Below are positions 1-64,000 of a DNA stretch of 64,000 bases, piece by piece (position 1 is the stretch's first letter; each line of letters opens with the position of its first letter). This DNA is from a bacterium (GTDB lineage: Bacteria > Myxococcota_A > UBA9160 > SZUA-336). The notes under the pieces are model-generated. The model saw nothing but the letters and a program-made list of their open reading frames with translations, made no database searches and was not told where the DNA came from. The stretch lies in NCBI GenBank assembly GCA_024226335.1, contig JAAELY010000333.1, positions 1-64,000 on the forward strand. The letters run 5' to 3'. Position numbers and translations under genes: made by a program.

Positions 1-505
1 CGTCACCGGGGACCAGGCCGAAACCGTAGTGATCATCCAGGATGATCGCGTCGTCAGAGGCGATCACAATGTCCATCATCAGACCGATCTCACTGTGAAA
101 CCCGAAGCCTGGGAACGCACAGATCGTCGGAAATTCGACATCGTGGATCAGGGAGATCAGCATCTGACGACCGTCGTAGAACATGTTCTCGTAGGTCGCG
201 CGCTTCGGGTCACCGCCCATGGCCGGCTCTTCGATCTGGGCCCAGCTATCGTTGTCGAAACCACGCATCCAGTTCTCGCCCTTGGCCGTGAAGATGAGCA
301 CCTCATTCTTCGGATCAGAGCCGATGGTGCGGAATAGCTGCCAGATGGCACGGTGCAGCTCAGCGTTCCACTGAACTTCGCCACCCAGCGTGTGCATGCA
401 GACGTAAAGAACACCGTCGTCACGGCGCTCCATTTCAAAGTGCTCCTTGAAGAGTTCCTTGTATTCTTTGAACTCCGGTGTGGGGATCCAGTTGGTAAGT
501 GACAT
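1..505 (-). CDS. Crotonase-fold hydrolase, 6-oxocamphor hydrolase-like (3' part outside window)
   Basis: The first 168 residues of an enoyl-CoA hydratase/isomerase-fold protein are present; the C-terminal part lies beyond base 1. The sequence resembles 6-oxocamphor hydrolase, which cleaves carbon-carbon bonds of cyclic beta-diketones in a retro-Claisen reaction, more than it resembles true enoyl-CoA hydratases. His51, His137 and Asp168 fall where that enzyme has His45, His122 and Asp154 (recalled from the literature), around the shared VPGD motif. The ATG at 505 follows a GGAGAA ribosome site. It lies downstream of a tetR gene and an acyltransferase remnant on the same strand, so TetR may control it. 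The substrate is inferred only. Confidence 0.82.
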   Translation of the reverse strand, partial: MSLTNWIPTPEFKEYKELFKEHFEMERRDDGVLYVCMHTLGGEVQWNAELHRAIWQLFRTIGSDPKNEVLIFTAKGENWMRGFDNDSWAQIEEPAMGGDPKRATYENMFYDGRQMLISLIHDVEFPTICAFPGFGFHSEIGLMMDIVIASDDAIILDDHYGFGLVPGD

Positions 506-534
506 GTCTGATTCTCCGTGGTTATTAGTTGGGT

Positions 535-771
535 TCAGTTGATCTGTGCGGCCAGACCTCGTACGGGTCTACCGGTCTGTTCATAGATCTCGAGTCCGAG
601 CATGGGTAGGTCGAGTCCGCCATAGATCGTGTGGTCGCCGACGAAAAGCACGGGACCGCTTGCGAGTACCTGCTCGAGGCCAGTCGAAACAGGGTTCGCC
701 AGCAAGGAGAGCGGGCGGAAGACTCTTTGGAGACGTTCCAGGGAAATGGGTGCAAAGTCTACGTCGCTCAC
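535..771 (-). pseudogene. Truncated lysophospholipid-type acyltransferase remnant
   Basis: A 78-residue frame holds the N-terminal part of a PlsC/DGAT2-like acyltransferase. Residues about 39-60 contain PVLFVGDHTIYGGLDLPML, corresponding to the family's first block (usually GNHTxYGxxDxP). The family normally runs to about 250-300 residues, with glycine- and proline-rich blocks further on, but here the frame ends soon after PVRGLA, 30 bp before the crotonase start. The Asp-for-Asn change before His may reflect decay. The GTG start overlaps the tetR stop (GTGA), so it looks like the second gene of a tetR operon that lost its 3' part by deletion. A short functional protein is possible but less likely. 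Confidence 0.6.
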
Positions 772-1436
772 GAAGATTCCCTTTCGAGCTGGTCCAACGA
801 AACGAGATCCTCTTCCGCAATGGCGGAAGCCTCGTCATCGGGGAGGCCTAGCAGTCGCAACGCGAGCGCGGTGAAGGCGATTTCGGACTCAGCGGGCAGT
901 TCGCCTTCGAGACGTCTGCGCAGCAGAGTTTCAGCGCCGCCGCTGATCATCGTGAAGACGATCTCGAGATCATCAAAGTGGAAGCGTCCAGAATCGAGAC
1001 CGCGCTGAATATCTCGCCGCCCGAAGACGCCCAGGCTCATGCTACCCACGGCCATCAGTTCCCCTGCGCGCAATGCGAACCGTCCAAGCGTCGGGTCTTC
1101 GACATAGACGCGGAACGAGTGACGCAGGCAGGTGGCAATCACCCGAGCCGGATCGTCGCGCATGGGTTCGCTGAGCACGTCGAGTCTGCGAACGAGTTCG
1201 GCGAGAGTCTTTTCGACGACCGCCTCCAGACAGGCTTCCTTGGAATCGAAGTGGTTGTAGAAGCTGCCCTTCGCGACGTCTGCCAGATCAGTGATGTCCT
1301 GGATGGTGGTAGCCCCGACACCCTGTGACGCGAACACCTGGCGGGCGGCCGTCAGTACGGCAGTTCGGGTTCGGAGACGTCTCCGGTCGGCTCGGTTGTT
1401 GGGCTTGGCTTCGGGCATGTCCGAATTGATACTCAT
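768..1436 (-). CDS. TetR/AcrR family transcriptional regulator
   Basis: This is a one-component repressor with an N-terminal helix-turn-helix (TIQDITDLADVAKGSFYNHF, about residues 43-62 from this start) and a variable ligand-binding C-terminal domain. The frame is open back to an ATG at 1472, but a double palindrome (1440-1471) covers that extension, so the ATG at 1436, or the one at 1418, is the better start. About 220 residues is usual for the family. It overlaps the acyltransferase remnant by four bases and probably regulates itself plus the downstream crotonase. The ligand is unknown, likely an acyl-CoA or hydrophobic compound given the neighbours. Confidence 0.88.
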   Translation of the reverse strand: MSINSDMPEAKPNNRADRRRLRTRTAVLTAARQVFASQGVGATTIQDITDLADVAKGSFYNHFDSKEACLEAVVEKTLAELVRRLDVLSEPMRDDPARVIATCLRHSFRVYVEDPTLGRFALRAGELMAVGSMSLGVFGRRDIQRGLDSGRFHFDDLEIVFTMISGGAETLLRRRLEGELPAESEIAFTALALRLLGLPDDEASAIAEEDLVSLDQLERESS

Positions 1437-1439
1437 AAA

Positions 1440-1471
1440 TGACCAAATAGTCAAATTTGACGAAGAGGTCA
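1440..1471. promoter_or_regulatory. Tandem TetR operator, two TGAC-N6-GTCA palindromes
   Basis: TGACCAAATAGTCA (1440-1453) and TGACGAAGAGGTCA (1458-1471) are two 14-bp inverted repeats sharing TGAC-N6-GTCA, separated by AATT, with centres 18 bp apart. They sit directly upstream of the probable tetR start, where an autoregulatory site is expected. Side-by-side binding of two dimers is known for some TetR proteins such as QacR; its use here is inference. Confidence 0.65.
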
Positions 1472-1567
1472 TTTGGCGAATGGCGAACCGATATCTCGGA
1501 CTGGCCTCCCTAAAGAGTTGATTTTGCGCGCTTTTCTTCGCCTCAAAGGCTGGTGAAAAGGGTGGGT

Positions 1568-1592
1568 CGCGGGAGCGTCCGAAGCTCCCGCG
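1568..1592 (-). terminator. Rho-independent terminator at the end of the minus-strand glycan genes
   Basis: CGCGGGAGC and GCTCCCGCG form a perfect 9-bp stem around a 7-base loop. On the minus strand it follows the stop of the 794-residue membrane protein and is trailed by a short pyrimidine run containing CCTTTTC. Confidence 0.6.
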
Positions 1593-1635
1593 TCGAATTC
1601 AGGTCAGCGAAACCTCATCGCTCCGCTCGGGGCGG

Positions 1636-4020
1636 CTACTGAAATCCGCGTATCGCTGGCGCGGCCCGGTCCACTTTGAGGGGGTAGGAGCCGCCACTGC
1701 GTCGGTAGATGTTTTCCAGTCTTCCGTGTAGACCCCGCCAGTCTGCGTTTTCCTGTGCCTCCTCCACCATTCGTGCGTAGCTCGAGAGGAACTCCTCGGG
1801 GATCGGCGCAGACCCGGGCTGTGACCAGGAGAACACCCAGGCGTCGTCCTCTCGCCACGCGACCGACAACCAGTCGCCGATGTTCTCCGGTCGGAACAGC
1901 TCGGCGTGGGGTAGAACGTCGAAGAGCGGACGCGAAGTGTCGACGAGGAAGTAGTCGAGTCCGGCCTCGCGAAGAAGAGAACGAGCTCGCTTGGGGGATT
2001 CGAAAAGCACTTCTTCGTATTTCAACGACATACCGAAGGAAAGGAATCCCTCTATGCGCGGGCTCGGCGCCATGCTCAGGTGGTAGGGGCCGTTGAGCGA
2101 CCAGACGCGGGCATTGGGCTCCAGCGTTCTGGCCAGTCGCTCGGCCGGTCTCCACAAGGAGCGGTCCTGTTCGTATACGTCCGCAAATGAAAGCGTACCG
2201 CTCACGAAGCGCAGGCCCGTTTCAATTCGTCGAGGTCCGAGTTGTTTGGCCTCGCTCAGGAAGGCGAACACCGCGACCAGTGCCGGAAGCCCGTAACTCA
2301 AAAAGTCGCGCGCGCGCAGATTGCTCATGCGCTGCCAGATCGGTTGCCACGCGATGCTCAATCCGACGACCACGAGGAAAAGCGTGAAAGCATAGAAGCG
2401 AAGCATGGACGTCGGCTGGTTGACGATATGACCCAGGCCAAAGGCAACGATCGCCAGGCTCGCCAGTGCTGCGGCAACTCTTCGCAATGCGGCGGGCGTG
2501 GCCTGGTGGCGCGAGATCAGTGCAGACGTGGCGAGCAACGGAAGCGCGAGGTACTCGTGTGCGCATAAGGCTCGCACGGACTTCAGTCGGAATACTTCGT
2601 GCCAGTATTCCCACACGCTGCCGGGAATTTCGATCGGATGAACGCCGCCAAATCCCGGAGGCGATCCCTCCGTCATGAGCAGCATGAGGTAGGGACTGAC
2701 CCAGCTGCTGAGCTTCTGCTGATCGGCGAGTTCCCAGAAGATGCGGAACGGAACGATATCGGCCATTCCGGTCACGCTCTGGTTAAAGGCAAAGTTCCCC
2801 AACAACACGAGTCCGCCCGCGAGTCCGGCGGCCGCGCAAGCGATAAACACGCCCTGTCTCTGTTGGAAAAGGGCGCGCAATCCCATGAGCCCGAGCAGTC
2901 CGGCCGCAAACGGGAACACGGACGGCACGAAGATCACCAGGCTCATGATCATCAGCGCGGTGCAGAAAGCCCAGAGTCGCCGGTCGCGGGCTCCGGCTGC
3001 GTCGAGTCGCACCACCATCCACACGAGTCCGGCCAGTAGAGCCATCATCATGATGTGTTGTTTCTCGAACGACGCCCAGCTCCACTGGTCGAGCATACCG
3101 GTGAGGTAGAGCGCGACGGCCATCAGTCCCCACCAGCGAGAGCCAATCGCCGTGCGCACGAGTGAGAACACCACCAGGGCCGATACGAGCACGAATGAAC
3201 AGGTTGCGAGCTGGGCACCGATGAGATCCGTCAGCAGGAGGCTCAGGAAAACCGCACCCGCGCCTTTGGTGTGGTAGTAGTGGTACCAGAGTTCGTTAGG
3301 CCAGATGCCTTGTGTTTCAACGACTCGCCTGTAGTACGGGAAGTAGTGCGTCGCCACATCGCTCACGCTGTGAGGCTGAAGACCTTTGACGACGATCAGG
3401 TAGAGGCCGGCAAGCCCGACCGATGCGAGCAGCGCAGCCCGACCGATGGTCAGCGCGCGGCTGGGCGATCCGCCGTCAGCCGGCGTGGGCAGGCGCGGAG
3501 TGATTGCGCCTCGGTGACGCCAGAATTCGAAAACACCCGGAAATGAGATCGCGACCAGCGGCAGGCTCAGCGCGATCATCATCTTCCGTTCGTACAGACC
3601 GGCGTAGCCCAGGAACTGGAAGGCGATGTGAAGTACTGCGCTTCCCAGGTAGAAACCCAGGATGAAGCGGTCCAGGGAAGTGAGCGGCAGGCGTCGGCGG
3701 CGTTCGGGAATGGCCAGTACGAGGGAACCGAGTCCGTAGAGCAAGGCCATCAGATAGCCGATGAAGAGCGCGCGCAGAACGGAGTACGTCAGATAGGAGA
3801 AACCGCCCGGCTGGTAGAAGCGCTCCTGGTAGATATCGTTACTGGCGAACCAGACTACGATGCCTGCGTACACGCAGACGAAACCAATCCACGCGGCGAT
3901 GAAACCCGGGGAGCGGAGAGCAGAAGAACCAGGTCGCCGCCGTGACTTCCGCTGGAGGCGAATCTGGAGCCAGAGGGTACAAAGCAGCAGGGACAGGATC
4001 GCGACCAGCCAGGAGAACAA
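1636..4020 (-). CDS. Large polytopic membrane protein, probable GT-C type glycosyltransferase
   Basis: The 794-residue protein has roughly a dozen or more hydrophobic segments, beginning with an N-terminal anchor (FSWLVAILSLLLC), and a soluble C-terminal region from about residue 600. The loop around residues 215-255 (SDVATHYFPYY, ELWYHYYHTKG) is acidic and aromatic, as in the outward-facing catalytic loop of lipid-linked-sugar-dependent GT-C enzymes. I cannot assign it to a named family. It follows the GT2 gene by 21 bp and starts at a TTG. The pair may act as a GT2 enzyme that loads a polyprenyl-phosphate sugar plus a membrane transferase that uses it; this is inference from context. Confidence 0.75.
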   Translation of the reverse strand: MFSWLVAILSLLLCTLWLQIRLQRKSRRRPGSSALRSPGFIAAWIGFVCVYAGIVVWFASNDIYQERFYQPGGFSYLTYSVLRALFIGYLMALLYGLGSLVLAIPERRRRLPLTSLDRFILGFYLGSAVLHIAFQFLGYAGLYERKMMIALSLPLVAISFPGVFEFWRHRGAITPRLPTPADGGSPSRALTIGRAALLASVGLAGLYLIVVKGLQPHSVSDVATHYFPYYRRVVETQGIWPNELWYHYYHTKGAGAVFLSLLLTDLIGAQLATCSFVLVSALVVFSLVRTAIGSRWWGLMAVALYLTGMLDQWSWASFEKQHIMMMALLAGLVWMVVRLDAAGARDRRLWAFCTALMIMSLVIFVPSVFPFAAGLLGLMGLRALFQQRQGVFIACAAAGLAGGLVLLGNFAFNQSVTGMADIVPFRIFWELADQQKLSSWVSPYLMLLMTEGSPPGFGGVHPIEIPGSVWEYWHEVFRLKSVRALCAHEYLALPLLATSALISRHQATPAALRRVAAALASLAIVAFGLGHIVNQPTSMLRFYAFTLFLVVVGLSIAWQPIWQRMSNLRARDFLSYGLPALVAVFAFLSEAKQLGPRRIETGLRFVSGTLSFADVYEQDRSLWRPAERLARTLEPNARVWSLNGPYHLSMAPSPRIEGFLSFGMSLKYEEVLFESPKRARSLLREAGLDYFLVDTSRPLFDVLPHAELFRPENIGDWLSVAWREDDAWVFSWSQPGSAPIPEEFLSSYARMVEEAQENADWRGLHGRLENIYRRSGGSYPLKVDRAAPAIRGFQ

Positions 4021-4041
4021 AGGCTCAGCCCCGGAGCCGGG

Positions 4042-4860
4042 TCATCCCTTTTCTGCCCGGGCTTCCTCGACCGGTTGAATCGCCAGGTCATCTGCAGAGC
4101 CCACGGGCCCGAGGCGACGCCCATACCCGACCTGCCCGATACGCCGGATCACCAAGTCCAGCAGCATATGCGCCACCGAGAACAGGTTGAGCAGGGTCAG
4201 CGCACTCGACTTGCCTTCCTCACGCTCTCGAACGACCACCGGAATCTCCAGGTGGCTGGCCCCCTGATTGAGCACCCGGGCGATCAGGTCGGCCTGGAAA
4301 CCGAAGCCCTGATAATCTGTGTGCCAGCGCATGACGTTGTAACGCAGGTGAAGTGCCATGCCGTTGTAGTAGCGGATGCGGTAGCCCGTGATGGCGTTTA
4401 CCACGAGGGTGTAAGTGCGGGACAACGCGCGCCGGGGTAGTGACTTCCCCTCGCAACGCTCGTGATAGGGAATGACGACATCCGCAGCGCCGAGGTGTCG
4501 CAAGACCTGAACCAGCGTCTCACGCGATTCCACGTCATCTCCACAGACGAGGCGGTAGTAGCGCCCGCGGCCCTGGAACGCACCTTCGATGTAGTTTTGT
4601 CCCAGACCCTTGTTGTACTCGTTGACGATCAGCCGGATCGGTCGATGCGCTCGCGCACGCTGATAAGAGTTGATCAGGTCTACCGAGCGATCGCGAGACG
4701 CGTCGTCGATCACGATGATCTCGTAGGAACAGCCGACTTCGTCGACTGCGGCCAGCACAGTGTCGAGAGTCGACTCGATGTTCTTCTCTTCGTTGTAGCA
4801 GGCGATGAAGAGAGTTATGTCGAGTTCGCCTTCGAGTTTGACCTCGGATTCGGAGCTCAT
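4042..4860 (-). CDS. Family 2 glycosyltransferase (polyprenyl-phosphate sugar synthase-like)
   Basis: This 272-residue GT-A fold enzyme carries the GT2 nucleotide-binding start (LFIACYNEEKNIESTLDTV, about residues 16-34), the IIVIDDASRD motif (residues about 48-57) and a GDDVES acidic site near residue 107. No transmembrane C-terminus is obvious, which resembles short dolichol-phosphate-mannose-synthase-like proteins. A strong GGAGG-type ribosome site lies upstream of the ATG. It is probably co-transcribed with the GT-C-like membrane protein 21 bp downstream and would charge a lipid carrier for it. The donor sugar is not predictable. Confidence 0.85.
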   Translation of the reverse strand: MSSESEVKLEGELDITLFIACYNEEKNIESTLDTVLAAVDEVGCSYEIIVIDDASRDRSVDLINSYQRARAHRPIRLIVNEYNKGLGQNYIEGAFQGRGRYYRLVCGDDVESRETLVQVLRHLGAADVVIPYHERCEGKSLPRRALSRTYTLVVNAITGYRIRYYNGMALHLRYNVMRWHTDYQGFGFQADLIARVLNQGASHLEIPVVVREREEGKSSALTLLNLFSVAHMLLDLVIRRIGQVGYGRRLGPVGSADDLAIQPVEEARAEKG

Positions 4861-4906
4861 CTTGACGGCCTCCCTCCATTAAAACGGTTCCAGCTATGTA
4901 GCACTA

Positions 4907-4936
4907 TTGCAGTAATGGAGCATCTCGCACTATGAT
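4907..4936 (+). promoter_or_regulatory. Possible sigma-70 promoter for the transaldolase gene
   Basis: TTGCAG (4907-4912) and TATGAT (4931-4936) lie 18 bp apart, about 35 bp before the transaldolase ATG, in the gap between divergently oriented genes. Confidence 0.4.
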
Positions 4937-4971
4937 GTCCGAACCCCCCTTTGACTATTCTCATTGAGTAT

Positions 4972-5721
4972 ATGTTGGGGAGTGCGTTTTTGGCCCAGCT
5001 CGATTCGACCGGGATCCCGGCTTTTGGACTGAAACTCTTTCTCGACGGCGCAAAGCTCTCTGATATGCGCCTCGCCCGCGAAGCGGGGCACGTATCGGGT
5101 TTCACGACCAATCCGACGCTGATGCGGAAAGACGGCGTCACCAACTACGAAGCCTTTGCGCGTGAGGTGATCGAGGCGATCCCCGACATGCCGCTGAGCT
5201 TCGAGGTCTTCTCAGACGAGATGGGCGAGATGGAGCGCGAGGCGCGCACCATTTCCAGCTGGGGCGGAGAGGTCTACGTCAAGATCCCCGTGACCAATAC
5301 GCTCGGGGAGTCGACGGTACCGCTGATCGAGAAGCTGTCGGCGGACGGAATTCGCATCAATGTGACGGCCCTGATGACGTTGGACCAGGTGCGGACCTCG
5401 ACGCTGGCCCTGCATCCAGATACACCGGGCATTATTTCGGTGTTCGCCGGCCGGATCGCCGACACAGGCATCGATCCGGTGCCCGTCATGGCCAAGGCCC
5501 GTGGAATCGTCACGGAGCGTCCCGGAGTCGAACTGCTCTGGGCCAGTCCTCGCGAGATTCTCAACGTCTACCAGGCAGAGCAGGTCGGTTGTCACATCAT
5601 CACCTGCACCGCGGATGTGATCGCCAAGCTGAAACTGGCCGGCAAGAACCTGGACGCTTTCTCGCTGGAGACTGTGGAGATGTTCCGTCGCGATGCGCTC
5701 GCGGCGGGTTACAAGATCTGA
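4972..5721 (+). CDS. Transaldolase family protein
   Basis: This class I aldolase-fold enzyme transfers a dihydroxyacetone unit between sugar phosphates through a Schiff-base lysine. The Lys in EVYVKIPVTN (about residue 104 from this ATG) is in the catalytic position, and GFTTNPTLMRK near residue 45 is the family substrate-binding motif. At 249 residues it lies between short fructose-6-phosphate-aldolase-like and classical transaldolases. A TTG at 4951 is an alternative start. It is the only plus-strand gene inside the minus-strand sugar arm and converges on the SIS isomerase, 25 bp away. Beside a GmhA-like isomerase it may supply sedoheptulose 7-phosphate or a related ketose phosphate; that role is inference. 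Confidence 0.87.
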   Translation: MLGSAFLAQLDSTGIPAFGLKLFLDGAKLSDMRLAREAGHVSGFTTNPTLMRKDGVTNYEAFAREVIEAIPDMPLSFEVFSDEMGEMEREARTISSWGGEVYVKIPVTNTLGESTVPLIEKLSADGIRINVTALMTLDQVRTSTLALHPDTPGIISVFAGRIADTGIDPVPVMAKARGIVTERPGVELLWASPREILNVYQAEQVGCHIITCTADVIAKLKLAGKNLDAFSLETVEMFRRDALAAGYKI

Positions 5722-5746
5722 GGAATCGATCCGAGCTGAACTCGGA

Positions 5747-6355
5747 TCAGACCCCGCTCGACTCCCATTTCATCTCATTGCGTCTCAGGGTCGGGTGGGA
5801 CACCAGCAGATGCCAGACGACCGCCTGGAAGGCCTCGGTATGGGGTGTGATCGTCGACGGATTCACAACCGGAATAAGAACGCAGGCATCGGCCACCTTG
5901 GCAGTGTGACCTCCGTCCCGGCCTACGATTCCGATGACCGCGGCGCCTACCTTCTGGGCGAGTTCCAGAGCACGCACGATGTTCATGCTCACGTTCTTTT
6001 CCGCATTTCCGCCACCAACGGAAAGCACGAGGATGGCATCTTCCGGACGCAGGTGACTTCCCTCCAACCAGAAGGAGAAGGACGTATCCCAGCCCTCGTC
6101 GTTCACCCGCGCCGTCAGTTCCGACACATTGTCGGTGGGTGTATACGCCTCGATACCCGCGATCTTGCGGAAGTCATTCACTGCGTGACTCGCGTTGGCG
6201 GCGCTGCCGCCCACGCCGATGACGAAGAGCCGACCACCGCGCTCGCGCACGCCCGCCAGAATTTCGACTGCGGCATCGATCTGCCCGTTGTCCAGTGCGC
6301 CGCAGATCTGGGCCGCTTCTTTCAGGTATGCAGATGTGTAGCCGCCGTCGCTCAC
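5747..6355 (-). CDS. SIS-domain phosphosugar isomerase, GmhA-like
   Basis: About 202 residues form a single SIS fold close in length and motifs to sedoheptulose-7-phosphate isomerase. GVGGSAANASHAVND corresponds to the GmhA phosphate-binding GNGGSAADAxH segment, LSVGGGNAEKN to the second phosphate loop (GmhA has ISTSGNS), and IVGRDGG to a conserved GmhA block. The frame opens at 6403, but a GTG at 6355 immediately after GGGAGG is the likely start and avoids overlapping the E1 beta gene. In context it should interconvert a ketose phosphate and an aldose phosphate on the way to a nucleotide-activated heptose-like sugar. Altered phosphate-loop residues may mean a non-standard substrate. Confidence 0.85.
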   Translation of the reverse strand: MSDGGYTSAYLKEAAQICGALDNGQIDAAVEILAGVRERGGRLFVIGVGGSAANASHAVNDFRKIAGIEAYTPTDNVSELTARVNDEGWDTSFSFWLEGSHLRPEDAILVLSVGGGNAEKNVSMNIVRALELAQKVGAAVIGIVGRDGGHTAKVADACVLIPVVNPSTITPHTEAFQAVVWHLLVSHPTLRRNEMKWESSGV

Positions 6356-6368
6356 TTCGCCTCCCGAC

Positions 6369-7430
6369 TCAGAACGGTCCGGTAAAGGACGGGTCTGGGA
6401 CATCGAGTGTGTCTTCGGGGGCCACGGAAGCGAAGGGATCCTCGCTGGGCAGGCCCATCAGTCTTTTCGCTGCGGCCACGATGTGGCCGTCAGTCGGATA
6501 GTAGTAGTTCGACAGCGCCCGGGTCGTGGGCGTGGGCGAATGAGGCAGAGTGATTCGCACGGGGGGGGCCTTCAGTGTGTCGAGAGCCTGCTCGACCACC
6601 CGCGTAATGATCTCCGCGGCGAAGCTCGCGTTGCGGTTTGCGTGGTCACAGACCACCAGCCGACCGGTCTTGCGAACCGACTCCAGAATCATCGCGTCAT
6701 CCAGCGGCTGGATGCTGCGCAGGTCGATCAGCTCGGCCTCCACCCCGTCATCCGCCAGGCTCCTCACCGCCTTTGTCGCTTCGAGTGTCATGTACGAGCT
6801 GCTGACGATGGTCACGTCTTTGCCGGGGTGAATCAGGTTGGGTTCACCGATCGGCACGCGGTAGTGACCCTCGGGTACTGGCCCGAACGTCTTGTAGAGC
6901 CAGCGATGTTCGAGGATGACCACCGGGTTTTCATCCTCGATGGCGGAAATCAGCAGACCCTTGGCGTCGTAGGGCGTCGCCGGAAGGAGCACGCGCAATC
7001 CCGGTACGTGCGCGAACCAGGCGTGCATGCTCTGCGAGTGCTGGGAGCCCTGACCCCAGCCTCGTCCGATGATCATGCGCATGACCATCGGAACGCTTGC
7101 CTGGCCGCCGAACATGTAGTGCCACTTGGCGGCCTGGTTCACGATCTGCTCCATGGCAGGCATCGCGAACTCCTGGCGGACGTGCGTCATGACCGGGCGA
7201 ATGCCCACTAGTCCCGCGCCGAGTAGCACGCCGGTCATGGCGTTTTCGCTAATGGGTGTTTCGAATACCCGCTCGGGGCCGTGCTTTTCCAGCAGTCCGG
7301 TCGTGGAGCCGAAGATGCCGCTCACGTCGGGCGCACCCAGGCCCATGAGAATGACGCGTTCGTCGCGCCGCATGCAGATGTCGAGGGCTTCGTTCAGTGC
7401 ATCTGCGTAGTGAAGCTCGCGCTCACCCAT
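6369..7430 (-). CDS. ThDP-dependent E1 beta subunit (2-oxoacid dehydrogenase / transketolase C-terminal half type)
   Basis: This 353-residue protein has the pyrimidine-binding domain (ERVFETPISENAMTG with the ThDP-activating Glu, about residues 53-67) and the transketolase C-terminal domain (LIDLRSIQPLDD, near residue 240). Length and motifs match pyruvate-dehydrogenase E1 beta. It lies 3 bp after its alpha partner. No lipoyl E2 or E3 gene is present, and all neighbours make nucleotide sugars. A split E1 pair that moves a two-carbon unit between sugar-like substrates has precedent (AviB1/AviB2 in avilamycin and the QncN/QncL type), so this pair may act as a carboligase or transketolase. That role is inferred. 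Confidence 0.85.
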   Translation of the reverse strand: MGERELHYADALNEALDICMRRDERVILMGLGAPDVSGIFGSTTGLLEKHGPERVFETPISENAMTGVLLGAGLVGIRPVMTHVRQEFAMPAMEQIVNQAAKWHYMFGGQASVPMVMRMIIGRGWGQGSQHSQSMHAWFAHVPGLRVLLPATPYDAKGLLISAIEDENPVVILEHRWLYKTFGPVPEGHYRVPIGEPNLIHPGKDVTIVSSSYMTLEATKAVRSLADDGVEAELIDLRSIQPLDDAMILESVRKTGRLVVCDHANRNASFAAEIITRVVEQALDTLKAPPVRITLPHSPTPTTRALSNYYYPTDGHIVAAAKRLMGLPSEDPFASVAPEDTLDVPDPSFTGPF

Positions 7431-7433
7431 GAA

Positions 7434-8408
7434 CTACGCGAACACCGACGCGTCCATTTCGGCACGCTCCGGAAAAGGGCTCGCCTGTGCAAACTCGACT
7501 GCATCGTCGATTTCTAGCGCCAGTTCGCTCTCTAGCCGTTCGATCGCTTTCGCATCGATCAGCTTCTCTGCAATGAGGCGTTCCGTTTCGATTCGCACTG
7601 GATCTCGTTCAAGCCAGTCTTCGAATTCGCCCGGCGGTCGGTACCCCAGGCGCGTATCGTCGAGTGGTCCACAGTGCTCCAGGTAGCGGTAGGTGAGGAA
7701 CTCCAGGAATCCTGGGCCACCGCCGTCACGGATGCGTGAGATCATTTGACCCGCGACATCGAAAACTGTCTCGACATCCTGACCATCCACCTGCTCACCC
7801 GGCACTCCCAGTCCGGCCGCAACGTCGACGATGCGCCGCCCATGCGGCTGGCGTTCGGATTGCGGTGTGAGCACCGAGTACAGATTGTTCTCGCATACGA
7901 AGAGCACCGGCAGCTTGTGCAGTGCGGCAAAACTCAGGGTTTCGGCAAAGACTCCGGTTTCGGCTGCGCCGTCGCCGAAAAAGATGGTCGTCGTTGCGCT
8001 GTTTCCGAGCAGGCGCGAACCGAATGAGGCTCCCACTGCGATCGGGATGGTGCTTCCCACAATGGGGACGCAGCCCAGGAAACCGACGCTGCGGTCGATC
8101 AGGTGCATCGATCCACCTTTGCCGCGCGCGCAGCCGGTAGCCTTGCCGTACAGTTCAGCGACCATCGCCTTCAGGTCGCCGCCTTTCGCCAGATAGTGGG
8201 CGTGGGAGCGATGTGCGCTCATCGCCAGGTCCTTGGCTGAAAGATGGGCGCAAACACCGGCGGCGACGGCTTCCTGGCCAATGCTGAAATGAGTAGGGCA
8301 GCGAATCTGCTGTTCCGGGTACAACGCGACGAGCCGTTCCTCGACACGACGGATGCGAAGCAGCGTACGGAACAGCGCGGTTCGCGTTTCGTTACCTGGT
8401 GGGATCAA
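7434..8408 (-). CDS. ThDP-dependent E1 alpha subunit (2-oxoacid dehydrogenase type)
   Basis: This 324-residue alpha subunit carries the ThDP pyrophosphate-binding motif GDG (FFGDGAAETG) with the partner ENN (VCENNLYS) 29 residues later, and the typical GKGGSMH segment near residue 95. Classical E1 alpha has two phosphorylatable serines in a loop after the GDG motif; here the loop reads YRYLEHCGPLDD. The start appears to be TTG at 8408, overlapping the upstream dehydrogenase homologue by 17 bp, with the beta subunit 3 bp downstream, so the two are translated together. Lack of E2 and E3 argues against a standard pyruvate, acetoin or branched-chain dehydrogenase complex. Confidence 0.85.
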   Translation of the reverse strand: MIPPGNETRTALFRTLLRIRRVEERLVALYPEQQIRCPTHFSIGQEAVAAGVCAHLSAKDLAMSAHRSHAHYLAKGGDLKAMVAELYGKATGCARGKGGSMHLIDRSVGFLGCVPIVGSTIPIAVGASFGSRLLGNSATTTIFFGDGAAETGVFAETLSFAALHKLPVLFVCENNLYSVLTPQSERQPHGRRIVDVAAGLGVPGEQVDGQDVETVFDVAGQMISRIRDGGGPGFLEFLTYRYLEHCGPLDDTRLGYRPPGEFEDWLERDPVRIETERLIAEKLIDAKAIERLESELALEIDDAVEFAQASPFPERAEMDASVFA

Positions 8409-9711
8409 GGTTCTTCAACCGTAGCGGAGGACCTGCAGCTTCGCTATCGGGCTCGCCTAGTGTGCAGTACTCCAGTCCTGCGTCAGAGCAGCGCTCAGCG
8501 TCGAGAGTTCGATAGGGATCGAGTACGAAACGCCCGCGCAAGCGGCTGGCGATCTGTTTCGGATCAATGTCGGTGAACTCAGGCCAGGGCGTCATGATCG
8601 CGAGCGCATCGGCGCCCTCACATGCGTCCAAAGCGGAGTCCGCCTGTTCAAGATCCAGAGGCATCGCGGCACTCGCGGGTACGGCCGGGTCGAAAACCCG
8701 CGCATTCACCTGCGGAAGCGCCTCGAGTAGCGCCAGGGATGGCGAGTTCTTGGTGGATTTCGTATCGCGCTTGTAGGCCAGGCCCCAGACGGCCAGTTGT
8801 GGGTTCTCGAGACCGACGAGAACGTGCCTGTGCAAACTGCGCAATGCCCAGTCGCGTCGGTGTCGACTGTTTGCGAGCCAGGCGCGCACCACGCCCGTGT
8901 CGGTTCCCGCCTTTTCGCCCAGTGCACAGATCGTGGCGAGATCACGCTCCAGGTTTCCACCGGCGATGCCCAGTCCCGGCTCCAGGTACGAGTGCGGACC
9001 GATCCGCGCGTCGAGTCGCAGCGCGGGTACGATCTCCGACCAGTGCGCGCCGATCTGTTCGCAGATTTCGGCGAGAGTGTTTGCAGTACTGATTGAACTC
9101 ACAAGGCACGCGTTGATCGCGATCTTCGCCAGTTCCGCGCTTTCGTAGCGCATCGGCAGGATCTTGCAGTCGAACGCCCGGAGGAAACTCTCGTACGCGG
9201 CAGGAAGCGGCGCATCCGGATCCGCGCAACCGACGATCAAGCGCTCGGGGTGGAGCGCTCTTTCCATCGCACGTCCGAAGATCAGCGTTTCCACCTGGTA
9301 GTAGAGTGGGGCCTGGCGCTGGCGAGGTCGCGTAAACCCCGGTGTGACCTGACTGAGCACGACCCGCGTGGTCTCCGACGGAGTGTTTGCCTCGACCTCC
9401 GAAAGCAGCGCATCGATGCCGGAGAGGTCACTCCGTCCCTGATCGTCGGTGGGCACGTCGGGTGCGACTACAACGACCTGGCAGATCGCCAGGTCGGCTG
9501 CTTTTGAGGTGAAGCGCAATCGGGTGGCGTTCGAACGCATCAGTTCGGTCAACGAGGGCTCGCGCACAGGGGGGGCGCCGCGTTTCAGGTCGGCGATCGC
9601 GGCCGGATCGGGATCGAAGGCCACGACGTCGAAGCCGAGCTCTGCGGCCGCGACTCCCGAGCACAGGCCCAGGTGCGTCATGCCGGCATAGCCGATCGTC
9701 GGAAGGTTCAC
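8392..9711 (-). CDS. UDP-glucose/GDP-mannose dehydrogenase family protein lacking the catalytic Cys
   Basis: The family oxidises NDP-hexoses to uronates with two NAD+. This 439-residue member has the N-terminal Rossmann loop (GYAGMTHLGL), VPTDDQG near residue 87, HPERLIVG, the catalytic-domain helix ELAKIAINACLVS with Lys196 and Asn200 at the usual spacing, and a C-terminal NDP-sugar domain (GLAYKRDTK). Where the family has GGSCFPKD with the thiohemiacetal Cys, this protein reads GGNLERDL (251-258), so the Cys is absent. It may perform only a two-electron oxidation, or something else. The GTG start at 9711 overlaps the upstream stop (GTGA); an open frame back to 9807 is not needed. Confidence 0.82.
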   Translation of the reverse strand: MNLPTIGYAGMTHLGLCSGVAAAELGFDVVAFDPDPAAIADLKRGAPPVREPSLTELMRSNATRLRFTSKAADLAICQVVVVAPDVPTDDQGRSDLSGIDALLSEVEANTPSETTRVVLSQVTPGFTRPRQRQAPLYYQVETLIFGRAMERALHPERLIVGCADPDAPLPAAYESFLRAFDCKILPMRYESAELAKIAINACLVSSISTANTLAEICEQIGAHWSEIVPALRLDARIGPHSYLEPGLGIAGGNLERDLATICALGEKAGTDTGVVRAWLANSRHRRDWALRSLHRHVLVGLENPQLAVWGLAYKRDTKSTKNSPSLALLEALPQVNARVFDPAVPASAAMPLDLEQADSALDACEGADALAIMTPWPEFTDIDPKQIASRLRGRFVLDPYRTLDAERCSDAGLEYCTLGEPDSEAAGPPLRLKNLDPTR

Positions 9712-10634
9712 GAGGCGTCGGAGTCGAGAGCCGCCTCCGAGAGACGCTGCAGTTCTCGCGCGATCCAGCGGTCGTTCGCGATGTTCCCCGGTCTTCCCGA
9801 ATCGCACAGATCCCGGAAAAATCGGTACTCCAGCTCCCAGGTCGGATCGGCCTGCGTCAGCACGACGGAATGCTCAGGCGGTCGGCCGCTGGGCAGCACG
9901 CGCTCGCGTTCGGTGAAGCGGCTCGGTCCCCATTTGCACAGCGACTCGATGTGCGCACTGCCGTGTTCTCCGTACACGTCGACCGTCATGTGGTTGCGCC
10001 AGGATACCAGCGTTGCTTCGATTTCGATCGCCGGTATTCCCGCAGATGCAGCAGTGAAGTGGTCGAAGGCGCGGTTCTCGAAGCGATGCGCAGCGCGCAA
10101 CTCGAACGAGCGACCCGGCTCGCCCAGCCAGAAGAGCATGGTGTCGAGCAGATGTGATCCCAGATCGGGAATCACGCCAGCGCCTTGATCGCGCCAGCCC
10201 GACGAGCGCACGTCTCGGGCCGTCCCGTTGCCGTAGAACATGCGCACCAGGTACAGATCGCCGAGCTTTCCCGAATCGAGCAGTTCCTTCAAGCGCACGA
10301 AGTGGGGTTCAAAGCGGTGGTTGTAGGCCGTGTAGCACACGGCGTGGGAACGTGCGGACAGAGCCTCGAGTGCTCCGAGTTCCACGTCCGTGCCCAGCAG
10401 GGGCTTTTCGACCAGCACGTGCTTCCCGGCCTCGAGTAGATAGGCGAGGAGTTCCAGTTTCGCGTCATCGGGTACGCAGAGGAGCGCCGCGTCATAGGAA
10501 TCGAGTGGCAGGTCTTTGAGCGAGCGGTGGTCCGCGTCCGACAGCACCGGATCGACCGTCGCCACTACGCTGTCGCCGGCGATTTTCAGTCGCTTGCGGC
10601 CCTGCACGCCCAGGCCGACGACGACGACCCTCAT
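9708..10634 (-). CDS. Gfo/Idh/MocA family NAD(P)-dependent oxidoreductase
   Basis: This 308-residue sugar oxidoreductase has an N-terminal Rossmann fold (VVVVGLGVQGRKRL, residues 3-16), the EKPL motif (HVLVEKPLLGTD) with the family's conserved Lys, and a C-terminal alpha/beta domain containing GVIPDLGSHLLDTM, where the conserved D-x-G-x-H supplies catalytic residues. The ATG at 10634 overlaps the stop of the kinase/cytidylyltransferase gene as ATGA; an upstream extension to 10724 has no support. Proteins of this family often oxidise C3 or C4 of nucleotide sugars or reduce keto-sugars. The close coupling with the Cys-less dehydrogenase suggests that the two act on the same intermediate. Confidence 0.85.
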   Translation of the reverse strand: MRVVVVGLGVQGRKRLKIAGDSVVATVDPVLSDADHRSLKDLPLDSYDAALLCVPDDAKLELLAYLLEAGKHVLVEKPLLGTDVELGALEALSARSHAVCYTAYNHRFEPHFVRLKELLDSGKLGDLYLVRMFYGNGTARDVRSSGWRDQGAGVIPDLGSHLLDTMLFWLGEPGRSFELRAAHRFENRAFDHFTAASAGIPAIEIEATLVSWRNHMTVDVYGEHGSAHIESLCKWGPSRFTERERVLPSGRPPEHSVVLTQADPTWELEYRFFRDLCDSGRPGNIANDRWIARELQRLSEAALDSDAS

Positions 10635-12187
10635 TCTACGGCGTATTCCGCGCGGCGCTGGATCTGGTCGATCTTCTCGAGCAGATCGTTCGGTGTCACG
10701 GGGATGTTTCCGTCGCGCTCGCATTCGATCGCAGCGGCCAGCGAACCCAGTGTCGCGGCGATGACTTCGACCCCGGTGGCCTTGAGCGCAAGCGTCGAGT
10801 ACGCGAGAAGCGCGTCACCGGCACCGACGGCGTCGACCACCGTATCGGCAAAGCTATTGATGACGAAGAACGCTCGCATATCTCCGATTTCGCGCTCTCG
10901 ATAGACCAGAGCGCCTCGGGATCCGAGCTTGAGGATCAGCGTCTTGGTCTTCGAGCGCTGGAAGAGATCGAGCGCGAGCGGTCTCACGACCGAATCCTGA
11001 TCGGCCAGTGCGAAGCGCGCTTCCTTTTCGTTGGGCGTGATCAAATCGAAACCGGGGAAGTCGAGGATGTTCCCCCAGCGACTGGCGACCTGGCTGTCCG
11101 CGACGCGGAACGCCCTTTCCGGGATGGCCTCGATCAGTCGTGGGCAGGTAACGCGATCGAAGATGCCGTGACGGAAATCGCTGAAAACGACTGCATCGCA
11201 CGAGGTGTCGGAGGTGCGTGCGCAGAGCTCCTCGAGAATCTTGTCCGAAATCGTACGGTTGTCGAGCGTGTCGACTTTCAGCAGGCGATAGCCGCCGGCG
11301 ATGAAGGCGTCTTTTACCGTTGTGGGACGCGTCGGATCGACGATCGGGTCACACTTCACTCCCGCTTCCGCAAGGTCGTCGAGTACGAACTCGCGCATCT
11401 CGTCGTCGCCCATCACCGTGGACAAGGTGACCTCTGCTCCTGCGGCGCGCAGGTGCTTTGCCACGACGGCGGCGCCTCCCGCGAAACGATTCTTGCTCTC
11501 GTAGCGCACGCTGAAGGTCGGCGTCTTGGCGTTGCTCCCGATCAGACTGCAGTAGGTCAGGCTATCGACGATCACATCGCCTACAACGTGCGCGCGCACG
11601 CTACGGCAGGCGTCGAGAGCCGAGCGCAGATCGTCGAAAGAGATGTCCTCCGCTTCCATCAGTGTGACCAGGTTCTCGGTCGACAGATTGGGTGGAGAGT
11701 TTTCGATGAACTTGGACGACGAGTAGACGATATCGCCCGGAGTGAAGATGATCTCCCCTCCGTACGATTCCAGCACGTCCATTTCTTCTTGGGTCTTGGG
11801 GTGCACGCCACCGTCGACGTATTCGTACCCCTTCGCGAAGTAGTCGGGCTGTATCGCGCGCAGGTTCTCCAGGGCCGTCGGAGTTCGATCGATGACCACG
11901 AAATCAACCATCTCGAGTGCTGCGAGGTTCATGGCCCGCAGTTCTTCCGGCACATAGGGGCGGAAGTTTGCCTTGGAGATGTGCGAGTCGGAGGTCATGC
12001 TCGCGATCAGCACATCCGCCTTGCTGCGCGCGTAGAGCAGGTGACGGATATGTCCGGGATGCACTACGTCGAAGGTGCCGTGACACATGATCACCTTCTG
12101 CTGCCTGGGTCGGGCCCCGACCTTTTCGATGATCTCGGCCGACGTCTTGATCTTGTGGCGGAACTCGGCTCCGATGTCGAGCTTCAT
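10631..12187 (-). CDS. Bifunctional cytidylyltransferase-PfkB sugar kinase, domain order reversed relative to HldE
   Basis: This 518-residue fusion has an N-terminal nucleotidyltransferase domain (residues about 30-165; CHGTFDVVHPGHIRHL with the HPGH motif at 43-46) and a C-terminal ribokinase-like domain (about 185-515; FAGGAAVVAKHL, then DAVGAGDALLA with the catalytic Asp). HldE/RfaE has kinase first and transferase second, so the order here is inverted. The two activities would phosphorylate C1 of a sugar phosphate and transfer a nucleotide, as in ADP-heptose synthesis. The ATG at 12187 overlaps the upstream epimerase stop (ATGA); a 63-residue upstream extension is rejected. Next to a GmhA-like isomerase it points to an NDP-heptose-like product. 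Confidence 0.86.
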   Translation of the reverse strand: MKLDIGAEFRHKIKTSAEIIEKVGARPRQQKVIMCHGTFDVVHPGHIRHLLYARSKADVLIASMTSDSHISKANFRPYVPEELRAMNLAALEMVDFVVIDRTPTALENLRAIQPDYFAKGYEYVDGGVHPKTQEEMDVLESYGGEIIFTPGDIVYSSSKFIENSPPNLSTENLVTLMEAEDISFDDLRSALDACRSVRAHVVGDVIVDSLTYCSLIGSNAKTPTFSVRYESKNRFAGGAAVVAKHLRAAGAEVTLSTVMGDDEMREFVLDDLAEAGVKCDPIVDPTRPTTVKDAFIAGGYRLLKVDTLDNRTISDKILEELCARTSDTSCDAVVFSDFRHGIFDRVTCPRLIEAIPERAFRVADSQVASRWGNILDFPGFDLITPNEKEARFALADQDSVVRPLALDLFQRSKTKTLILKLGSRGALVYREREIGDMRAFFVINSFADTVVDAVGAGDALLAYSTLALKATGVEVIAATLGSLAAAIECERDGNIPVTPNDLLEKIDQIQRRAEYAVE

Positions 12188-13185
12188 TTCGGGCTCCTCC
12201 GGTCGAGGTTCTCGAACCAGGTCGCGGTTGCCGCCGAGATCGAATCCGGATCCCAAAGCGGTGCGTCTTGCCAATCCTCGATTCGTTCGAGGATCCGTGC
12301 CACACCTTCCTCGAAGCGAACCTCCGGCTTCCAGCCCAGATCCTTCGAGATCTTTGAGATATCGGCGAATGTGCAATCAGGCTCGCCGGGTCGTTTCGGG
12401 ATGTGTACGACGTCACCTCCGAGCAATTCGACGAGGCGATTCACGGATTGCGGGCGGCCCGCGCCTACATTGAAGACCTCGCCCAGTCGCCCGCGCTGCG
12501 CCGCCGCGAGGAAGGCCTGCGCGATGTCCGTCACATAGACGAAGTCCCGAGTCTGGGTGCCGTCGCCGACGACGGTGAGTGGTTTCCCTGCGAGTTTCTG
12601 GCGCAGGAAGACGCCGAACACTGCACCGTATGCCCCCGTCGTTCTCGAGCGGATGCCGTACGCGTTGAAGATGCGGATCGAGTTGACGGGAAGCCCGTAC
12701 ACGCTGTGCCAGTGGAAGACCGCCTGCTCACCCTGATACTTGCTCAGCGCATAGGGGTATTCGGGTGAGATCGGATGTGACTCCGTGGTCGGTACATCCG
12801 CCAGGCCGTAGCACGAAGACGAAGCTGCGTAGACCAGTTTGTCTACGGCGGCCGCTCTGGCGCATTCGAGTACCTGTACAGTGCCCTGTACGTTTACCGA
12901 CATGTAGTCGATGGGGCGCTCGATCGACGGTACGATGTCGCCGATGCCGGCGAAGTGAAATACGTACTTTGCGCCGCGGAAAATCGCGCCTTCGGGCGAC
13001 AAGCTGCGGATGTCGGTTTTCTCCAGACTCAGCCGCGAGTCGTCGCCGTGATGGACCAGGTTGGATTCTCGCCCGCCAACCAGGTTGTCGATGACCCGCA
13101 CCTCGAAGTCATTCGAGAGGAGGAGATCGACCATATGGCTGCCGATGAATCCGGCGCCCCCAGTGACGATGGCGACGTCCCTCAC
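12184..13185 (-). CDS. NAD-dependent epimerase/dehydratase, UDP-glucose 4-epimerase-like extended SDR
   Basis: This extended short-chain dehydrogenase has 333 residues, with the NAD-binding GGAGFIGSH (9-17), SSSCYG near residue 120, and catalytic YALSK (about 145-149). These are intact, so an active 4-epimerase, 4,6-dehydratase or decarboxylase acting on a nucleotide sugar is expected. RIFNAYG and the C-terminal region are typical of GalE/WbpP-like proteins. It sits 3 bp after the other epimerase and overlaps the cytidylyltransferase-kinase by four bases, within one tightly packed operon. The substrate is probably the product of that bifunctional enzyme. Confidence 0.86.
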   Translation of the reverse strand: MRDVAIVTGGAGFIGSHMVDLLLSNDFEVRVIDNLVGGRESNLVHHGDDSRLSLEKTDIRSLSPEGAIFRGAKYVFHFAGIGDIVPSIERPIDYMSVNVQGTVQVLECARAAAVDKLVYAASSSCYGLADVPTTESHPISPEYPYALSKYQGEQAVFHWHSVYGLPVNSIRIFNAYGIRSRTTGAYGAVFGVFLRQKLAGKPLTVVGDGTQTRDFVYVTDIAQAFLAAAQRGRLGEVFNVGAGRPQSVNRLVELLGGDVVHIPKRPGEPDCTFADISKISKDLGWKPEVRFEEGVARILERIEDWQDAPLWDPDSISAATATWFENLDRRSPK

Positions 13186-13188
13186 GAC

Positions 13189-14184
13189 TCAGTTTACCGC
13201 CCGGGCCTGCATCCAGCGGACGTTGTAGTAGGCATCGTCATCCATGCTATTGGGCAGCTTGCCTGCTTTGAAGGCCCTGCACAGATCGCGAACTGCATCT
13301 TCTGCAGATCGTTTCGGTGCAAAATCCAGTACGCGACGCACTTTGTCGGAATTGATGTGATACGAGCGCAAGTCATCGCTGCTCTCTGTCACGATGTCGA
13401 TTGGCCCGCCGTCTGGGATTTCTGCCTCTACGACCTTGCGCACGATTTCTGCGAGATCGGCAATCGAGTGATTCTGGAAGCCGATATTGAAGGTCTCGCC
13501 CTGGATCTTGTCCGCGGGAGCTTCCAGGAACATCTGGTAGGCATCGGCCATATCGTTGATGTGCAGGTTCGGCCGACGCTGCGCTCCGCCGAAGACCGTG
13601 ATCTTCCGTCGGTTGACCGCGTGGTTCGTGAGGATGTTCACCGACAGATCGAGACGCTGGCGAGGGCTGTAGCCGCAGATCGTGGCTGGCCGAATGATCA
13701 CGCCCGTGAAGTCATCCGCCAGGTGCTTCTTGAGTAGCGGCTCGCACATGCCCTTGAACTTGTTGTACAGCGTGAGCGGAACCAGCGGGTGGTCCTCGGT
13801 CACGTCGGGTGCTTCGCTTACGCCGTATACGGAGCTCGTCGAGCAGTACACGAAGCGACGCACTCCGGCCTCTTTCGCGGCGACGACCAGCGGTTCGAAG
13901 CAATCGTAGTTGATCGTCTTGCTCAATCCCTCGTCGAGTTCGAAGCTCGGGTCGTTGGAGATGCACGCCAGGTGCAAAACGGCATCGACTCCTTGCATGG
14001 ACTCGGCCAGCTTCGTCGTATCCCGGATGTCGCCCTCGACGATCTCCAGGCGATCACTCGACGGGAGACCCTCACTTCCGAAGATCAGACGGTCGTAGAC
14101 GACCACCTCGTAACCCGCATCCAGTAGTTGCGGTGTCAGGACGCAACCCACATACCCGGCACCACCTGTCACCAGAACCTTCAC
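13189..14184 (-). CDS. NAD-dependent epimerase/dehydratase (extended SDR)
   Basis: This 331-residue extended SDR has GGAGYVGCVL (7-16), the STSSVYG segment near residue 116, and a Y-x3-K motif in YNKFK (about 140-144). It is the first gene of the minus-strand sugar arm; the region upstream holds only a fossil glycosyltransferase, so the operon promoter probably lies just before 14184. Proteins of this type occur widely in surface-polysaccharide clusters as 4-epimerases, reductases or GDP-heptose-type epimerases; I cannot choose among these. No truncation is seen. Confidence 0.85.
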   Translation of the reverse strand: MKVLVTGGAGYVGCVLTPQLLDAGYEVVVYDRLIFGSEGLPSSDRLEIVEGDIRDTTKLAESMQGVDAVLHLACISNDPSFELDEGLSKTINYDCFEPLVVAAKEAGVRRFVYCSTSSVYGVSEAPDVTEDHPLVPLTLYNKFKGMCEPLLKKHLADDFTGVIIRPATICGYSPRQRLDLSVNILTNHAVNRRKITVFGGAQRRPNLHINDMADAYQMFLEAPADKIQGETFNIGFQNHSIADLAEIVRKVVEAEIPDGGPIDIVTESSDDLRSYHINSDKVRRVLDFAPKRSAEDAVRDLCRAFKAGKLPNSMDDDAYYNVRWMQARAVN

Positions 14185-14294
14185 GACTATGCCTCCCCCG
14201 TCGATACGGCTGGAATAGTGCGCAACCGCCGGGGCGTCGTCAAAGCATCTTCTGTCGCAAAGACTCCTGGCTACGGGTCGAGAAGACGCGAGTG

Positions 14295-15083
14295 TTACCT
14301 GAGGAAGTCGCGACCCATGCGGGCCCCCGAGCGATAGGTGTAGTGCTCGGGCCGCCAGAGATCCTTCAAGCGAACCTGCAACCGCTCGTTCTCTTCATCG
14401 AACTTCGTTGTACCTGCAGCGATATCGAGGACCTCCGCGGTCAGCGCGACGATCTCCTCTTCAGTGTTGTTGATCACGGTCAGTCCGGCGCGAGCGTATT
14501 CCTCAGTCGTTCACAGTTTGCACAGTTCCGAGTTGAGGGTCTCGGGAAAGGACAGAATTTGCCCTCGCGCTCGAACAATTTTGGGACGAACCGATCCCGC
14601 GCCGCAAGCGGCCCGTCGGCCACGGAGATCGCGTTCGCGACCCGTGCTGGATGGCCGATTAGATGGGTCGCCCATGCGTACGGCATTGCCGCCCCGGGTG
14701 GTGACCGCGGGCATCGCAGGCACGTCGCATTTGATCTCGGAATCGCAGAAAGTCTGAGCGAAATTGCCCCAAGAACCCGCTTCGCGGCTGTGGAAACAGA
14801 CGAACCAGGGCTAGTCCCGCAGCGCGGCTTCTCCGCGTGCCTCACAAAGCTCCGATAGCGGAGCGACTGGGCCTCTGTCCTTCCAGCGGCTAAGCACGAG
14901 TGCGGCACCCGCATTCCCGTCTTGCTCGAACACATTGTTGCGCGTCGAATACCCGAGCACGGGATCCTTCGCGATCGCATTTCGGCCCATCACCGAAGTC
15001 GGTGTGTCCGAAGGAGTTTTCGTATCGTACACTCGGCGTACCGTCGCTCGTGTGGACAATGGGAACCATTTGAACTGTCTCAA
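14295..15083 (-). pseudogene. Fossil TIGR04372-family glycosyltransferase
   Basis: No intact frame exists here, but in conceptual translation successive minus-strand pieces align in order with the intact 414-residue protein at 35319-36563: AKDPxLxYxT (about 14972), LSRWKDRGP with LTDWGDRAP, a stop after EAALRD, WFVCFHSREAG with WFVAAHCRESG, RGGNAVRMGD with RGGWCIRLGD, PKLFEREGK with PKLVWSETE, INNTEEEI with VDNTADEI, and RMGRDFLR with RVGRDFLR at the end. At least one in-frame stop, two or more frameshifts and a loss of roughly 40-50 codons in the middle separate them. Homology is clear only below about 14972. It sits between the divergent arms of the sugar island, so a transferase once encoded here has been lost. 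Confidence 0.75.
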
Positions 15084-15103
15084 CCAACGGGGAACGCAAT
15101 TCC

Positions 15104-15994
15104 ATGCTGGAGCATCTGAACGTCGAACCGAAGCTGGCCTCGCGCACGGTCGTGCTGGGGGCGGGCGGCTTCGTGGGCGGCGCCATCACTCGGCGATTGC
15201 GGGCCGCTGGCGCCGAAACCGTCGGGCTCTCCCGTCCAGACCTCGATCTGCAGGCCCCGGGCGCGGGCGAACAACTCGCCGGGTTGCTTCGGGAATCGGA
15301 CGCGCTGGTGTGCGTCGCCGCCATCGCGCCGGTCAAGAATATCGGGATGTTGAAGGACAATCTGACGATCATCGAGACGATCCGTACCGCGATCGCTGCT
15401 CAGCCGGTCTCTCATATCGTCAATATCGGCTCCGATGCGATCTACGCGGATTCAAGGGAACCGCTTGGCGAGAGTTCGAGCGCCTCGCCCGGTAGCCTGC
15501 ACGGCATCATGCATTTGACGCGGGAAGTCATTCTCGCTGAAGCGGCCGGCGAAACGCCCTTCACCACACTCAGGCCCACACTCATCTACGGCATCGATGA
15601 TCCGCACAACGGCTACGGTCCCAATCGGTTCCGCCGTCTGGCCGCCCAGGGAGCCGAGATCGTCCTCTTTGGTGAGGGGGAGGAACAGCGCGATCACGTC
15701 TGGGTTGAGGATGTCGCGGATCTCGCACTACGCATTCTCTCCCATCGCAGCAGAGGGGTGCTCAACGCAGCAACGGGCTCGCTGATTTCGTTCAGAGAGG
15801 CAGCAGAGCGAGTCATTTCTCATTTCGGGCAAACCGTGGCGATCAAGGCAAGCCCGCGCTCGGGCCCGATGCCCCACGACGGCTATCGGCCGTTTGATCC
15901 CACAGCGACTTATGAGGCTTTTCCGGAGTTTCGCTACACACCGCCCGACGCGGGATTTGCGAAAGTGCACGCGCAGTTGGCGGGTGCCGATTGA
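15104..15994 (+). CDS. NAD-dependent epimerase/dehydratase family protein with atypical active site
   Basis: This 296-residue extended-SDR-like protein has the dinucleotide loop GAGGFVGG (19-26) and NIGSDAIY at the usual Ser position, but where Y-x3-K should lie it reads SLHGIMHLTRE, so Tyr and Lys are replaced by His residues. LRPTLIYG and FGEGEEQRDHVWVEDVA match the family's later blocks. The fold is clear; the chemistry is not, and it may be a divergent reductase or a non-catalytic partner. It is the first gene of the plus-strand arm, with a GGGGAA-type ribosome site, and its stop overlaps the methyltransferase start (TGATG). Confidence 0.8.
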   Translation: MLEHLNVEPKLASRTVVLGAGGFVGGAITRRLRAAGAETVGLSRPDLDLQAPGAGEQLAGLLRESDALVCVAAIAPVKNIGMLKDNLTIIETIRTAIAAQPVSHIVNIGSDAIYADSREPLGESSSASPGSLHGIMHLTREVILAEAAGETPFTTLRPTLIYGIDDPHNGYGPNRFRRLAAQGAEIVLFGEGEEQRDHVWVEDVADLALRILSHRSRGVLNAATGSLISFREAAERVISHFGQTVAIKASPRSGPMPHDGYRPFDPTATYEAFPEFRYTPPDAGFAKVHAQLAGAD

Positions 15995-16653
15995 TGGGCA
16001 GTGAAGTCGATCTTCTGCGCTCTTTGCCGAAGACCCAGCGCAATCTCGCGCGTCGCGAGTCTGCCAAGGATCCGGAGGTCGTGCGCATCTCGAAACAGTT
16101 CGGCGAGATGTACTTCGACGGGCCGCGCGAGTACGGCTATGGCGGCTATCGCTACGACGGCCGGTGGGTGCCGGTGGCAAAGGACATGATCGCTCACTTT
16201 GATCTCAAACCCGGACAGCGGGTCCTCGATGTGGGCTGTGCCAAGGGCTTTCTGGTCAAGGACCTGATGGATGCGATGCCGGGGCTGGAGGTCTTCGGGG
16301 TCGATATTTCCGAGTACGCTCTGTCGAATTGCCATCCAGATGTAGTCGGGCGCCTGCAGCTCGGCAGCGTCGAGCATCTGCCTTTCCCGGAGGGTCGTTT
16401 TGATTGTGTTATCTCACTGGATTGCGTACACAATCTGCCCCGTGACAGGGCCAAAACTGCTCTTGGGGAAATTCAGAGGCTGTCGGCGGGACGGGCTTTC
16501 GTGCGCGTCGATAGTTATCACACCGCCGAACAGAAGGCGGTATTCGAAAGCTGGGTTCTGACCGCAGCATTCCACGACTATCCACAGGGATGGCTCGACC
16601 TGTTCGAGGAAGCGGGATATACCGGCGATTACGCTTGGACGATCATATCGTGA
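15994..16653 (+). CDS. SAM-dependent methyltransferase (class I)
   Basis: This 219-residue protein has the SAM-binding motif LDVGCAKGFLVKDL (about residues 77-90), the acidic VFGVDIS motif at the end of strand 2, and FDCVISLDCVHNLP as the post-motif strand 4. The N-terminal 60 residues (tyrosine- and glycine-rich) are extra to the core. The ATG overlaps the previous stop as TGATG, showing translational coupling with the epimerase-like gene. In this cluster it probably methylates a sugar or a nucleotide-sugar intermediate; the target is not visible from the sequence. Confidence 0.85.
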   Translation: MGSEVDLLRSLPKTQRNLARRESAKDPEVVRISKQFGEMYFDGPREYGYGGYRYDGRWVPVAKDMIAHFDLKPGQRVLDVGCAKGFLVKDLMDAMPGLEVFGVDISEYALSNCHPDVVGRLQLGSVEHLPFPEGRFDCVISLDCVHNLPRDRAKTALGEIQRLSAGRAFVRVDSYHTAEQKAVFESWVLTAAFHDYPQGWLDLFEEAGYTGDYAWTIIS

Positions 16654-16710
16654 CGGATCGAGACCGCTGCAGCGGGCTGGTCATCGACGAACTTCGGAGT
16701 ATCTGGCGGC

Positions 16711-17703
16711 ATGGGTAGAACGTACGCAATTCTCGGCGGTGGCGGTTCCTTCGGTATCCACGCCGCGCTCTATCTTCTGGACAAGGCCGATCCCAAGAAG
16801 GTGATCGGTATCGGTCGCAATCCGTTGCGTCCGGAGCCGTTCTCGCTCGGGATCGAGGCTCGCGATGGCTACGAATACCACGCCCGTCACGTCACCCACG
16901 AACTCGATCTGCTGCTCGAGTTGTTCGACCGGGAAAGGCCAGAGGTCATCGTCAATTTCGCGGCCCAGGGCGAGGGCGCCGTGTCGTGGAAGCACTCCTG
17001 GCGATTCTTCGAGACCAACTCGATGGCAATGGCCCGGCTCGCGGAAGAACTCATGAAGTGCGATTGGCTCGAGCACTTCATACAGATCGGCACGTCGGAG
17101 ATGTATGGGTCGGTTGAATACGCCGTGAAAGAAGATGAGCCGATCAAGCCCACGAGTCCGTACGCTGCGTCCAAGGTTGCTTTCGACATGCATCTGCTGG
17201 CGGTCAACAAGTTCCTCGGATTTCCGATGAGCATCATCCGCCCTTGCAACTGCTATTGCCCGGGCCAACTCCTGCACCGCGTCATCCCGAAGGCGATCTG
17301 GGCCGGATTGACCGGCAACAGATTGCCCCTGCATGGTGGGGGAAAGGCGGAAAAGTCCTATATGCACGCGCGCGACCTCGGTCGCGCGATTCATCTGGTT
17401 GCTGAGCGTGGGCCCAACGGAGAGGTCTTCAATGCGGGGCCGGCCGAGCCGACATCGATTCGAGAAGTGGTAGAGCGCTGCGCGGGCGCACTCGGAATAC
17501 CGTTCGAAGATCTGTGCGAAGTGACTGACGAGCGCCTCGGACAGGACTCGCGCTATTGGCTCGATTCCAGTGCCATCAAGGATGCAACTGGATGGCAACC
17601 CCAGATCGGTTGGGACGAGGGTCTGGCCGAGATGGTTGATTGGGGTCGCAAGTATCTCGACGGTATTCGCGATTGGCCAACGGATTACACACTGCGAGCG
17701 TGA
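16711..17703 (+). CDS. GDP-mannose/dTDP-glucose 4,6-dehydratase-like NAD-dependent SDR
   Basis: This 330-residue extended SDR has the glycine loop LGGGGSFGIH (8-17), GTSEMYGS near residue 130 and catalytic YAASK (about 151-155). The TSE triad next to the YxxxK motif is characteristic of nucleotide-sugar 4,6-dehydratases, in which Thr, Glu and Tyr drive elimination of C6 hydroxyl. It starts at an ATG 57 bp after the methyltransferase. It could make a 4-keto-6-deoxy sugar, which the SDR immediately downstream might reduce. Whether it acts on a hexose or on the heptose-like product of the minus-strand arm is not decidable here. Confidence 0.86.
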   Translation: MGRTYAILGGGGSFGIHAALYLLDKADPKKVIGIGRNPLRPEPFSLGIEARDGYEYHARHVTHELDLLLELFDRERPEVIVNFAAQGEGAVSWKHSWRFFETNSMAMARLAEELMKCDWLEHFIQIGTSEMYGSVEYAVKEDEPIKPTSPYAASKVAFDMHLLAVNKFLGFPMSIIRPCNCYCPGQLLHRVIPKAIWAGLTGNRLPLHGGGKAEKSYMHARDLGRAIHLVAERGPNGEVFNAGPAEPTSIREVVERCAGALGIPFEDLCEVTDERLGQDSRYWLDSSAIKDATGWQPQIGWDEGLAEMVDWGRKYLDGIRDWPTDYTLRA

Positions 17704-17727
17704 CAAGGCGCGGCCCGAGGCCGAAAG

Positions 17728-18552
17728 ATGAGTGACACTTCCGATCGCAAGCAGGATGTCCGCACCGCCGTCGTGCTCGGTGCCAGCGCTGACATCGGTA
17801 TTGCCCTCACGCAACGCCTGCTGGACGACGACTATCGAGTCGTGGGATTTGCGCGTGATATCCGACGGCTCGCTGCTCTCAAGAGCGCGGAGAGATTCAG
17901 CGCGATTGCTTGTGATCTCGCCGATCCTTCCAGTGTCGCAGCCGCGCTCAACTCTTACGAACAGCTGGATCTCTCCTGGCAACTCTTCGTATCAGCCGCC
18001 GGCACCATGGAGCCCATCGGGCGTTTCACGGATCTCGACTTCGACGCCTGGGAGCGCTCGGTGACCGTCAACTCGACGGCACAGCTGCGTGTTCTGCACG
18101 GGCTCTGGCCGAAGCGTGCGGTGGGAGAAGTCGACGTCATGTTGATGGCGGGCGGCGGTACCAATAATCCGTTCAGGAATTATTCGGCCTACTGCGTCGC
18201 GAAAATCGCTCTTATCAAGATGTGCGAGTTGCTCGACGACGAGGAGCCCGAACTCAATATCTTCATCGTCGGCCCCGGTTTCGTGCCGACACGGATTCAC
18301 GAGGAGACACTCCGAGCCGGTGCTCGCGCGGACGAAGGCTATCAAAAGGCAGTCGACTTCCTGAAGACGGAAGGCACCAGCCATGATGATATCTACGCCA
18401 ATCTGAAGTGGTGTATGGAAAAGGGCAGATCGGTTGCCGGTGGGCGGAACTTCTCTACCGTTCACGACCCCTGGCGCGAGGGAGGGGCCGAGCTCGGAGA
18501 GAAGCTGAAGGCGGACGGGAATGCGTATCGGCTGCGCCGGGCGCAACCGTGA
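17728..18552 (+). CDS. Short-chain dehydrogenase/reductase with altered catalytic Ser
   Basis: This 274-residue classical SDR has the cofactor loop LGASADIGIAL (18-28), an SAAG motif at the NNAG position, and YCVAK as YxxxK. The Ser expected about 13 residues before the Tyr is replaced in MAGGGTNN, where Thr may substitute. The C-terminal 60 residues extend beyond the usual core. It lies 24 bp after the dehydratase gene and overlaps the frame preceding the ThDP enzyme. It is a plausible reductase of the keto-sugar formed upstream. Confidence 0.83.
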   Translation: MSDTSDRKQDVRTAVVLGASADIGIALTQRLLDDDYRVVGFARDIRRLAALKSAERFSAIACDLADPSSVAAALNSYEQLDLSWQLFVSAAGTMEPIGRFTDLDFDAWERSVTVNSTAQLRVLHGLWPKRAVGEVDVMLMAGGGTNNPFRNYSAYCVAKIALIKMCELLDDEEPELNIFIVGPGFVPTRIHEETLRAGARADEGYQKAVDFLKTEGTSHDDIYANLKWCMEKGRSVAGGRNFSTVHDPWREGGAELGEKLKADGNAYRLRRAQP

Positions 18553-18574
18553 AAGTCAGGACACGGCGAAGGTG

Positions 18575-20374
18575 ATGACGAAGACCAAACTCTCAGACTA
18601 CGTTGCCGATTTTCTGGCCGAGCAGGGCATCGGTCACGTTTTCATCATTTCTGGCGGTGCTTCGATCCACCTGCTGCATTCGATCTCGGAACACTCGGTG
18701 CTGCAGCACATCTGCCCGCACCACGAGCAAGCCGGAGCCATGGCCGCTGAAGCCTACTCGCGGGTGACTGGAAATCTCGGTTGCGCGATCGGCACCAGCG
18801 GTCCCGGTGCTACGAACATGATCACCGGAATCGCGGGTGCCTGGTTTGATTCGGTGCCTTGCCTGTACCTTACGGGTCAGGTCACCACCTTTCGCATGAA
18901 GGGCGACACCGGAGTGCGACAACTCGGTTTTCAAGAGACCGAGATCATCCCGATGGTTGAACCGATCACGAAGTACGCGGTGCAGATCTCAGACCCGATG
19001 GATATTCGCTATGAGCTCGAGAAAGCCGTGCACCTGGCGAAGACGGGTCGACCCGGGCCCGTGGTAGTAGATATTCCCGACGATCTGCAGAGGGACTTCA
19101 TCGAAGTAGAAGCGCTTCGGGGCTTTACTCCGGATGAAGAACGTTCGACGCTGTCGCCGAGCGCGGGAGAACTCGATGCGATCGCCGCCATACTCAGTGA
19201 GGCCGATCGGCCCGTACTGATGCTCGGCTGGGGCGTGCGGCTCGCCGGAGGTGAAGCGGAGGCGCGACGACTCGTCAGTCGCCTGGGGATTCCCGTACTC
19301 ACCAGCTGGGCGGCCAGGGATCTCGTGGATTCGAATTTCAAACACCTGGTCGGCACCGTCGGCACGCATGGCACCCGTGCAGGGAACTTCGCGATGCAGA
19401 ACGCGGATGCCGTGTTGTGCATCGGTGCACGTCTCAGTACGCGTGAGACCGGTTCTCCGATAAAGAGCTGGGCGCGGCAAGCGCAAACTATTGTCGTCGA
19501 TGTGGATGAAGCGGAATTGGGCAAGTTTCCGAGATTCGGAAAACCTCTGGACGTCGCCGTTCACGCGGATGGAAGAGCTTTCATCAGTGCTCTTCTGGAC
19601 AGGCTTGAGGATTGCCAGCTACCCGACGTCTCGGATTGGTGCGGGCGTACCGAAGACTGGAAGGCTCGCTATCCGGTGTGCGATGCCTCTGCGCAGGAAG
19701 AATCGACCATCAATCCCTATGTATTCGTCGATGCACTCTCCGCCGTCATGCCTCCGAACGAGCACATCTTCATCGACACAGGTTGCTCGATTGCCTGGAT
19801 GATGCAGGGATTCGACATCCGCACGGGTCAACGGCTCTATCACGATTTCAACAATACGGCGATGGGGTGGGCGCTGCCGGCGGCGATTGGCGGCTGTCTC
19901 GCCCTCGACGGTAGACCCGTTACCTGTGTTTCAGGCGATGGCGGGATGATGATGAACTTGCAAGAACTGGGAACCATCAAGCGGCATCGTCTACCCGTCC
20001 GCATTTTCGTGCTCAATAACCGCGGCTACTCCATGGTCCAACAGACTCAGGAACAATGGCTAGGTGGCGAACACGTAGGCACGTCCCTGGAGGGCGGGCT
20101 CGACTTTCCGGATTTCGAGAAGCTCGCGGGAGCTTTCGATATTCCCTGCATCTCCATTGCGAAAAATGCATCGCTCCCAGAGGTGCTGGGGAAGGTGATG
20201 AAGATCGATGGGCCTCTGCTGGTCAATGTGGATATCCCTTCCGGAAAGCGTGTGGCTCCGCAGTCCAGATTCGGCTATCCGATCGAGGATGCGGAGCCTT
20301 TGTTGCCAAGGGACGAGTTTCTGGAAAACATGATCGTCGCACCCTTGCCGGTTTCTCTCAAACTTCCGGACTGA
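18575..20374 (+). CDS. Acetolactate-synthase-like ThDP-dependent enzyme
   Basis: This 599-residue enzyme has the three ThDP-enzyme domains: an N-terminal pyrimidine-binding domain with activating Glu in PHHEQAG (about residue 51), a central nucleotide-binding-like domain (PVLMLGWGVRLAGG), and a C-terminal domain with GDGGMMMNLQELG followed by LNNRGY, the magnesium/pyrophosphate motif. The start at 18575 follows GAAGG. No acetolactate synthase small subunit or valine gene is nearby. In glycan clusters such proteins add two-carbon branches to keto-sugars (YerE in yersiniose is the known case) or decarboxylate intermediates. With the E1 pair this makes two carboligase-type enzymes in one sugar cluster. 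Confidence 0.86.
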   Translation: MTKTKLSDYVADFLAEQGIGHVFIISGGASIHLLHSISEHSVLQHICPHHEQAGAMAAEAYSRVTGNLGCAIGTSGPGATNMITGIAGAWFDSVPCLYLTGQVTTFRMKGDTGVRQLGFQETEIIPMVEPITKYAVQISDPMDIRYELEKAVHLAKTGRPGPVVVDIPDDLQRDFIEVEALRGFTPDEERSTLSPSAGELDAIAAILSEADRPVLMLGWGVRLAGGEAEARRLVSRLGIPVLTSWAARDLVDSNFKHLVGTVGTHGTRAGNFAMQNADAVLCIGARLSTRETGSPIKSWARQAQTIVVDVDEAELGKFPRFGKPLDVAVHADGRAFISALLDRLEDCQLPDVSDWCGRTEDWKARYPVCDASAQEESTINPYVFVDALSAVMPPNEHIFIDTGCSIAWMMQGFDIRTGQRLYHDFNNTAMGWALPAAIGGCLALDGRPVTCVSGDGGMMMNLQELGTIKRHRLPVRIFVLNNRGYSMVQQTQEQWLGGEHVGTSLEGGLDFPDFEKLAGAFDIPCISIAKNASLPEVLGKVMKIDGPLLVNVDIPSGKRVAPQSRFGYPIEDAEPLLPRDEFLENMIVAPLPVSLKLPD

Positions 20375-20406
20375 TTCGTCAGTTCCAAGCTCAACACCAG
20401 GAAATC

Positions 20407-21264
20407 ATGCACACGAACTTGTATTCCGATCTGTTCACGCTTATCAAGGCGAGCCCCGAACGCCATGCCAATAGCGATCCGCTGTGGCGCGTTCTACGGG
20501 CTGCTGCACGCGCCGAGGTGGAGAGAACTTTCTGTGACGGGGCGGGTGAGAAAGTTCCGTTTGGTCCGCTCGGTGTGCTCGAATTTCCCTATCACAACAT
20601 GGGAAATATCGACTCCCTCGATCTGTTCGGGATCGACGAGTTGATCATTCTGGCTTTCTACGATTCGAACCGGGCGCGCTATGAGCGGGCCGTCGACTTC
20701 GGTGCCAACATCGGACTGCATTCCATAGGTATGGCGCGTGCCGGTTTCAGCGTGCGCTCGTTCGAGCCGGATCCCGTTCATTTCGGACTGCTCAAACGCA
20801 ATCTCGGCTTGAACGCGGTCGAGACCGAGATCCACCAATCGGCGGTATCGATCGAGGCGGGCCGGGCCGAATTCGTACGCGTACTCGGCAACACGACGGG
20901 CAGCCATATTGCCGGTGCGAAGAAGGATCCTTACGGAAAACTCGACCGCTTTGAGGTCGAACTCGAAGCAGCAGAGGGTCATCTGCGCTGGGCCGATCTT
21001 GCGAAGATCGACATCGAAGGTCATGAGGCAGAGCTTTTGACCGGTCTGCCTATCGATGTATGGGCGGATACCGATGCCGTTCTCGAGGTCGGAACAGCGG
21101 AGAACGCCGAAATCATCTGGAACCACCTCGGACGAGCCGATGCCAATCTGTTCTCGCAGATGACGGGCTGGAGCAAGGTCACTTCGCTTTCAGAAATGCC
21201 GACGAGTCATAGAGACGGGTCGTTGTTCATCTCGTCGAAATCGGAAATGCCCTGGACTGGTTAG
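20407..21264 (+). CDS. FkbM family methyltransferase
   Basis: This 285-residue protein has the FkbM SAM-binding block VDFGANIGLHSI (about 98-109), SFEPDPVHFGLLKRN and the C-terminal KIDIEGHEAELL typical of the family, which O-methylates sugars and polyketides. The ATG at 20407 lies 32 bp after the ThDP enzyme stop; the frame is open much further upstream but overlaps that gene. It ends the plus-strand arm and converges on the secreted repeat protein, 16 bp away. Together with the methyltransferase at 15994 the final sugar may carry two methyl groups (inference). Confidence 0.86.
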   Translation: MHTNLYSDLFTLIKASPERHANSDPLWRVLRAAARAEVERTFCDGAGEKVPFGPLGVLEFPYHNMGNIDSLDLFGIDELIILAFYDSNRARYERAVDFGANIGLHSIGMARAGFSVRSFEPDPVHFGLLKRNLGLNAVETEIHQSAVSIEAGRAEFVRVLGNTTGSHIAGAKKDPYGKLDRFEVELEAAEGHLRWADLAKIDIEGHEAELLTGLPIDVWADTDAVLEVGTAENAEIIWNHLGRADANLFSQMTGWSKVTSLSEMPTSHRDGSLFISSKSEMPWTG

Positions 21265-21280
21265 TCGTCGCGCGAGTCGC

Positions 21281-23455
21281 TCAGTTGGCGGCGCTACATA
21301 CCTGACTCGTGCCGGGTGATTGTGCGAAGGTCGAGCGTCGCATTACCGCCCAGTCACCGATATCGCAGTCGGAGGCGCCTCCCGATACGGAACATCGCCG
21401 CTGGCCCGCTTCGTCGAGATCGTCGCTGCCCGCCAGTACATTGCGCAACTTCCAGGAGTCCGCATCTCTCAGCTCTCCGTCGTGGTCGACGTCACCGCAT
21501 ACGGGTGTTACGACCAGCACATTGAAGGCGGCGCCCACTGGCAGAGCGGCGCCGTTGCGGTTCCGGATCGACCAGCGCCCGGAAACTGAATCGTACTCAG
21601 TGCCCACGGGATTGCTATTGCCCAGGCCCGGGCCACCGCCGGGATTCCAGTTCTGAGTCACGATCAGGTCGACGCTGGGATGATCATTCAAGCTGGGATG
21701 ATCGAGTTGTGTCGACTCGGGAGTGGAAGCGATGGATCCAATCGAAGCGATGTGTACGAACGCGTTGTCTTGGGTTCCGGACACGTAAACTGCAAATCGC
21801 TCGCCCGAGAGCATCGAAGAGAGATCCTGGTGGAATACGGACCAGCGAGTGCCGTCGTAACTCACACCGAGCGCAGAAGTCGTGATTTCGACGGAGAGTC
21901 CGTGCACGTCTGACTGAGCGATAAAGACGATCGCATTCGGATCACCATCGGACCAGGGATTCGAGAAGGGACTCGAGTTCGCAACGATGCGATTGGGATC
22001 GGATTCATGGCCAAACGACAGCGCATCGCGTTGCGGAATCCAGACGGCAAACCGCGAGTCGGCGGGTATCGTCGTGATCAGATCCGCACTCCCAAATACC
22101 CACGGTACCCGTTGGGACTTGGACTCTGCGAAGAAGGCCACACCCAGGTCATTGTTCGGATCTCCTTCAACCCGGGTGTGTGTCGCGAGGATCAACTCGT
22201 CGGAATCCCGCACCAGCAGAGGTTGATCCAGATCAGGTCCCGATTCGAAGCCGGCCGCGTGGGCGGGTGGGATGAAAAGATCGAAGACGTCGTTTGCGAT
22301 CGGTTGGTTTCCGTCTTCGAGTTGAACGAACCAGCGGCCACCGACGGTGTCGAATCCGACCCGCGCAGGTTGCTCAAGTCCAGAGCTGTGAAGATTGGTG
22401 CGCTGGATCTGGAACAACGCGTACGGATTGTCATTCAGGCGCTCGTCGTCCAGGTAGCCGAAACTGGAACCCGCGGTTGCCGGAATGATCGCTGCCCGCA
22501 AGGCTTCCGCGATATAGACGTTGATGGTGTTGCCGATACTCCATGCTGCTCCGTCTTCGCGAATCAGTCGCCAACGGGATGTCAGAGCGTTGTAGACGGG
22601 CACGATCCCGCCAATCTGCGAGCTGCCCGCCTCGTCTCGTGTGCGCACGAGCAACTGCGCGTTCGGATCCCCATCGAGTCCCGGATGGACCACTTCAGTC
22701 TCGTTGCCGATCAGATTTCCCGGAGCGATGCTGTGTGTGAAACCGCGATTTCCGGAACCAATCGCCAGAACGTTCCAGACCGAGTCAGCCGCGATGCTAC
22801 CGGGACCTCCGCCTGGAGCACGCCCAAGCAGTTCCCAACGCTGCTTCGTAAGATTCCAGCTTGCGAGAGCGGCATCCGGATTCGACACACCTGCGCTTCC
22901 GTTCGGATTGAAGTTGTGGGTAACGAAGAGCAGTGGTTGTTGTTGGTTCGACCTGGCCAGGGGATGGAAGAGCTGTGATCCCGTCGGTGCGCCTGAATCC
23001 GTTGTGGCGACGTGAAGGTAGTTCGCGCGCAAATCTTCTGGATCGGCAATGCCGATGATCTGGGTATTGCCCGTCTGCATACCGTTGATCGTGAAGTACT
23101 GATCCGCGGTCGGGTCCAGGCCGAGTACGGCCGTGAGCAGCTGAAGATTGATATCTCCATCGGTCATGAAGGCGACGAGCGTTCCGGTCACGTCACTGCC
23201 GTCCGGTGAACTCAGCCCGGAGAAGCCGCTCTCCAGCAACGAGAAGCTCATCGTCCCGTCGCTGAAAGAAAGCGATCGGATCGCGATGGGAGCACTGGCG
23301 GCGAAGGCCTGGCCGGGCGCAGCGCCCGGAACATCGAGGATGGCAAAGCCCGAAGCAACTGGACCGCTGAAGGAAAGATCCAGCTGATCGGCACGCCCGG
23401 ATGATCCGCTCAATAGAAGAAAAGCCAGGGCCATCAGCACCGTACGCAACAACAT
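21281..23455 (-). CDS. Secreted repeat protein with beta-rich domains and dockerin-like C-terminus
   Basis: The 724-residue product starts with a signal peptide (about residues 1-22, LLRTVLMALAFLLLSGSSGRA). Residues about 130-650 hold four or five divergent copies of a domain of about 90-100 residues with the pattern HP-x-L, P-x-A-x-L, a central NP or Y, W-x(2-8) and F-x-V-x(2-4), resembling the family now called DUF7452. Residues about 655-715 contain CGDVDHDGELRDAD and a second GASDCDIGDW half, the two calcium-loop arrangement of a dockerin I domain. It may attach to a cell-surface or extracellular scaffold. It is probably monocistronic and reads towards the sugar cluster. Confidence 0.75.
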   Translation of the reverse strand: MLLRTVLMALAFLLLSGSSGRADQLDLSFSGPVASGFAILDVPGAAPGQAFAASAPIAIRSLSFSDGTMSFSLLESGFSGLSSPDGSDVTGTLVAFMTDGDINLQLLTAVLGLDPTADQYFTINGMQTGNTQIIGIADPEDLRANYLHVATTDSGAPTGSQLFHPLARSNQQQPLLFVTHNFNPNGSAGVSNPDAALASWNLTKQRWELLGRAPGGGPGSIAADSVWNVLAIGSGNRGFTHSIAPGNLIGNETEVVHPGLDGDPNAQLLVRTRDEAGSSQIGGIVPVYNALTSRWRLIREDGAAWSIGNTINVYIAEALRAAIIPATAGSSFGYLDDERLNDNPYALFQIQRTNLHSSGLEQPARVGFDTVGGRWFVQLEDGNQPIANDVFDLFIPPAHAAGFESGPDLDQPLLVRDSDELILATHTRVEGDPNNDLGVAFFAESKSQRVPWVFGSADLITTIPADSRFAVWIPQRDALSFGHESDPNRIVANSSPFSNPWSDGDPNAIVFIAQSDVHGLSVEITTSALGVSYDGTRWSVFHQDLSSMLSGERFAVYVSGTQDNAFVHIASIGSIASTPESTQLDHPSLNDHPSVDLIVTQNWNPGGGPGLGNSNPVGTEYDSVSGRWSIRNRNGAALPVGAAFNVLVVTPVCGDVDHDGELRDADSWKLRNVLAGSDDLDEAGQRRCSVSGGASDCDIGDWAVMRRSTFAQSPGTSQVCSAAN

Positions 23456-23596
23456 CAGGGAGCCTCCGCCATCTATTCTACACCAGTATCCGCTCCTGTC
23501 TCTATAGGAGAATAGGGGCAGTGTCCTGCCGTTGAGTTGCCGCCGAATTGCACATCGCGATCAGGCTCCCTGGGGAAGACGTGGAGCAGGTCGAGG

Positions 23597-24388
23597 TCAG
23601 GACAGGTTTCCCCTCGTGTAGCGTTGCCATAGATCCGTCGCGATACGTTCCGCATCGACATCCAGTTTCATGCGCGCAAATCCGCGGCAGATGTTCTTCA
23701 CGTCGCGAAACAGCAGACGACGAGCGTGCGGGCTGGTGCGGGCGTCTACCGCCTGGGGAAGGTCGATCACGCACACTCGGCCTCGATCGAACAGGACGTT
23801 ATAAGCGGACAGATCGCCATGAATCAGATCGCAGCGCAAAAACCTCTCGATGTTCTGAAGCAATGCGTTCAAAGCCGCTTCAGCTTCTTCCGCACTCAAT
23901 CTGACGTGCTGAAGTAGGGGAGCGACCGCATCGGGTGTGCCGATGTGCTCCATCAAGATGGCGTCTGCACTTCGTTCATACGGCTCTGGTACATCCGCGC
24001 CCGCGTCGAATAGCAGGCACAGGTTTTCCCATTCGCGCCCGATCCAGTCGTGGTGGGCCATCAATCGACCCTTGCGGGTCTTGTTGCGCATGGCGCGATT
24101 TGACCGCGCATCGCCTCTGTTTTGACCGGCGTCGTAGAGTTCTGAGTTCGCGAACGCGCGGAAGCGCTGGGCCCGGTACACCTTGGCGATTGCGCGCTCG
24201 ACACCCGTATGGGGCGCCGTACGAACCGCGTAGACGGTCGCCTCCTTGCCATCGCCGATGACGCCGAGAACCTCTGTAATGAGGCCGTCGGCGCCGAATG
24301 TCTGCATGAGTGCGGACTGCTCCGCCAAAGCGAGTTGGCCGCGAGTGAAGCCGGCCTGAGACAGGTCGGTACCGTGTTTTCCGGGCAT
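23597..24388 (-). CDS. RIO-type protein kinase (PA4780-like)
   Basis: This 263-residue atypical kinase has the glycine-loop equivalent GDGKEATVY, the invariant Lys in AIAKVYR, the catalytic loop IHGDLSAYNVL (Asp and Asn conserved) and metal-binding VIDLPQAVD. This pattern fits the bacterial RIO family, proposed to phosphorylate small molecules or proteins; the substrate is unknown. The ATG at 24388 is chosen because GGAGG lies 5 bp upstream; the frame continues to 24427 without a ribosome site. No operon partner is evident. Confidence 0.86.
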   Translation of the reverse strand: MPGKHGTDLSQAGFTRGQLALAEQSALMQTFGADGLITEVLGVIGDGKEATVYAVRTAPHTGVERAIAKVYRAQRFRAFANSELYDAGQNRGDARSNRAMRNKTRKGRLMAHHDWIGREWENLCLLFDAGADVPEPYERSADAILMEHIGTPDAVAPLLQHVRLSAEEAEAALNALLQNIERFLRCDLIHGDLSAYNVLFDRGRVCVIDLPQAVDARTSPHARRLLFRDVKNICRGFARMKLDVDAERIATDLWQRYTRGNLS

Positions 24389-24621
24389 GGAGCCTCCGTA
24401 CAGGTGACGGGAACGAGCCGCGGACATACGCCGCCACTCGTAGAAGCTCCGGATCCTCAGCCCTGTTGAATCAGGCTGCCCGGGTCAGGAACGCTCGGAG
24501 GCGCAAGTCACAACGAAGTGCGTCGTTATGGATCGACAAGTCGTCACGATGTGCCTCCTCTCGCAGAGCGTTCCCAGTTGAAGAAAATCGTATCCGATTT
24601 CAGCTGGGAGGCCAAGCCCTT

Positions 24622-25017
24622 TCAGGCCTGCATCTTGGCGGCGAATCGACCCAGGAGGTCGCGCATCGTGTCGTCGGTCTGGATACCGCCAATCGGCCAG
24701 CCGTCGAGCATGAATGTAGGCACTCCGGTGACCTCGGCTTCCACGCAGCGTTCTGTCTGCTCCTGGAGTTCGAGCAACCAGGAATCGTCGCCAAGGACTG
24801 TGAGGTCGCGCGAAACCCGCCGAACGTTCTCACTTCCCACGCCTTTGCTCCGGGCTCCGCGCTTCCATGACGAGAAACGGGTCAGGTCGACTGGAAGCCA
24901 TTTCAACTCGATTTCGAGCTGCGCCAAGTCGGGTTTCATGCGCTCCATCACCGTGTGGGCGATGAAACAGATCGAAGAGGCGAAGTCGAAATAGACCGGA
25001 ACGCAGAGGTTTCCCAT
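24622..25017 (-). CDS. DsbA-fold / HCCA-isomerase-like protein with missing helical domain
   Basis: The 131-residue product has the thioredoxin-fold start VPVYFDFASSICFIAH, in which the usual CxxC or SPxxY active site is SSIC, and the end VTGVPTFMLDGWPIGGIQ with the conserved cis-Pro. DsbA-like proteins of this kind run to about 190-220 residues with a helical insert between these halves; here only about 45 residues separate them, so some 60-80 residues appear deleted in frame after VSRDLTVLG. The frame extends upstream to 25137 but overlaps the DUF4336 gene; ATG 25017 is preferred. It may be a decaying gene or a minimal variant. Confidence 0.62.
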   Translation of the reverse strand: MGNLCVPVYFDFASSICFIAHTVMERMKPDLAQLEIELKWLPVDLTRFSSWKRGARSKGVGSENVRRVSRDLTVLGDDSWLLELQEQTERCVEAEVTGVPTFMLDGWPIGGIQTDDTMRDLLGRFAAKMQA

Positions 25018-25043
25018 CCGATTTCCGCCGCCCGTCCGGGATT

Positions 25044-25721
25044 TCAGCCGATGCGCGCGTAGGCTTCGCGCAGAGCCTGGCGGCCTCCGGTTTCCAGAAC
25101 ATCCCCGTGTGTGACGATCACGCGATCGAAATCCCATTCGAGGATTCGATCGATACCAGCGCGAATCGCCTTCTTGTCCCGCATCGAGACACGTGCGATT
25201 CGCGACGGGCCGAAGCGCTTGTAGGCGCCTACGAGGCGCAGAAAGATGCGCGTGGTGCGGGTTTCGGCGCCATGGAAGTTGAACGCGAGGTCGGTCAATA
25301 CGAGTGTGCGAGTTGCGGGGTGCAGGAACACGACCTCCTCCAGGAAGTCGGAGCCGCGCACCCAGATCTGGTCCAGGTCAGACGCCCAACCTTCGGGAGC
25401 CTCGTCGTTCAATGTCTGGCCCTTGGGGAGATCCGAGATTTTCTCGGCCAGTCCCGGTGCCAGGTGGAGTTGGGCATCCGGGTAGCTCCGCATGTTTTCG
25501 GCGACGAAGAAGTGGTGAACCTTGTTGGGTGCGACCACGAATTTTACGGGTCCGAGAGTGCTCAGGGCTTGACGCAACGCAGCGCTGAGCGGCCCGGGAG
25601 AATGAACGAATAGGGATCCGTCCCTCAGCCTGATGACGGTCGTTCGCGTTCCGAATTCGGCAATCCCGATCTTCAAAGGGTGATCGATCACCCACAATCC
25701 ACGGTCCAACGAGCGCAGCAT
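25044..25721 (-). CDS. DUF4336 protein (metallo-beta-lactamase-like fold)
   Basis: This 225-residue protein matches my recollection of DUF4336: an N-terminal LWVIDHPLKIG, then PNKVHHFFVAE near residue 65, LVLTDLAFNF around residue 140 and IVTHGDVLE near the end. It resembles a metallo-beta-lactamase fold, but the canonical HxHxDH motif is absent (NKVHHFF instead), so hydrolytic activity is uncertain. It lies 26 bp upstream of the shortened DsbA-like gene on the same strand. Function is unknown. Confidence 0.78.
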   Translation of the reverse strand: MLRSLDRGLWVIDHPLKIGIAEFGTRTTVIRLRDGSLFVHSPGPLSAALRQALSTLGPVKFVVAPNKVHHFFVAENMRSYPDAQLHLAPGLAEKISDLPKGQTLNDEAPEGWASDLDQIWVRGSDFLEEVVFLHPATRTLVLTDLAFNFHGAETRTTRIFLRLVGAYKRFGPSRIARVSMRDKKAIRAGIDRILEWDFDRVIVTHGDVLETGGRQALREAYARIG

Positions 25722-25825
25722 CGAGATCCTCCGTAGTCAGAATAACGCACATACTCGAGGCTTGTAGAGCTATTGCCCCGGACGTGAGACAATGACTCAT
25801 CTTCCGCGGACATGGGAGTTCCGAT

Positions 25826-26590
25826 GTGCAGAAACTATTCGATCTGAGCGGAAAGGTCGCGGTCGTCACGGGATCGTCGAAGGGCATTGGCAAGGCTATT
25901 GCCGAAGCCATGGCGCAGCACGGCGCCCGCGTGGTCGTTTCGAGTCGCAAACTCGACGCCTGTGAAAACGTGGTCGAAGGCATCCGCGAACGCGGCGGCG
26001 AGGCGATCGCAGTCGCCTGCAATATCTCCTACAAGGAGGAGTTGCAGAATCTGGTCGACGAGGCCCGCAAGGCGTTCGGTCAGATCGATGTCTGTGTGTG
26101 CAACGCGGCGGTGAATCCGTACTTTGGCACGAGCCAGGATATTCCCGACAGCGCGTTCGACAAGGTCATGAACTGCAATATTCGCAGCAATCACTGGCTG
26201 TGTCAGATGGTGATTCCCGAGATGGCCGAGCATGGTGACGGCTCCGTGATCATCGTTTCGTCGGTCGGGGGTTTGATCGGATCCCGGGAGCTAGGCGCGT
26301 ACGGGATCTCGAAGGCGGCTGATATGCAGATTGCGCGAAACCTGGCGGTCGAATGGGGTCCCAAGAACGTGCGCATCAATTGCATTGCACCCGGACTCAT
26401 CCGCACTGATTTCGCGCGCGCGCTCTGGGAGAATCCGGTGATCTACGAACAGACGGTCAAAAACTATCCATTGCGACGAATCGGCGAGCCCGAAGAAGTC
26501 GCCGGCGCGGCCGTCTTCATGGCCTCCGCGTCGGGAAGCTTCATTACCGGACAGACGATCGTCATTGACGGCGGAGGCACGATCACCTGA
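25826..26590 (+). CDS. SDR family oxidoreductase (3-ketoacyl-ACP/CoA reductase-like)
   Basis: This classical SDR of 254 residues has GSSKGIGKAI (16-25), NAAV at the NNAG position, a catalytic Ser in IIVSSVGG, YGISK as YxxxK and a C-terminal IDGGGT. All catalytic residues are present. The likely GTG start at 25826 follows GGGAG. Its stop overlaps the acyl-CoA ligase ATG (TGATG), so the two are co-translated; with the CoA transferase nearby this suggests fatty-acid or aromatic-acid degradation. It resembles DHRS4-like peroxisomal-type reductases. Confidence 0.86.
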   Translation: MQKLFDLSGKVAVVTGSSKGIGKAIAEAMAQHGARVVVSSRKLDACENVVEGIRERGGEAIAVACNISYKEELQNLVDEARKAFGQIDVCVCNAAVNPYFGTSQDIPDSAFDKVMNCNIRSNHWLCQMVIPEMAEHGDGSVIIVSSVGGLIGSRELGAYGISKAADMQIARNLAVEWGPKNVRINCIAPGLIRTDFARALWENPVIYEQTVKNYPLRRIGEPEEVAGAAVFMASASGSFITGQTIVIDGGGTIT

Positions 26591-28155
26591 TGCGCCTACA
26601 CGATTTCATCGAGTATCACGCGAGAGTTCGACCCGATAGGGAGTTCGCCATCCAGGGTTCGCATTCCATGACCTATGCAGAGGCGAATGTGGAGGCGAAT
26701 CGTCTGGCCAATGGACTGGTGTCCGTCGGTCTCGAGGTCGGCGATCGCTTCGCCTATCTGTCGAAAAACTCGATCGACATGGCCCTGATGAATTTCGCCG
26801 CGGCGAAAGTGGGCGCCGTGCCCGTGCCCCTGAACTATCGACTCGCGCCACCGGAGTGGGCGTACATCATCAACGACGCGGAAGCGAAGCTGGTGATTGC
26901 CGCAGGTGACCATCCGAAGGGCATCGATTCGGTGCGCGACAAACTGAAGAGCGCGAAGACCTTCATCGCGCTCGGCGACGTACCCCAAGGATGGGAATCG
27001 TATCGGGGCTGGGTGGGCGAACAAGCGGAAACCGACCCGGGTCGCGAGATTACCGATCGGAACGAGTTGTACCAGATGTATACCAGCGGCACGACGGGGC
27101 ATCCCAAGGGTGCGATCCAGCGGCACCATGCGGTCATTTCGAATGTGTCGCAACTAATGACTTCGTTGACCATCCGTCCCGGACCCGGCAGTCGCACGTT
27201 GATCGTCGCACCGATGTATCACGCGGCCGCAGCCATCTCGGTGATGGCGGCGATCATTTCCGGCGCAACCCTCGTGATTCAAGAGGATTTCGATCCAGCG
27301 GCGGTCGTACGTGAATTGTCGGAAGGCGATATCTCGTGGTGCACACTGGTGCCCGCGATGATCCAAGCGTGCCTGGTCATGGTGCCCGACGTGGCGGAGC
27401 GTCGCTATCCATCGCTCAAGATCATTACGTACGGCGCTTCCCCGATTGCGGAAGACACGCTGCGCACAGCCATGGAAGTCTTCGGATGCGGTTTCCACCA
27501 GGGATTCGGCATGACTGAAACCACGGCCGCCGTCACCGTATTGACCGAAGAAGATCACGTGGCGGCGCTCGCCGGGCGATCCGAACTCCTGCTCTCAGCG
27601 GGTCGCGCGATCACGGGTACTGATGTGCGAATCGTCGACGAGAACGATGTGGAGGTGGCGCGGGGCGAAGTCGGCGAGATTATCGCGCGCGGTCCACAGA
27701 TCATGAAGGGGTACTGGAACCTGCCCGAGGCCAGCGAGAAGGCGTTGAAAGGCGGTTGGATGCACACCGGCGACGCCGCGATCATGGACGAAGAAGGCTA
27801 TATCTACATCCAGGATCGCATCAAGGACATGATCGTTTCCGGTGGCGAGAACGTATACCCGCGCGAGATCGAGAATGCCCTGTTCGAACACGAAGCGATC
27901 ATCGACGCGGCCGTGATCGGGATTCCCGACGCGAAGTTTGGCGAGGCCATCCTGGCTTTCGTAGTGACCAAGCCAGGTACGAGTCTGAGCGTCGACGAGG
28001 TGATCGCACACTCGCGTGACCGGATTGCCGGCTACAAGGTGCCTCGCCAGGTCGAGTTCATCGCCGAACTACCGCGAAACGCCAGCGGAAAGGTCCTGAA
28101 GAAGGACCTGCGCGAGCCGTATTGGGAAGGTCAGAAGCGACGCGTCGGGGGCTGA
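26590..28155 (+). CDS. Class I acyl-CoA/fatty-acid ligase (AMP-forming)
   Basis: This 521-residue ANL-superfamily enzyme activates a carboxylic acid as acyl-AMP and then the CoA thioester. Visible motifs are the P-loop YTSGTTGHPKGA (about 162-173), the aromatic region GFGMTET near 312, YIYIQDRIKDMIVSGGENVYP around residue 410 (the hinge DRxKxxI and SGGExV) and the catalytic Lys near the C-terminus in NASGKVLKK. Length is normal. It is co-translated with the SDR and converges with the metallo-hydrolase gene 12 bp away. The substrate is probably a medium or long chain fatty acid or a related acid. Confidence 0.9.
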   Translation: MRLHDFIEYHARVRPDREFAIQGSHSMTYAEANVEANRLANGLVSVGLEVGDRFAYLSKNSIDMALMNFAAAKVGAVPVPLNYRLAPPEWAYIINDAEAKLVIAAGDHPKGIDSVRDKLKSAKTFIALGDVPQGWESYRGWVGEQAETDPGREITDRNELYQMYTSGTTGHPKGAIQRHHAVISNVSQLMTSLTIRPGPGSRTLIVAPMYHAAAAISVMAAIISGATLVIQEDFDPAAVVRELSEGDISWCTLVPAMIQACLVMVPDVAERRYPSLKIITYGASPIAEDTLRTAMEVFGCGFHQGFGMTETTAAVTVLTEEDHVAALAGRSELLLSAGRAITGTDVRIVDENDVEVARGEVGEIIARGPQIMKGYWNLPEASEKALKGGWMHTGDAAIMDEEGYIYIQDRIKDMIVSGGENVYPREIENALFEHEAIIDAAVIGIPDAKFGEAILAFVVTKPGTSLSVDEVIAHSRDRIAGYKVPRQVEFIAELPRNASGKVLKKDLREPYWEGQKRRVGG

Positions 28156-28167
28156 GCGGTATTGTCT

Positions 28168-29463
28168 TCAATCCTTCGCCAGGCTCTCTGATTCGCGGGC
28201 CGCGTGACCGTAGATTCCCTTGGCCATCAGCGAGAGTTCGCCCCTGCGTCGCGCTGCATAGATTTCGGCCCGGGCCGCGTGTGCACTGCGGTCGGACGGA
28301 GTCGCGAGTGTGGCCATCTCGATTAGTTCGCAAGCGAGTCGGAACTCGCTGGCTTCGGCGAGGTCCTGGGCGCGCTGGATGAGAACGTCGATGCCACCGG
28401 CCAGTTGCGCGATCTCGTTCGAGAGCACCTGCGCCGGAGCCGGCTTGAGATGGGCTGGATTTCCGTCGTACCAGCCACCATAGAGTCGCCAGATGTTGTG
28501 CAGCACGAACTCCGGTTCGTCGTAGACGGGACGCAGATAGGGTTTTTGAAGCAACTCGTCGGGAAGCTTGACCTCGTGCACGATCTGATCGAGACGCGCG
28601 CCGCCGTTCATCAGTTCGAGTGTCTGCTCTACGAGGATCTCGAGTGCCCGCGCGATGTCATCGAGCATGCCTCGAATGCGGGTTTCACCGGCGACCGGAA
28701 GACCGTGTGCGGGCAGTAACAACTCCGCGCCCAGCGCAGACATTTCGCGAAGTGCTTTCGCCCACTCGAGCGGAAAGCGTTGCACCTTTTGCGGGTTACC
28801 GGCGTTCGGGAACACCCAGGTGATGAAGTCACCCGCGCAGATCGCCTTGCGCGAGGGAATCCAGGCCCAGAGGTGATCGTCCGTCTCGCCTCTGGCGTGA
28901 CGGAACTCCATATCGAGTTCTCCGACCTGCAAGCGCAGACGGTCGCGGAAGGTCGTATCGGGGCGCACCCAGGTGCTGGGACCGAAGGATTGGACGGTCT
29001 CGGCCGCCACCATGCCTCCGAGCGTTCGGACGCGCCCGAACTGGCGGGCATTGATCACGCCGTTGTAGCCGTTCGTGAACTGATAGCGTTCGAAGCGATC
29101 GGGCAGGTTCTCGTGTCCGACGATGCGCGGCTGGCCGTGGCCCGCTCTTCGTCCTTCTTCGATCATCCTCTGGGTTCCACCCACGTGGTCCACGTGACCG
29201 TGGGTGTAGGCGATCGTGTGGATTGGAGCTTCGCTCCAACTCCGCAGTGACTTGAGAATCCCCTCGGCGAAGGCTTCCAGGCTCGTGTCGAACAAAACCA
29301 GCCCTTCACCGGTATCGAATGCCACCACGTGCGAGAAGGCTTCGACCACAGCGATTTGATCGGCGACCTCAGAAAGCTCGGCGGTCGTGCGATTGACTGA
29401 GCCGGGGCCCTCGTAGATTCCTTCGTCGATAAAGCGGGCAGAGAGCCCGAGTAGGTCTGGCAT
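28168..29463 (-). CDS. Metallo-beta-lactamase hydrolase, alkyl-sulfatase (SdsA1/BDS1)-like
   Basis: This 431-residue protein has the zinc-binding YTHGHVDHVGG (about residue 88), a second His in RHARGETDDH and AGDFITW as the bridging Asp region. After the catalytic domain come LYGGWYDGNPAHL and a helical domain, which are characteristic of the dimerisation region of class III alkyl sulfatases. The SCP2-like third domain of full SdsA1 is short or missing. The likely role is hydrolysis of alkyl sulfates or a related ester. It lies 11 bp downstream of the CoA transferase gene in the same direction. Confidence 0.84.
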   Translation of the reverse strand: MPDLLGLSARFIDEGIYEGPGSVNRTTAELSEVADQIAVVEAFSHVVAFDTGEGLVLFDTSLEAFAEGILKSLRSWSEAPIHTIAYTHGHVDHVGGTQRMIEEGRRAGHGQPRIVGHENLPDRFERYQFTNGYNGVINARQFGRVRTLGGMVAAETVQSFGPSTWVRPDTTFRDRLRLQVGELDMEFRHARGETDDHLWAWIPSRKAICAGDFITWVFPNAGNPQKVQRFPLEWAKALREMSALGAELLLPAHGLPVAGETRIRGMLDDIARALEILVEQTLELMNGGARLDQIVHEVKLPDELLQKPYLRPVYDEPEFVLHNIWRLYGGWYDGNPAHLKPAPAQVLSNEIAQLAGGIDVLIQRAQDLAEASEFRLACELIEMATLATPSDRSAHAARAEIYAARRRGELSLMAKGIYGHAARESESLAKD

Positions 29464-29474
29464 GGAATTTCCCT

Positions 29475-30656
29475 CTATCCCAGGACTTTCGCGTCTTTCA
29501 ATTCGTTGATCTCCGTCCGATCCAACCCGATTTCCGCAAGCACCTCTTCGGTGTGTTCGCCGAGTGCGGGAGCGGGCAGCCGTATCTCCGACGGCGTGGC
29601 ATCGAAGCGTTCTGCGGGGCGTGGTTGGCGGATGCGCCCGACGACCGGGTGGTCCATTTCGACGATCAACTCGTTCTCGACGATCTGTGGGTCGTGCCAG
29701 AGTTCGTCAAGATTGCGAATGGGTGCACACGGTACCTGGCGCGCGTCGAAGCGCTCGAGCCATTCGTCGGTCGTTCGCTCGCGGGTCACTTCTTCGGTCA
29801 TGTTCAGACGATCGTCGATGTGCTGGATGCGTCCGACGGCCGTCTGGAAACGCTCGTCTTCCAGCCAGTCCGGCCGCTCGAGTGCAAGGCACAAGCCCCG
29901 CCATTCTTCGTCGGAAACCGCGCCTACCGTCATGTATCCGTCGGCCGTCTCGAAGACCAGATCCTTCGCCAGACGTCGATCGCGCGTATCGTCGTGATCG
30001 ACGAAGGTGTGTCGGGCCATCGCTTCGGGCCACAGGAACGCGACCATCGCATCGAGCATCGCGAGCTTGACGTGCTGGCCTTTTCCGGTGCGCTCTCGCG
30101 AGAGCAAGGCGGCCGTAATCGATTGAGCTGCGGTCAGGGCGGTCAGCTTGTCGGGGATGATCAGACGCATCATCTGCGGTCGCCCGGTCTTCCAATCGGC
30201 TTGAACGGCCGCCAGACCGGAGAGGGCCTGGATCACTGGATCGTACACACGTTTGTCGGAGTAGGGGCCAGACTCACCAAAACCGCTGATCGACACGTAG
30301 ATGAGGTCGGGCTTCACCGCGCGCAGATCGGCTTCGCCTATTCCCATCTGTTCGGCTTTTCCGGGTCGGAAGTTCTGAACGAAAACGTCCGCGTCGGCCA
30401 CCAATCGTTTCAGCACTTCGAGCCCTCTCGTCTGTTTCAGATCGAGCACGACTGAGCGCTTGTTGCGGTTGCTGGTGAGGAAGATCGCGGGAAAGCCGTT
30501 GCGATGCGAACCAAAAGCACGCACCAGGTCACCGATGCCAGGCGGCTCGATCTTGATGACGTCCGCGCCCTGGTCGGCGAGGATGCGGGTTGCGATCGGA
30601 CCCGAGATCATCGCCGTTGCATCGATGACTTTGAATCCTGTAAGCGGACCGGACAC
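29475..30656 (-). CDS. CaiB/BaiF family CoA transferase
   Basis: This 393-residue type III CoA transferase shows PLTGFKVIDATAMISGP at the N-terminus, DVIKIEPPGIGD near residue 35, NRNKRSVVLDLK and VQNFRPG, all standard family blocks. The catalytic Asp is expected in LAMLDAMVAF. The GTG at 30656 follows AAGGGGAG and is the best start; a TTG at 30674 is an alternative. It diverges from the amidase gene and is followed 11 bp later by the metallo-hydrolase. It moves CoA between carboxylic acids, probably in catabolism together with the acyl-CoA ligase. Substrates are unknown. Confidence 0.88.
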   Translation of the reverse strand: MSGPLTGFKVIDATAMISGPIATRILADQGADVIKIEPPGIGDLVRAFGSHRNGFPAIFLTSNRNKRSVVLDLKQTRGLEVLKRLVADADVFVQNFRPGKAEQMGIGEADLRAVKPDLIYVSISGFGESGPYSDKRVYDPVIQALSGLAAVQADWKTGRPQMMRLIIPDKLTALTAAQSITAALLSRERTGKGQHVKLAMLDAMVAFLWPEAMARHTFVDHDDTRDRRLAKDLVFETADGYMTVGAVSDEEWRGLCLALERPDWLEDERFQTAVGRIQHIDDRLNMTEEVTRERTTDEWLERFDARQVPCAPIRNLDELWHDPQIVENELIVEMDHPVVGRIRQPRPAERFDATPSEIRLPAPALGEHTEEVLAEIGLDRTEINELKDAKVLG

Positions 30657-30807
30657 TCGTTCGCTCCCCTTCAAATGTGGTTGGTGTGTGGCGGCTACTG
30701 CCGACGGTCCACTGTCTCAGACCCGACCCGCCGGATCAAACCGCACCGGGCACTTCCGGCGGCCTGTTAGACTGGGCAGGACCGATGAACGGTCGGAGGA
30801 GCGGCAG

Positions 30808-32241
30808 ATGGGATTCTCGGAGTATGGTCAGTACGACGGTCTGGGCCTCGCGGAACTCGTGCGAAACTCCGAAGTTTCGCCCGCGGAACTGGTCGAGGAG
30901 GCGATCGCCCGGATCGAGCGCCACAACCCGATGCTGAATGCGATCGTGCACAAAGCCTATGACGACGCACGTCAGAGTGCAGCATCCGAGTTGCCGGACG
31001 GACCCTTCCGAGGTGTGCCGTTTCTGATCAAAGATCTCGGGTGTGCGGTAGCGGGCATGCCCAGAACCAGTGGCAGCCGTTTTCTGCAACACGAATTCGA
31101 CACGGAAGACAGCGAACTCACGCGTCGCTATCGCAAGGCCGGAGTGGTGATCCTCGGCAAGACCAATACACCCGAGTTGGGTATTACCGGAACCACCGAG
31201 TCGGCGCTGCTCGGGGCCTGTCGCAATCCTTGGAATCCCGAGCACATCTCGGGCGGTTCATCGGGAGGGGCCGCTTCGGCGACGGCCGCGGGTATGGTTC
31301 CGCTCGCCCATGCTAGTGACGGCCTGGGTTCGATCCGCATCCCCGCGGCGTGTTGCGGGCTGTTTGGGTTGAAGACGACACGCGACCGCAATCCAAATGG
31401 TCAGCGTGACGGTGCTCGCGCGCTCGGGTTCTCGGTGGATCACGTCGTCTCGCGTAGCGTGCGCGATAGCGCGGCAATGCTCGACGCGACTGGCTATCCC
31501 GAAGCGTCATCACCCTACGCACCACCGCCCAAGGAGCGGCCCTATCTGGACGAAGTCAGTACCGCACCGGGAAGGTTGCGGATTGCATATTCCAGCGAGA
31601 CGCCGCGAGGTGTGGCCATTCACGAGGAGAACCAGAGAGCCTTCGAGATGACGGTGAGTCTGCTCGAAGAACTGGGGCACGAGGTCATCGAGCGAGGTCT
31701 GGGTGTGGACTATCGGGAACTCTACCGCGCGCAGTCCGCCGTAGCGGCGGCCAATGCGGCAGCGAATCTCAAGGAGATGAGTGAGCGGGTCGGCCGCGAG
31801 CCCGAACCCGACGAACTCGAACCGCTTACTTGGGCGGGAATTCGTGCGGGACAGAAGCTATCGGGCGAAGTCGTCATGGCCGGTTGGCGCAAGTTACGCG
31901 AATTGAATCGCGAGGTCCTGTCGCTATTCGAGGATGTCGATGTATTTCTCAGTCCGGTCATGGGAACACCGCCACCGCAGATCGGGCATATCGATCCAGT
32001 GAACTTGAAACCGCGCGAGGTGAGTCGCAGACAGGCTACGGTCTTCCCGTTTACTCCGCCCTTCAATTTCACCGGCCAACCCGCGATGTCGGTACCACTA
32101 TTCGAAAGCAGTGATGGTCTTCCACTCGGAATGCAGTTCGCAAGTCGCTATGCGGACGAAGCAACCCTGTTTCGATTGGCTGCACAGCTCGAACAGGCTC
32201 AGCCCTGGATCGGGCGCAAACCGCAGGTGTCGGACCTCTAG
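30808..32241 (+). CDS. Amidase-signature hydrolase
   Basis: This 477-residue enzyme has the Ser-cisSer-Lys triad: Lys75 in FLIKDLG, Ser151 in GGSSGG and Ser175 in DGLGSIRIPA (the family usually has DGGGSIR). It hydrolyses amides in the cytoplasm; the substrate is open. The ATG at 30808 follows GGAGGA. The TAG stop (32239-32241) lies inside CTAG, the target site of a 161-bp MITE-like element inserted directly behind the gene. The C-terminus still matches the normal family end (PLGMQFASRYADEATLFRLA), so the coding region was not truncated. Confidence 0.88.
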   Translation: MGFSEYGQYDGLGLAELVRNSEVSPAELVEEAIARIERHNPMLNAIVHKAYDDARQSAASELPDGPFRGVPFLIKDLGCAVAGMPRTSGSRFLQHEFDTEDSELTRRYRKAGVVILGKTNTPELGITGTTESALLGACRNPWNPEHISGGSSGGAASATAAGMVPLAHASDGLGSIRIPAACCGLFGLKTTRDRNPNGQRDGARALGFSVDHVVSRSVRDSAAMLDATGYPEASSPYAPPPKERPYLDEVSTAPGRLRIAYSSETPRGVAIHEENQRAFEMTVSLLEELGHEVIERGLGVDYRELYRAQSAVAAANAAANLKEMSERVGREPEPDELEPLTWAGIRAGQKLSGEVVMAGWRKLRELNREVLSLFEDVDVFLSPVMGTPPPQIGHIDPVNLKPREVSRRQATVFPFTPPFNFTGQPAMSVPLFESSDGLPLGMQFASRYADEATLFRLAAQLEQAQPWIGRKPQVSDL

Positions 32242-32402
32242 GGAACCTCTGCACAGGGAGGCTGCGGCTGCGAAGCGCGATGCATCCGCCTGCGCTGCGT
32301 CGCGCGACCCTCTGCAGATCTACGGATCTGCGATCGGATCACGCTTCTTGCTCAGGCGGCGACTTCCGCTTCTCGCTCGAATCCTCCCTGTGCAGAGATT
32401 CC
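32242..32402. mobile_element. MITE-like element, copy 1 (161 bp)
   Basis: The element starts GGAACCTCTGCACAGGGAGG and ends with the inverted complement of GGAATCTCTGCACAGGGAGG, giving 20-bp terminal inverted repeats with one mismatch. It is flanked by CTAG on the left and CTGG on the right, an imperfect 4-bp target duplication. It is identical to copy 2 (45572-45732) at 157 of 161 positions and has no transposase. The TIR start and YTAR target resemble IS5-family elements. Confidence 0.75.
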
Positions 32403-32413
32403 CTGGCAGACGA

Positions 32414-32439
32414 CCGGGGTGCGCGAACGCGCACCCCGG
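32414..32439. terminator. Hairpin terminator downstream of the amidase
   Basis: CCGGGGTGCGC and GCGCACCCCGG form a perfect 11-bp stem around GAAC. Only a weak pyrimidine-rich tail (ATCTTTCG) follows on the plus strand, so it may act bidirectionally between the amidase and the Spy-like gene. Confidence 0.5.
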
Positions 32440-32484
32440 CATCTTTCGTTCGCTTGTCTCGGTTCAGTGCTCTTCTGCAACCCG

Positions 32485-32982
32485 CTAGAAGCGAATCGCA
32501 CGCGTCCGGATCAGTGTCGCCAGATGCGAGCGCTGATCTTCATCGAGGAGTTCGTGAAACTCCCGCAATGTGACGGCGACCGCACGCTGTACGGCGCGAG
32601 CGGCTTCGACCCGCTTCTGCGTGGCCGCATCCGTGCGTTCCATGTCGAAGGTATCGGCGTCGAACGCATCGGCGACGTCGGCTGCGGCACGCCGCAGATC
32701 GACGGCGGATTGCTCTCGCTCGATTTTCAGGCGTTCCAGGATGCGTGACGCCTCATTGACCTGATCCTGAGTCAGATCGAGGCGGTGGGCCAGAAAGCGG
32801 AGGGGCCGCCTCGTGCCGAGTCCCGAGGATCCGAACACGGAATCCTGCTCACGGCGGCTGGAGAACACGGTTTTGCAGCCGCGTGGCGAAGTGCTCCGAT
32901 GGCGCTCTTCGCCGGCGATGTCGGGTCCGCAGGCGGCCCACTCGTAGTGTCTGCGCGCACGGCGCCAGTGTCGATGGTGCAT
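32485..32982 (-). CDS. Spy/CpxP-like (heavy-metal sensor type) small helical protein
   Basis: This 165-residue protein has a C-terminal alpha-helical domain (about residues 62-165) beginning FLAHRLDLTQDQVNEASRIL, the LTxxQ motif of the Spy/CpxP periplasmic chaperone family, and ending LLDEDQRSHLATLI. The N-terminal 60 residues are basic, with no hydrophobic signal peptide, unlike true Spy/CpxP proteins, so it may stay cytoplasmic. The ATG follows GAGGAGAAT. It converges on the amidase/MITE side. Its function is inferred only from the weak family resemblance. Confidence 0.68.
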   Translation of the reverse strand: MHHRHWRRARRHYEWAACGPDIAGEERHRSTSPRGCKTVFSSRREQDSVFGSSGLGTRRPLRFLAHRLDLTQDQVNEASRILERLKIEREQSAVDLRRAAADVADAFDADTFDMERTDAATQKRVEAARAVQRAVAVTLREFHELLDEDQRSHLATLIRTRAIRF

Positions 32983-33168
32983 TCTATTCTCCTCTCGCGG
33001 GGGCTCTTGCGTCCCCGCGGGGTGTCCTACGCGGGCGGAAGTGCCTCGCGCGGGTCGGGCCAGGGCGGCGCCGACTCCTGGATTTTCGGGCAGGCTCTTC
33101 GGGAGATCAATGCAGTTCCGACGCTGCAGGCATGGGTAGTCCTGGGCAAGAGCCGCTATAGTCGCGCA

Positions 33169-33666
33169 ATGCCACAGTATTCATTCGATGTATCCACCGG
33201 GGTCGATCTCCAAGAAGTCGACAATGCCAGCAATCAGGCCCGAAAAGAGATTGCTCAGCGCTACGATTTCCGCGGTTCGAAATGCACGATCGAATTCGAA
33301 CGAAAGGCGGCATCGCTGACGATCGAAGGCGATGACGCGTTTCGCGTCAAGACAGTGATCGAGGTGCTTCGCGAGAAGCTGATCAAACGCAAAGTGCCGG
33401 TCCGAAACCTGGACATGGGTGAAGATGAACCTGCCGGGGCCGGTCGCGTGCGGCGCAAGATCTCGCTCATCCAGGGCATCGACTCGGATACCGCCAAGAA
33501 GATCGTCAAGGAAGTCAAAGCGCAGAAGTTCAAGAAGGCGCAGGTCGCGATTCAGGGCGAAGAGTTGCGGGTATCGAGTCCCGCCAAGGACGTCCTTCAG
33601 GAAGTCATCACCTTTTTGAAGAGTCAGGACTACGGAATCGAACTCGAATTCGGAAACTACCGATAG
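33169..33666 (+). CDS. yajQ: YajQ family nucleotide-binding protein
   Basis: This 165-residue protein matches the YajQ family over its full length: PQYSFDVSTGVDLQEVDNA at the start, EIAQRYDFRGSKC, and IPVRNLD-type (VPVRNLDMG) in the middle, ending LEFGNYR. YajQ proteins bind nucleotides or cyclic-di-GMP (the Xanthomonas case) and interact with RNA or tRNA. There is no Shine-Dalgarno close to the ATG, but TATAGT lies at 33157-33162, six bases before it, so a leaderless transcript is possible. It is followed convergently by the wax-ester synthase gene. Confidence 0.92.
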   Translation: MPQYSFDVSTGVDLQEVDNASNQARKEIAQRYDFRGSKCTIEFERKAASLTIEGDDAFRVKTVIEVLREKLIKRKVPVRNLDMGEDEPAGAGRVRRKISLIQGIDSDTAKKIVKEVKAQKFKKAQVAIQGEELRVSSPAKDVLQEVITFLKSQDYGIELEFGNYR

Positions 33667-33699
33667 ACGGCGTTCCGTTTCCGATTGCAGGCCGGGAAA

Positions 33700-35166
33700 C
33701 TATTCGGCTTCGGCGGTCTGTTTCGCGGCTTCCTTGAGTTCTTCGAGCGACTCGTGCAAGAAGTCCATCAGGTCCCAAACGTCCGGCATCAGTTCCCTGC
33801 AGACGATGATTCCGAAATCGAGACTTCCGTTGTAGCTCTGCACTGTGATGTTCACACCCACGCCGTCGTTGATCGCCGATACCGGGTAGTTGCCTACGAG
33901 CCTCGAGCCCACTCCGTAGAGCGGGAACTGCGGTCCCGGTACGTTTGAGATCACGACGTTGAACGGCACGTCGATCCAATCCGCAACGGTCGCCCGCGCG
34001 ATCACACGAGCCGCGCGAGCCGCAACGGCGGGCGGCGCGAATTGCGCGAAATCCTGTAGCAGTGTTGCGGGCAGCGCATTGTGCTGTTCCTTCGCGATCC
34101 TCATGGATTCGTGAATCCTCGCCAGGCGAATCAAAGGGTCGGAAACATCAGTGTGCAGTGACGCACTCATGGCTGAAACCTGATTGCCGAAACTTCCCGC
34201 CTGTTCTTCGGTGCGCACGGAGACAGGCACCATCGCAATCAACGGATCTGCAGGCAGTTCCTTCTGCTCGAGCAGATAGCGACGTAGGGCTCCAGAACAC
34301 AGCGCCAGGACCACGTCGTTGACCGTCACGCCCAGCTGGCTCTTGATGTCCTTCACGTCCGCGAGCGGCACCGAGCCGAACGCGAAGCGCCGATGCGGCG
34401 TGATGCGATCATTGAATGGCGTGCGCGGTGCACGGGTCGAGGCTTCCGAGAGCAGTTCGTCGGGTTTGCGTCCCGCGATCCGGCGAATCACCGAAGTTCC
34501 CGGAAGCTCGCCGAATCCAAGGGATCTGGTGAGCGCGGGAAGATTGCGCAAGGAGTCGCGTCCGAGACGGAAGGCCTTGCGAGGAGTCCCCGCAACCGCC
34601 CAGAGTCCACGTGCGAGCATCTCCAATTGTGAAGGTTCCGGTTCCGGACGCCAGGCGCGCCGGGGTGGATCAACGATGCGCGGAACCGGGTCGAGGTCGA
34701 GCAGGCTTGTGAGGATCTCCGCACCTGAAACGCCGTCGATCGCGCAGTGATGGATCTTCGTAAGCTGTGCGAAGAGTCCCTTCTCGAGGCCCTCGATCAC
34801 ATACAGCTCCCAGAGCGGACGGCTGCGATCCAGAGGGCGAGCGACGATGCGGGATACCTGTTCAGCGAGTTGGTGCGCATCGCCCGGAGGTGGCAGGCCA
34901 ATGTTTCGCACATGGAAATCGAGGTCAAAATCCGGATCCTCGATCCAGTAGGGATGATCCAATCCCAGCGGAACCTCCACCAGTCGGCGGCGATACGGCG
35001 GTAGAAGATGGATTCGATCGCTGATTAGTTGTTTGATGTCTTCGAAGCTTGCCGGTGCACCTGGGGAGGTCGATGGATCGAAGATCGCCAGACCGGAAAC
35101 GTGGCCGTAGGTGGTCGGAGTTTCGAGGTTGAGAAAGCTGGTATCGAGCCCGGTGAGCTGTTCCAT
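33700..35166 (-). CDS. Wax ester synthase / diacylglycerol acyltransferase (WS/DGAT)
   Basis: This 488-residue enzyme starts MEQLTGLDTSFLNLETPTT, a typical WS/DGAT opening, and has the catalytic HHCAIDG motif (HHxxxDG, about residue 140), NDVVLALCSGALR near residue 280 and VISNVPGP near 400. All the recognised motifs are intact, so it should esterify acyl-CoA to long-chain alcohols or diacylglycerol and make storage lipid. It is probably transcribed alone, divergent from the TIGR04372 gene. The nearby ligase, SDR and CoA transferase would supply acyl-CoA. Confidence 0.9.
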   Translation of the reverse strand: MEQLTGLDTSFLNLETPTTYGHVSGLAIFDPSTSPGAPASFEDIKQLISDRIHLLPPYRRRLVEVPLGLDHPYWIEDPDFDLDFHVRNIGLPPPGDAHQLAEQVSRIVARPLDRSRPLWELYVIEGLEKGLFAQLTKIHHCAIDGVSGAEILTSLLDLDPVPRIVDPPRRAWRPEPEPSQLEMLARGLWAVAGTPRKAFRLGRDSLRNLPALTRSLGFGELPGTSVIRRIAGRKPDELLSEASTRAPRTPFNDRITPHRRFAFGSVPLADVKDIKSQLGVTVNDVVLALCSGALRRYLLEQKELPADPLIAMVPVSVRTEEQAGSFGNQVSAMSASLHTDVSDPLIRLARIHESMRIAKEQHNALPATLLQDFAQFAPPAVAARAARVIARATVADWIDVPFNVVISNVPGPQFPLYGVGSRLVGNYPVSAINDGVGVNITVQSYNGSLDFGIIVCRELMPDVWDLMDFLHESLEELKEAAKQTAEAE

Positions 35167-35270
35167 GGCGTGCCTCTAGCCGTTGTTGGAAAAGCGAAAC
35201 TGCCAGAGTCCTCTTCTACACCCTTTTCAGGCAGAAGGGTCGAAAATGCTCCGGCGTGGATCCCCTTGAA

Positions 35271-35297
35271 GCCCGGCGCCGAGAGCGTGCGCCGGGC
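35271..35297. other. Hairpin in the divergent WS/DGAT-TIGR04372 intergenic region
   Basis: GCCCGGCGC and GCGCCGGGC pair perfectly (9 bp) around a 9-base loop, about 22 bp before the glycosyltransferase start. No T-run follows on either strand, so it may be a leader structure rather than a terminator. Confidence 0.35.
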
Positions 35298-35318
35298 ATC
35301 CGGAGATCGTAACTTCGG

Positions 35319-36563
35319 GTGAATGGGTCAATCCTGCGAGACAGCGCAGCACTGGGAGCCTCGGAGTTGAAGCGCACGCTGTTGGGGCGGATCGGACGGC
35401 GCCTGGAGCGCTGGTATCAGTCCCTGGCGCGGCGTGTTTTTGGCTTGCCCGTTCTCTTGTTACAGCGCTTGTTCGATTTTCGCTTTGTGGCTTTTACAAC
35501 CGGACGTATCGGCCATCTGGCGTCTGAGCCCGATCTGTTCATCAAAGAAGGGCGACTCGATCTCAGGCCTGATTTCCGCGAGATTGTCCTGGTCAGACCC
35601 GATCGGATCGCCAATGCGAGCATGCTCGAATACTGGGCGCAGTATCTACGCATCGTCCGTTCGCCGCTCCTCACGTGGTTGCTGTGGCCATTCGCGAAGG
35701 ACCCGCGACTGATCTACGACACCCAGGCCTACGCGACTGTGCAGAAATCGACCGCGACCTACGGCAGAATCCTCACGGACTGGGGAGATCGCGCTCCGTT
35801 GCTCGAGTTGACTTCGGAACATCGACGTCGCGGCGAGCGAGTGTTGCGGGAACTCGGTGTGCCCGAGGGAGCGTGGTTTGTCGCCGCTCACTGCCGCGAG
35901 AGCGGATTTGCTCCCAAAGACCAACAGAACTTCCGAAACGCCGACGCTCTTACCTTTATTCCCGCAATCGAGGAGATCGTCAGTCGCGGTGGCTGGTGTA
36001 TTCGACTCGGCGACTCGACGATGAAGCCGCTGCCGTCGATGCGCAATGTCGTCGATTATGCCCTCAGCGACGCCAAGTCGGACTGGATGGATGTCTTTCT
36101 GTGCGCCAGTGCAAGGTGTTTTCTCGGCAGTGCATCGGGGCTGGCGAATCTATCGCCGATATTCGGTGTGCCGTCGGCGCAAGCGAACCAGGTTCCGTTG
36201 TCGGTCGTGGTGCCTTGTGGCAACCCCATGATTGGAATTCCGAAACTGGTGTGGTCTGAAACGGAGGCGCGTTATCTCGATTTCAAGGGAATATTCGACT
36301 CTTCGGTCGAGAGCTTCCGCTACGACGAAGACTGGGATGAAGCGGGTTATCGATTGGTCGACAACACGGCCGACGAAATCCTCGAACTGGTTCGCGAACT
36401 GCTGGAGTATGCAGACGGAGCGCCCGGATACACGCCGGATGACGAACGCCTACAAGCGGCTTTCAAAGGCTTGATGCACGACGGGCACTACAGCTACGGC
36501 GCTCCCGGTCGTGTCGGCCGCGACTTCCTTAGGCGCCACGAAACACTTCTTCCGGGCGGTTGA
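35319..36563 (+). CDS. TIGR04372 family glycosyltransferase
   Basis: This 414-residue protein has no DXD motif of a classical family but carries the TIGR04372 pattern: FAKDPRLIYDT, LTDWGDRAP, WFVAAHCRESG, RGGWCIRLGDS, SASGLANLS and the C-terminal VGRDFLRRH. Proteins of this type occur in polysaccharide clusters and are annotated as putative glycosyltransferases; donor and acceptor are unknown. The start is a GTG at 35319. It stands alone, away from the sugar island, and is the intact relative of the broken copy at 14295-15083, so it may have taken over that gene's role. Confidence 0.78.
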   Translation: MNGSILRDSAALGASELKRTLLGRIGRRLERWYQSLARRVFGLPVLLLQRLFDFRFVAFTTGRIGHLASEPDLFIKEGRLDLRPDFREIVLVRPDRIANASMLEYWAQYLRIVRSPLLTWLLWPFAKDPRLIYDTQAYATVQKSTATYGRILTDWGDRAPLLELTSEHRRRGERVLRELGVPEGAWFVAAHCRESGFAPKDQQNFRNADALTFIPAIEEIVSRGGWCIRLGDSTMKPLPSMRNVVDYALSDAKSDWMDVFLCASARCFLGSASGLANLSPIFGVPSAQANQVPLSVVVPCGNPMIGIPKLVWSETEARYLDFKGIFDSSVESFRYDEDWDEAGYRLVDNTADEILELVRELLEYADGAPGYTPDDERLQAAFKGLMHDGHYSYGAPGRVGRDFLRRHETLLPGG

Positions 36564-36644
36564 GTCGAAGTGGGTTCCTCCCTCGACCCGGCTGGGAGGG
36601 GAGACGGGTGGTGTGAACCGGGTTGAGGGGGAGGGGCTAGTGGT

Positions 36645-36932
36645 TCAACTCTCCAAATCCGACCTGCACTTGGCAGGGCCGGATTTCACCGGCGTTGTTT
36701 CTGAGGGCGAGAACAACGCAGGCTGCGGGTGGAAAGTCTGTTCCAGACAGGCGGGAGTAAACGGCTGTGGACCCGACTGGGACAATGGACCGCTAGCGGT
36801 CGTGGGGAGGGTCTGGTGTACGGGGGTTGGAGTCTGTGGCTCCGTTGCCCAGGTCTGCCCGGCGATCAAGAGCATTCCCGTCAGCAGCATGATTCCAGCA
36901 ATAACGTCGGTCGGGCTCAGGCAGCGTCGCAT
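36645..36932 (-). CDS. Small secreted proline/threonine-rich protein
   Basis: A 95-residue frame begins at ATG 36932 with GGAGG seven to eight bases upstream. Residues about 1-31 form a signal peptide (a basic start, the hydrophobic stretch VIAGIMLLTGMLLIAG, then TWATE). The mature part is short, rich in Pro, Thr and Ser, with two Cys (CLEQ and CRSD). I recognise no family. The strong ribosome site plus signal peptide argue that it is real; absence of homologues would weaken that. Confidence 0.5.
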   Translation of the reverse strand: MRRCLSPTDVIAGIMLLTGMLLIAGQTWATEPQTPTPVHQTLPTTASGPLSQSGPQPFTPACLEQTFHPQPALFSPSETTPVKSGPAKCRSDLES

Positions 36933-37042
36933 TCCAATCCTCCACGGCGGGTCAGCCCGCCTTCTGATAAGGATCATCGGGGGATCGGGGTTCTTCCGCT
37001 GTGAAGTGCTTCACTGCCGGCGAAAAACCTGGCGAAAATCTC

Positions 37043-37428
37043 TCAAGTAGCTGAAATAGAAAAAAAGTTCTGATTTAGGCCCTGTCCGAGCTCTCGAGCG
37101 ATCTGGTTCAGCACCTCTGGCTCCGCGCCAACTCCCAGAGTGAACCGACCGTGACTCAGGTCATCGAGTGTCATCAACTCCTTGGCGAAGGGCACCGGGT
37201 GGCGGAAGTTGGCCGACGCAACCAGAGTTCCCAGGCGGATTCGAGACGTGACCAGGGCCGCAGCGGCCAATGTAGGAACGGCGCCGAACCACGGACCATC
37301 GCGCAGATTGCGCCAGGTGAGGTGGTCGTAGGTCCACGCGTGATCGAGCCGAGTTGCTCGACCATCTGCCAGCGTTCCCGCATCACGGACCAACGTTCCT
37401 CGGGTAGGATTACGACGCCGAAACGCAA
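37043..37428 (-). pseudogene. Broken LLM-class (F420-dependent luciferase-like) monooxygenase
   Basis: The N-terminal piece MRFGVVILPEERWSVMRERW ends at EQLG, and the rest continues in another frame as LDHAWTYDHLTWRNLRDGPW. A missing T restores GFDHAWTYDHL, the family consensus, so one base has been deleted near 37348. The second piece runs to FTLGVGAEPE and then ends with LNQIARELGQ and a stop; the remaining two-thirds of a normal 280-330-residue protein is gone. Two independent lesions make this a clear pseudogene. It lies 4 bp downstream of the GFA-like gene and is probably co-transcribed with it and folA. Confidence 0.78.
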
Positions 37429-37432
37429 GAAC

Positions 37433-37852
37433 TCAGCTGCCGCCCGGGTTCTTGTCGAATTGCCGGACGTCTTCGGGAATCTCGACCCAGTCTTGTTTGC
37501 TCGATGTCCAGACGTGGAGCCGCGGCTTCAGCGAGCGCGTGTCATCGAGCGTGCCCGGTTTGATATTGACGGTGGTCGCCATGGAAATGGGCATGTGATG
37601 GATCCGTGTGCCGCAATCCGCACAGAAGAAACACTCGACGGTCTTGCCAGAGTCTGTTTGGCGCTCGAAGCTGCGCGGTTCCCCGGCGGTCAGCGTGAAG
37701 GATTCCCGCGGTGTGATCATGCTCATGCCGAAAGCGCTACCGGATTGACGCTGACACTCCGTACAATGACACGCTGCGATGGGCGGTTCCGGGCCTTCGA
37801 TGCGGTAGCGGATCTTGCCGCACTGACATCCACCTTCGATCCCCGGTTCCAT
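37433..37852 (-). CDS. GFA family (glutathione-dependent formaldehyde-activating-like) zinc protein
   Basis: This 139-residue protein has the GFA cysteine set: GGCQCGKIRY (residues 7-16), CHCTECQRQSGSAFG (28-42) and FCADCGTRIHH (about 76-86), which binds zinc in the mss4-like fold. Most members have unknown activity and few truly act on S-hydroxymethyl-glutathione. Its start is 23 bp after folA, placing it in the thyA-folA operon. Cytoplasmic; substrate unknown. Confidence 0.88.
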   Translation of the reverse strand: MEPGIEGGCQCGKIRYRIEGPEPPIAACHCTECQRQSGSAFGMSMITPRESFTLTAGEPRSFERQTDSGKTVECFFCADCGTRIHHMPISMATTVNIKPGTLDDTRSLKPRLHVWTSSKQDWVEIPEDVRQFDKNPGGS

Positions 37853-37875
37853 ACTTCGAGTATTGCAGCTGATCG

Positions 37876-38361
37876 CTATTCGCGCCGCTCCAGGGTGAGC
37901 AAGCTGAAGGCGTATTCGTGTTGCTCATCGGCCGAGAAATCGCGTCGCCAGGTTTCCCGCCATTGCGTGCGGTCGAAGCTCGGAAACAGCGTTTCGCCCG
38001 CAACGTCGGCGTGGACCTCTGTCAGGTAGAAAGTTCGCGCCAGCGGAAGGGCCGCTGCATACAAAGCCGCACCGCCGATCACCAAAGCCTCCGGTGCGTT
38101 CGCAGTCAATGCGATGGCGCGCTCCAGACTGTGAGCTACGACCACGCCCTCCGGCGAAAACCCAGGATCTCTACTCAGGACCAGGTTTTCGCGTTTTGGC
38201 AGGGGCCGGCCGATCGATTCGAAGGTTCGGCGTCCCATGATCACCGGCTTGCCCAGCGTGGTGCGTTTGAAGTGCGCGAGATCTTCGGGCAGGCGCCAGG
38301 GCAGTTCGCCCCTTGTGCCAATGACGCGATTTCGCGCGACCGCTGCGATCAGCGAAAGCAC
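37876..38361 (-). CDS. folA: Dihydrofolate reductase
   Basis: This 161-residue enzyme reduces dihydrofolate to tetrahydrofolate with NADPH. Motifs: SLIAAVARNRVIGTRGELPWRLPEDLAHFK (N-terminal, shown as the GELPW/L-P-E-D core with catalytic Asp/Glu), GRRTFESIGRPLP and VIGGAALYAAAL. Start is GTG at 38361, 3 bp after thyA, so the two are co-translated. ThyA makes dihydrofolate, which this enzyme recycles. Ordinary length and motifs. Confidence 0.94.
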   Translation of the reverse strand: MLSLIAAVARNRVIGTRGELPWRLPEDLAHFKRTTLGKPVIMGRRTFESIGRPLPKRENLVLSRDPGFSPEGVVVAHSLERAIALTANAPEALVIGGAALYAAALPLARTFYLTEVHADVAGETLFPSFDRTQWRETWRRDFSADEQHEYAFSLLTLERRE

Positions 38362-38364
38362 TTC

Positions 38365-39159
38365 TCAAACGGCGATCGGCGCTTTGATCGCCGGGTGGCT
38401 GCGGTAGTCCACGAGTTCGATATCGTCGATGCCGAAGTCGAAGATCGATTGCACCTCGGGATTGAGTTTGAGTATCGGCAGAGCGTAGGGCTCGCGCGAA
38501 AGCTGCTCGTCGGCCTGATCGAGGTGGTTCAGGTACAAGTGTGTGTCTCCGAGAGTGTGCACGAAGTCGCCGACCTCCAGCTGGGTCACCTGCGCGATCG
38601 CGTGAGTGAGCAGCGCGTACGAGGCGATGTTGAAAGGCACACCGAGAAAGATGTCAGCGCTGCGCTGATACAGCTGACACGAGAGTCGCCCATCGGCGAC
38701 GTAGAACTGGAACAAGAGGTGGCAGGGCGGCAGAGCCATCTCGTCGAGTTCGCCGACATTCCAGGCGTTCACGATCAGTCTGCGTGAATTGGGATCGCTG
38801 CGGATCTGATCGATCACCCGCGAAATCTGATCGACCGTACTGCCATCGGCGCAGCGCCAGGAGCGCCACTGCGAACCGTAGACCGGACCGAGATCCCCAT
38901 TCGCGTCGGCCCACTCGTCCCAGATACTCACCCCGTGTTCGTGCAGATAGGCCAGGTTCGTATCTCCACGCAGGAACCAGAGAAGTTCGTGGAAGATCGA
39001 CCGCAGATGCAGCTTCTTGGTCGTGAGTGCGGGGAATCCCTGTGCGAGGTCGAAACGCATCTGCCAGCCGAATACGCTGAGCGTTCCGGTACCCGTACGG
39101 TCTTCCTTGCGGTTTCCGTTCTTGCGAACGTGCTCCAGGAGTTTCAGATAGGCGTCCAC
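38365..39159 (-). CDS. thyA: Thymidylate synthase
   Basis: This 264-residue ThyA makes dTMP from dUMP and methylene-tetrahydrofolate. The active-site Cys lies in [12 protein letters not shown] (about residue 146), with [19 protein letters not shown] following and DTHLYLNH towards the C-terminus. Length equals the short form (264). It is followed by folA after 3 bp, the classical thyA-folA pairing. Confidence 0.96.
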
Positions 39160-39237
39160 TGTACTCCCCTCCCCAGGGAGCCTCAGTATAGGCTTCCACC
39201 GACGCCGACGCGCGCTGCAAGGCGCGCTGGATCGAAA

Positions 39238-40545
39238 TCAGTCCCTTGGACTGGCGGGTACCTGTTCCTCGACCTGCACGTCCAGGTCCCGGCTGCGCTT
39301 CAGCCGCGCCGCTTCCATCTGGGCTCCGAGCTCCTTGCGCAGACTGTCGTCGCGCTCGGTCTCGATCGCCACGCGACGCTCGCGGGCGACCAGAAGCTTG
39401 TTCTCGAGTAGACGCGCGCGGCGCTTCAGGATGCGAGCCGGAAGGGGCTTTGAATTCGCCTCACCCATCAAGTTCACATCCACCCGGATCACGCCCCGAG
39501 ACTGGTCGGTCGACAGAGCGCTCACTTCCAGTTGATTGATGCCTTCGGCGAGCGGAACGAATGCCGAAAAGCTCCCATCCGCGTCCAGAAGCACGTCGCT
39601 GGCCAGCCTGCCCGTCGTCTTGTTGCGGATCTCCAGGCGCTGGATGTCGGCCAGATCAAGGTCCTCGAAGGCGGCGATCAGATCGGCCGGATGCGCCACC
39701 GGCGTGAATACGCCCTCGCTCACGGAGGCCATCTCCTCGGTGACCAGCGGATCGGCCGTGGCGACCTTGCCGATTGCGAATGTGTCGAAGCGAATGCCCT
39801 TGCGGGATTCGTCGCGCGCAGTCGAAATCGCGAGTCGCGCATTACTCATCCGCGAGCGCGGGTCCGGTAGGGTCGGCTGGCCGTCCGTCATGAAGAGCAC
39901 GATCTTGCGGGCATCTGGCCGGGTTTCGCTGGCCGCGTCCAGGCCGCCGGTAAGCTCGGCGGAAGCTGCCCGAACCGCTGCCGCGATGTTCGTCTTACCG
40001 TGCGGTCCTTCATCGAGCAGGCGGTCGAGTCCGCGCGCGACCTTCTTGAAATTGCTGGTCAGAGGCACCGCGGTAAACGCGTCGCGGGTCTGGGGTCGGC
40101 GGTCGCCCGAGAAAGACACCACGCCGACCCGCGTCGTCTCTGGATCCAGTTGATCGAGAAGAGTGCGAGCGGCCGCAATCTCCGCGGCCAGGATCGAGTC
40201 CCCGGGATCGGTACTCGCGGTCGAAATCATCCAGGTAAAGAACGGGAAGAGGAAGGAGCCTTGCTTGCGACCCGTATCGCCGTTTCCGTCTACGTCGGCC
40301 CCCGATGGCGCAGCCGTACTCGTAGAGACGTCAATGACCACGACGACGTCGAACTTGCCCGACTTCCCACCCAGTGCGAGAGCTCGCCCGGAGACGAAGA
40401 CGCGGCCTTCTTCCGTAGCGACCTCGGTGTTGTTCTGAGGCGAGTCCACCGTGAGCCTGAGCTTGCCGGTGGAATCGGCCATGGCCGAAGCTTCGAGCAG
40501 GAAGGCAATGGCCAGAACGGCCAGGCAGGCGGTGCGCGGATACAT
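39238..40545 (-). CDS. Secreted von Willebrand factor A domain protein
   Basis: This 435-residue protein has a signal peptide (residues about 1-23, ending ASAMA). A VWA domain (about 64-265) has the MIDAS motif D72-V-S74-T-S76, a Thr in GKTNIAAAV and Asp in MTDGQPTLP. An unusual calcium-loop-like segment, ADVDGNGDTG (83-92), is inserted directly after the MIDAS start. A beta-rich segment follows, and the last 70 residues are charged and probably coiled coil. The ATG follows GGAGG. Such proteins bind ligands or partners at the cell surface via a divalent metal. Confidence 0.84.
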   Translation of the reverse strand: MYPRTACLAVLAIAFLLEASAMADSTGKLRLTVDSPQNNTEVATEEGRVFVSGRALALGGKSGKFDVVVVIDVSTSTAAPSGADVDGNGDTGRKQGSFLFPFFTWMISTASTDPGDSILAAEIAAARTLLDQLDPETTRVGVVSFSGDRRPQTRDAFTAVPLTSNFKKVARGLDRLLDEGPHGKTNIAAAVRAASAELTGGLDAASETRPDARKIVLFMTDGQPTLPDPRSRMSNARLAISTARDESRKGIRFDTFAIGKVATADPLVTEEMASVSEGVFTPVAHPADLIAAFEDLDLADIQRLEIRNKTTGRLASDVLLDADGSFSAFVPLAEGINQLEVSALSTDQSRGVIRVDVNLMGEANSKPLPARILKRRARLLENKLLVARERRVAIETERDDSLRKELGAQMEAARLKRSRDLDVQVEEQVPASPRD

Positions 40546-40742
40546 GTCGACCTCCGTCGACCGTTCCCCCTTCGGTCCCTGCCAGCCTTTTCGGACAGGG
40601 ATGCTCGTTACCTGATTGTTTTTGAGGGGAAATCACCATTACTGAAAAACCCGCTTTCGGTGCTCGAAACAGTACATCGGGAGTCGTTTTCCCGAGTTGC
40701 GGGGCCTGAACTAGCAGTTGCCCGCTATTGCTCAGGAAGCCC

Positions 40743-40771
40743 TTGACAAACCTGAGCTTTTCCCCTACAAT
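40743..40771 (+). promoter_or_regulatory. Near-consensus sigma-70 promoter for a short RNA
   Basis: TTGACA (40743-40748) and TACAAT (40766-40771) are separated by exactly 17 bp. This is the closest match to the sigma-70 consensus seen in the window, yet no plus-strand gene follows; a terminator lies about 30 bp after the -10 box. Confidence 0.7.
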
Positions 40772-40777
40772 GCCGCC

Positions 40778-40827
40778 GTCCTTTGATATTGAAAACGGTT
40801 CGGCTCGCTTCGGCGGGCCATTTTTTT
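40778..40827 (+). ncRNA. Candidate small non-coding RNA (about 50 nt)
   Basis: A strong promoter predicts a start near 40778, and a UUCG-loop terminator ends at 40827, giving a transcript of about 50 bases with no credible reading frame. It lies in the 288-base gap between the VWA and MarR genes, antisense to neither coding region but pointing at the 3' end of marR. The interval is more AT-rich than the surroundings. It could be a trans-acting sRNA or an orphan leader left by an attenuator; I do not recognise an Rfam family. Confidence 0.5.
40802..40827 (+). terminator. Intrinsic terminator with UUCG tetraloop
   Basis: GGCTCGC and GCGGGCC pair (7 bp, one G-U) around TTCG, followed by A and seven Ts (40821-40827). 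This is a textbook Rho-independent terminator on the plus strand. Confidence 0.8.
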
Positions 40828-40833
40828 GTCGAT

Positions 40834-41316
40834 CTATTTCGCCTTTTGTTTGCTTTTTCGAGTCGCCGCATAGCGCTCGAGCCGATCCGCGAGGTTCCCG
40901 CTTATGCGGGTAAACACCTCCAGGTCTTCTGGGTCCAGGTCTGCCCAGATGGTGTCGATCGCGTCTTGCCGTCGCGCTCTCAGACCGCGCATGACCCGTC
41001 TTCCCGATCCGGACAATCCGTACTCCCGCTGCCGCGCGTCCCGAGTACCGATCGAAACCCGAATCAGGTCCCGGTCGATCAACTGCCGGATCGTTTTCGA
41101 AACCGCGGCCGGTGAGCAATCGCGGCTGCGCGCGAACATCGAAGGCATGAAGTGCTCGGAGGAAATTTCCTCGAGTACCCGCCATTGGGCTTCCGTGAGT
41201 CCCGCAGAACTGGCGAGTTGTTCTCTGCGCACGGCAAAGCTCTCGCTCAAGCGTTGAAGTGCTTCCAGCCCCGCATCGATGGCATCGGCTCGTCTTGCTT
41301 TATTCATCGTACTCAT
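40834..41316 (-). CDS. MarR family transcriptional regulator
   Basis: This 160-residue winged-helix protein shows LTEAQWRVLEEIS (about 39-51), the recognition region RDCSPAAVSKTIRQLIDRDLI and the wing DARQREYGLSGSGRRV. It is divergent from a methyltransferase gene, and TTAACTGTGGTTAA lies immediately upstream of its start, so autoregulation and control of the methyltransferase are likely. ATG 41316 and ATG 41307 are both possible starts. Confidence 0.88.
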   Translation of the reverse strand: MSTMNKARRADAIDAGLEALQRLSESFAVRREQLASSAGLTEAQWRVLEEISSEHFMPSMFARSRDCSPAAVSKTIRQLIDRDLIRVSIGTRDARQREYGLSGSGRRVMRGLRARRQDAIDTIWADLDPEDLEVFTRISGNLADRLERYAATRKSKQKAK

Positions 41317-41319
41317 ATA

Positions 41320-41333
41320 TTAACTGTGGTTAA
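41320..41333. promoter_or_regulatory. Likely MarR operator (TTAAC-N4-GTTAA)
   Basis: The 14-bp inverted repeat TTAACTGTGGTTAA sits in the 55-bp gap between the divergent marR and methyltransferase genes, the expected place for an autoregulatory operator. MarR proteins often bind AT-rich palindromes of this size. Confidence 0.6.
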
Positions 41334-41371
41334 GTAATTTCACAAGCACGACGAGGCCCGGGAGGCTCAAA

Positions 41372-42133
41372 ATGGACATCAACCAATCGATCCAGAAGCG
41401 CTTTGGCGAAGCCGCGAACCAGTACGCGGTGGCCGGTGTGCTCTCCACGGGACCCGACTTCGAACGCCTGATCCAGGCAGCGGAACTGAAGGGACACGAA
41501 CGGGTACTGGATCTGGCGACCGGCACCGCCCATACCGCACTCGCGTTCGCTCCCCATGTGCAGGAGGTCGTCGGTCTGGATCTGACACAAGCGATGTTGG
41601 AGGCCGCAGCGAACCTGGCCCGGGAACGAGGTGTCGACAATCTGATCCTGCAAAAGGGCCTGGCAGAAGCCCTGCCTTTTCCGGACGCGTGTTTCGATCT
41701 GGTCGTTGCGCGCCAGGGGCCTCACCACTTCCGCGCAATCGGGAAGGCAATCTGTGAAGCAGCTCGAGTCTTGAAACCGGGAGGGATATTCGCAGTCATC
41801 GACTCGATCTCACTCGACGATCCGCTCCTGGACACGTTCATGAACGCGGTTGAGATTCTGCGCGATTCATCCCATGTGCGAAATCACAACCTGGCGCAGT
41901 GGCGGGGATTCTGCGAAGTAGCCGGGATGCGCGTCGAAGCGCAGGACGCCTGGCGAGTGCGGCTCGAGTTTGACGATTGGCTCGAGCGAGGTGGCACTTC
42001 GCCCACCGCATCGGCCCAACTGCGCCAGATGTTCGACACGGCGACTGCAGAAGTCCGGGAAGCCTACGAAATCGATACTCCCCGGAGCTATGACTTCAGT
42101 CTGCCCGTTGGTCTCACCAAAGCGCGTCTTTGA
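41372..42133 (+). CDS. Class I SAM-dependent methyltransferase (methyltransferase type 11)
   Basis: This 253-residue protein has the SAM motif VLDLATGTAHTAL (about 46-58), VVGLDLTQAMLEAA (motif II), LPFPDACFDLVVARQGPHHF (motif IV) and ARVLKPGGIFAVID (motif V). It is like UbiE/COQ5-type enzymes, although menaquinone or ubiquinone function is not shown. Divergent to marR with a shared operator, so it may be induced by the MarR ligand and modify that compound. Confidence 0.87.
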   Translation: MDINQSIQKRFGEAANQYAVAGVLSTGPDFERLIQAAELKGHERVLDLATGTAHTALAFAPHVQEVVGLDLTQAMLEAAANLARERGVDNLILQKGLAEALPFPDACFDLVVARQGPHHFRAIGKAICEAARVLKPGGIFAVIDSISLDDPLLDTFMNAVEILRDSSHVRNHNLAQWRGFCEVAGMRVEAQDAWRVRLEFDDWLERGGTSPTASAQLRQMFDTATAEVREAYEIDTPRSYDFSLPVGLTKARL

Positions 42134-42146
42134 GGCATCGGCCGTT

Positions 42147-42986
42147 TCAGCGTCGTTCCAGGCGCCGAATGCTGAACATGCTCTCGCGCAAGTCCGGCTC
42201 CGTTTCGAGCTTGGTGATGACCCGTTCGGTTCTGGTCTGGTCCAGCAGGCTCCGCATCGTGGACTGTCGAGGCACTGCTATGCCTCGAATCGTCTCGATC
42301 TCATCCGGATTCGCCCGGTACTCTTTGACTTCGATGCCAGCGGCGTCCCAATAACGCGTGCGAATCGGAATCCAGTGCTCCCGGTGGACGAAGACTCGAA
42401 GCCGTGAGTACTGTGATCCTGAATCTGCTTTCGGAAAAACATCGATGACATAGCAGGGTTCGCCTTTCTCTGTCTCGTTGGCGACGCGTTTGTAGAGGCT
42501 GTCCTCGAGTTCGCGCGGCAGGATGTCCTCCATCGAAAAGTCCGTACCCAGAATGGACTCGCCCAGGTTCACTCGCCGCACTTTTCGCGCGCTCGGAAAG
42601 TACACGAACTGGTCGTCCGGCCGGCCTTCGTTTTGGATGACCAGGTAGCCCGAGCCTTTCATGTCGCGGGGTTTGGTGTACTTGAGGAGGGATTTCGAAA
42701 GCACGCGCTTGCCCGCGGCTTCACCCGCATCGCGAAAGTCCTTGTAACGCAATCGGAGCGCGCTGACCTGCGTGTTTCCCGCGGCGTCGGAAGAACTCAG
42801 GGTCTCTCGCTGATCGGAGGCCAGTAATCGGTTCTCCAGAACGCGCGCAAAGATCTCCTTGCCGGTCAGTGCCGAGCTCTCCGGCACTGCGTCCTCGGTT
42901 CCGACAGAGCCCACGGGCGGAAGGGACTCGGCCGCCTCGACGCAAAACGCAAACACGACTCCCAGAATTACTCCCAGTACTCTCAT
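42147..42986 (-). CDS. Outer-membrane lipoprotein-sorting protein (LolA-like, TP0789 type)
   Basis: This 279-residue protein has a signal peptide (MRVLGVILGVVFAFCVEAAES, residues 1-21). The mature region contains LRYKDFRDAG, KYTKPRDMKGSGYLVIQ, DDQFVYFPSARKVRRV and TDFSMEDI, matching the LolA/LolB-fold proteins annotated as outer membrane lipoprotein-sorting proteins, often found with RND transporters. No transporter is adjacent here. The ATG at 42986 is preferred over an open frame start at 43019 because the signal peptide begins there. Confidence 0.85.
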   Translation of the reverse strand: MRVLGVILGVVFAFCVEAAESLPPVGSVGTEDAVPESSALTGKEIFARVLENRLLASDQRETLSSSDAAGNTQVSALRLRYKDFRDAGEAAGKRVLSKSLLKYTKPRDMKGSGYLVIQNEGRPDDQFVYFPSARKVRRVNLGESILGTDFSMEDILPRELEDSLYKRVANETEKGEPCYVIDVFPKADSGSQYSRLRVFVHREHWIPIRTRYWDAAGIEVKEYRANPDEIETIRGIAVPRQSTMRSLLDQTRTERVITKLETEPDLRESMFSIRRLERR

Positions 42987-43118
42987 AGGCCATATCCTCT
43001 CACGCGGGTTCTGTCCCATCCAGTGCCCGGGTCAGTGTTCAGGTACACCGAAGACCTCTTCGCCGGCTTGCGAAGCTGAGGCCAAGCCTGCGTATACTTC
43101 TACCACGGAGGAAACTCG

Positions 43119-44315
43119 ATGGTGCTGACCGAGTTGAAGAAAGAGATCTGCGAGGCGATCGAGGCGATGCGGGGTGACCTGATCAGCGTTTCGCGCGAGA
43201 TTCACGCGAATCCCGAGCTCTCATTCGAGGAGTTCAAGGCTGCTGAGCTACTGGCTGACACCGGTCGCCGCGGCGGACTCGATGTAGAGGTCGGCGTCTA
43301 CGGTCTCGATACTGCGCTCCAGGCGGAGTTCGGCGATCCGAACGCGCCATGTGTCGCACTCCTATCGGAATACGATGCGTTGCCAGAGATCGGACACGCC
43401 TGCGGGCACAACCTGATTGCTACATCGGCGCTCGGGGCGAGTCTCGTACTAGCAGCGCTCGGGGAGCGGTTGCCCGGTCGGGTTCGATGGCTGGGTACGC
43501 CGGCGGAGGAGCACGGTGGTGGCAAGGAACTGATGGCACGTGAAGGTGCATTCGACCGTGTCGATGCTGCGCTCATGATTCATCCGGCCGGGATCAACCT
43601 CGTGACCATGCCCTGCATCGCGATCGCCTACGTCGAGGTTTCCTATCACGGCCGTGCGGCGCACGCTTCGGCCATGCCGTCCGCCGGGATCAATGCGCTC
43701 GATGCGCTCGTGATTGCCTATCAGGCGATCGGAGCGCTGCGCCAGCACATCAAAGTGACGGAGCGACTGCACGGAATCATCACCAACGGTGGGCAGGCGG
43801 CGAACATCGTGCCCGAACTGGCAAAGGGATCCTTCGTTGCGCGCGCCGCCGATGCTTCCGAACTCGCGCTATTGAAGAAACGCGTCGAGGGTTGCCTGCG
43901 CAGCGGGGCCGAGGCGACCGGCGCGCGGCTGGAGATGGAGTGGGGCGACGTGGACTACATGGACTTGAACACGAGTTGGCCTCTCGCGAAGGCCTTCCAG
44001 GCGAACGCCGAAAGTCTGGGGCGGGATTTCTTTCCGTTCGACAAACTACCCGCTGGGATTCAGGGGAGTACGGATATGGGCAATGTGAGTCATCGCTTGC
44101 CTTCGATTCACCCGATGATCGCTTCGGCTCCACCAAACTGCACGATCCACAACGCTGAATTCACGGAGTGGTCCGGTGGAGAGATGGGTGATGCTGCCCT
44201 GATTGACGGCGCGAAAGCACTCGCCATGACCGCTCTGGATTTTCTGTGTGATGAAACACTTCGCAAGCAAGCCGCTGAGGCGTTCAAAGCTTCAACCGCG
44301 GGAGCCACCCTGTGA
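43119..44315 (+). CDS. M20 family metallo-amidohydrolase
   Basis: This 398-residue M20D-type hydrolase resembles AbgB and IAA-amino-acid hydrolases. Metal-binding motifs: GHACGHNL (about residues 91-98), GTPAEEHGGGK with the catalytic Glu pair, and MIHPAG; the C-terminal ligand is in SHRLPSIHP. Its small domain dimerises the enzyme (YHGRAAHAS). GGAGG precedes the ATG; a possible TTGCGA/TATACT promoter lies at 43068-43098 with a 19-bp spacer. Its stop overlaps the PLP-enzyme GTG (GTGA), so hydrolysis of an N-acyl compound may feed the lyase/decarboxylase (inference). Confidence 0.88.
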   Translation: MVLTELKKEICEAIEAMRGDLISVSREIHANPELSFEEFKAAELLADTGRRGGLDVEVGVYGLDTALQAEFGDPNAPCVALLSEYDALPEIGHACGHNLIATSALGASLVLAALGERLPGRVRWLGTPAEEHGGGKELMAREGAFDRVDAALMIHPAGINLVTMPCIAIAYVEVSYHGRAAHASAMPSAGINALDALVIAYQAIGALRQHIKVTERLHGIITNGGQAANIVPELAKGSFVARAADASELALLKKRVEGCLRSGAEATGARLEMEWGDVDYMDLNTSWPLAKAFQANAESLGRDFFPFDKLPAGIQGSTDMGNVSHRLPSIHPMIASAPPNCTIHNAEFTEWSGGEMGDAALIDGAKALAMTALDFLCDETLRKQAAEAFKASTAGATL

Positions 44316-45547
44316 GCGACGTTACACTCCCCAAGAAGGGCATTGAGCGCAAAGAGCTGTTCGCGCGCATGGAAGAGCGCAAAGCAAAGGATGCGAACTG
44401 GCGGGCCGCGCGCACATTCAGCCTTCTCTACCCGGTGGGTGAGGAGGTGGATTCCGTTCTGTCCGAAGCGAATAATCTCTACCTGTACGAGAACGCGCTC
44501 AACCCGTTCCGCTTTCCAAGCCTGCGAGAGATGGAAGTCGAGATCGTCTCGATGACGACGAATCTACTCAACGGCGGCGAAAATGCCGGAGGCTGCCTGA
44601 CCTCAGGCGGTACCGAGTCGATTCTCATGGCTTCGAAGACGGCGCGCGAGCGTGCAAAGAAGGAGCGGGGCGTAACCCGTCCCAAGTTGCTCGCGCCGCA
44701 TTCCGCGCACCCGGCGTTTGCAAAGGCGGCGCTCTACCTGGGCATGGAGCATGTGCAGATTCCATTGCGCGACGACTACCGAGCAGATCCCAAAGCGGCC
44801 GCCGAATTGATCGACGACGATACGGCGATGGTCGTGGGTTCCGCTCCCTGTTACCCGTTTGGCGTGATCGATCCAATCGAAGAACTCGCTGGACTCGCAG
44901 CCGAGCGCGGTATTGCCTTCCATACCGATGCATGTCTGGGCGGGTTCATGCTGCCGTTCTTCGAGCGCATAGGTGAGCCAATTCCCCCGTTCGACTTTCG
45001 AGTGGAAGGTGTATCGACGATCTCTGCTGATGTGCACAAGTACGGCTACTCCACCAAGGGTTGTTCTGTGATCGCACATCGCGATGAGGCTTCACTGAAA
45101 GCGAACCAGCTCTTCGTTTATTCGGAGTGGCCGGGCGGGATCTACGGCTCGTTCGCCATGGCGGGCGCACGACCGGCCGCACCCATCGCGGCGGGCTGGG
45201 CGATTCTCAACTATCTGGGCGAAGAGGGTTACACTCGTCTGGCCAGCGTCGTTCGCGACACGGTCCGCAAATTCCAGGCGGGCATCAACGAGATCGATGG
45301 ATTGAACGTGATTGGCGAGCCGCAGATGACGTTATTCGCCTTTGGTTCGGACAAATACGATATCGCGGCAATCGGCGATGTGATGGACGATCGCGGCTGG
45401 TGCCTGGACAGACAGGGAAATCCAGACGCTCTGCACATGATGCTCTCGCCAGCACACGCCGAAGTTGCGGACGAGTTCTTGTCGGATCTACGCGATGCCG
45501 TGAAGACTCATGGAGAATCCCAGGGCAAGGAAGCGCGCTACTCCTGA
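44312..45547 (+). CDS. PLP-dependent group II decarboxylase / sphingosine-1-phosphate-lyase-like enzyme
   Basis: This 411-residue fold-type I enzyme has the PLP-binding SADVHKYGYSTKGCS with the Schiff-base Lys (about residue 245) and GGCLTSGGTESILMA near residue 92, and HTDACLGGFMLPF around residue 210. The DVHKYGY-STKG pattern is closer to sphingosine-1-phosphate lyase than to glutamate or aromatic decarboxylases. Translation is coupled to the M20 hydrolase. The possible substrate is an amino compound released by that hydrolase, for instance a phosphorylated amino alcohol; not established. Confidence 0.85.
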   Translation: MSDVTLPKKGIERKELFARMEERKAKDANWRAARTFSLLYPVGEEVDSVLSEANNLYLYENALNPFRFPSLREMEVEIVSMTTNLLNGGENAGGCLTSGGTESILMASKTARERAKKERGVTRPKLLAPHSAHPAFAKAALYLGMEHVQIPLRDDYRADPKAAAELIDDDTAMVVGSAPCYPFGVIDPIEELAGLAAERGIAFHTDACLGGFMLPFFERIGEPIPPFDFRVEGVSTISADVHKYGYSTKGCSVIAHRDEASLKANQLFVYSEWPGGIYGSFAMAGARPAAPIAAGWAILNYLGEEGYTRLASVVRDTVRKFQAGINEIDGLNVIGEPQMTLFAFGSDKYDIAAIGDVMDDRGWCLDRQGNPDALHMMLSPAHAEVADEFLSDLRDAVKTHGESQGKEARYS

Positions 45548-45571
45548 TGGCGCGCTTCTGAGGCCGGCTAG

Positions 45572-45732
45572 GGAACCTCTGCACAGGGAGGCTGCGGCTG
45601 CGAAGCGCGATGCATCCGCCTGCGCTGCGTGGCGCGACCCCTTGCAGATCTACGGATCTGCGATCGGATCACGCTTCTTGCTCAGGCGGCGACTCCCGCT
45701 TCTCGCTCGAATCCTCCCTGTGCAGAGATTCC
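45572..45732. mobile_element. MITE-like element, copy 2 (161 bp)
   Basis: Same 20-bp terminal inverted repeats and length as copy 1, differing at four positions (157/161). Flanked by a perfect CTAG duplication (45568-45571 and 45733-45736). The right-hand CTAG contains the TAG stop codon of the minus-strand oxidoreductase. No coding capacity, so it depends on a transposase elsewhere. Confidence 0.78.
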
Positions 45733-47328
45733 CTAGCGCTTCAGTCCCAGTTCGTGCGCAATTTCGAGCGCTGCGTTTCGTCCGGGTGCGCCCATGACTC
45801 CACCACCCGGATGCGTTCCGGAGCCGCATAGGAAAAGCCCGGGGAGCGGAGTGCGATAGCGTGACCAGTCGGGAACTGGCCTCATGAACAGCAGGCGATC
45901 CATGCTCATGGCCCCGTGGAAGATATTTCCGCCGGTCAAGCCGAACTCGCGCTCCAGGTCCGGGGCTACCAGAGTTTCGGCGTGTTCGATGCTGTTCTGG
46001 AATCCCGGTGCGACTCTCTCTATCGCCGCGAACACTCGGTCTCGCATCTCGTCGCGCAAACTCGGCCAGCGCGGATCGTCGTTTGCCAGAGCGGGAGCGT
46101 ATTGGCAGAAGATGGAGGCCACATAACGTCCTTCGGGGGCAAGGGTCGGGTCCAGCGTCGACGGAATTGTGAGTTCCACGACAGGCAGTTCAGAAACGCG
46201 ACCCGCGTGGGCGTCATCATAGGCTCGCTCGATCCCGTCGAGGTCCGTAGGCCCGATGTGGATGGTACCCGTGAGCGGTTGTGTTTCGCGGTCCGCAATC
46301 GCGAAGTTCGGCAGTTCGTTTAGGGCCAGGTTGATTTTCACGACCGGGCTGCGGTAGTCGATGCCCGCGATCGCGCGGGTGAATTCTTCGGGCAAAACGG
46401 CCTTGTCGTCCAGGCTCGCAAACGTGCGCGCCGGATCTGCACTCGACACAACGGCATCGCATCTGATTTCCTCACCGTTCGCCAATGCCACGCCTACGCT
46501 TCGACCACTGCGGGTTACGATCTGCTCGACTTCTGCGTTGGTGCGCAGCTCCGCTCCGTGACGACGTGCCGCATCTGCAAGTGCTTCCGTGAGTGCTCCC
46601 ATGCCGCCCTGGACGTACGACCACACGCCGCGATGTCCGCCTAGTGAACCCATCACGTGATGGAACAGCACGTAGCCGGTTCCGGGTTGGCTCGGTGCTG
46701 CGAACGCACCGATCACGGCGTCCGTCGCCAGTGTGGCTCGCAGCGGTTCCGCATCGAAGTACTCTTCGAGCAATGACCGCGCAGGGCCGAGTAGAAGCCG
46801 AGCGGCCTTGGGCAGATCGCGACCCAGCTTCAAACCCGCACGGGCGCCCAGCCAGAGTGGCTTCAAATCGGCAGGTCGACGGACGCGTACGTCCGGAGCG
46901 GGCGCATCCAGAGTTGGCTCGATGGCTGCTGCGATGCGCTCGAGGAGAGCCTCGTAGCGGGGATAGATCTCCGCGTCGTGAGCCGAGAACTTGCGGATGT
47001 CCGCCACGTTCTCACTCATCGAAGGTCCCAGCACCAGCGATCGGCCGTCGAGCAGCGGAGTAAAAGAGGACGGTGAGCGCGGTAGAAGACGCAGGCCGGA
47101 GCTTTCGAGCTGCAGGTCGCGCACGATCTGCGGGCGCAGAAGGGAGACGACGTAGGATGCGCGGGAGACCTTGTACCCGGGCCAGCATTCCTCGGTCACA
47201 CACGCCCCGCCCAGGATCTCGCGACGCTCCAGTACCGTGACCCGGGCGCCCGCTCTCGCCAGATAGGCGGCGCAGATCAGCCCGTTATGTCCTCCGCCCA
47301 GGATCGCGACGTGAGGTGCATCCGTCAC
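45733..47328 (-). CDS. Phytoene-desaturase-like FAD-dependent amine/carotenoid oxidoreductase
   Basis: This 531-residue NAD(P)/FAD-dependent oxidoreductase has the dinucleotide motif AILGGGHNGLICAAYLARAGA (core GGGHNG, about residues 9-14), a second substrate/FAD region and a C-terminal GLFLCGSGTHPGGGVMGAPGRNA motif, as in PYROXD2/CrtI-like proteins. GTG 47328 is chosen as start, 4 bp after the PBP1A stop. The TAG stop forms part of the CTAG target of MITE copy 2. No carotenoid genes are nearby, so a role in carotenoid synthesis is unlikely; the substrate is unknown. Confidence 0.86.
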   Translation of the reverse strand: MTDAPHVAILGGGHNGLICAAYLARAGARVTVLERREILGGACVTEECWPGYKVSRASYVVSLLRPQIVRDLQLESSGLRLLPRSPSSFTPLLDGRSLVLGPSMSENVADIRKFSAHDAEIYPRYEALLERIAAAIEPTLDAPAPDVRVRRPADLKPLWLGARAGLKLGRDLPKAARLLLGPARSLLEEYFDAEPLRATLATDAVIGAFAAPSQPGTGYVLFHHVMGSLGGHRGVWSYVQGGMGALTEALADAARRHGAELRTNAEVEQIVTRSGRSVGVALANGEEIRCDAVVSSADPARTFASLDDKAVLPEEFTRAIAGIDYRSPVVKINLALNELPNFAIADRETQPLTGTIHIGPTDLDGIERAYDDAHAGRVSELPVVELTIPSTLDPTLAPEGRYVASIFCQYAPALANDDPRWPSLRDEMRDRVFAAIERVAPGFQNSIEHAETLVAPDLEREFGLTGGNIFHGAMSMDRLLFMRPVPDWSRYRTPLPGLFLCGSGTHPGGGVMGAPGRNAALEIAHELGLKR

Positions 47329-47332
47329 GAAT

Positions 47333-49879
47333 TCAGTCCAGTCGCGGTCGCGATGTCTTCGTGATGGAAGGACTCGTCTCCTGCGGAGCCGTGCCTTCTC
47401 GGAAAGGCTGGAACGCTGCATCGGGATCGCCCGGAAGAGCGCGCAATCCGGTCTTGCGATTGATGCGCGAGAACACGATGCCGTCGGGTACCGGGAAGTC
47501 GCGTACGGTATGGCCTTTCAGTGAAGTCTTCATATAGTCCAGGAAAATCGGACTTGCGGCGCGAGACCCGGTCTCGTTCTTGCCCAGGTTCCTGGCCTGG
47601 TCGTAGCCTACCCAGACACCGGCAGCGATTTCGGGCGTGAAGCCGATGAACCACGCGTCGCGCAAATCGTTTGTGGTACCGGTCTTTCCGGCGACGGGTC
47701 GGCGCAGCGCACGCACGCGCCGACCGGTTCCGTCTTCGACGACGGCCCGCAGCATATCGGTCATCAAGTACGCAGTTATCGGATCGAATGGATTGTTCGG
47801 GTCGCGGAGATGGTCCTTTTGCTCGGTGTGGCCTGCGAGGACCACTGGGTCCGCAATGACGTCGATCTCGGCTTCGGCCGCGAGGCCGGGATCGAGTTCT
47901 TCTTCGTCGGGGATGGCCGTATCCTCGGCATCGTCGACCGTCAAGCTCGCCAGCAACGGAATATTCTCTTCGAGGATTTCACCGTTGCGATCCCGGATCT
48001 CGAGGATATAGATCGGATCGATGAGCCGGCCGCCTGCGGCGAAGCTCGTGTAGCCGCGCACCAGTTCACCCAAGGTCAGTTCGCTGTTCCCGAGCGCCAG
48101 CCCGAGGTTGTTCTCGAGCTTCGAAGAAATGCCAACGCGCCGCGCGAAACGCTTCACGGGACCGAGTCCTATATCGCTCAGAATCTTGATCGTCGCGACA
48201 TTACGCGACTTCGCGAGAGCATTGCGGAGAGTGATGGGACCGTAGAACTTGTCGCTGTAGTTCTCCGGCTTCCACACCATTCCAGTGCTCTGATCTTCGT
48301 AGACGATCGCGGTGTCGTGCACGATGCTCGCCGGTGTGTAGCCGCCCTCGATGGCCGCAGCGTATACGAATGGCTTGAAGCCGGATCCCGGTTGACGTCG
48401 CGACTGCAGCGCGCGATTGAACTGGCTGCGGTTGAAGCTGTAACCGCCGATCATCGCCTGCAGGTGGCCTGTGCCCAGGTCGACCGCGACCAAAGAGCCC
48501 TCGGCCAAGGGTCTCTGAAACAACTGAAACTCGTCTCCGACCTTTTCGATCCAGACCAGATCGCCGGTATGCAGTGCCTCACTCATGCGTTTGATGCGCG
48601 GTAGGATGCCGTCGATTTTTGGATCGGGTACGCGCGCCCAGTTCGTTTGCTCGAACGTCAGGACTGTTTCGATCTCGACGCTCAGAGAAAGCGTAGCAGT
48701 GCCTTCTTTGTCATCGATGGCCGTGACCAGCCCGCGATAGACTTCTTCTTCACCGTGCCTGACCTCTGTGTTGGATTCGCTGATCGCAGCGAGTGTCGAC
48801 AGCCACTCTTCTTGAGGAACGTTCTTGATCGGGCCGCGGTAGCCCTGGCGCCGATCGTGAGCGCGCAGTCCGCGTCGTACCGCGCGGTACGCGTTGAGTT
48901 GCCGCTGGGGATCGATCGTGGTCTTCACGCTCATGCCGCCCGTCAGCACGCGATCATTGCCGAAGCGCGTCACCAGATAGCGTCGGACTTCCTCGACGAA
49001 GTAGGAACTCGCAGCCCGCAACTCGTTCCAGCCGCGTGGATTGAAGACCAGTTCGCGGGCCAGTTCTTCCTGGTATTGCTCCTCGTTGATGAAGCGCTCG
49101 TTGCGCATGCGACCCAGGACCGACTTCTGCTTGCGCAACGCGGTTTCCCTGTTGCGAAACGGCGTCCACAGGGATGGCGCCGGCACCATGCCCGCGATCA
49201 GAGCGGCTTCCGCGGTATTGATCTCCGTGACACTCTTCGCGAAGTAGTTCTGCGCAGCGGCTTCGACGCCATAGGCCCCCGAACCCAGGTAGATCTGGTT
49301 CAGGTACAGGAAGAGGATCTGATTCTTGTCCAGGTCCCGTTCAATGCGGCGGGCGAGCACCATGTCTTTCATCTTGCGGATGAAACTGCGCTCGTTGGTC
49401 AGCAAGAAGGTCTTGGCCACCTGCTGGGTGATCGTGCTGCCGCCCTGTTTGACCGATCCGGCTCGCAGATTCTTGAGCGCCGCACGCATGATGCCGGGGT
49501 AGTCCAGGCCCTCGTGTTCGTAAAACGACGAATCTTCTGCGGCGATGAAGGCTTGCACCACGTGATCGGGGATCATCTCGATCGGCATGATGATGCGCCG
49601 CTCTTCGGCAAAACTCGCGATTTCCAGCCCGTCGCGGTCCAGGAACCGGGTGATCAGCTTGGGCCGATAGTCATCCAGGGAGCGGATCTCGGGCAGATCT
49701 CGAAGGATCAGGGCGTAGAATAGCGCCACCCCGGCCACGCAGGCGACCGCGCCGAGGACTACCAGTGCGAGCAGGATCTGGATGAGGCGTTTCAAGCGGC
49801 CTTTCTCGGCTCGATCAACCGAGGGAACTCGGCGCAAGCCTAACTGAGATCCCTTGGAAATCAAGCAGTTGCGGAGCAT
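47333..49879 (-). CDS. mrcA: Penicillin-binding protein 1A (bifunctional transglycosylase/transpeptidase)
   Basis: This 848-residue inner-membrane enzyme polymerises and cross-links peptidoglycan. One N-terminal membrane segment (about residues 32-57) is followed by a GT51 domain with catalytic AAEDSSFYEHEGLD and QGGSTITQQVAK, an OB-like insert (about 330-430, with SVDAIDDKEG-like AIDDKEGTATL), and a transpeptidase domain with RQPGSGFKPF (SxxK), SRN (SxN) and GKTGTTND (KTG). The last 100 residues are a disordered-looking acidic insert plus C-terminal tail. Start could be 49879 or a site nearer the membrane segment. Divergent from gshB. Confidence 0.93.
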   Translation of the reverse strand: MLRNCLISKGSQLGLRRVPSVDRAEKGRLKRLIQILLALVVLGAVACVAGVALFYALILRDLPEIRSLDDYRPKLITRFLDRDGLEIASFAEERRIIMPIEMIPDHVVQAFIAAEDSSFYEHEGLDYPGIMRAALKNLRAGSVKQGGSTITQQVAKTFLLTNERSFIRKMKDMVLARRIERDLDKNQILFLYLNQIYLGSGAYGVEAAAQNYFAKSVTEINTAEAALIAGMVPAPSLWTPFRNRETALRKQKSVLGRMRNERFINEEQYQEELARELVFNPRGWNELRAASSYFVEEVRRYLVTRFGNDRVLTGGMSVKTTIDPQRQLNAYRAVRRGLRAHDRRQGYRGPIKNVPQEEWLSTLAAISESNTEVRHGEEEVYRGLVTAIDDKEGTATLSLSVEIETVLTFEQTNWARVPDPKIDGILPRIKRMSEALHTGDLVWIEKVGDEFQLFQRPLAEGSLVAVDLGTGHLQAMIGGYSFNRSQFNRALQSRRQPGSGFKPFVYAAAIEGGYTPASIVHDTAIVYEDQSTGMVWKPENYSDKFYGPITLRNALAKSRNVATIKILSDIGLGPVKRFARRVGISSKLENNLGLALGNSELTLGELVRGYTSFAAGGRLIDPIYILEIRDRNGEILEENIPLLASLTVDDAEDTAIPDEEELDPGLAAEAEIDVIADPVVLAGHTEQKDHLRDPNNPFDPITAYLMTDMLRAVVEDGTGRRVRALRRPVAGKTGTTNDLRDAWFIGFTPEIAAGVWVGYDQARNLGKNETGSRAASPIFLDYMKTSLKGHTVRDFPVPDGIVFSRINRKTGLRALPGDPDAAFQPFREGTAPQETSPSITKTSRPRLD

Positions 49880-49922
49880 CACAGGTTTGACACTGGCGAC
49901 GGTGCGGCCGTAGCATCCGCGA

Positions 49923-50879
49923 ATGCGTCATCTCTTTATCGTCGATCCGCTGTCCGGTTTGAATCCGACGGCCGACACCACCGTGGTCTTCATGCGCGAG
50001 GCAGCGAAACGCGGTCACAGCATCGCCACCTGTGAAGTTTCCCAGCTGAGCATCGGTTCCGACGGGCAGTCCCAATCGGGCTGGGTCGAGACGCTGCTCG
50101 CCTCGGGGAATGCCTGGTACGAGTTGGGCGAGAGCGGATTCGGCCCCCTTTCGGACTTCGACGTGGTGTGGATGCGGAAGGATCCCCCGTACGACCTGGA
50201 TTTCTTCTTCGTGACCCACCTGCTCAGCCTGACGCCCAGGACCACATTGGTCACCAACGATCCACACGGTCTGCGCGAGGTCACCGAGAAGCTGTTCGTG
50301 CTGCGCTACCCGGATCTATGCCCCGAAACCCTGATCAGCCGCAACATCGCCGAACTGGAGGCGTTTCGTGCGCGCCTGGGCGGGGAGATGATCATCAAGC
50401 CGCTCGACGGTTGCGGCGGGGAGGGCGTGTTTCACCTGACGCCCGACGACCGAAACACCAAGACCATTCTCGAAACGGCCACCCGACACGGCACACTTCT
50501 GCAGATTGCACAGGCCTACATCCCCGAGGTTCGAGACGGAGACAAGCGCATCATCCTGGTCGAGGGGGAGCCGATTGGCGCGGTCTTGCGCGTACCGCAA
50601 CGCTGGGAGACCCGTTCCAATTTCCACGTCGGTGGAACGGCACAGAAGAGCGAAATCAGCGCGCGCGACAGAGAAATCTGCGAACGATTGAGACCTGCGC
50701 TACTCGAGTATGGCATTCTGTTTGCGGGTATCGACGTGATCGGGGACCGGCTCACCGAGGTCAACGTCACCAGTCCCACGGGTATTCAAGAGATCAACCA
50801 GCTCGACGGGGTGGAGCTCGAATCTCGCGTGCTCGACGCGGTCGAGGCGCGTCTCGTCAGTCAACGGGGAGAGATCTGA
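49923..50879 (+). CDS. gshB: Glutathione synthetase
   Basis: This 318-residue ATP-grasp enzyme joins gamma-glutamylcysteine to glycine. The N-terminal [23 protein letters not shown], the [15 protein letters not shown] motif (about 78-92), [14 protein letters not shown] (ATP loop), [24 protein letters not shown] and [21 protein letters not shown] are all characteristic of GshB. Length is normal. It is followed by purC after 1 bp. No gshA is seen in this window. Confidence 0.95.
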
Positions 50880-50880
50880 G

Positions 50881-51852
50881 ATGGGTGGAGTCGAATTCTC
50901 TTTGCTTCAGAAACAATGCGGTCGCACGCTGGAAGCGACGGATCTTCCCGAGCTGGGCGAACGGACGGTTGGCAAGGTTCGCGACAACTATGTGAAAGGG
51001 GACGTGCGCACGATCGTCGTCAGCGATCGCATCAGCTGCTTCGACGTGGTCGTCGGCACCATCCCGTTCAAGGGCCAGGTGCTCAATCAACTGGCCGCGT
51101 TCTGGTTCGAAAAGACTCGCGGCATAGCCCAGAACCACGTGATCGACGTGCCCGATCCCTGTGTCACGACCTGCCGGGAATGCGAACTGCTTCCCGTCGA
51201 GTTCGTGTGGCGGGGGTACCTGACCGGTATCTCCAATACGGCGATCTGGAGGGCGTACGAAGCTGGAGAGCGAGATTACTGCGGCCATCGCCTGCCCGAC
51301 GGCATGGTCAAGCACCAGAAGTTGCCCGAGCCGCTGCTCACCCCGACCACCAAGGCCGAAAAAGGGGATCACGACGAGCTGACCTCGCGCGAGGAACTGA
51401 TCGCCAGTGGGGCGATCAGCGCGGATCTCTACGACGCTGCTGAGAAAATCGGTCGCGAGTTGTTCGAAATGGGCCAGGCCTGGGCTGCCAGTCGCGGACT
51501 GATCCTCGTCGATACGAAGTACGAGATGGGCCTGAACGAGAAGGGCGAGATCGTCGTCATCGACGAGGTCCACACGCCGGATTCCTCGCGTTACTGGCAT
51601 GCCGAAACCTACGAATCCGCAATGGCCGACGGACGGGACCCGCAGGCGCTCGACAAAGAATACGTGCGGCGCTGGCTCGTAGAGCAGGGATACCGAGGGG
51701 ATGGCCCCCCGCCGACGCTGCCCGACGAGGTTCGCTGCGAAGCGGCGCGCCGCTACATCGAGGCTTTCGAGTCGATCACGGGACGCGCATTCGAAGCTTC
51801 CACCGACGAGCCGATCCAGCGGATACGGCGCAATCTTAGTCTCGACGGCTGA
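50881..51852 (+). CDS. purC: Phosphoribosylaminoimidazole-succinocarboxamide synthase
   Basis: This 323-residue SAICAR synthetase condenses CAIR with aspartate in purine synthesis. Motifs: GKVRDNY (31-37), [20 protein letters not shown] (47-66), [15 protein letters not shown] and [12 protein letters not shown], followed by [12 protein letters not shown]. It is of the longer type (about 300 residues) rather than the 240-residue E. coli type. It starts 1 bp after gshB, implying co-transcription. Confidence 0.95.
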
Positions 51853-51934
51853 GCGAACTCGCCGACAGCGACGGAAATCGGGCTGCAGACTCACATGCAG
51901 CCACGGTCGCTGAGCATTTTCTTGCCCGGAATCG

Positions 51935-51964
51935 TTGACAGAATCGAAATACGTCGAATAACTT
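51935..51964 (+). promoter_or_regulatory. Possible sigma-70 promoter for the H1-like gene
   Basis: TTGACA (51935-51940) and TAACTT (51959-51964) lie 18 bp apart, about 118 bp upstream of the H1-like ATG, in the otherwise featureless 229-bp gap after purC. Confidence 0.45.
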
Positions 51965-52081
51965 TTCGATGTTCTGTCGTGGGATCCGTGTTCGTCGTCG
52001 GTGAAGCACGTGAGAGGTGCACCGGGGTTTGGCGAACAAATTGGATCTCACCGACGACGAGAACGAATTTGGGGGGAACCA

Positions 52082-52570
52082 ATGGCAGCGAAAGTTGAAA
52101 AAACCGGTATCAAACGAGAGAAGGGGTATCTGTACTACCTCGACAAACAGGGCGATATTTCGCGGGTAGCAATGGCTCGCGGCGGAGGTCGCCAGACCAA
52201 GAAACGACCACAGAAGGTGCAGAAGGCGGGAGTCGAGAGAGAGGACGGATTCCTCTACTTCATCGACAAGCAGGGTGACGTCTGCAGGGCCAAGATGGCA
52301 CGACGCGGTTCGGGCACTCGCCGCAAGAAGACGACGGCGCGCAAGAAGACGGCCAGTCGCAAGGCGCCCGGTCGCAAGAAGACGACGGCACGCAAGAAGA
52401 CCGCGCGCAAGAAGACCGCCGGTCGCAAGAAGACGACAGCGCGCAAGAAGACCGCCGGTCGCAAGAAGACCACTGGTCGCAAGAAGACAACAGCGCGCAA
52501 GAAGACGGCCCGTCGCAAGAAGACGACCGCACGCAAGAAGACAGCGCGGAAAACGGCACGTCGGCGCTAG
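52082..52570 (+). CDS. Histone H1-like Lys/Arg-rich DNA-binding protein with duplicated N-terminal motif
   Basis: The 162-residue protein has two copies of a 30-residue motif (residues 4-33 and 45-74; shared core GxxREkGyLYylDKQGDisR) joined by a basic linker, then a tail (about 78-162) almost entirely of Lys, Arg, Thr and Ala in repeats such as RKKTTARKKT. The tail resembles H1-like and AlgP proteins and should bind DNA non-specifically. The front motif is not one I can name. The underlying DNA is a tandem array of cgcaagaag units and may vary in copy number between strains. A GGGGGAACC site precedes the ATG, and an intrinsic hairpin follows the stop. Confidence 0.8.
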   Translation: MAAKVEKTGIKREKGYLYYLDKQGDISRVAMARGGGRQTKKRPQKVQKAGVEREDGFLYFIDKQGDVCRAKMARRGSGTRRKKTTARKKTASRKAPGRKKTTARKKTARKKTAGRKKTTARKKTAGRKKTTGRKKTTARKKTARRKKTTARKKTARKTARRR

Positions 52571-52624
52571 CCGAACCCGCCTCTTGCCTCTATCATACGA
52601 GGCGGTACTTAGAGGTTGGACGTC

Positions 52625-52655
52625 GAGGCGGGGGACAGCGACTGTCCCCCGCCTC
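52625..52655 (+). terminator. Strong hairpin terminator after the H1-like gene
   Basis: GAGGCGGGGGACAG and CTGTCCCCCGCCTC pair perfectly over 14 bp around CGA. The following tail (TCCATTCTC) is only moderately T-rich. It isolates the H1-like gene from ogt. Confidence 0.6.
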
Positions 52656-52706
52656 TCCATTCTCGAAGTGGCGTGATCGCCAACGAGATCACGACACGGG
52701 TGGGCA

Positions 52707-53231
52707 ATGTCGGAGACTCTCGCGACGTCGAGGATGGAAAGTCCCATCGGAGTGCTGCGCATCGCAGTGACCGAGAACGCTTTGGTCTGTGTTGATCTGC
52801 CGAGGTCTGCGGGTCTGGGATTCGCCGGTTGGTTGAAGCGCGTGCTACCGGAAGCCCAACGCGTCGAGTGGTTGCCGATGCTCGACAAGGTGGAGCAAGA
52901 GTTCGAAGACTACTTCGCCGGGCGTCGAAGGGTTTTCGACATCCCACTACAACGCATCGGTACCGAGTTTCAGCGCCGCGTCTGGGCTGCTCTCGAGGCG
53001 ATTCCCTTCGGCGAAACCCGCAGCTACGGCGAGATCGCAAAACAGATCGGGCAGCCCGGTGCGTCGCGTGCGGTTGGCCTCGCAAACGGGGCGAATCCGC
53101 TTCCGATCGTGATTCCGTGTCACCGGGTGATCGCCGCCCACGGAAAGCTGGGAGGCTACGGCGGGGGGCTGGATGCCAAGCGGCGTCTGCTGGCGCTCGA
53201 GAAATCGACCGCTTCCGCCGTCCTGCTCTAG
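52707..53231 (+). CDS. ogt: Methylated-DNA--[protein]-cysteine S-methyltransferase
   Basis: This 174-residue DNA repair protein removes O6-alkyl groups from guanine by transfer to its own Cys. The active-site motif is VIPCHRVIAAHGKLGGYGGG (about residues 135-154), preceded by the DNA-binding region FGETRSYGEIAKQIGQPGASRAVG. Length is typical of Ogt. It stands alone between a terminator and the convergent transsulfuration gene. Confidence 0.93.
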   Translation: MSETLATSRMESPIGVLRIAVTENALVCVDLPRSAGLGFAGWLKRVLPEAQRVEWLPMLDKVEQEFEDYFAGRRRVFDIPLQRIGTEFQRRVWAALEAIPFGETRSYGEIAKQIGQPGASRAVGLANGANPLPIVIPCHRVIAAHGKLGGYGGGLDAKRRLLALEKSTASAVLL

Positions 53232-53305
53232 CACAAGGGTGGCACTGCGCCGCCTCGCCATGCCCAGCGGTGTTTTCGGCCGGGCCTCTAGGAGACGGAT
53301 CAGGG

Positions 53306-54502
53306 CTAGCGAGCGATCGAGAGCGCCTCTTCGACGTCGGCAATCAGGTCGGCGGCGTCTTCTACTCCGCAGGAATAGCGCACCAGATTGTCGCGGATGC
53401 CGAGATCTGCGCGCTCCTCTGCCGTCTTGTCCCAGTAGGAAACGATGGTCGGTTGTTCAACCAGGGTCTCAACGCCTCCCAGGCTCGGGGCGATATACGG
53501 GATGGTGAGTGCGTCAATGAATTTTGACGCACTCTCGAGCGTGCCGCGTACCTCGAAGCTCACGACGCCACCGTAGCCACTCATATCGCGCGCGGCGGTC
53601 TCGTGATCCGGGTGGCTCGCCAGTCCGGGGTAGTGCACGCGCTCGATGGCCTCGTGCCGTTCCAGGAAGTTTGCCAGACGCAAGGCTGTGTCATTGGCCC
53701 GCTCGACGCGCAGGGAAAGGGTCTTGACGCCGCGCAGGATCAGGTACGCGGCATGCGGGTCTACCACGCCTCCCAGCACGCCGTGCAGTTCGCGGATGGG
53801 CTCGATCAGTTCGCGTTTCCCGATCAGCGCACCGCCCATCACGTCATTGTGTCCGGCCAGGTACTTGGTCGCCGAGTGCAGGACCAGGTCGGCGCCCAGC
53901 CCTATGGCCTGTTGATTGGTCGGAGTGGCGAAGGTCGAGTCGATGACCACCGTCGCGTCGTGTGCATGTGCGAGTTTGGCCGCACGAGGTACATCGACGA
54001 CCCGGAGGTAGGGATTTGTGGGGGATTCGGAAAAGAACAGGTTCGCGCCATCTTTCAACGCGCTTTCGAGCCCGTCCAGATCGGCTGGATCGATTACGGT
54101 CGTGCGGATGCCCATCTTCGGGAGCACCGTCTGGGTGAACTGCCGGGTGCGGCGATAGCAATCGTGCGTCGTGACGATATGTCCGTCTTGCGGCACCAGC
54201 GCCAGGAGCAGGGTCGTGGCTGAATTCATGCCCGAGGCCGAGACGATGCAGTCCTCGCCCCCTTCGAGTTCGCAAAGCTTGGTTTCGAGGACTCGCGTGG
54301 TGGGGTTTCCGTAGCGGCCGTACTCGAAGCTGGGATTCCTGCCTTCCTGGTAGTCGATGACTTCCTGGGTGTCGCGGAACCAGTAGGTCGAGCTCTGCAC
54401 CACAGGGGTGGTAAGAGAATCGGCCACACTCGGGCGGCCCTCGCGCTCGCCACCGTGGACGGCCCGGGTCGAGCTACCTGGCTTTCTTGGCTTGCTGCTC
54501 AT
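53306..54502 (-). CDS. Cystathionine gamma-synthase/beta-lyase family enzyme
   Basis: This 398-residue PLP enzyme of the Cys/Met metabolism family has YRYGNPT-like FEYGRYGNPTTRVLE (about 60-74), SGMNSATTLLLAL, FSESPTNPYLRVVD, DSTFATPTNQ and the PLP Lys in LHSATKYLAGHND. It may form or split cystathionine in methionine or cysteine synthesis; the family cannot be subdivided safely here. The YWFRDTQEVIDYQEG segment resembles plant-type cystathionine gamma-synthase. Its ATG overlaps the stop of the PHP-domain gene (ATGA). Confidence 0.9.
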   Translation of the reverse strand: MSSKPRKPGSSTRAVHGGEREGRPSVADSLTTPVVQSSTYWFRDTQEVIDYQEGRNPSFEYGRYGNPTTRVLETKLCELEGGEDCIVSASGMNSATTLLLALVPQDGHIVTTHDCYRRTRQFTQTVLPKMGIRTTVIDPADLDGLESALKDGANLFFSESPTNPYLRVVDVPRAAKLAHAHDATVVIDSTFATPTNQQAIGLGADLVLHSATKYLAGHNDVMGGALIGKRELIEPIRELHGVLGGVVDPHAAYLILRGVKTLSLRVERANDTALRLANFLERHEAIERVHYPGLASHPDHETAARDMSGYGGVVSFEVRGTLESASKFIDALTIPYIAPSLGGVETLVEQPTIVSYWDKTAEERADLGIRDNLVRYSCGVEDAADLIADVEEALSIAR

Positions 54503-55416
54503 GAGGGGCGGCCGAGGGTACTCGCCGTGCTCGCGGGGGTCAACATCTCAGCATTATCACGCCTTTGCGCGATTCGCGTTCGGATGCCCTCGTAGACCTT
54601 CGAGCCGATTTTCAGATTTCCGCGACCGCATCCCAGACGCACATCGGGCCGTGAGTTTCCGTGGAAATCGCTGCCACCGGTCTCGACCAGACCGAACTGG
54701 CGAGCGAATCGGCGCAGGCGCTTCACGTGATTCGAGCGATGCCCCGGATGTTGGACTTCGACACCGTCGAGTCCCAGTCGAACCAGCCGCTCGATGAAAA
54801 TCTCCAGACCGCCCGGACCACTGACTCCTGTGGAAAGCGGCGGATGGGCCAGGCATGCGATGCCACCCGCGGCGTGGATCGAGTCGATGGCTTCTGCCGA
54901 ACTCATGCCCGGGTGGTCGATGAATGCCGGGCGGCCGCGCCGCAGGTATTTCCCGAAGGCCTGATCCTCGTCTTCGACTGCTCCGCATTCAACCAGCGCG
55001 CGCGCGACGTGCGGTCGGCCGATCGAGCCGCGGCCGGCAATTTCTTGCACGCGCTCCAGTTCGAGAGGCACGCCCAACTCGTTCAAGCGCCCGACGATTC
55101 TGGCCGCGCGCTTCGATCGCATCTCCTGGGTCTGTTGCAGCCGTTCCACCAGGAATTCGCAGTCGGCATCGATGCCCAGGCCGAGGATGTGCAGGCGTCG
55201 TTCACCGTCATCGTCGGTCACCGAAATCTCTACTCCCGGTACGAACACCAGGCCCAGTTCGGCGCAATGACGCGCGGCATCGGATACGCCGCTCACGTCG
55301 TCGTGATCGGTCAACGCCAGGACATCGATCCCTTCGCGCTGGGCTTGTTCGATCAGCGCTTCGGGTGTCAGGTCTCCGTCCGAGGCGTCCGAGTGCGTGT
55401 GGAAGTCGCAGCGCAC
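54499..55416 (-). CDS. PHP-domain phosphoesterase (RNase AM / YciV-like)
   Basis: This 305-residue metal-dependent phosphoesterase has the PHP motifs DFHTHSDASDG (4-14), LALTDHDDVSG (33-43), PGVEIS (near 60), GIACLAHPP (about 185) and GGSDFHG (about 250). The order and spacing match bacterial 3',5'-nucleotide bisphosphate phosphatase / 5'-3' exoribonuclease AM. GTG start at 55416 follows directly the nucleoside hydrolase stop, and its own stop overlaps the transsulfuration gene; together they form one operon. Confidence 0.87.
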   Translation of the reverse strand: MRCDFHTHSDASDGDLTPEALIEQAQREGIDVLALTDHDDVSGVSDAARHCAELGLVFVPGVEISVTDDDGERRLHILGLGIDADCEFLVERLQQTQEMRSKRAARIVGRLNELGVPLELERVQEIAGRGSIGRPHVARALVECGAVEDEDQAFGKYLRRGRPAFIDHPGMSSAEAIDSIHAAGGIACLAHPPLSTGVSGPGGLEIFIERLVRLGLDGVEVQHPGHRSNHVKRLRRFARQFGLVETGGSDFHGNSRPDVRLGCGRGNLKIGSKVYEGIRTRIAQRRDNAEMLTPASTASTLGRPS

Positions 55417-56361
55417 CTATTCAGCCGTTCCGGCCCAGGCAGAGAGGCGCGACAGGAAGAGTTGAATGAGGCGTGGGTGATCGACCTCGACTGCGTAGCG
55501 CACGCTGGCTCCAAGAGAATCCAACTGGCTCATCCGACCCCGTTCGAGCCCTTCGACGACCTGAGTGTCGATGACCTTGTCCTCGTAGCGGAACAGGTCG
55601 AGGTGAATCAGCGAAGCGATCGCGCTCGGATCGTGCAAGATCGCGCAGCGTTCGCCGTGCACCGGACGTTCCACTTCCATCATCGCGTCGAGAATGGCCG
55701 TGAGAGTTGCTGCGCGCGGCCCGACCCCGAAAGGCTGCTCGGGGAGATCTCGGTCGCGCAGCACGACGCAATTGGTCACGTCCAGTCCGATGACGCGCAC
55801 ATTCAACCCGGATCCCAGCACGGTCGCCGCGGCGAGCGGATCTGCGTAGCAGTTGAACTCTGCAACCGGCGTCACGTTCCCGTCGCAGAGCGACCCGCCC
55901 ATCCAGACGATCTCGGTCTTGCCAAAAAGTGAGGCGTCTTCGTCGACAAGTGCGGCGATGTTCGTCAGAGGGCCCAGCGCAACGATTCGATCGACCCGGC
56001 GCTCCAGCAGGCTGTGGCGCAGCACCTCACGGGCGTCGGGCAGCGCACCGGGAGGCACCTCTGGAAGAGCGATTCCGCCGCGTCCGTCCTCGCCGTGCAC
56101 TGAGATCGCGTCGGTCGTTTCCAGTGAAAGCGGACGGGCTGCACCCTTGCCCAGAGGCAGGTCGAGCCCGGCGAATGCGAGAAAGCGGCGCGCGTTGTCG
56201 GTCACGTGCTCCAGGGACGCGTTTCCGGCCACCGTCGTGATGGCCTCCACGCGCAGTTCGGGAGACGCCCAGGCGAGGGCCAGTGCGAGCAGATCGTCGA
56301 GACCGGGGTCCGTATCGATGTGGACCCGACGAACGAGCGCGGACGAACCGGAATTACTCAC
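55417..56361 (-). CDS. Inosine-uridine-preferring nucleoside hydrolase family protein
   Basis: This 314-residue enzyme has the calcium-binding HIDTDPGLDDLLALALAW (N-terminal DxDxGxDD, about 15-22), VALGPLTNIAAL and WMGGSLCDGNVTPVAEFNCYADP, typical of nucleoside hydrolases that cleave the N-glycosidic bond of ribonucleosides. GTG start at 56361 overlaps the stop of the preceding lipoprotein gene (GTGA). It precedes the PHP phosphoesterase, which suggests a nucleotide/nucleoside salvage operon. Confidence 0.9.
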   Translation of the reverse strand: MSNSGSSALVRRVHIDTDPGLDDLLALALAWASPELRVEAITTVAGNASLEHVTDNARRFLAFAGLDLPLGKGAARPLSLETTDAISVHGEDGRGGIALPEVPPGALPDAREVLRHSLLERRVDRIVALGPLTNIAALVDEDASLFGKTEIVWMGGSLCDGNVTPVAEFNCYADPLAAATVLGSGLNVRVIGLDVTNCVVLRDRDLPEQPFGVGPRAATLTAILDAMMEVERPVHGERCAILHDPSAIASLIHLDLFRYEDKVIDTQVVEGLERGRMSQLDSLGASVRYAVEVDHPRLIQLFLSRLSAWAGTAE

Positions 56362-57209
56362 CTGGAATCGCTTCCGTAACCCGCTTCCTCGATACGTCCT
56401 TCGAGCACCAGGCGTCTACGACGCTGATACTCGGCTTCGCTCACGTAACCGGCGTAGCGCGCCGCCTCGAGCTGATCGAGTGCGCGAAGCTGCGCATCGC
56501 TGAGTTCTTTGGGATCGCGAGGTGCGGGAGTGACGGCTTCGTCGGCCGGCCCTGTTTCTTCCATCAAGATGGTTCTGCGACGCACCTGGCCGAAGCGGTA
56601 GCGCAGGCTCACCGGTTTCCGGTAGTAATCATTGCGCCAGTCGACCGCCAGTCCGCGCTTTCCGAAACGCACCTGTCCTTCACCGGCGACCAGCTTGAAG
56701 CTCGGTTGACCGACCGGCCGTACACTCGGAGTGCGATAATCGGATTCGCCGATCCGACTGCCTTTTTCGACCTCGGTCTCGATGCCGTAGAAATCGAGCA
56801 TCAGCTGGTCGCCCTCGATCCAGATCGCAAGTGTCGTGGTGTGATCGGTGGTGAAGATGCCCAGGCGTCGATCGCGTGAGAACACGACCGCCATGACTTC
56901 CTGGTCCGGAGTCGCGTGGGTCAGAGCCTCGGAGATGCCCTCGGCCAGGTCGTAGACGTGGCTCGAGCGGATGGTCGGCGTCCGCTTTCCCTTCTCTTCC
57001 TCGTGGCTGATCGAGGCGAGGATGTGGGCGATGCGCACGTCGGCCAGAGTTGCAGGGTGATTGTATCCCCGGGGCACGACGTTCCCGTCTTCGACCTTCT
57101 CGCGCAGCTCGATCAGCATCGACTTGTTTTGGATCACGGTCTCGCGGATCAGCTTGGGACCGCATCCCGAAAAAATCACCGCGATGAGGAGAAAGGGCAG
57201 GCAGCGCAT
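56358..57209 (-). CDS. Predicted lipoprotein of unknown function with SHOCT-like C-terminus
   Basis: This 283-residue protein starts with a lipoprotein signal peptide (RCLPFLLIAVIFSGCG, lipobox FSGC, lipidation at Cys16). The central part (about 85-215) looks beta-rich, with FGKRGLAVDWRNDYYRKPVSLRYRFGQVRRRT near the end. The last 40 residues, LSDAQLRALDQLEAARYAGYVSEAEYQRRR, resemble the short SHOCT oligomerisation motif. I recognise no family for the middle. It opens the nucleoside-hydrolase operon. Confidence 0.7.
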   Translation of the reverse strand: MRCLPFLLIAVIFSGCGPKLIRETVIQNKSMLIELREKVEDGNVVPRGYNHPATLADVRIAHILASISHEEEKGKRTPTIRSSHVYDLAEGISEALTHATPDQEVMAVVFSRDRRLGIFTTDHTTTLAIWIEGDQLMLDFYGIETEVEKGSRIGESDYRTPSVRPVGQPSFKLVAGEGQVRFGKRGLAVDWRNDYYRKPVSLRYRFGQVRRRTILMEETGPADEAVTPAPRDPKELSDAQLRALDQLEAARYAGYVSEAEYQRRRRLVLEGRIEEAGYGSDSR

Positions 57210-57276
57210 GGGCGCAGGGTACTCTACTCGCTGGATCCGGGCTTCAAGGATCTCGATTGGGCTCGATGGGGTCGAA

Positions 57277-58305
57277 TCACTCCAGCTCGCTCTTCAGCTG
57301 CCGGGTCAGCAGTTCGACCACGCCCTGGCGGGGCTCCTTGTCTTCGTACAGGAGTTGGTAGATGCCCGTCGTGATGGGCATGTCGACTCGGTGTCGGGTA
57401 GCCAGCTCGTAGGCCGATCGCGCGGTTCGAACGCCTTCGGCGACCTGGGTCAGCGAGCCAAGGACCTCTTTCACCGGCCGCCCGCGGCCGATCTCCAGGC
57501 CGACCGATCGGTTGCGCGAGAGGTCGCCGGTGCACGTGAGCACGAGATCGCCGATGCCTGAAAGGCCCAGGAAAGTAAGGGGATTCGCGCCGAGCTCGAC
57601 TCCCAGCCGGGTGATCTCAGCCAGCCCTCGGGTGATCAGTGCCGCACGGGCATTCAGGCCGAATTCCATTCCGTCGCACAATCCCACAGCGATCGCGATC
57701 ACGTTCTTCAGAGCGCCGCCGAGTTCCACACCCACGACATCTCCGTTGGTGTAGCAGCGGAACAGGGGGGAAGAGAGGATGGTCTGCGCGGCGATCGCAA
57801 ACGATTCATTGAACGCGGCCACGCTGGCGGCCGTGGGTCGCAGCTCGGCGATCTCGCGCGCGAAGCTGGGTCCAGACAGGAAGACGAGGCGCTCGCGGCT
57901 CTCTGGTAGGACCTCTTCGAGCACCTGACTCACCAGCTTGCCGGTGCCCATCTCGATGCCTTTGGACGCGGAGATCAAGAGGGTTTCCGCTCGCATCTTG
58001 CTTCCGGCTTCGCTCCACACTTCCCGGACCGCGTGGCTCGGCACGACCGACAGGACGACTTCTTTGTCGTGAACGGCTTCTTCGAGCGAACTCGTGGCCT
58101 GAATCGCATCCGGCAGCTCGAATTCCGACAAGTAGCGCGGATTGCGGCGACGAGCGCGAATCGCGTCGGCCACTTTTGGATCTCGAGCCCAGAGATCTAC
58201 GGAGTAGCCTCTTTCGGCCAGCAGGATGGCCAGACATGTGCCAAAACTTCCCGCACCCAGAACGGAACAGCGCATCGGATTATCGGAGTTTTTCGGCTCG
58301 CTCAT
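57277..58305 (-). CDS. gpsA: NAD(P)-dependent glycerol-3-phosphate dehydrogenase
   Basis: This 342-residue enzyme reduces dihydroxyacetone phosphate to glycerol 3-phosphate for phospholipid synthesis. Motifs: VLGAGSFGTCLA (13-24), VLSVVPSHAVREV near residue 90, LSGPSFAREI, the catalytic Lys in GALKNVIAIAVGL and SRNRSVGLEIGRG. Normal length. ATG 58305; the gene diverges from the complex I operon. Confidence 0.95.
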   Translation of the reverse strand: MSEPKNSDNPMRCSVLGAGSFGTCLAILLAERGYSVDLWARDPKVADAIRARRRNPRYLSEFELPDAIQATSSLEEAVHDKEVVLSVVPSHAVREVWSEAGSKMRAETLLISASKGIEMGTGKLVSQVLEEVLPESRERLVFLSGPSFAREIAELRPTAASVAAFNESFAIAAQTILSSPLFRCYTNGDVVGVELGGALKNVIAIAVGLCDGMEFGLNARAALITRGLAEITRLGVELGANPLTFLGLSGIGDLVLTCTGDLSRNRSVGLEIGRGRPVKEVLGSLTQVAEGVRTARSAYELATRHRVDMPITTGIYQLLYEDKEPRQGVVELLTRQLKSELE

Positions 58306-58334
58306 TCCAACAGCATAATCGGCGCGCGTTCCCG

Positions 58335-58363
58335 TTGACAGTGCAAGCGCGGGTTCGTAGCTT
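58335..58363 (+). promoter_or_regulatory. Likely sigma-70 promoter of the nuo operon
   Basis: TTGACA (58335-58340) and TAGCTT (58358-58363) are 17 bp apart in the 112-bp gap between gpsA and nuoA. The -35 is perfect, the -10 is poor. Confidence 0.5.
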
Positions 58364-58417
58364 AGCCGCCGATTCCGCCTTTATTTCCGCGGATCTTCAC
58401 GAGGGCGCAACACGCGA

Positions 58418-58771
58418 ATGGGCGAATACGCGGGACTCGGTCTATTCATGTTGCTGGGCGCCGGCTTGGTGTTCCTGTTTCTCTTCCTGACGAGTGTTCT
58501 CGGTCCGAAGCTGCGCTTCGCATCCAAGATGGAACCCTTCGAATGCGGAGAGAGCCAGATCGTCTCGCCGTACCAGCGCTTCAGCATCAAGTTCTACATG
58601 GTTGCTGTCTCGTTCATCATCTTTGATGTCGAGGTGGTGTTCCTCTACCCGTGGTCCGTCGTGTTTCGCGACCTCGGCTGGTATGGCTTCGGCATCATGT
58701 TGCCGTTCCTTGCAATTCTCGCGATTGGCCTGGCCTATGAGTGGCTCAAGGGCGGATTGGACTGGGACTAG
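58418..58771 (+). CDS. nuoA: NADH-quinone oxidoreductase subunit A
   Basis: This 117-residue, three-helix membrane subunit has FECGESQI (near residue 45) in the TM1-TM2 loop, followed by FSIKFYMVAVSFIIFDVEVVFLYPW. NuoA helps form the quinone-entry region of complex I. It is the first nuo gene, and nuoE follows after 3 bp, where nuoB would normally be. Confidence 0.94.
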   Translation: MGEYAGLGLFMLLGAGLVFLFLFLTSVLGPKLRFASKMEPFECGESQIVSPYQRFSIKFYMVAVSFIIFDVEVVFLYPWSVVFRDLGWYGFGIMLPFLAILAIGLAYEWLKGGLDWD

Positions 58772-58774
58772 ACC

Positions 58775-59236
58775 GTGCAACCCGCCACTCGGAAAAAGAT
58801 CGAAGCACTCTTCGAGCGCTACCCGGAGAAACGCGGTGCTCTGATTCCCGCGCTGTATCTGGTTCAAGCCGAAAACGGTTACGTCGACGCTCCGGCCGCG
58901 CGAGATGTTGCCGAACTCTTCGAGATCAAACCGGTCGATGTGTGGGAGGTCCTGACCTTCTACAATATGTTCTACACGCGACCGCAGGGTCGACACCACG
59001 TGAACGTGTGCACGAACCTGTCCTGCAGTCTGCGCGGTGGTCGCGGCCTGATGCGGGCGATCGAAGCGCACCTGGGCGTGCACGCCGGCGAGACGACGAA
59101 GGACGGTCGCATCACACTCGGTCACGAGGAGTGCCTGGGATCCTGCGGTACCGCGCCCGTGATGCAGGTCGATGGTCGCTATTGCGAAGAACTCGACGAA
59201 GTCGAGGCCAAGCGCATCATCGACGAGTTGGACTAG
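58775..59236 (+). CDS. nuoE: NADH-quinone oxidoreductase subunit E (24 kDa, 2Fe-2S)
   Basis: This 153-residue peripheral-arm subunit has the N1a cluster ligands Cys79, Cys84, Cys120 and Cys124 in CTNLSC and CLGSC. GTG start 3 bp after nuoA. With NuoF and NuoG it forms the NADH-oxidising module. Confidence 0.94.
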   Translation: MQPATRKKIEALFERYPEKRGALIPALYLVQAENGYVDAPAARDVAELFEIKPVDVWEVLTFYNMFYTRPQGRHHVNVCTNLSCSLRGGRGLMRAIEAHLGVHAGETTKDGRITLGHEECLGSCGTAPVMQVDGRYCEELDEVEAKRIIDELD

Positions 59237-59258
59237 CGATGTCCGGAATGCAACACCG

Positions 59259-60551
59259 ATGATTACCGAACCTCTGGTCAAGAACTATCTTACGGAGCAC
59301 TACGGCGACGATTCTTTCCGCACCCTGAAAGGGTACGAGGCGAAGAACGGTTTCGACGGTCTGCGCAAGGCCGTCTCGATGGAGCCGGAAGAAGTCGTCG
59401 AGATGGTCAAGTCCAGTGGTCTGCGCGGCCGCGGCGGAGCGGGCTTCAACGCGGGTCTGAAGTGGAGTTTCATGCCCAAGGGCAACGAGCGCACGAAGGT
59501 GCTCGTGGTCAATGGCGATGAATCAGAACCCGGATCCTTCAAAGACCGTCTGATCATGGAGCGCGGCCCCTTCCAGGTGATCGAGGGCGTTTTGATCGGC
59601 GCGTGGGCCACGGGCGCGAGCAAGTCTTTCATCTACATCCGCGGCGAATACGCCTACGCGATTTCGGTCATGGAAAAGGCGGTAGAACAAGCTCGTGCCG
59701 GTGGCTTTCTGGGAAAGAACATCCTGGGCAAGAAGGGCTTCGACCACGATATCGTCGTGCACAGCGGAGCGGGTGCGTACATCTGCGGCGAAGAAACGGG
59801 TCTGCTCGAATCGCTCGGCGGAAAGAAGGGCCAACCGCGCATCAAGCCGCCGTTCCCCGCCCAGCACGGCGCGTTCGGTCTGCCAACCACCGTGAACAAC
59901 ATCGAAACCTTCTCGCACACGTCCTTCATCCTCTCGCGTGGACTGGAGTGGTTCCAGGGCTTTGGTACCGAGAAGAGTCCGGGTACGACGATGTTCGGTG
60001 TGTCGGGTCACGTCGAACGTCCGGGTCTGTTCGAACTGGAGATGGGCACGCCTCTCAAGGATGTGATCGCGCAAGCCGGTGGAGTGCGCGGCGGCCGGGC
60101 ACTCAAGGCCGTGATTCCCGGCGGCATCTCCATGCCGGTCTTGCCCGCTTCCCAGATCGATGTGCGGATGGCTGAGGAATTTCTCTCGGAACGAGGTTCA
60201 CATCTGGGCACGGGCGGCGTCATGGTCATGGACGACACCACGTGCATGGTGCGGGTTGCGGTCGTGGCCAGCTATTTCTTCCGGGACGAGTCCTGCGGTC
60301 AGTGCACGCAGTGCCGCGAAGGTACCGGCTGGATCAATAAGATCTGCGATCGCATCGAGCACGGCCGGGGAATGCCGCAGGATCTCGAGCTGCTCAGCGA
60401 CGTTCCGAAACTGCTCGAAGGCCAGACGATCTGTGCTTTCGCCGATGCGGCCGCCTGGCCTGTCCAGGGCCTGATGCGCCACTTCCGCAGCGAGTTCGAA
60501 CAGCATATCGAGCAAAAGAAGTGCCCCTTCCCCGATAGTTTCGAGATCTAG
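59259..60551 (+). CDS. nuoF: NADH-quinone oxidoreductase subunit F (51 kDa, FMN and 4Fe-4S)
   Basis: This 430-residue subunit binds NADH, FMN and cluster N3. GLRGRGGAGFNAG (about 60-72) is the NADH/FMN loop, NGDESEPGSFKDR follows, and ESCGQCTQCREGTGW with a later Cys in GQTICAFADA gives the 4Fe-4S ligands. The ATG at 59259 is chosen; an open frame from 59172 overlaps nuoE. Confidence 0.95.
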   Translation: MITEPLVKNYLTEHYGDDSFRTLKGYEAKNGFDGLRKAVSMEPEEVVEMVKSSGLRGRGGAGFNAGLKWSFMPKGNERTKVLVVNGDESEPGSFKDRLIMERGPFQVIEGVLIGAWATGASKSFIYIRGEYAYAISVMEKAVEQARAGGFLGKNILGKKGFDHDIVVHSGAGAYICGEETGLLESLGGKKGQPRIKPPFPAQHGAFGLPTTVNNIETFSHTSFILSRGLEWFQGFGTEKSPGTTMFGVSGHVERPGLFELEMGTPLKDVIAQAGGVRGGRALKAVIPGGISMPVLPASQIDVRMAEEFLSERGSHLGTGGVMVMDDTTCMVRVAVVASYFFRDESCGQCTQCREGTGWINKICDRIEHGRGMPQDLELLSDVPKLLEGQTICAFADAAAWPVQGLMRHFRSEFEQHIEQKKCPFPDSFEI

Positions 60552-60554
60552 GAC

Positions 60555-62072
60555 ATGCCGAAGATCACGATCGACGAAAAAGATTACGAGGTTGCCGACG
60601 GATTGATGATCCTGCAGGCGATCGACGATCTCGGCTTGCTGATGAGCGGCGTCGATATTCCCCACTACTGCTGGCATCCGAAACTGCCCATCGATGGCTC
60701 GTGCCGCATGTGTCAGATCGAGATCGAAGGCGTTCCAAAGCTTCAGATCGCCTGCAACACGCCGGTCAAAGATGGCATGGTCATCAGCACGCAGAGCGAG
60801 CGCGTGCAGACTGCGCGCCAGGGAGTGCTGGAACTCCTGCTTCTCAACCATCCACTGGACTGCCCGATCTGCGACCAGGCCGGAGAGTGCAAACTACAGG
60901 ACTACTCTTTCGACTTTGGCATGCCCGCAGGGCGCACGAAGGAGCCTCGCCGGGTTGCAAAGAAGGCCGTGGACCTCGGGCCGACCATCACCTTCGACCA
61001 GGAGCGCTGCATTCTGTGCCGTCGTTGCGTGCGCTTCTGTCGGGAGGTTCCGGGAACCGGTGAGCTGGGTGTCTTCAATCGCGGTGAGCGATCATTGATG
61101 GAGTTGTTCCCGGGCACTCAGCTCGACAATGATTACTCCATGAACGTTGCCGATCTCTGTCCCGTGGGTGCGCTTACCACGAAGGATTTCAGGTTCAAGA
61201 TCCGTTCCTGGTTCCTCGACGACGTGGAGACCGTCTGCGATCGCTGTAGCACCGGTTGTAACGTGTACGCGTCGCGTTCGAACAACAAGATCTATCGCTT
61301 CGTGCCCCGACTCAACGACGATGTCAACGATACCTGGATGTGTGATCACGGCCGGCTCTCGTATAAGATGGGTAGGGAGAATCGGCTGGAGTCTGCGCTG
61401 GTCGGCGGGAAACCGGCGAGCTTCATCGAGGGGTTGCGCAAAGCGAGTGATCTCGTGCGCGCGGCCAGCGAGTCGGGTGGAACGATCGTGGCATCCGCAT
61501 CGCCGTTTTCATCGAACGAAGACCTGTTCACCCTGCGCAAGCTGCTGGAAACACTCGGTGCGCCTCCCGCGACCTTCAGCGTGCCGGCCGGAAAGGCCGA
61601 CGGCATCCTGACCCAGGCGGAGAAAGCACCCAATGCCGAGGGCGCACGTGCACTCGGCTTCCAGGAGTCTGACGAACTCGCCGGAGCTAAACTCGGCATC
61701 GTATTCGGACATGTTCTGCCAGCGACCGCACTCACACAGGTCGAGAAGTGGATCCTGATCGATACGCACGCGTCGGACCTGAGCGGTAAAGCCGCGGTGG
61801 TGTTGCCATCGCGTGTCGTTACCGAAAAGGATGGCAGTTTCACGAATCACGCGAAGCGTGTTCAGCGTTTCCGGCGTGTGGTCGAACCCAGCTGGGAAGC
61901 CTGGTCCGAAGGAGCCCTGCTGCAACAAATCGCCGACTTCGCGGGTCTGGACGGCTGGTCCGAGCCCTGGGACGCGTTCGCGGTTTCCAAGCGTCTGTGC
62001 GACGAAGTGCCCGCATTCAGTGGCTGCGGATTGACCGAACTGGGTTTTTGCGGATGCGAGTTGTCCAAATGA
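60555..62072 (+). CDS. nuoG: NADH-quinone oxidoreductase subunit G, short form
   Basis: This 505-residue subunit carries N-terminal cluster ligands: 2Fe-2S N1b (Cys39, Cys50, Cys53, Cys67), 4Fe-4S N5 (His99, Cys103, Cys106, Cys112), 4Fe-4S N4 (Cys152, Cys155, Cys158, Cys202) and an N7-like set CDRCSTGC with Cys263. The molybdopterin-oxidoreductase-like part is cut to about 240 residues; typical NuoG has 700-900. Similar short NuoG proteins are known. It starts 3 bp after nuoF. Confidence 0.92.
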   Translation: MPKITIDEKDYEVADGLMILQAIDDLGLLMSGVDIPHYCWHPKLPIDGSCRMCQIEIEGVPKLQIACNTPVKDGMVISTQSERVQTARQGVLELLLLNHPLDCPICDQAGECKLQDYSFDFGMPAGRTKEPRRVAKKAVDLGPTITFDQERCILCRRCVRFCREVPGTGELGVFNRGERSLMELFPGTQLDNDYSMNVADLCPVGALTTKDFRFKIRSWFLDDVETVCDRCSTGCNVYASRSNNKIYRFVPRLNDDVNDTWMCDHGRLSYKMGRENRLESALVGGKPASFIEGLRKASDLVRAASESGGTIVASASPFSSNEDLFTLRKLLETLGAPPATFSVPAGKADGILTQAEKAPNAEGARALGFQESDELAGAKLGIVFGHVLPATALTQVEKWILIDTHASDLSGKAAVVLPSRVVTEKDGSFTNHAKRVQRFRRVVEPSWEAWSEGALLQQIADFAGLDGWSEPWDAFAVSKRLCDEVPAFSGCGLTELGFCGCELSK

Positions 62073-62106
62073 GCCAGGTCAGACGCCAGCCAGTGGTGAA
62101 GAGCTG

Positions 62107-63267
62107 ATGTTGGAAACGGCCGTCATCGCCAAGGCGCTATTCATCTTCTTTGTGATCGCACTCGTGTTTTCGCCGATCATGACGTGGGTCGAGCGCAAGC
62201 AGAGCGCGTTGATGCAAGACCGGATCGGCGCCAACCGCGCCGATATCTTTGGTATCAAGGCGCTCGGGCTGATCCATCCACTGGCTGATGCGATCAAGAT
62301 GTTCACGAAGGAGGATTTCGTTCCCGACGGGGCGAATCGCTTCTTGCACACGATCAGCCCGTTCATCGCCGTAGTTCCAGCGATGATCAGTTTCGCGGTC
62401 ATCCCCTACGGAGGGACGTACACCGCCTGGGGCGCGGAGTGGAGCCTCGTCGTTGCGAATCTCGACTACGGCGTTCTCTATCTTTTCGCGATCGGGTCGA
62501 TCGCCACCTACGGTTCGATGTTGGCCGGGTGGGCCGGTAACAATAACTACGGGATGCTCGGATCGATTCGCGTCTCGGCGCAGATGATCTCCTACGAAGT
62601 GGCCATGGGCATTTCGGTCATCGGCGTGTTCATGGTCTATGAGACCGTGCGCCTCACCGACATGGGCATCGCCCAGCAGGAGACTTTCCGCGTCCTCGGC
62701 TTCGTCGAACACTTTGGTTGGGCGCAGGCCGGTACCTGGTGGGTCGATCTGATCACCTTGCCCATGTGGGGCATCCTGATGCAGCCGCTGGGCTTCTTCA
62801 TGTTCCTGACGGCGATCATGGCCGAGAACAAGCGCCCGCCTTTCGATACTCCTGAGGGGGAGTCCGAGATCATCGCGGGCTACTTCATCGAGTACAGCGG
62901 AATGAAGTTCGGTCTGTACATGATGGGCGAATGGATCGAGGTGGTCGTGATTTCGGGTCTGATCACGGCCATGTTCCTGGGTGGCTGGTCGATTCCGTGG
63001 ATCACCGACGCGGTCCTGATCGACTACATGTCGGGCGTCTTCGGTCCCAATATGGGCAACGTGCTCGCCATGATCATCCACGTGCTCGTGTTCTTCGGAA
63101 AGCTGATCGCGATGATCTTCTTCCAGATGCTGGTTCGCTGGAGCATGCCTCGCTTCCGCTACGACCAGGTCATGAACCTGGGTTGGAAGATCCTTCTGCC
63201 CCTTTCCCTCGTCAATATCGTCGTGACCGCACTGGCCATCCTCTTCATTCAGGAGATCGTCAGCTGA
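62107..63267 (+). CDS. nuoH: NADH-quinone oxidoreductase subunit H
   Basis: This 386-residue polytopic subunit joins peripheral and membrane arms and forms most of the quinone tunnel. Motifs: ERKQSALMQDRIGANRA (about 28-44), the RPPFDTPEGESEIIAGYFIEYSGMKFG-type block (KRPPFDTPEGESE then EYSGMKF), which carries conserved acidic residues. About eight or nine helices. Its stop overlaps the nuoJ start (TGATG), where nuoI would normally lie. Confidence 0.95.
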   Translation: MLETAVIAKALFIFFVIALVFSPIMTWVERKQSALMQDRIGANRADIFGIKALGLIHPLADAIKMFTKEDFVPDGANRFLHTISPFIAVVPAMISFAVIPYGGTYTAWGAEWSLVVANLDYGVLYLFAIGSIATYGSMLAGWAGNNNYGMLGSIRVSAQMISYEVAMGISVIGVFMVYETVRLTDMGIAQQETFRVLGFVEHFGWAQAGTWWVDLITLPMWGILMQPLGFFMFLTAIMAENKRPPFDTPEGESEIIAGYFIEYSGMKFGLYMMGEWIEVVVISGLITAMFLGGWSIPWITDAVLIDYMSGVFGPNMGNVLAMIIHVLVFFGKLIAMIFFQMLVRWSMPRFRYDQVMNLGWKILLPLSLVNIVVTALAILFIQEIVS

Positions 63268-63764
63268 TGGAAGTCGCGCTCTTCTGGATCTTTTCCATGA
63301 CAGCCGTCGTTGCGGGCGTCGGTGTGGTGGCGAACGTCAGGAACACGATCAACGCCGCGCTGAGCCTGGTCGTGACGATGCTCGCGCTCGCGGGTCTCTA
63401 TTTCCTTTTGCACGCAGAGTTCGTGGGCTTGATCCAGGTTCTGGTCTACGCCGGTGCGATCGTCGTTCTGTTTCTCTTCGTGATCATGCTGCTCAACCTG
63501 CGCGGCGGCGCCCTGGGAGGTGACTCGCAGCCGCTCATGAAGATTGCAGGCGGATTGCTGCTGGGCGCGGGGGCTTTCAAGCTCTCGATGATTCTCGCGG
63601 GGGCCCGCTCGAGTTTCCCCGAAGTGGATGCGAGTTATGGCACGACGCGTGCGGTAGCCGAGATCCTGTTCACCGACTACGTGCTCGTTTTCGAACTGGC
63701 CGGAGTGCTGCTTCTGGCGGGTATCGTGGCGGCGGTGGCGCTGGCCAAGAGGAGCCTGGACTGA
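63267..63764 (+). CDS. nuoJ: NADH-quinone oxidoreductase subunit J
   Basis: This 165-residue membrane subunit of about five helices has [27 protein letters not shown] (residues about 51-77), the conserved TM3 with its pi-bulge region. ATG 63267 overlaps the nuoH stop, and its own stop overlaps the nuoK ATG. Confidence 0.92.
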
Positions 63765-64000
63765 TGGGCGAGATCGCGGGCTGGCATTTTCAGATCGTTG
63801 CGGCGCTGCTCTTTTTGCTGGGCGTGCTCGGTGTGCTGGTGCGCCGCAACATCATCGTCATGTTCATGAGCATCGAACTGATGCTGAACGCGGCCAACCT
63901 CTCGCTCGTGGCTTTCGGCCGCGAACTCGGCGATTCATCCGGCCAGATCTTCGCCTTCATGGTCATGGTGGTTGCTGCAGTCGAGGTGGCGGTCGGACTC
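63764..64000 (+). CDS. nuoK: NADH-quinone oxidoreductase subunit K (cut by window end)
   Basis: The first 79 of about 100 residues are present, with [18 protein letters not shown] (about 34-51), including the conserved membrane Glu. TM helices 1-2 and part of 3 are visible. Its ATG overlaps the nuoJ stop (TGATG). The remaining antiporter subunits L, M and N are expected just outside the window. Confidence 0.93.

Follow-up and report, generated by a model that had tools for sequence, protein, structure and literature searches.

Escherichia coli IS5 has short inverted ends that start with GGAA, and Tn7-like elements target 3' ends, where their insertion is tolerated. In E. coli the insertion of IS5 duplicates the tetranucleotide YTAR, most commonly as CTAG (15 of 24 listed sites), and is reported to be biased toward DNA that is intergenic, AT-rich, duplex-destabilised or bound by H-NS (PMC5493358). 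CTAG itself is under-represented in bacteria (PMC5493358; PMC11677980). MITEPsy1 of Pseudomonas syringae, which is related to ISPsy2, is a 100-bp element that duplicates CTAG or YTAA (PMC3189936), and REP-targeting IS elements insert in extragenic sites that tolerate them (PMC1525189). The targeting of CTAG by IS5 elements and MITEs is thus already known; a bias of either toward stop codons was not found in the searchable literature, outside which most subscription journals lie. IS1301, looked up in the same literature, yielded nothing on its target sites. The element described here represents an IS5-group MITE family that is new, the novelty lying in its stop-codon niche.

Two MITE copies and their family

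The window, a stretch of 64,000 nucleotides, lies on contig 333 of a draft assembly (5.75 Mb, 556 contigs) in which many contigs are broken at the element. The original prediction placed in it two 161-bp elements with 20-bp inverted ends at CTAG sites, each CTAG containing a TAG stop codon, and this was borne out by the following features, in which the partner IS is an IS5-family insertion sequence of the same genome.

30808-32241, plus strand: amidase gene, its TAG stop being part of the CTAG that borders copy 1 on the left
32238-32241: left CTAG target duplication of copy 1, the amidase TAG stop within it (32239-32241)
32242-32402, plus strand: MITE copy 1, 161 bp, among the 36 full-length copies compared
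32242-32261, plus strand: C-end terminal inverted repeat of copy 1, GGAACCTCTGCACAGGGAGG, its first 14 bp identical to the right end of the partner IS
32383-32402, minus strand: T-end terminal inverted repeat of copy 1, GGAATCTCTGCACAGGGAGG, its first 12 bp identical to the left end of the partner IS
32403-32406: right target duplication of copy 1, reading CTGG (mutated)
45568-45571: left CTAG target duplication of copy 2
45572-45732, plus strand: MITE copy 2, 161 bp
45572-45591, plus strand: C-end terminal inverted repeat of copy 2
45713-45732, minus strand: T-end terminal inverted repeat of copy 2
45733-45736: right CTAG target duplication of copy 2, holding the TAG stop of the minus-strand oxidoreductase
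45733-47328, minus strand: FAD-dependent oxidoreductase (CrtO/phytoene desaturase-like), terminating in the CTAG to the right of copy 2

The inverted ends of both elements match at 19 of 20 positions, where 100 shuffles gave an expectation of 0 end matches, and the elements, at 161 bp and with terminal inverted repeats, have no room for a transposase gene, as is usual for a MITE. Copy 2 has CTAG at both edges, and in copy 1, which has CTAG at its left edge and CTGG at its right, one arm of the duplication is mutated. The window contains 26 CTAGs where 84 are expected, a depletion of about threefold.

Copies elsewhere in the genome, whose collection the original prediction had proposed, were gathered by an end-pattern search, and ~575 kb of surrounding sequence was then taken. 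The search returned 62 exact ends of the C type and 78 of the T type, and the sequence around them holds 115 element loci. Of these, 42 have both ends; the other 73 are cut, in most cases at the end of a contig, as the repeat interrupts the assembly. Between element and host, 144 distinct junctions were counted, each with at least 300 bp of flank, so that the copy number is at least about 72 to 75 and the pattern common to the two copies in the window is not a coincidence. The 36 full-length copies lie only 1-4 bases each from the consensus, with a mean divergence of 1.3%, which indicates a young family, and a search for the MITE sequence in 59 related genomes gave nothing except one short match.

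The family also includes short copies of 54-147 bp, which have internal deletions and retain both ends. Those on contigs C54, C138, C169, C170 and C398 have kept CTAG (ATAG in one), and some are still at gene stops. At two loci (C405:11734-11739, locus L131, and L238:34-69) two elements stand back to back with one CTAG in common, as if one copy had inserted in the target duplication of another. The outer flank of three further copies (C34:15407, C356:11235 and C492:13351) is unusual and the same in all three, TTCGGCYGGGCCTCTAG, which suggests that a repeated host sequence was targeted more than once.

Target duplication and the ends of host genes

The tetranucleotide at the 144 junctions is CTAG in 132, TTAG in 5, CCAG in 3 and CGAG, CAAG, ATAG or CTAA in 1 each, and most copies have CTAG at both edges. 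The YTAR preference of the IS5 type, assumed in the original prediction, is seen in most of the family, and copies at non-CTAG sites, which would have told against it, are rare and mostly at single-base variants of CTAG. A weaker preference extends outward, to position -7, where C is found in 56% (vs 35%), and to position -5, where G is found in 49% (vs 37%), which is consistent with a palindromic target CNG-CTAG-CNG.

CTAG is so nearly universal at both ends that it alone cannot tell a duplication from sequence borne by the element. Were CTAG part of the element's own ends, insertion could occur anywhere, and the stop codon created by the element would truncate the gene into which it fell. 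The copy at C523 argues against this reading, as it is flanked on both sides by CTAA, in the form of a direct and not an inverted repeat, which identifies the 4 bp as a true target duplication and not as a palindrome carried by the element. The flank on the far side of the elements, moreover, is seldom coding.

The host genes point the same way. When 11 proteins that end at elements were compared with Pfam and NCBIfam profiles, nearly all matches extended into the last few positions of the profile; the proteins include DapB (last position matched, 270 of 270), glucose-6-phosphate isomerase, fumarase, an alcohol dehydrogenase (370 of 370) and an SDR, and further an amidase, an AMP-binding protein (AMP-binding_C, 76 of 76), a histidine kinase, an AraC protein and an amidohydrolase. 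The amidase of the window is full length, matching PF01425 over 1-444 of 445 positions and NF009119 to position 462 of 462. The match of the CrtO-like oxidoreductase stops 31 positions short of the profile end, and its orthologues stop at about the same place: in related genomes most of them terminate, without an element, no more than a few residues away from it. In one genome of the same family (G005) a single contig carries both genes, arranged as in the window, the amidase ending in ...GGCTAG with no element, that is, in an empty CTAG stop, and the oxidoreductase ending in TGA within a few residues of its counterpart in the window, again with no element. The orthologues used for this comparison of ends came from other genera of the family.

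Since the genes that stop at elements have their full length, and orthologues without an element end at the same place, some of these also in CTAG, it is most improbable that the elements create the stops, and the stops at elements appear from these alignments to be natural gene ends. The original prediction had called such insertions nearly harmless, the stop being kept by the duplication; the checked host genes are indeed intact, and harmlessness would follow from their intactness. For annotation, genes that end at such elements should not count as truncated. An oxidoreductase orthologue from another family of the class (L296) ends in CTAG, and the GGAACCATCCGCAGG that follows resembles a degenerate end of the element.

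An IS5-family partner

A search for an IS with the same ends, also suggested in the original prediction, found an IS5-family IS both in the same genome and in others; the absence of any related transposase, which had been named as a contrary outcome, was thus not what we saw. In the same genome the IS5-family transposase is assembled only as collapsed contig ends and relics. The ends of the partner IS read GGAATCTCTGCA on the left and GGAACCTCTGCACA on the right, the left end being found as CTAG followed by GGAATCTCTGCAGAAC at three sites and the right end as CTAG followed by GGAACCTCTGCACATG at one, and all four are flanked by CTAG. The left and right pieces, which no contig spans together, probably belong to one IS. 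Two of the three left-end insertions are at gene stops.

The T-end of the MITE is identical to the left end of this IS over 12 bp and the C-end to its right end over 14 bp, and the MITE and the IS have in common an asymmetric T/C difference at base 5. These end matches, including the difference at base 5, are the best evidence that the MITE is moved by the partner IS. Compared with intact ISs in other genomes, the MITE ends are identical over 14-16 bp. The match is limited to the terminal 12-16 bp, so that the MITE is not just the partner IS with its interior deleted.

Contigs of public genomes were scanned with a pattern of CTAG plus the end, which, since it contained CTAG, gives no evidence on the choice of target. 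The scan returned 57 stretches from about 25 MAGs labelled as Proteobacteria, Deltaproteobacteria/Myxococcales, Binatus-type and Acidobacteriaceae. Six of the 57 hold complete elements of 1.07-1.18 kb with CTAG on either side, and five of these encode an unbroken transposase frame of ~320 aa, the frame of the sixth being interrupted by unread bases. The transposase of one intact relative matches NF033581 (transpos_IS5_4) at 6e-98, together with Pfam DDE_Tnp_1 and DUF772.

Two other transposase loci were seen in the source genome. On C289 (L062/L248, about 1475-1964 in L248) an internally deleted relic of an IS5-type transposase has its left end at the stop of a hybrid histidine kinase and its right part joined to a MITE, which is itself on the stop of another gene. 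A second, different IS5-like transposase with an open frame of 316 aa (PF01609) lies at C542:1734-2270 (L061).

Placement on stop codons and its explanation

Genes were called with a simple frame-specific Markov model trained on the fetched sequence (coding fraction about 0.9), and one and the same classification was applied to element junctions and to CTAG sites without an element. In the comparison with random CTAG sites that had been put forward as a check, in-frame C-TAG gene stops were found at 25 of the 30 copies with two flanks and at 52 of 266 unoccupied CTAGs (p = 4e-12). Insertion within genes at the expected rate, which would have spoken against the prediction, did not occur, as 2 of the 30 copies are intragenic vs 119 of the 266 unoccupied sites. 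With genic sites left out, the ratio of stop to non-stop sites is 25:3 for the copies and 52:95 for the unoccupied CTAGs (p = 1e-7). An earlier, simpler gene caller gave stops at 25 of 30 copies vs 63 of 287 CTAGs, and the enrichment was robust to gene-score cut-offs of 5-20 and to a model-free test based on open frames of 100-250 codons. Junctions known from a single contig end are at stops in 24 of 84 cases vs 56 of 532 (p = 3e-5). If each copy has at most one stop side, the share of copies at stops is about 57% for those at contig ends and 83% for interior ones, or about 68% pooled. For comparison, sequence free of elements has 418 called stops, of which 72 are C-TAG, and about one CTAG in five is a gene stop. 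Where related ends occur in other genomes, stops were found at 17 of 74 junctions vs 17 of 210 control CTAGs (p = 0.0015), as called with a gene model trained on a different genome.

A property of the element's RNA might instead hold it at gene ends. Copy 2 folds into a single long hairpin of -94 to -106 kcal/mol, the hairpin is near-perfect on both strands (z = -7.9 and -10.2), and the element stands directly 3' of stops, often between convergent genes (15 of the 25 stop-site copies), as would suit a 161-nt hairpin retained as a terminator or as a stabiliser of mRNA 3' ends. Long inverted repeats are, however, expected of any MITE. The compensatory pairing changes that would mark a REP/BIME or a structured 3' RNA number 0 among the 36 copies, against 35 broken pairs, in a comparison whose power is limited by the low divergence. 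An Rfam search of the window gave no match. Neither end of the element faces the gene preferentially (28 C-end vs 21 T-end, p = 0.39), as expected with a palindromic target, and the partner IS is placed likewise on stops. Retention for the sake of the hairpin is on these grounds improbable.

The placement is probably explained by a non-autonomous MITE, an IS5-group transposase acting in trans, duplication of CTAG and loss of insertions from genes. An IS5-family (IS5 group) transposase would move the MITE in trans, recognising the ~12-14 bp at the tips of the element and cutting the palindrome CTAG, seldom another YTAR, with duplication of the 4 bp. CTAG is scarce inside genes and common as a gene end (C-TAG). 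Because CTAG is both palindromic and duplicated, the TAG stop would be rebuilt for either orientation of the element and on either gene strand, so that an insertion at a stop would leave the protein unchanged and survive, while intragenic and many upstream insertions would be purged. CTAG targeting and purifying selection, which we take as the main filter, would together account for most of the placement.

They leave an excess to be explained. Random insertion at CTAG followed by loss from genes predicts that about 35% of survivors are on stops (52 of 147 non-genic sites); the share observed is 89% among interior copies outside genes and about 68% when all copies are counted. Stop CTAGs are therefore over-occupied relative to other non-genic CTAGs, and random insertion with purging from genes is not the whole account. 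For the same reason the rarity of CTAG outside stops, which in the original prediction lets a YTAR preference steer elements to gene ends, contributes to the placement but is only part of its explanation. Selection against insertions upstream of genes covers some of the excess, and an extended target a little of it.

It is also possible, though on balance unlikely, that stops are chosen at insertion and not merely spared by selection, because the transposase prefers a longer palindrome (about CNG-CTAG-CNG) or responds to some property of gene 3' ends, for instance their DNA structure or the termination of transcription or translation. The outer flank preference at -7 and -5 agrees with this, as does the finding that stop CTAGs are favoured over non-stop CTAGs within convergent and tandem neighbourhoods (CMH p = 0.002) and after adjustment for flanking motif and GC (odds ratio about 12, logistic p = 5e-6). 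E. coli IS5 is known to need structural features beyond the tetranucleotide (PMC5493358). The motif alone, however, accounts for only part of the effect (LRT p = 0.03 with stop in the model), and selection against upstream insertions would look much alike among copies of which none is seen as a fresh insertion. Active targeting and finer selection both fit the excess in these data, which cannot separate them. The wider proposal that an IS5-type transposase actively favours stop CTAGs, making the stop codon a recurrent landing pad across several bacterial phyla, is in our view doubtful.

CTAG targeting combined with purifying selection offers a simple, sequence-level answer to how a DDE transposon that has no dedicated targeting protein can multiply where genes are densely packed. 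Its target is a palindromic tetranucleotide, scarce in coding sequence, with which many genes end, and the duplication made on insertion repairs the stop. If this is general for CTAG-targeting IS5 elements, the use of TAG stops and the avoidance of CTAG would set the number of safe sites, a prediction that is testable across public genomes.

The system resembles E. coli IS5, with short inverted ends starting with GGAA, a DDE transposase of the same family (NF033581, in the partner's close relative) and a 4-bp YTAR duplication that is mainly CTAG; it differs in the stop-codon bias seen here, none being described in the IS5 literature. MITEPsy1 is likewise a MITE, with short inverted ends that start with GGAAGG and with CTAG or YTAA duplicated; its sequence and its host are different, and the accessible part of the MITEPsy1 report gives no location at stop codons (PMC3189936). 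With REP-targeting IS elements and Tn7-like elements the MITE described here has in common that it occupies 3' or extragenic positions that tolerate insertion. Their targets are REP sequences or a single defined attachment site, whereas this MITE uses many different genes, by way of the stop codon's own four letters.
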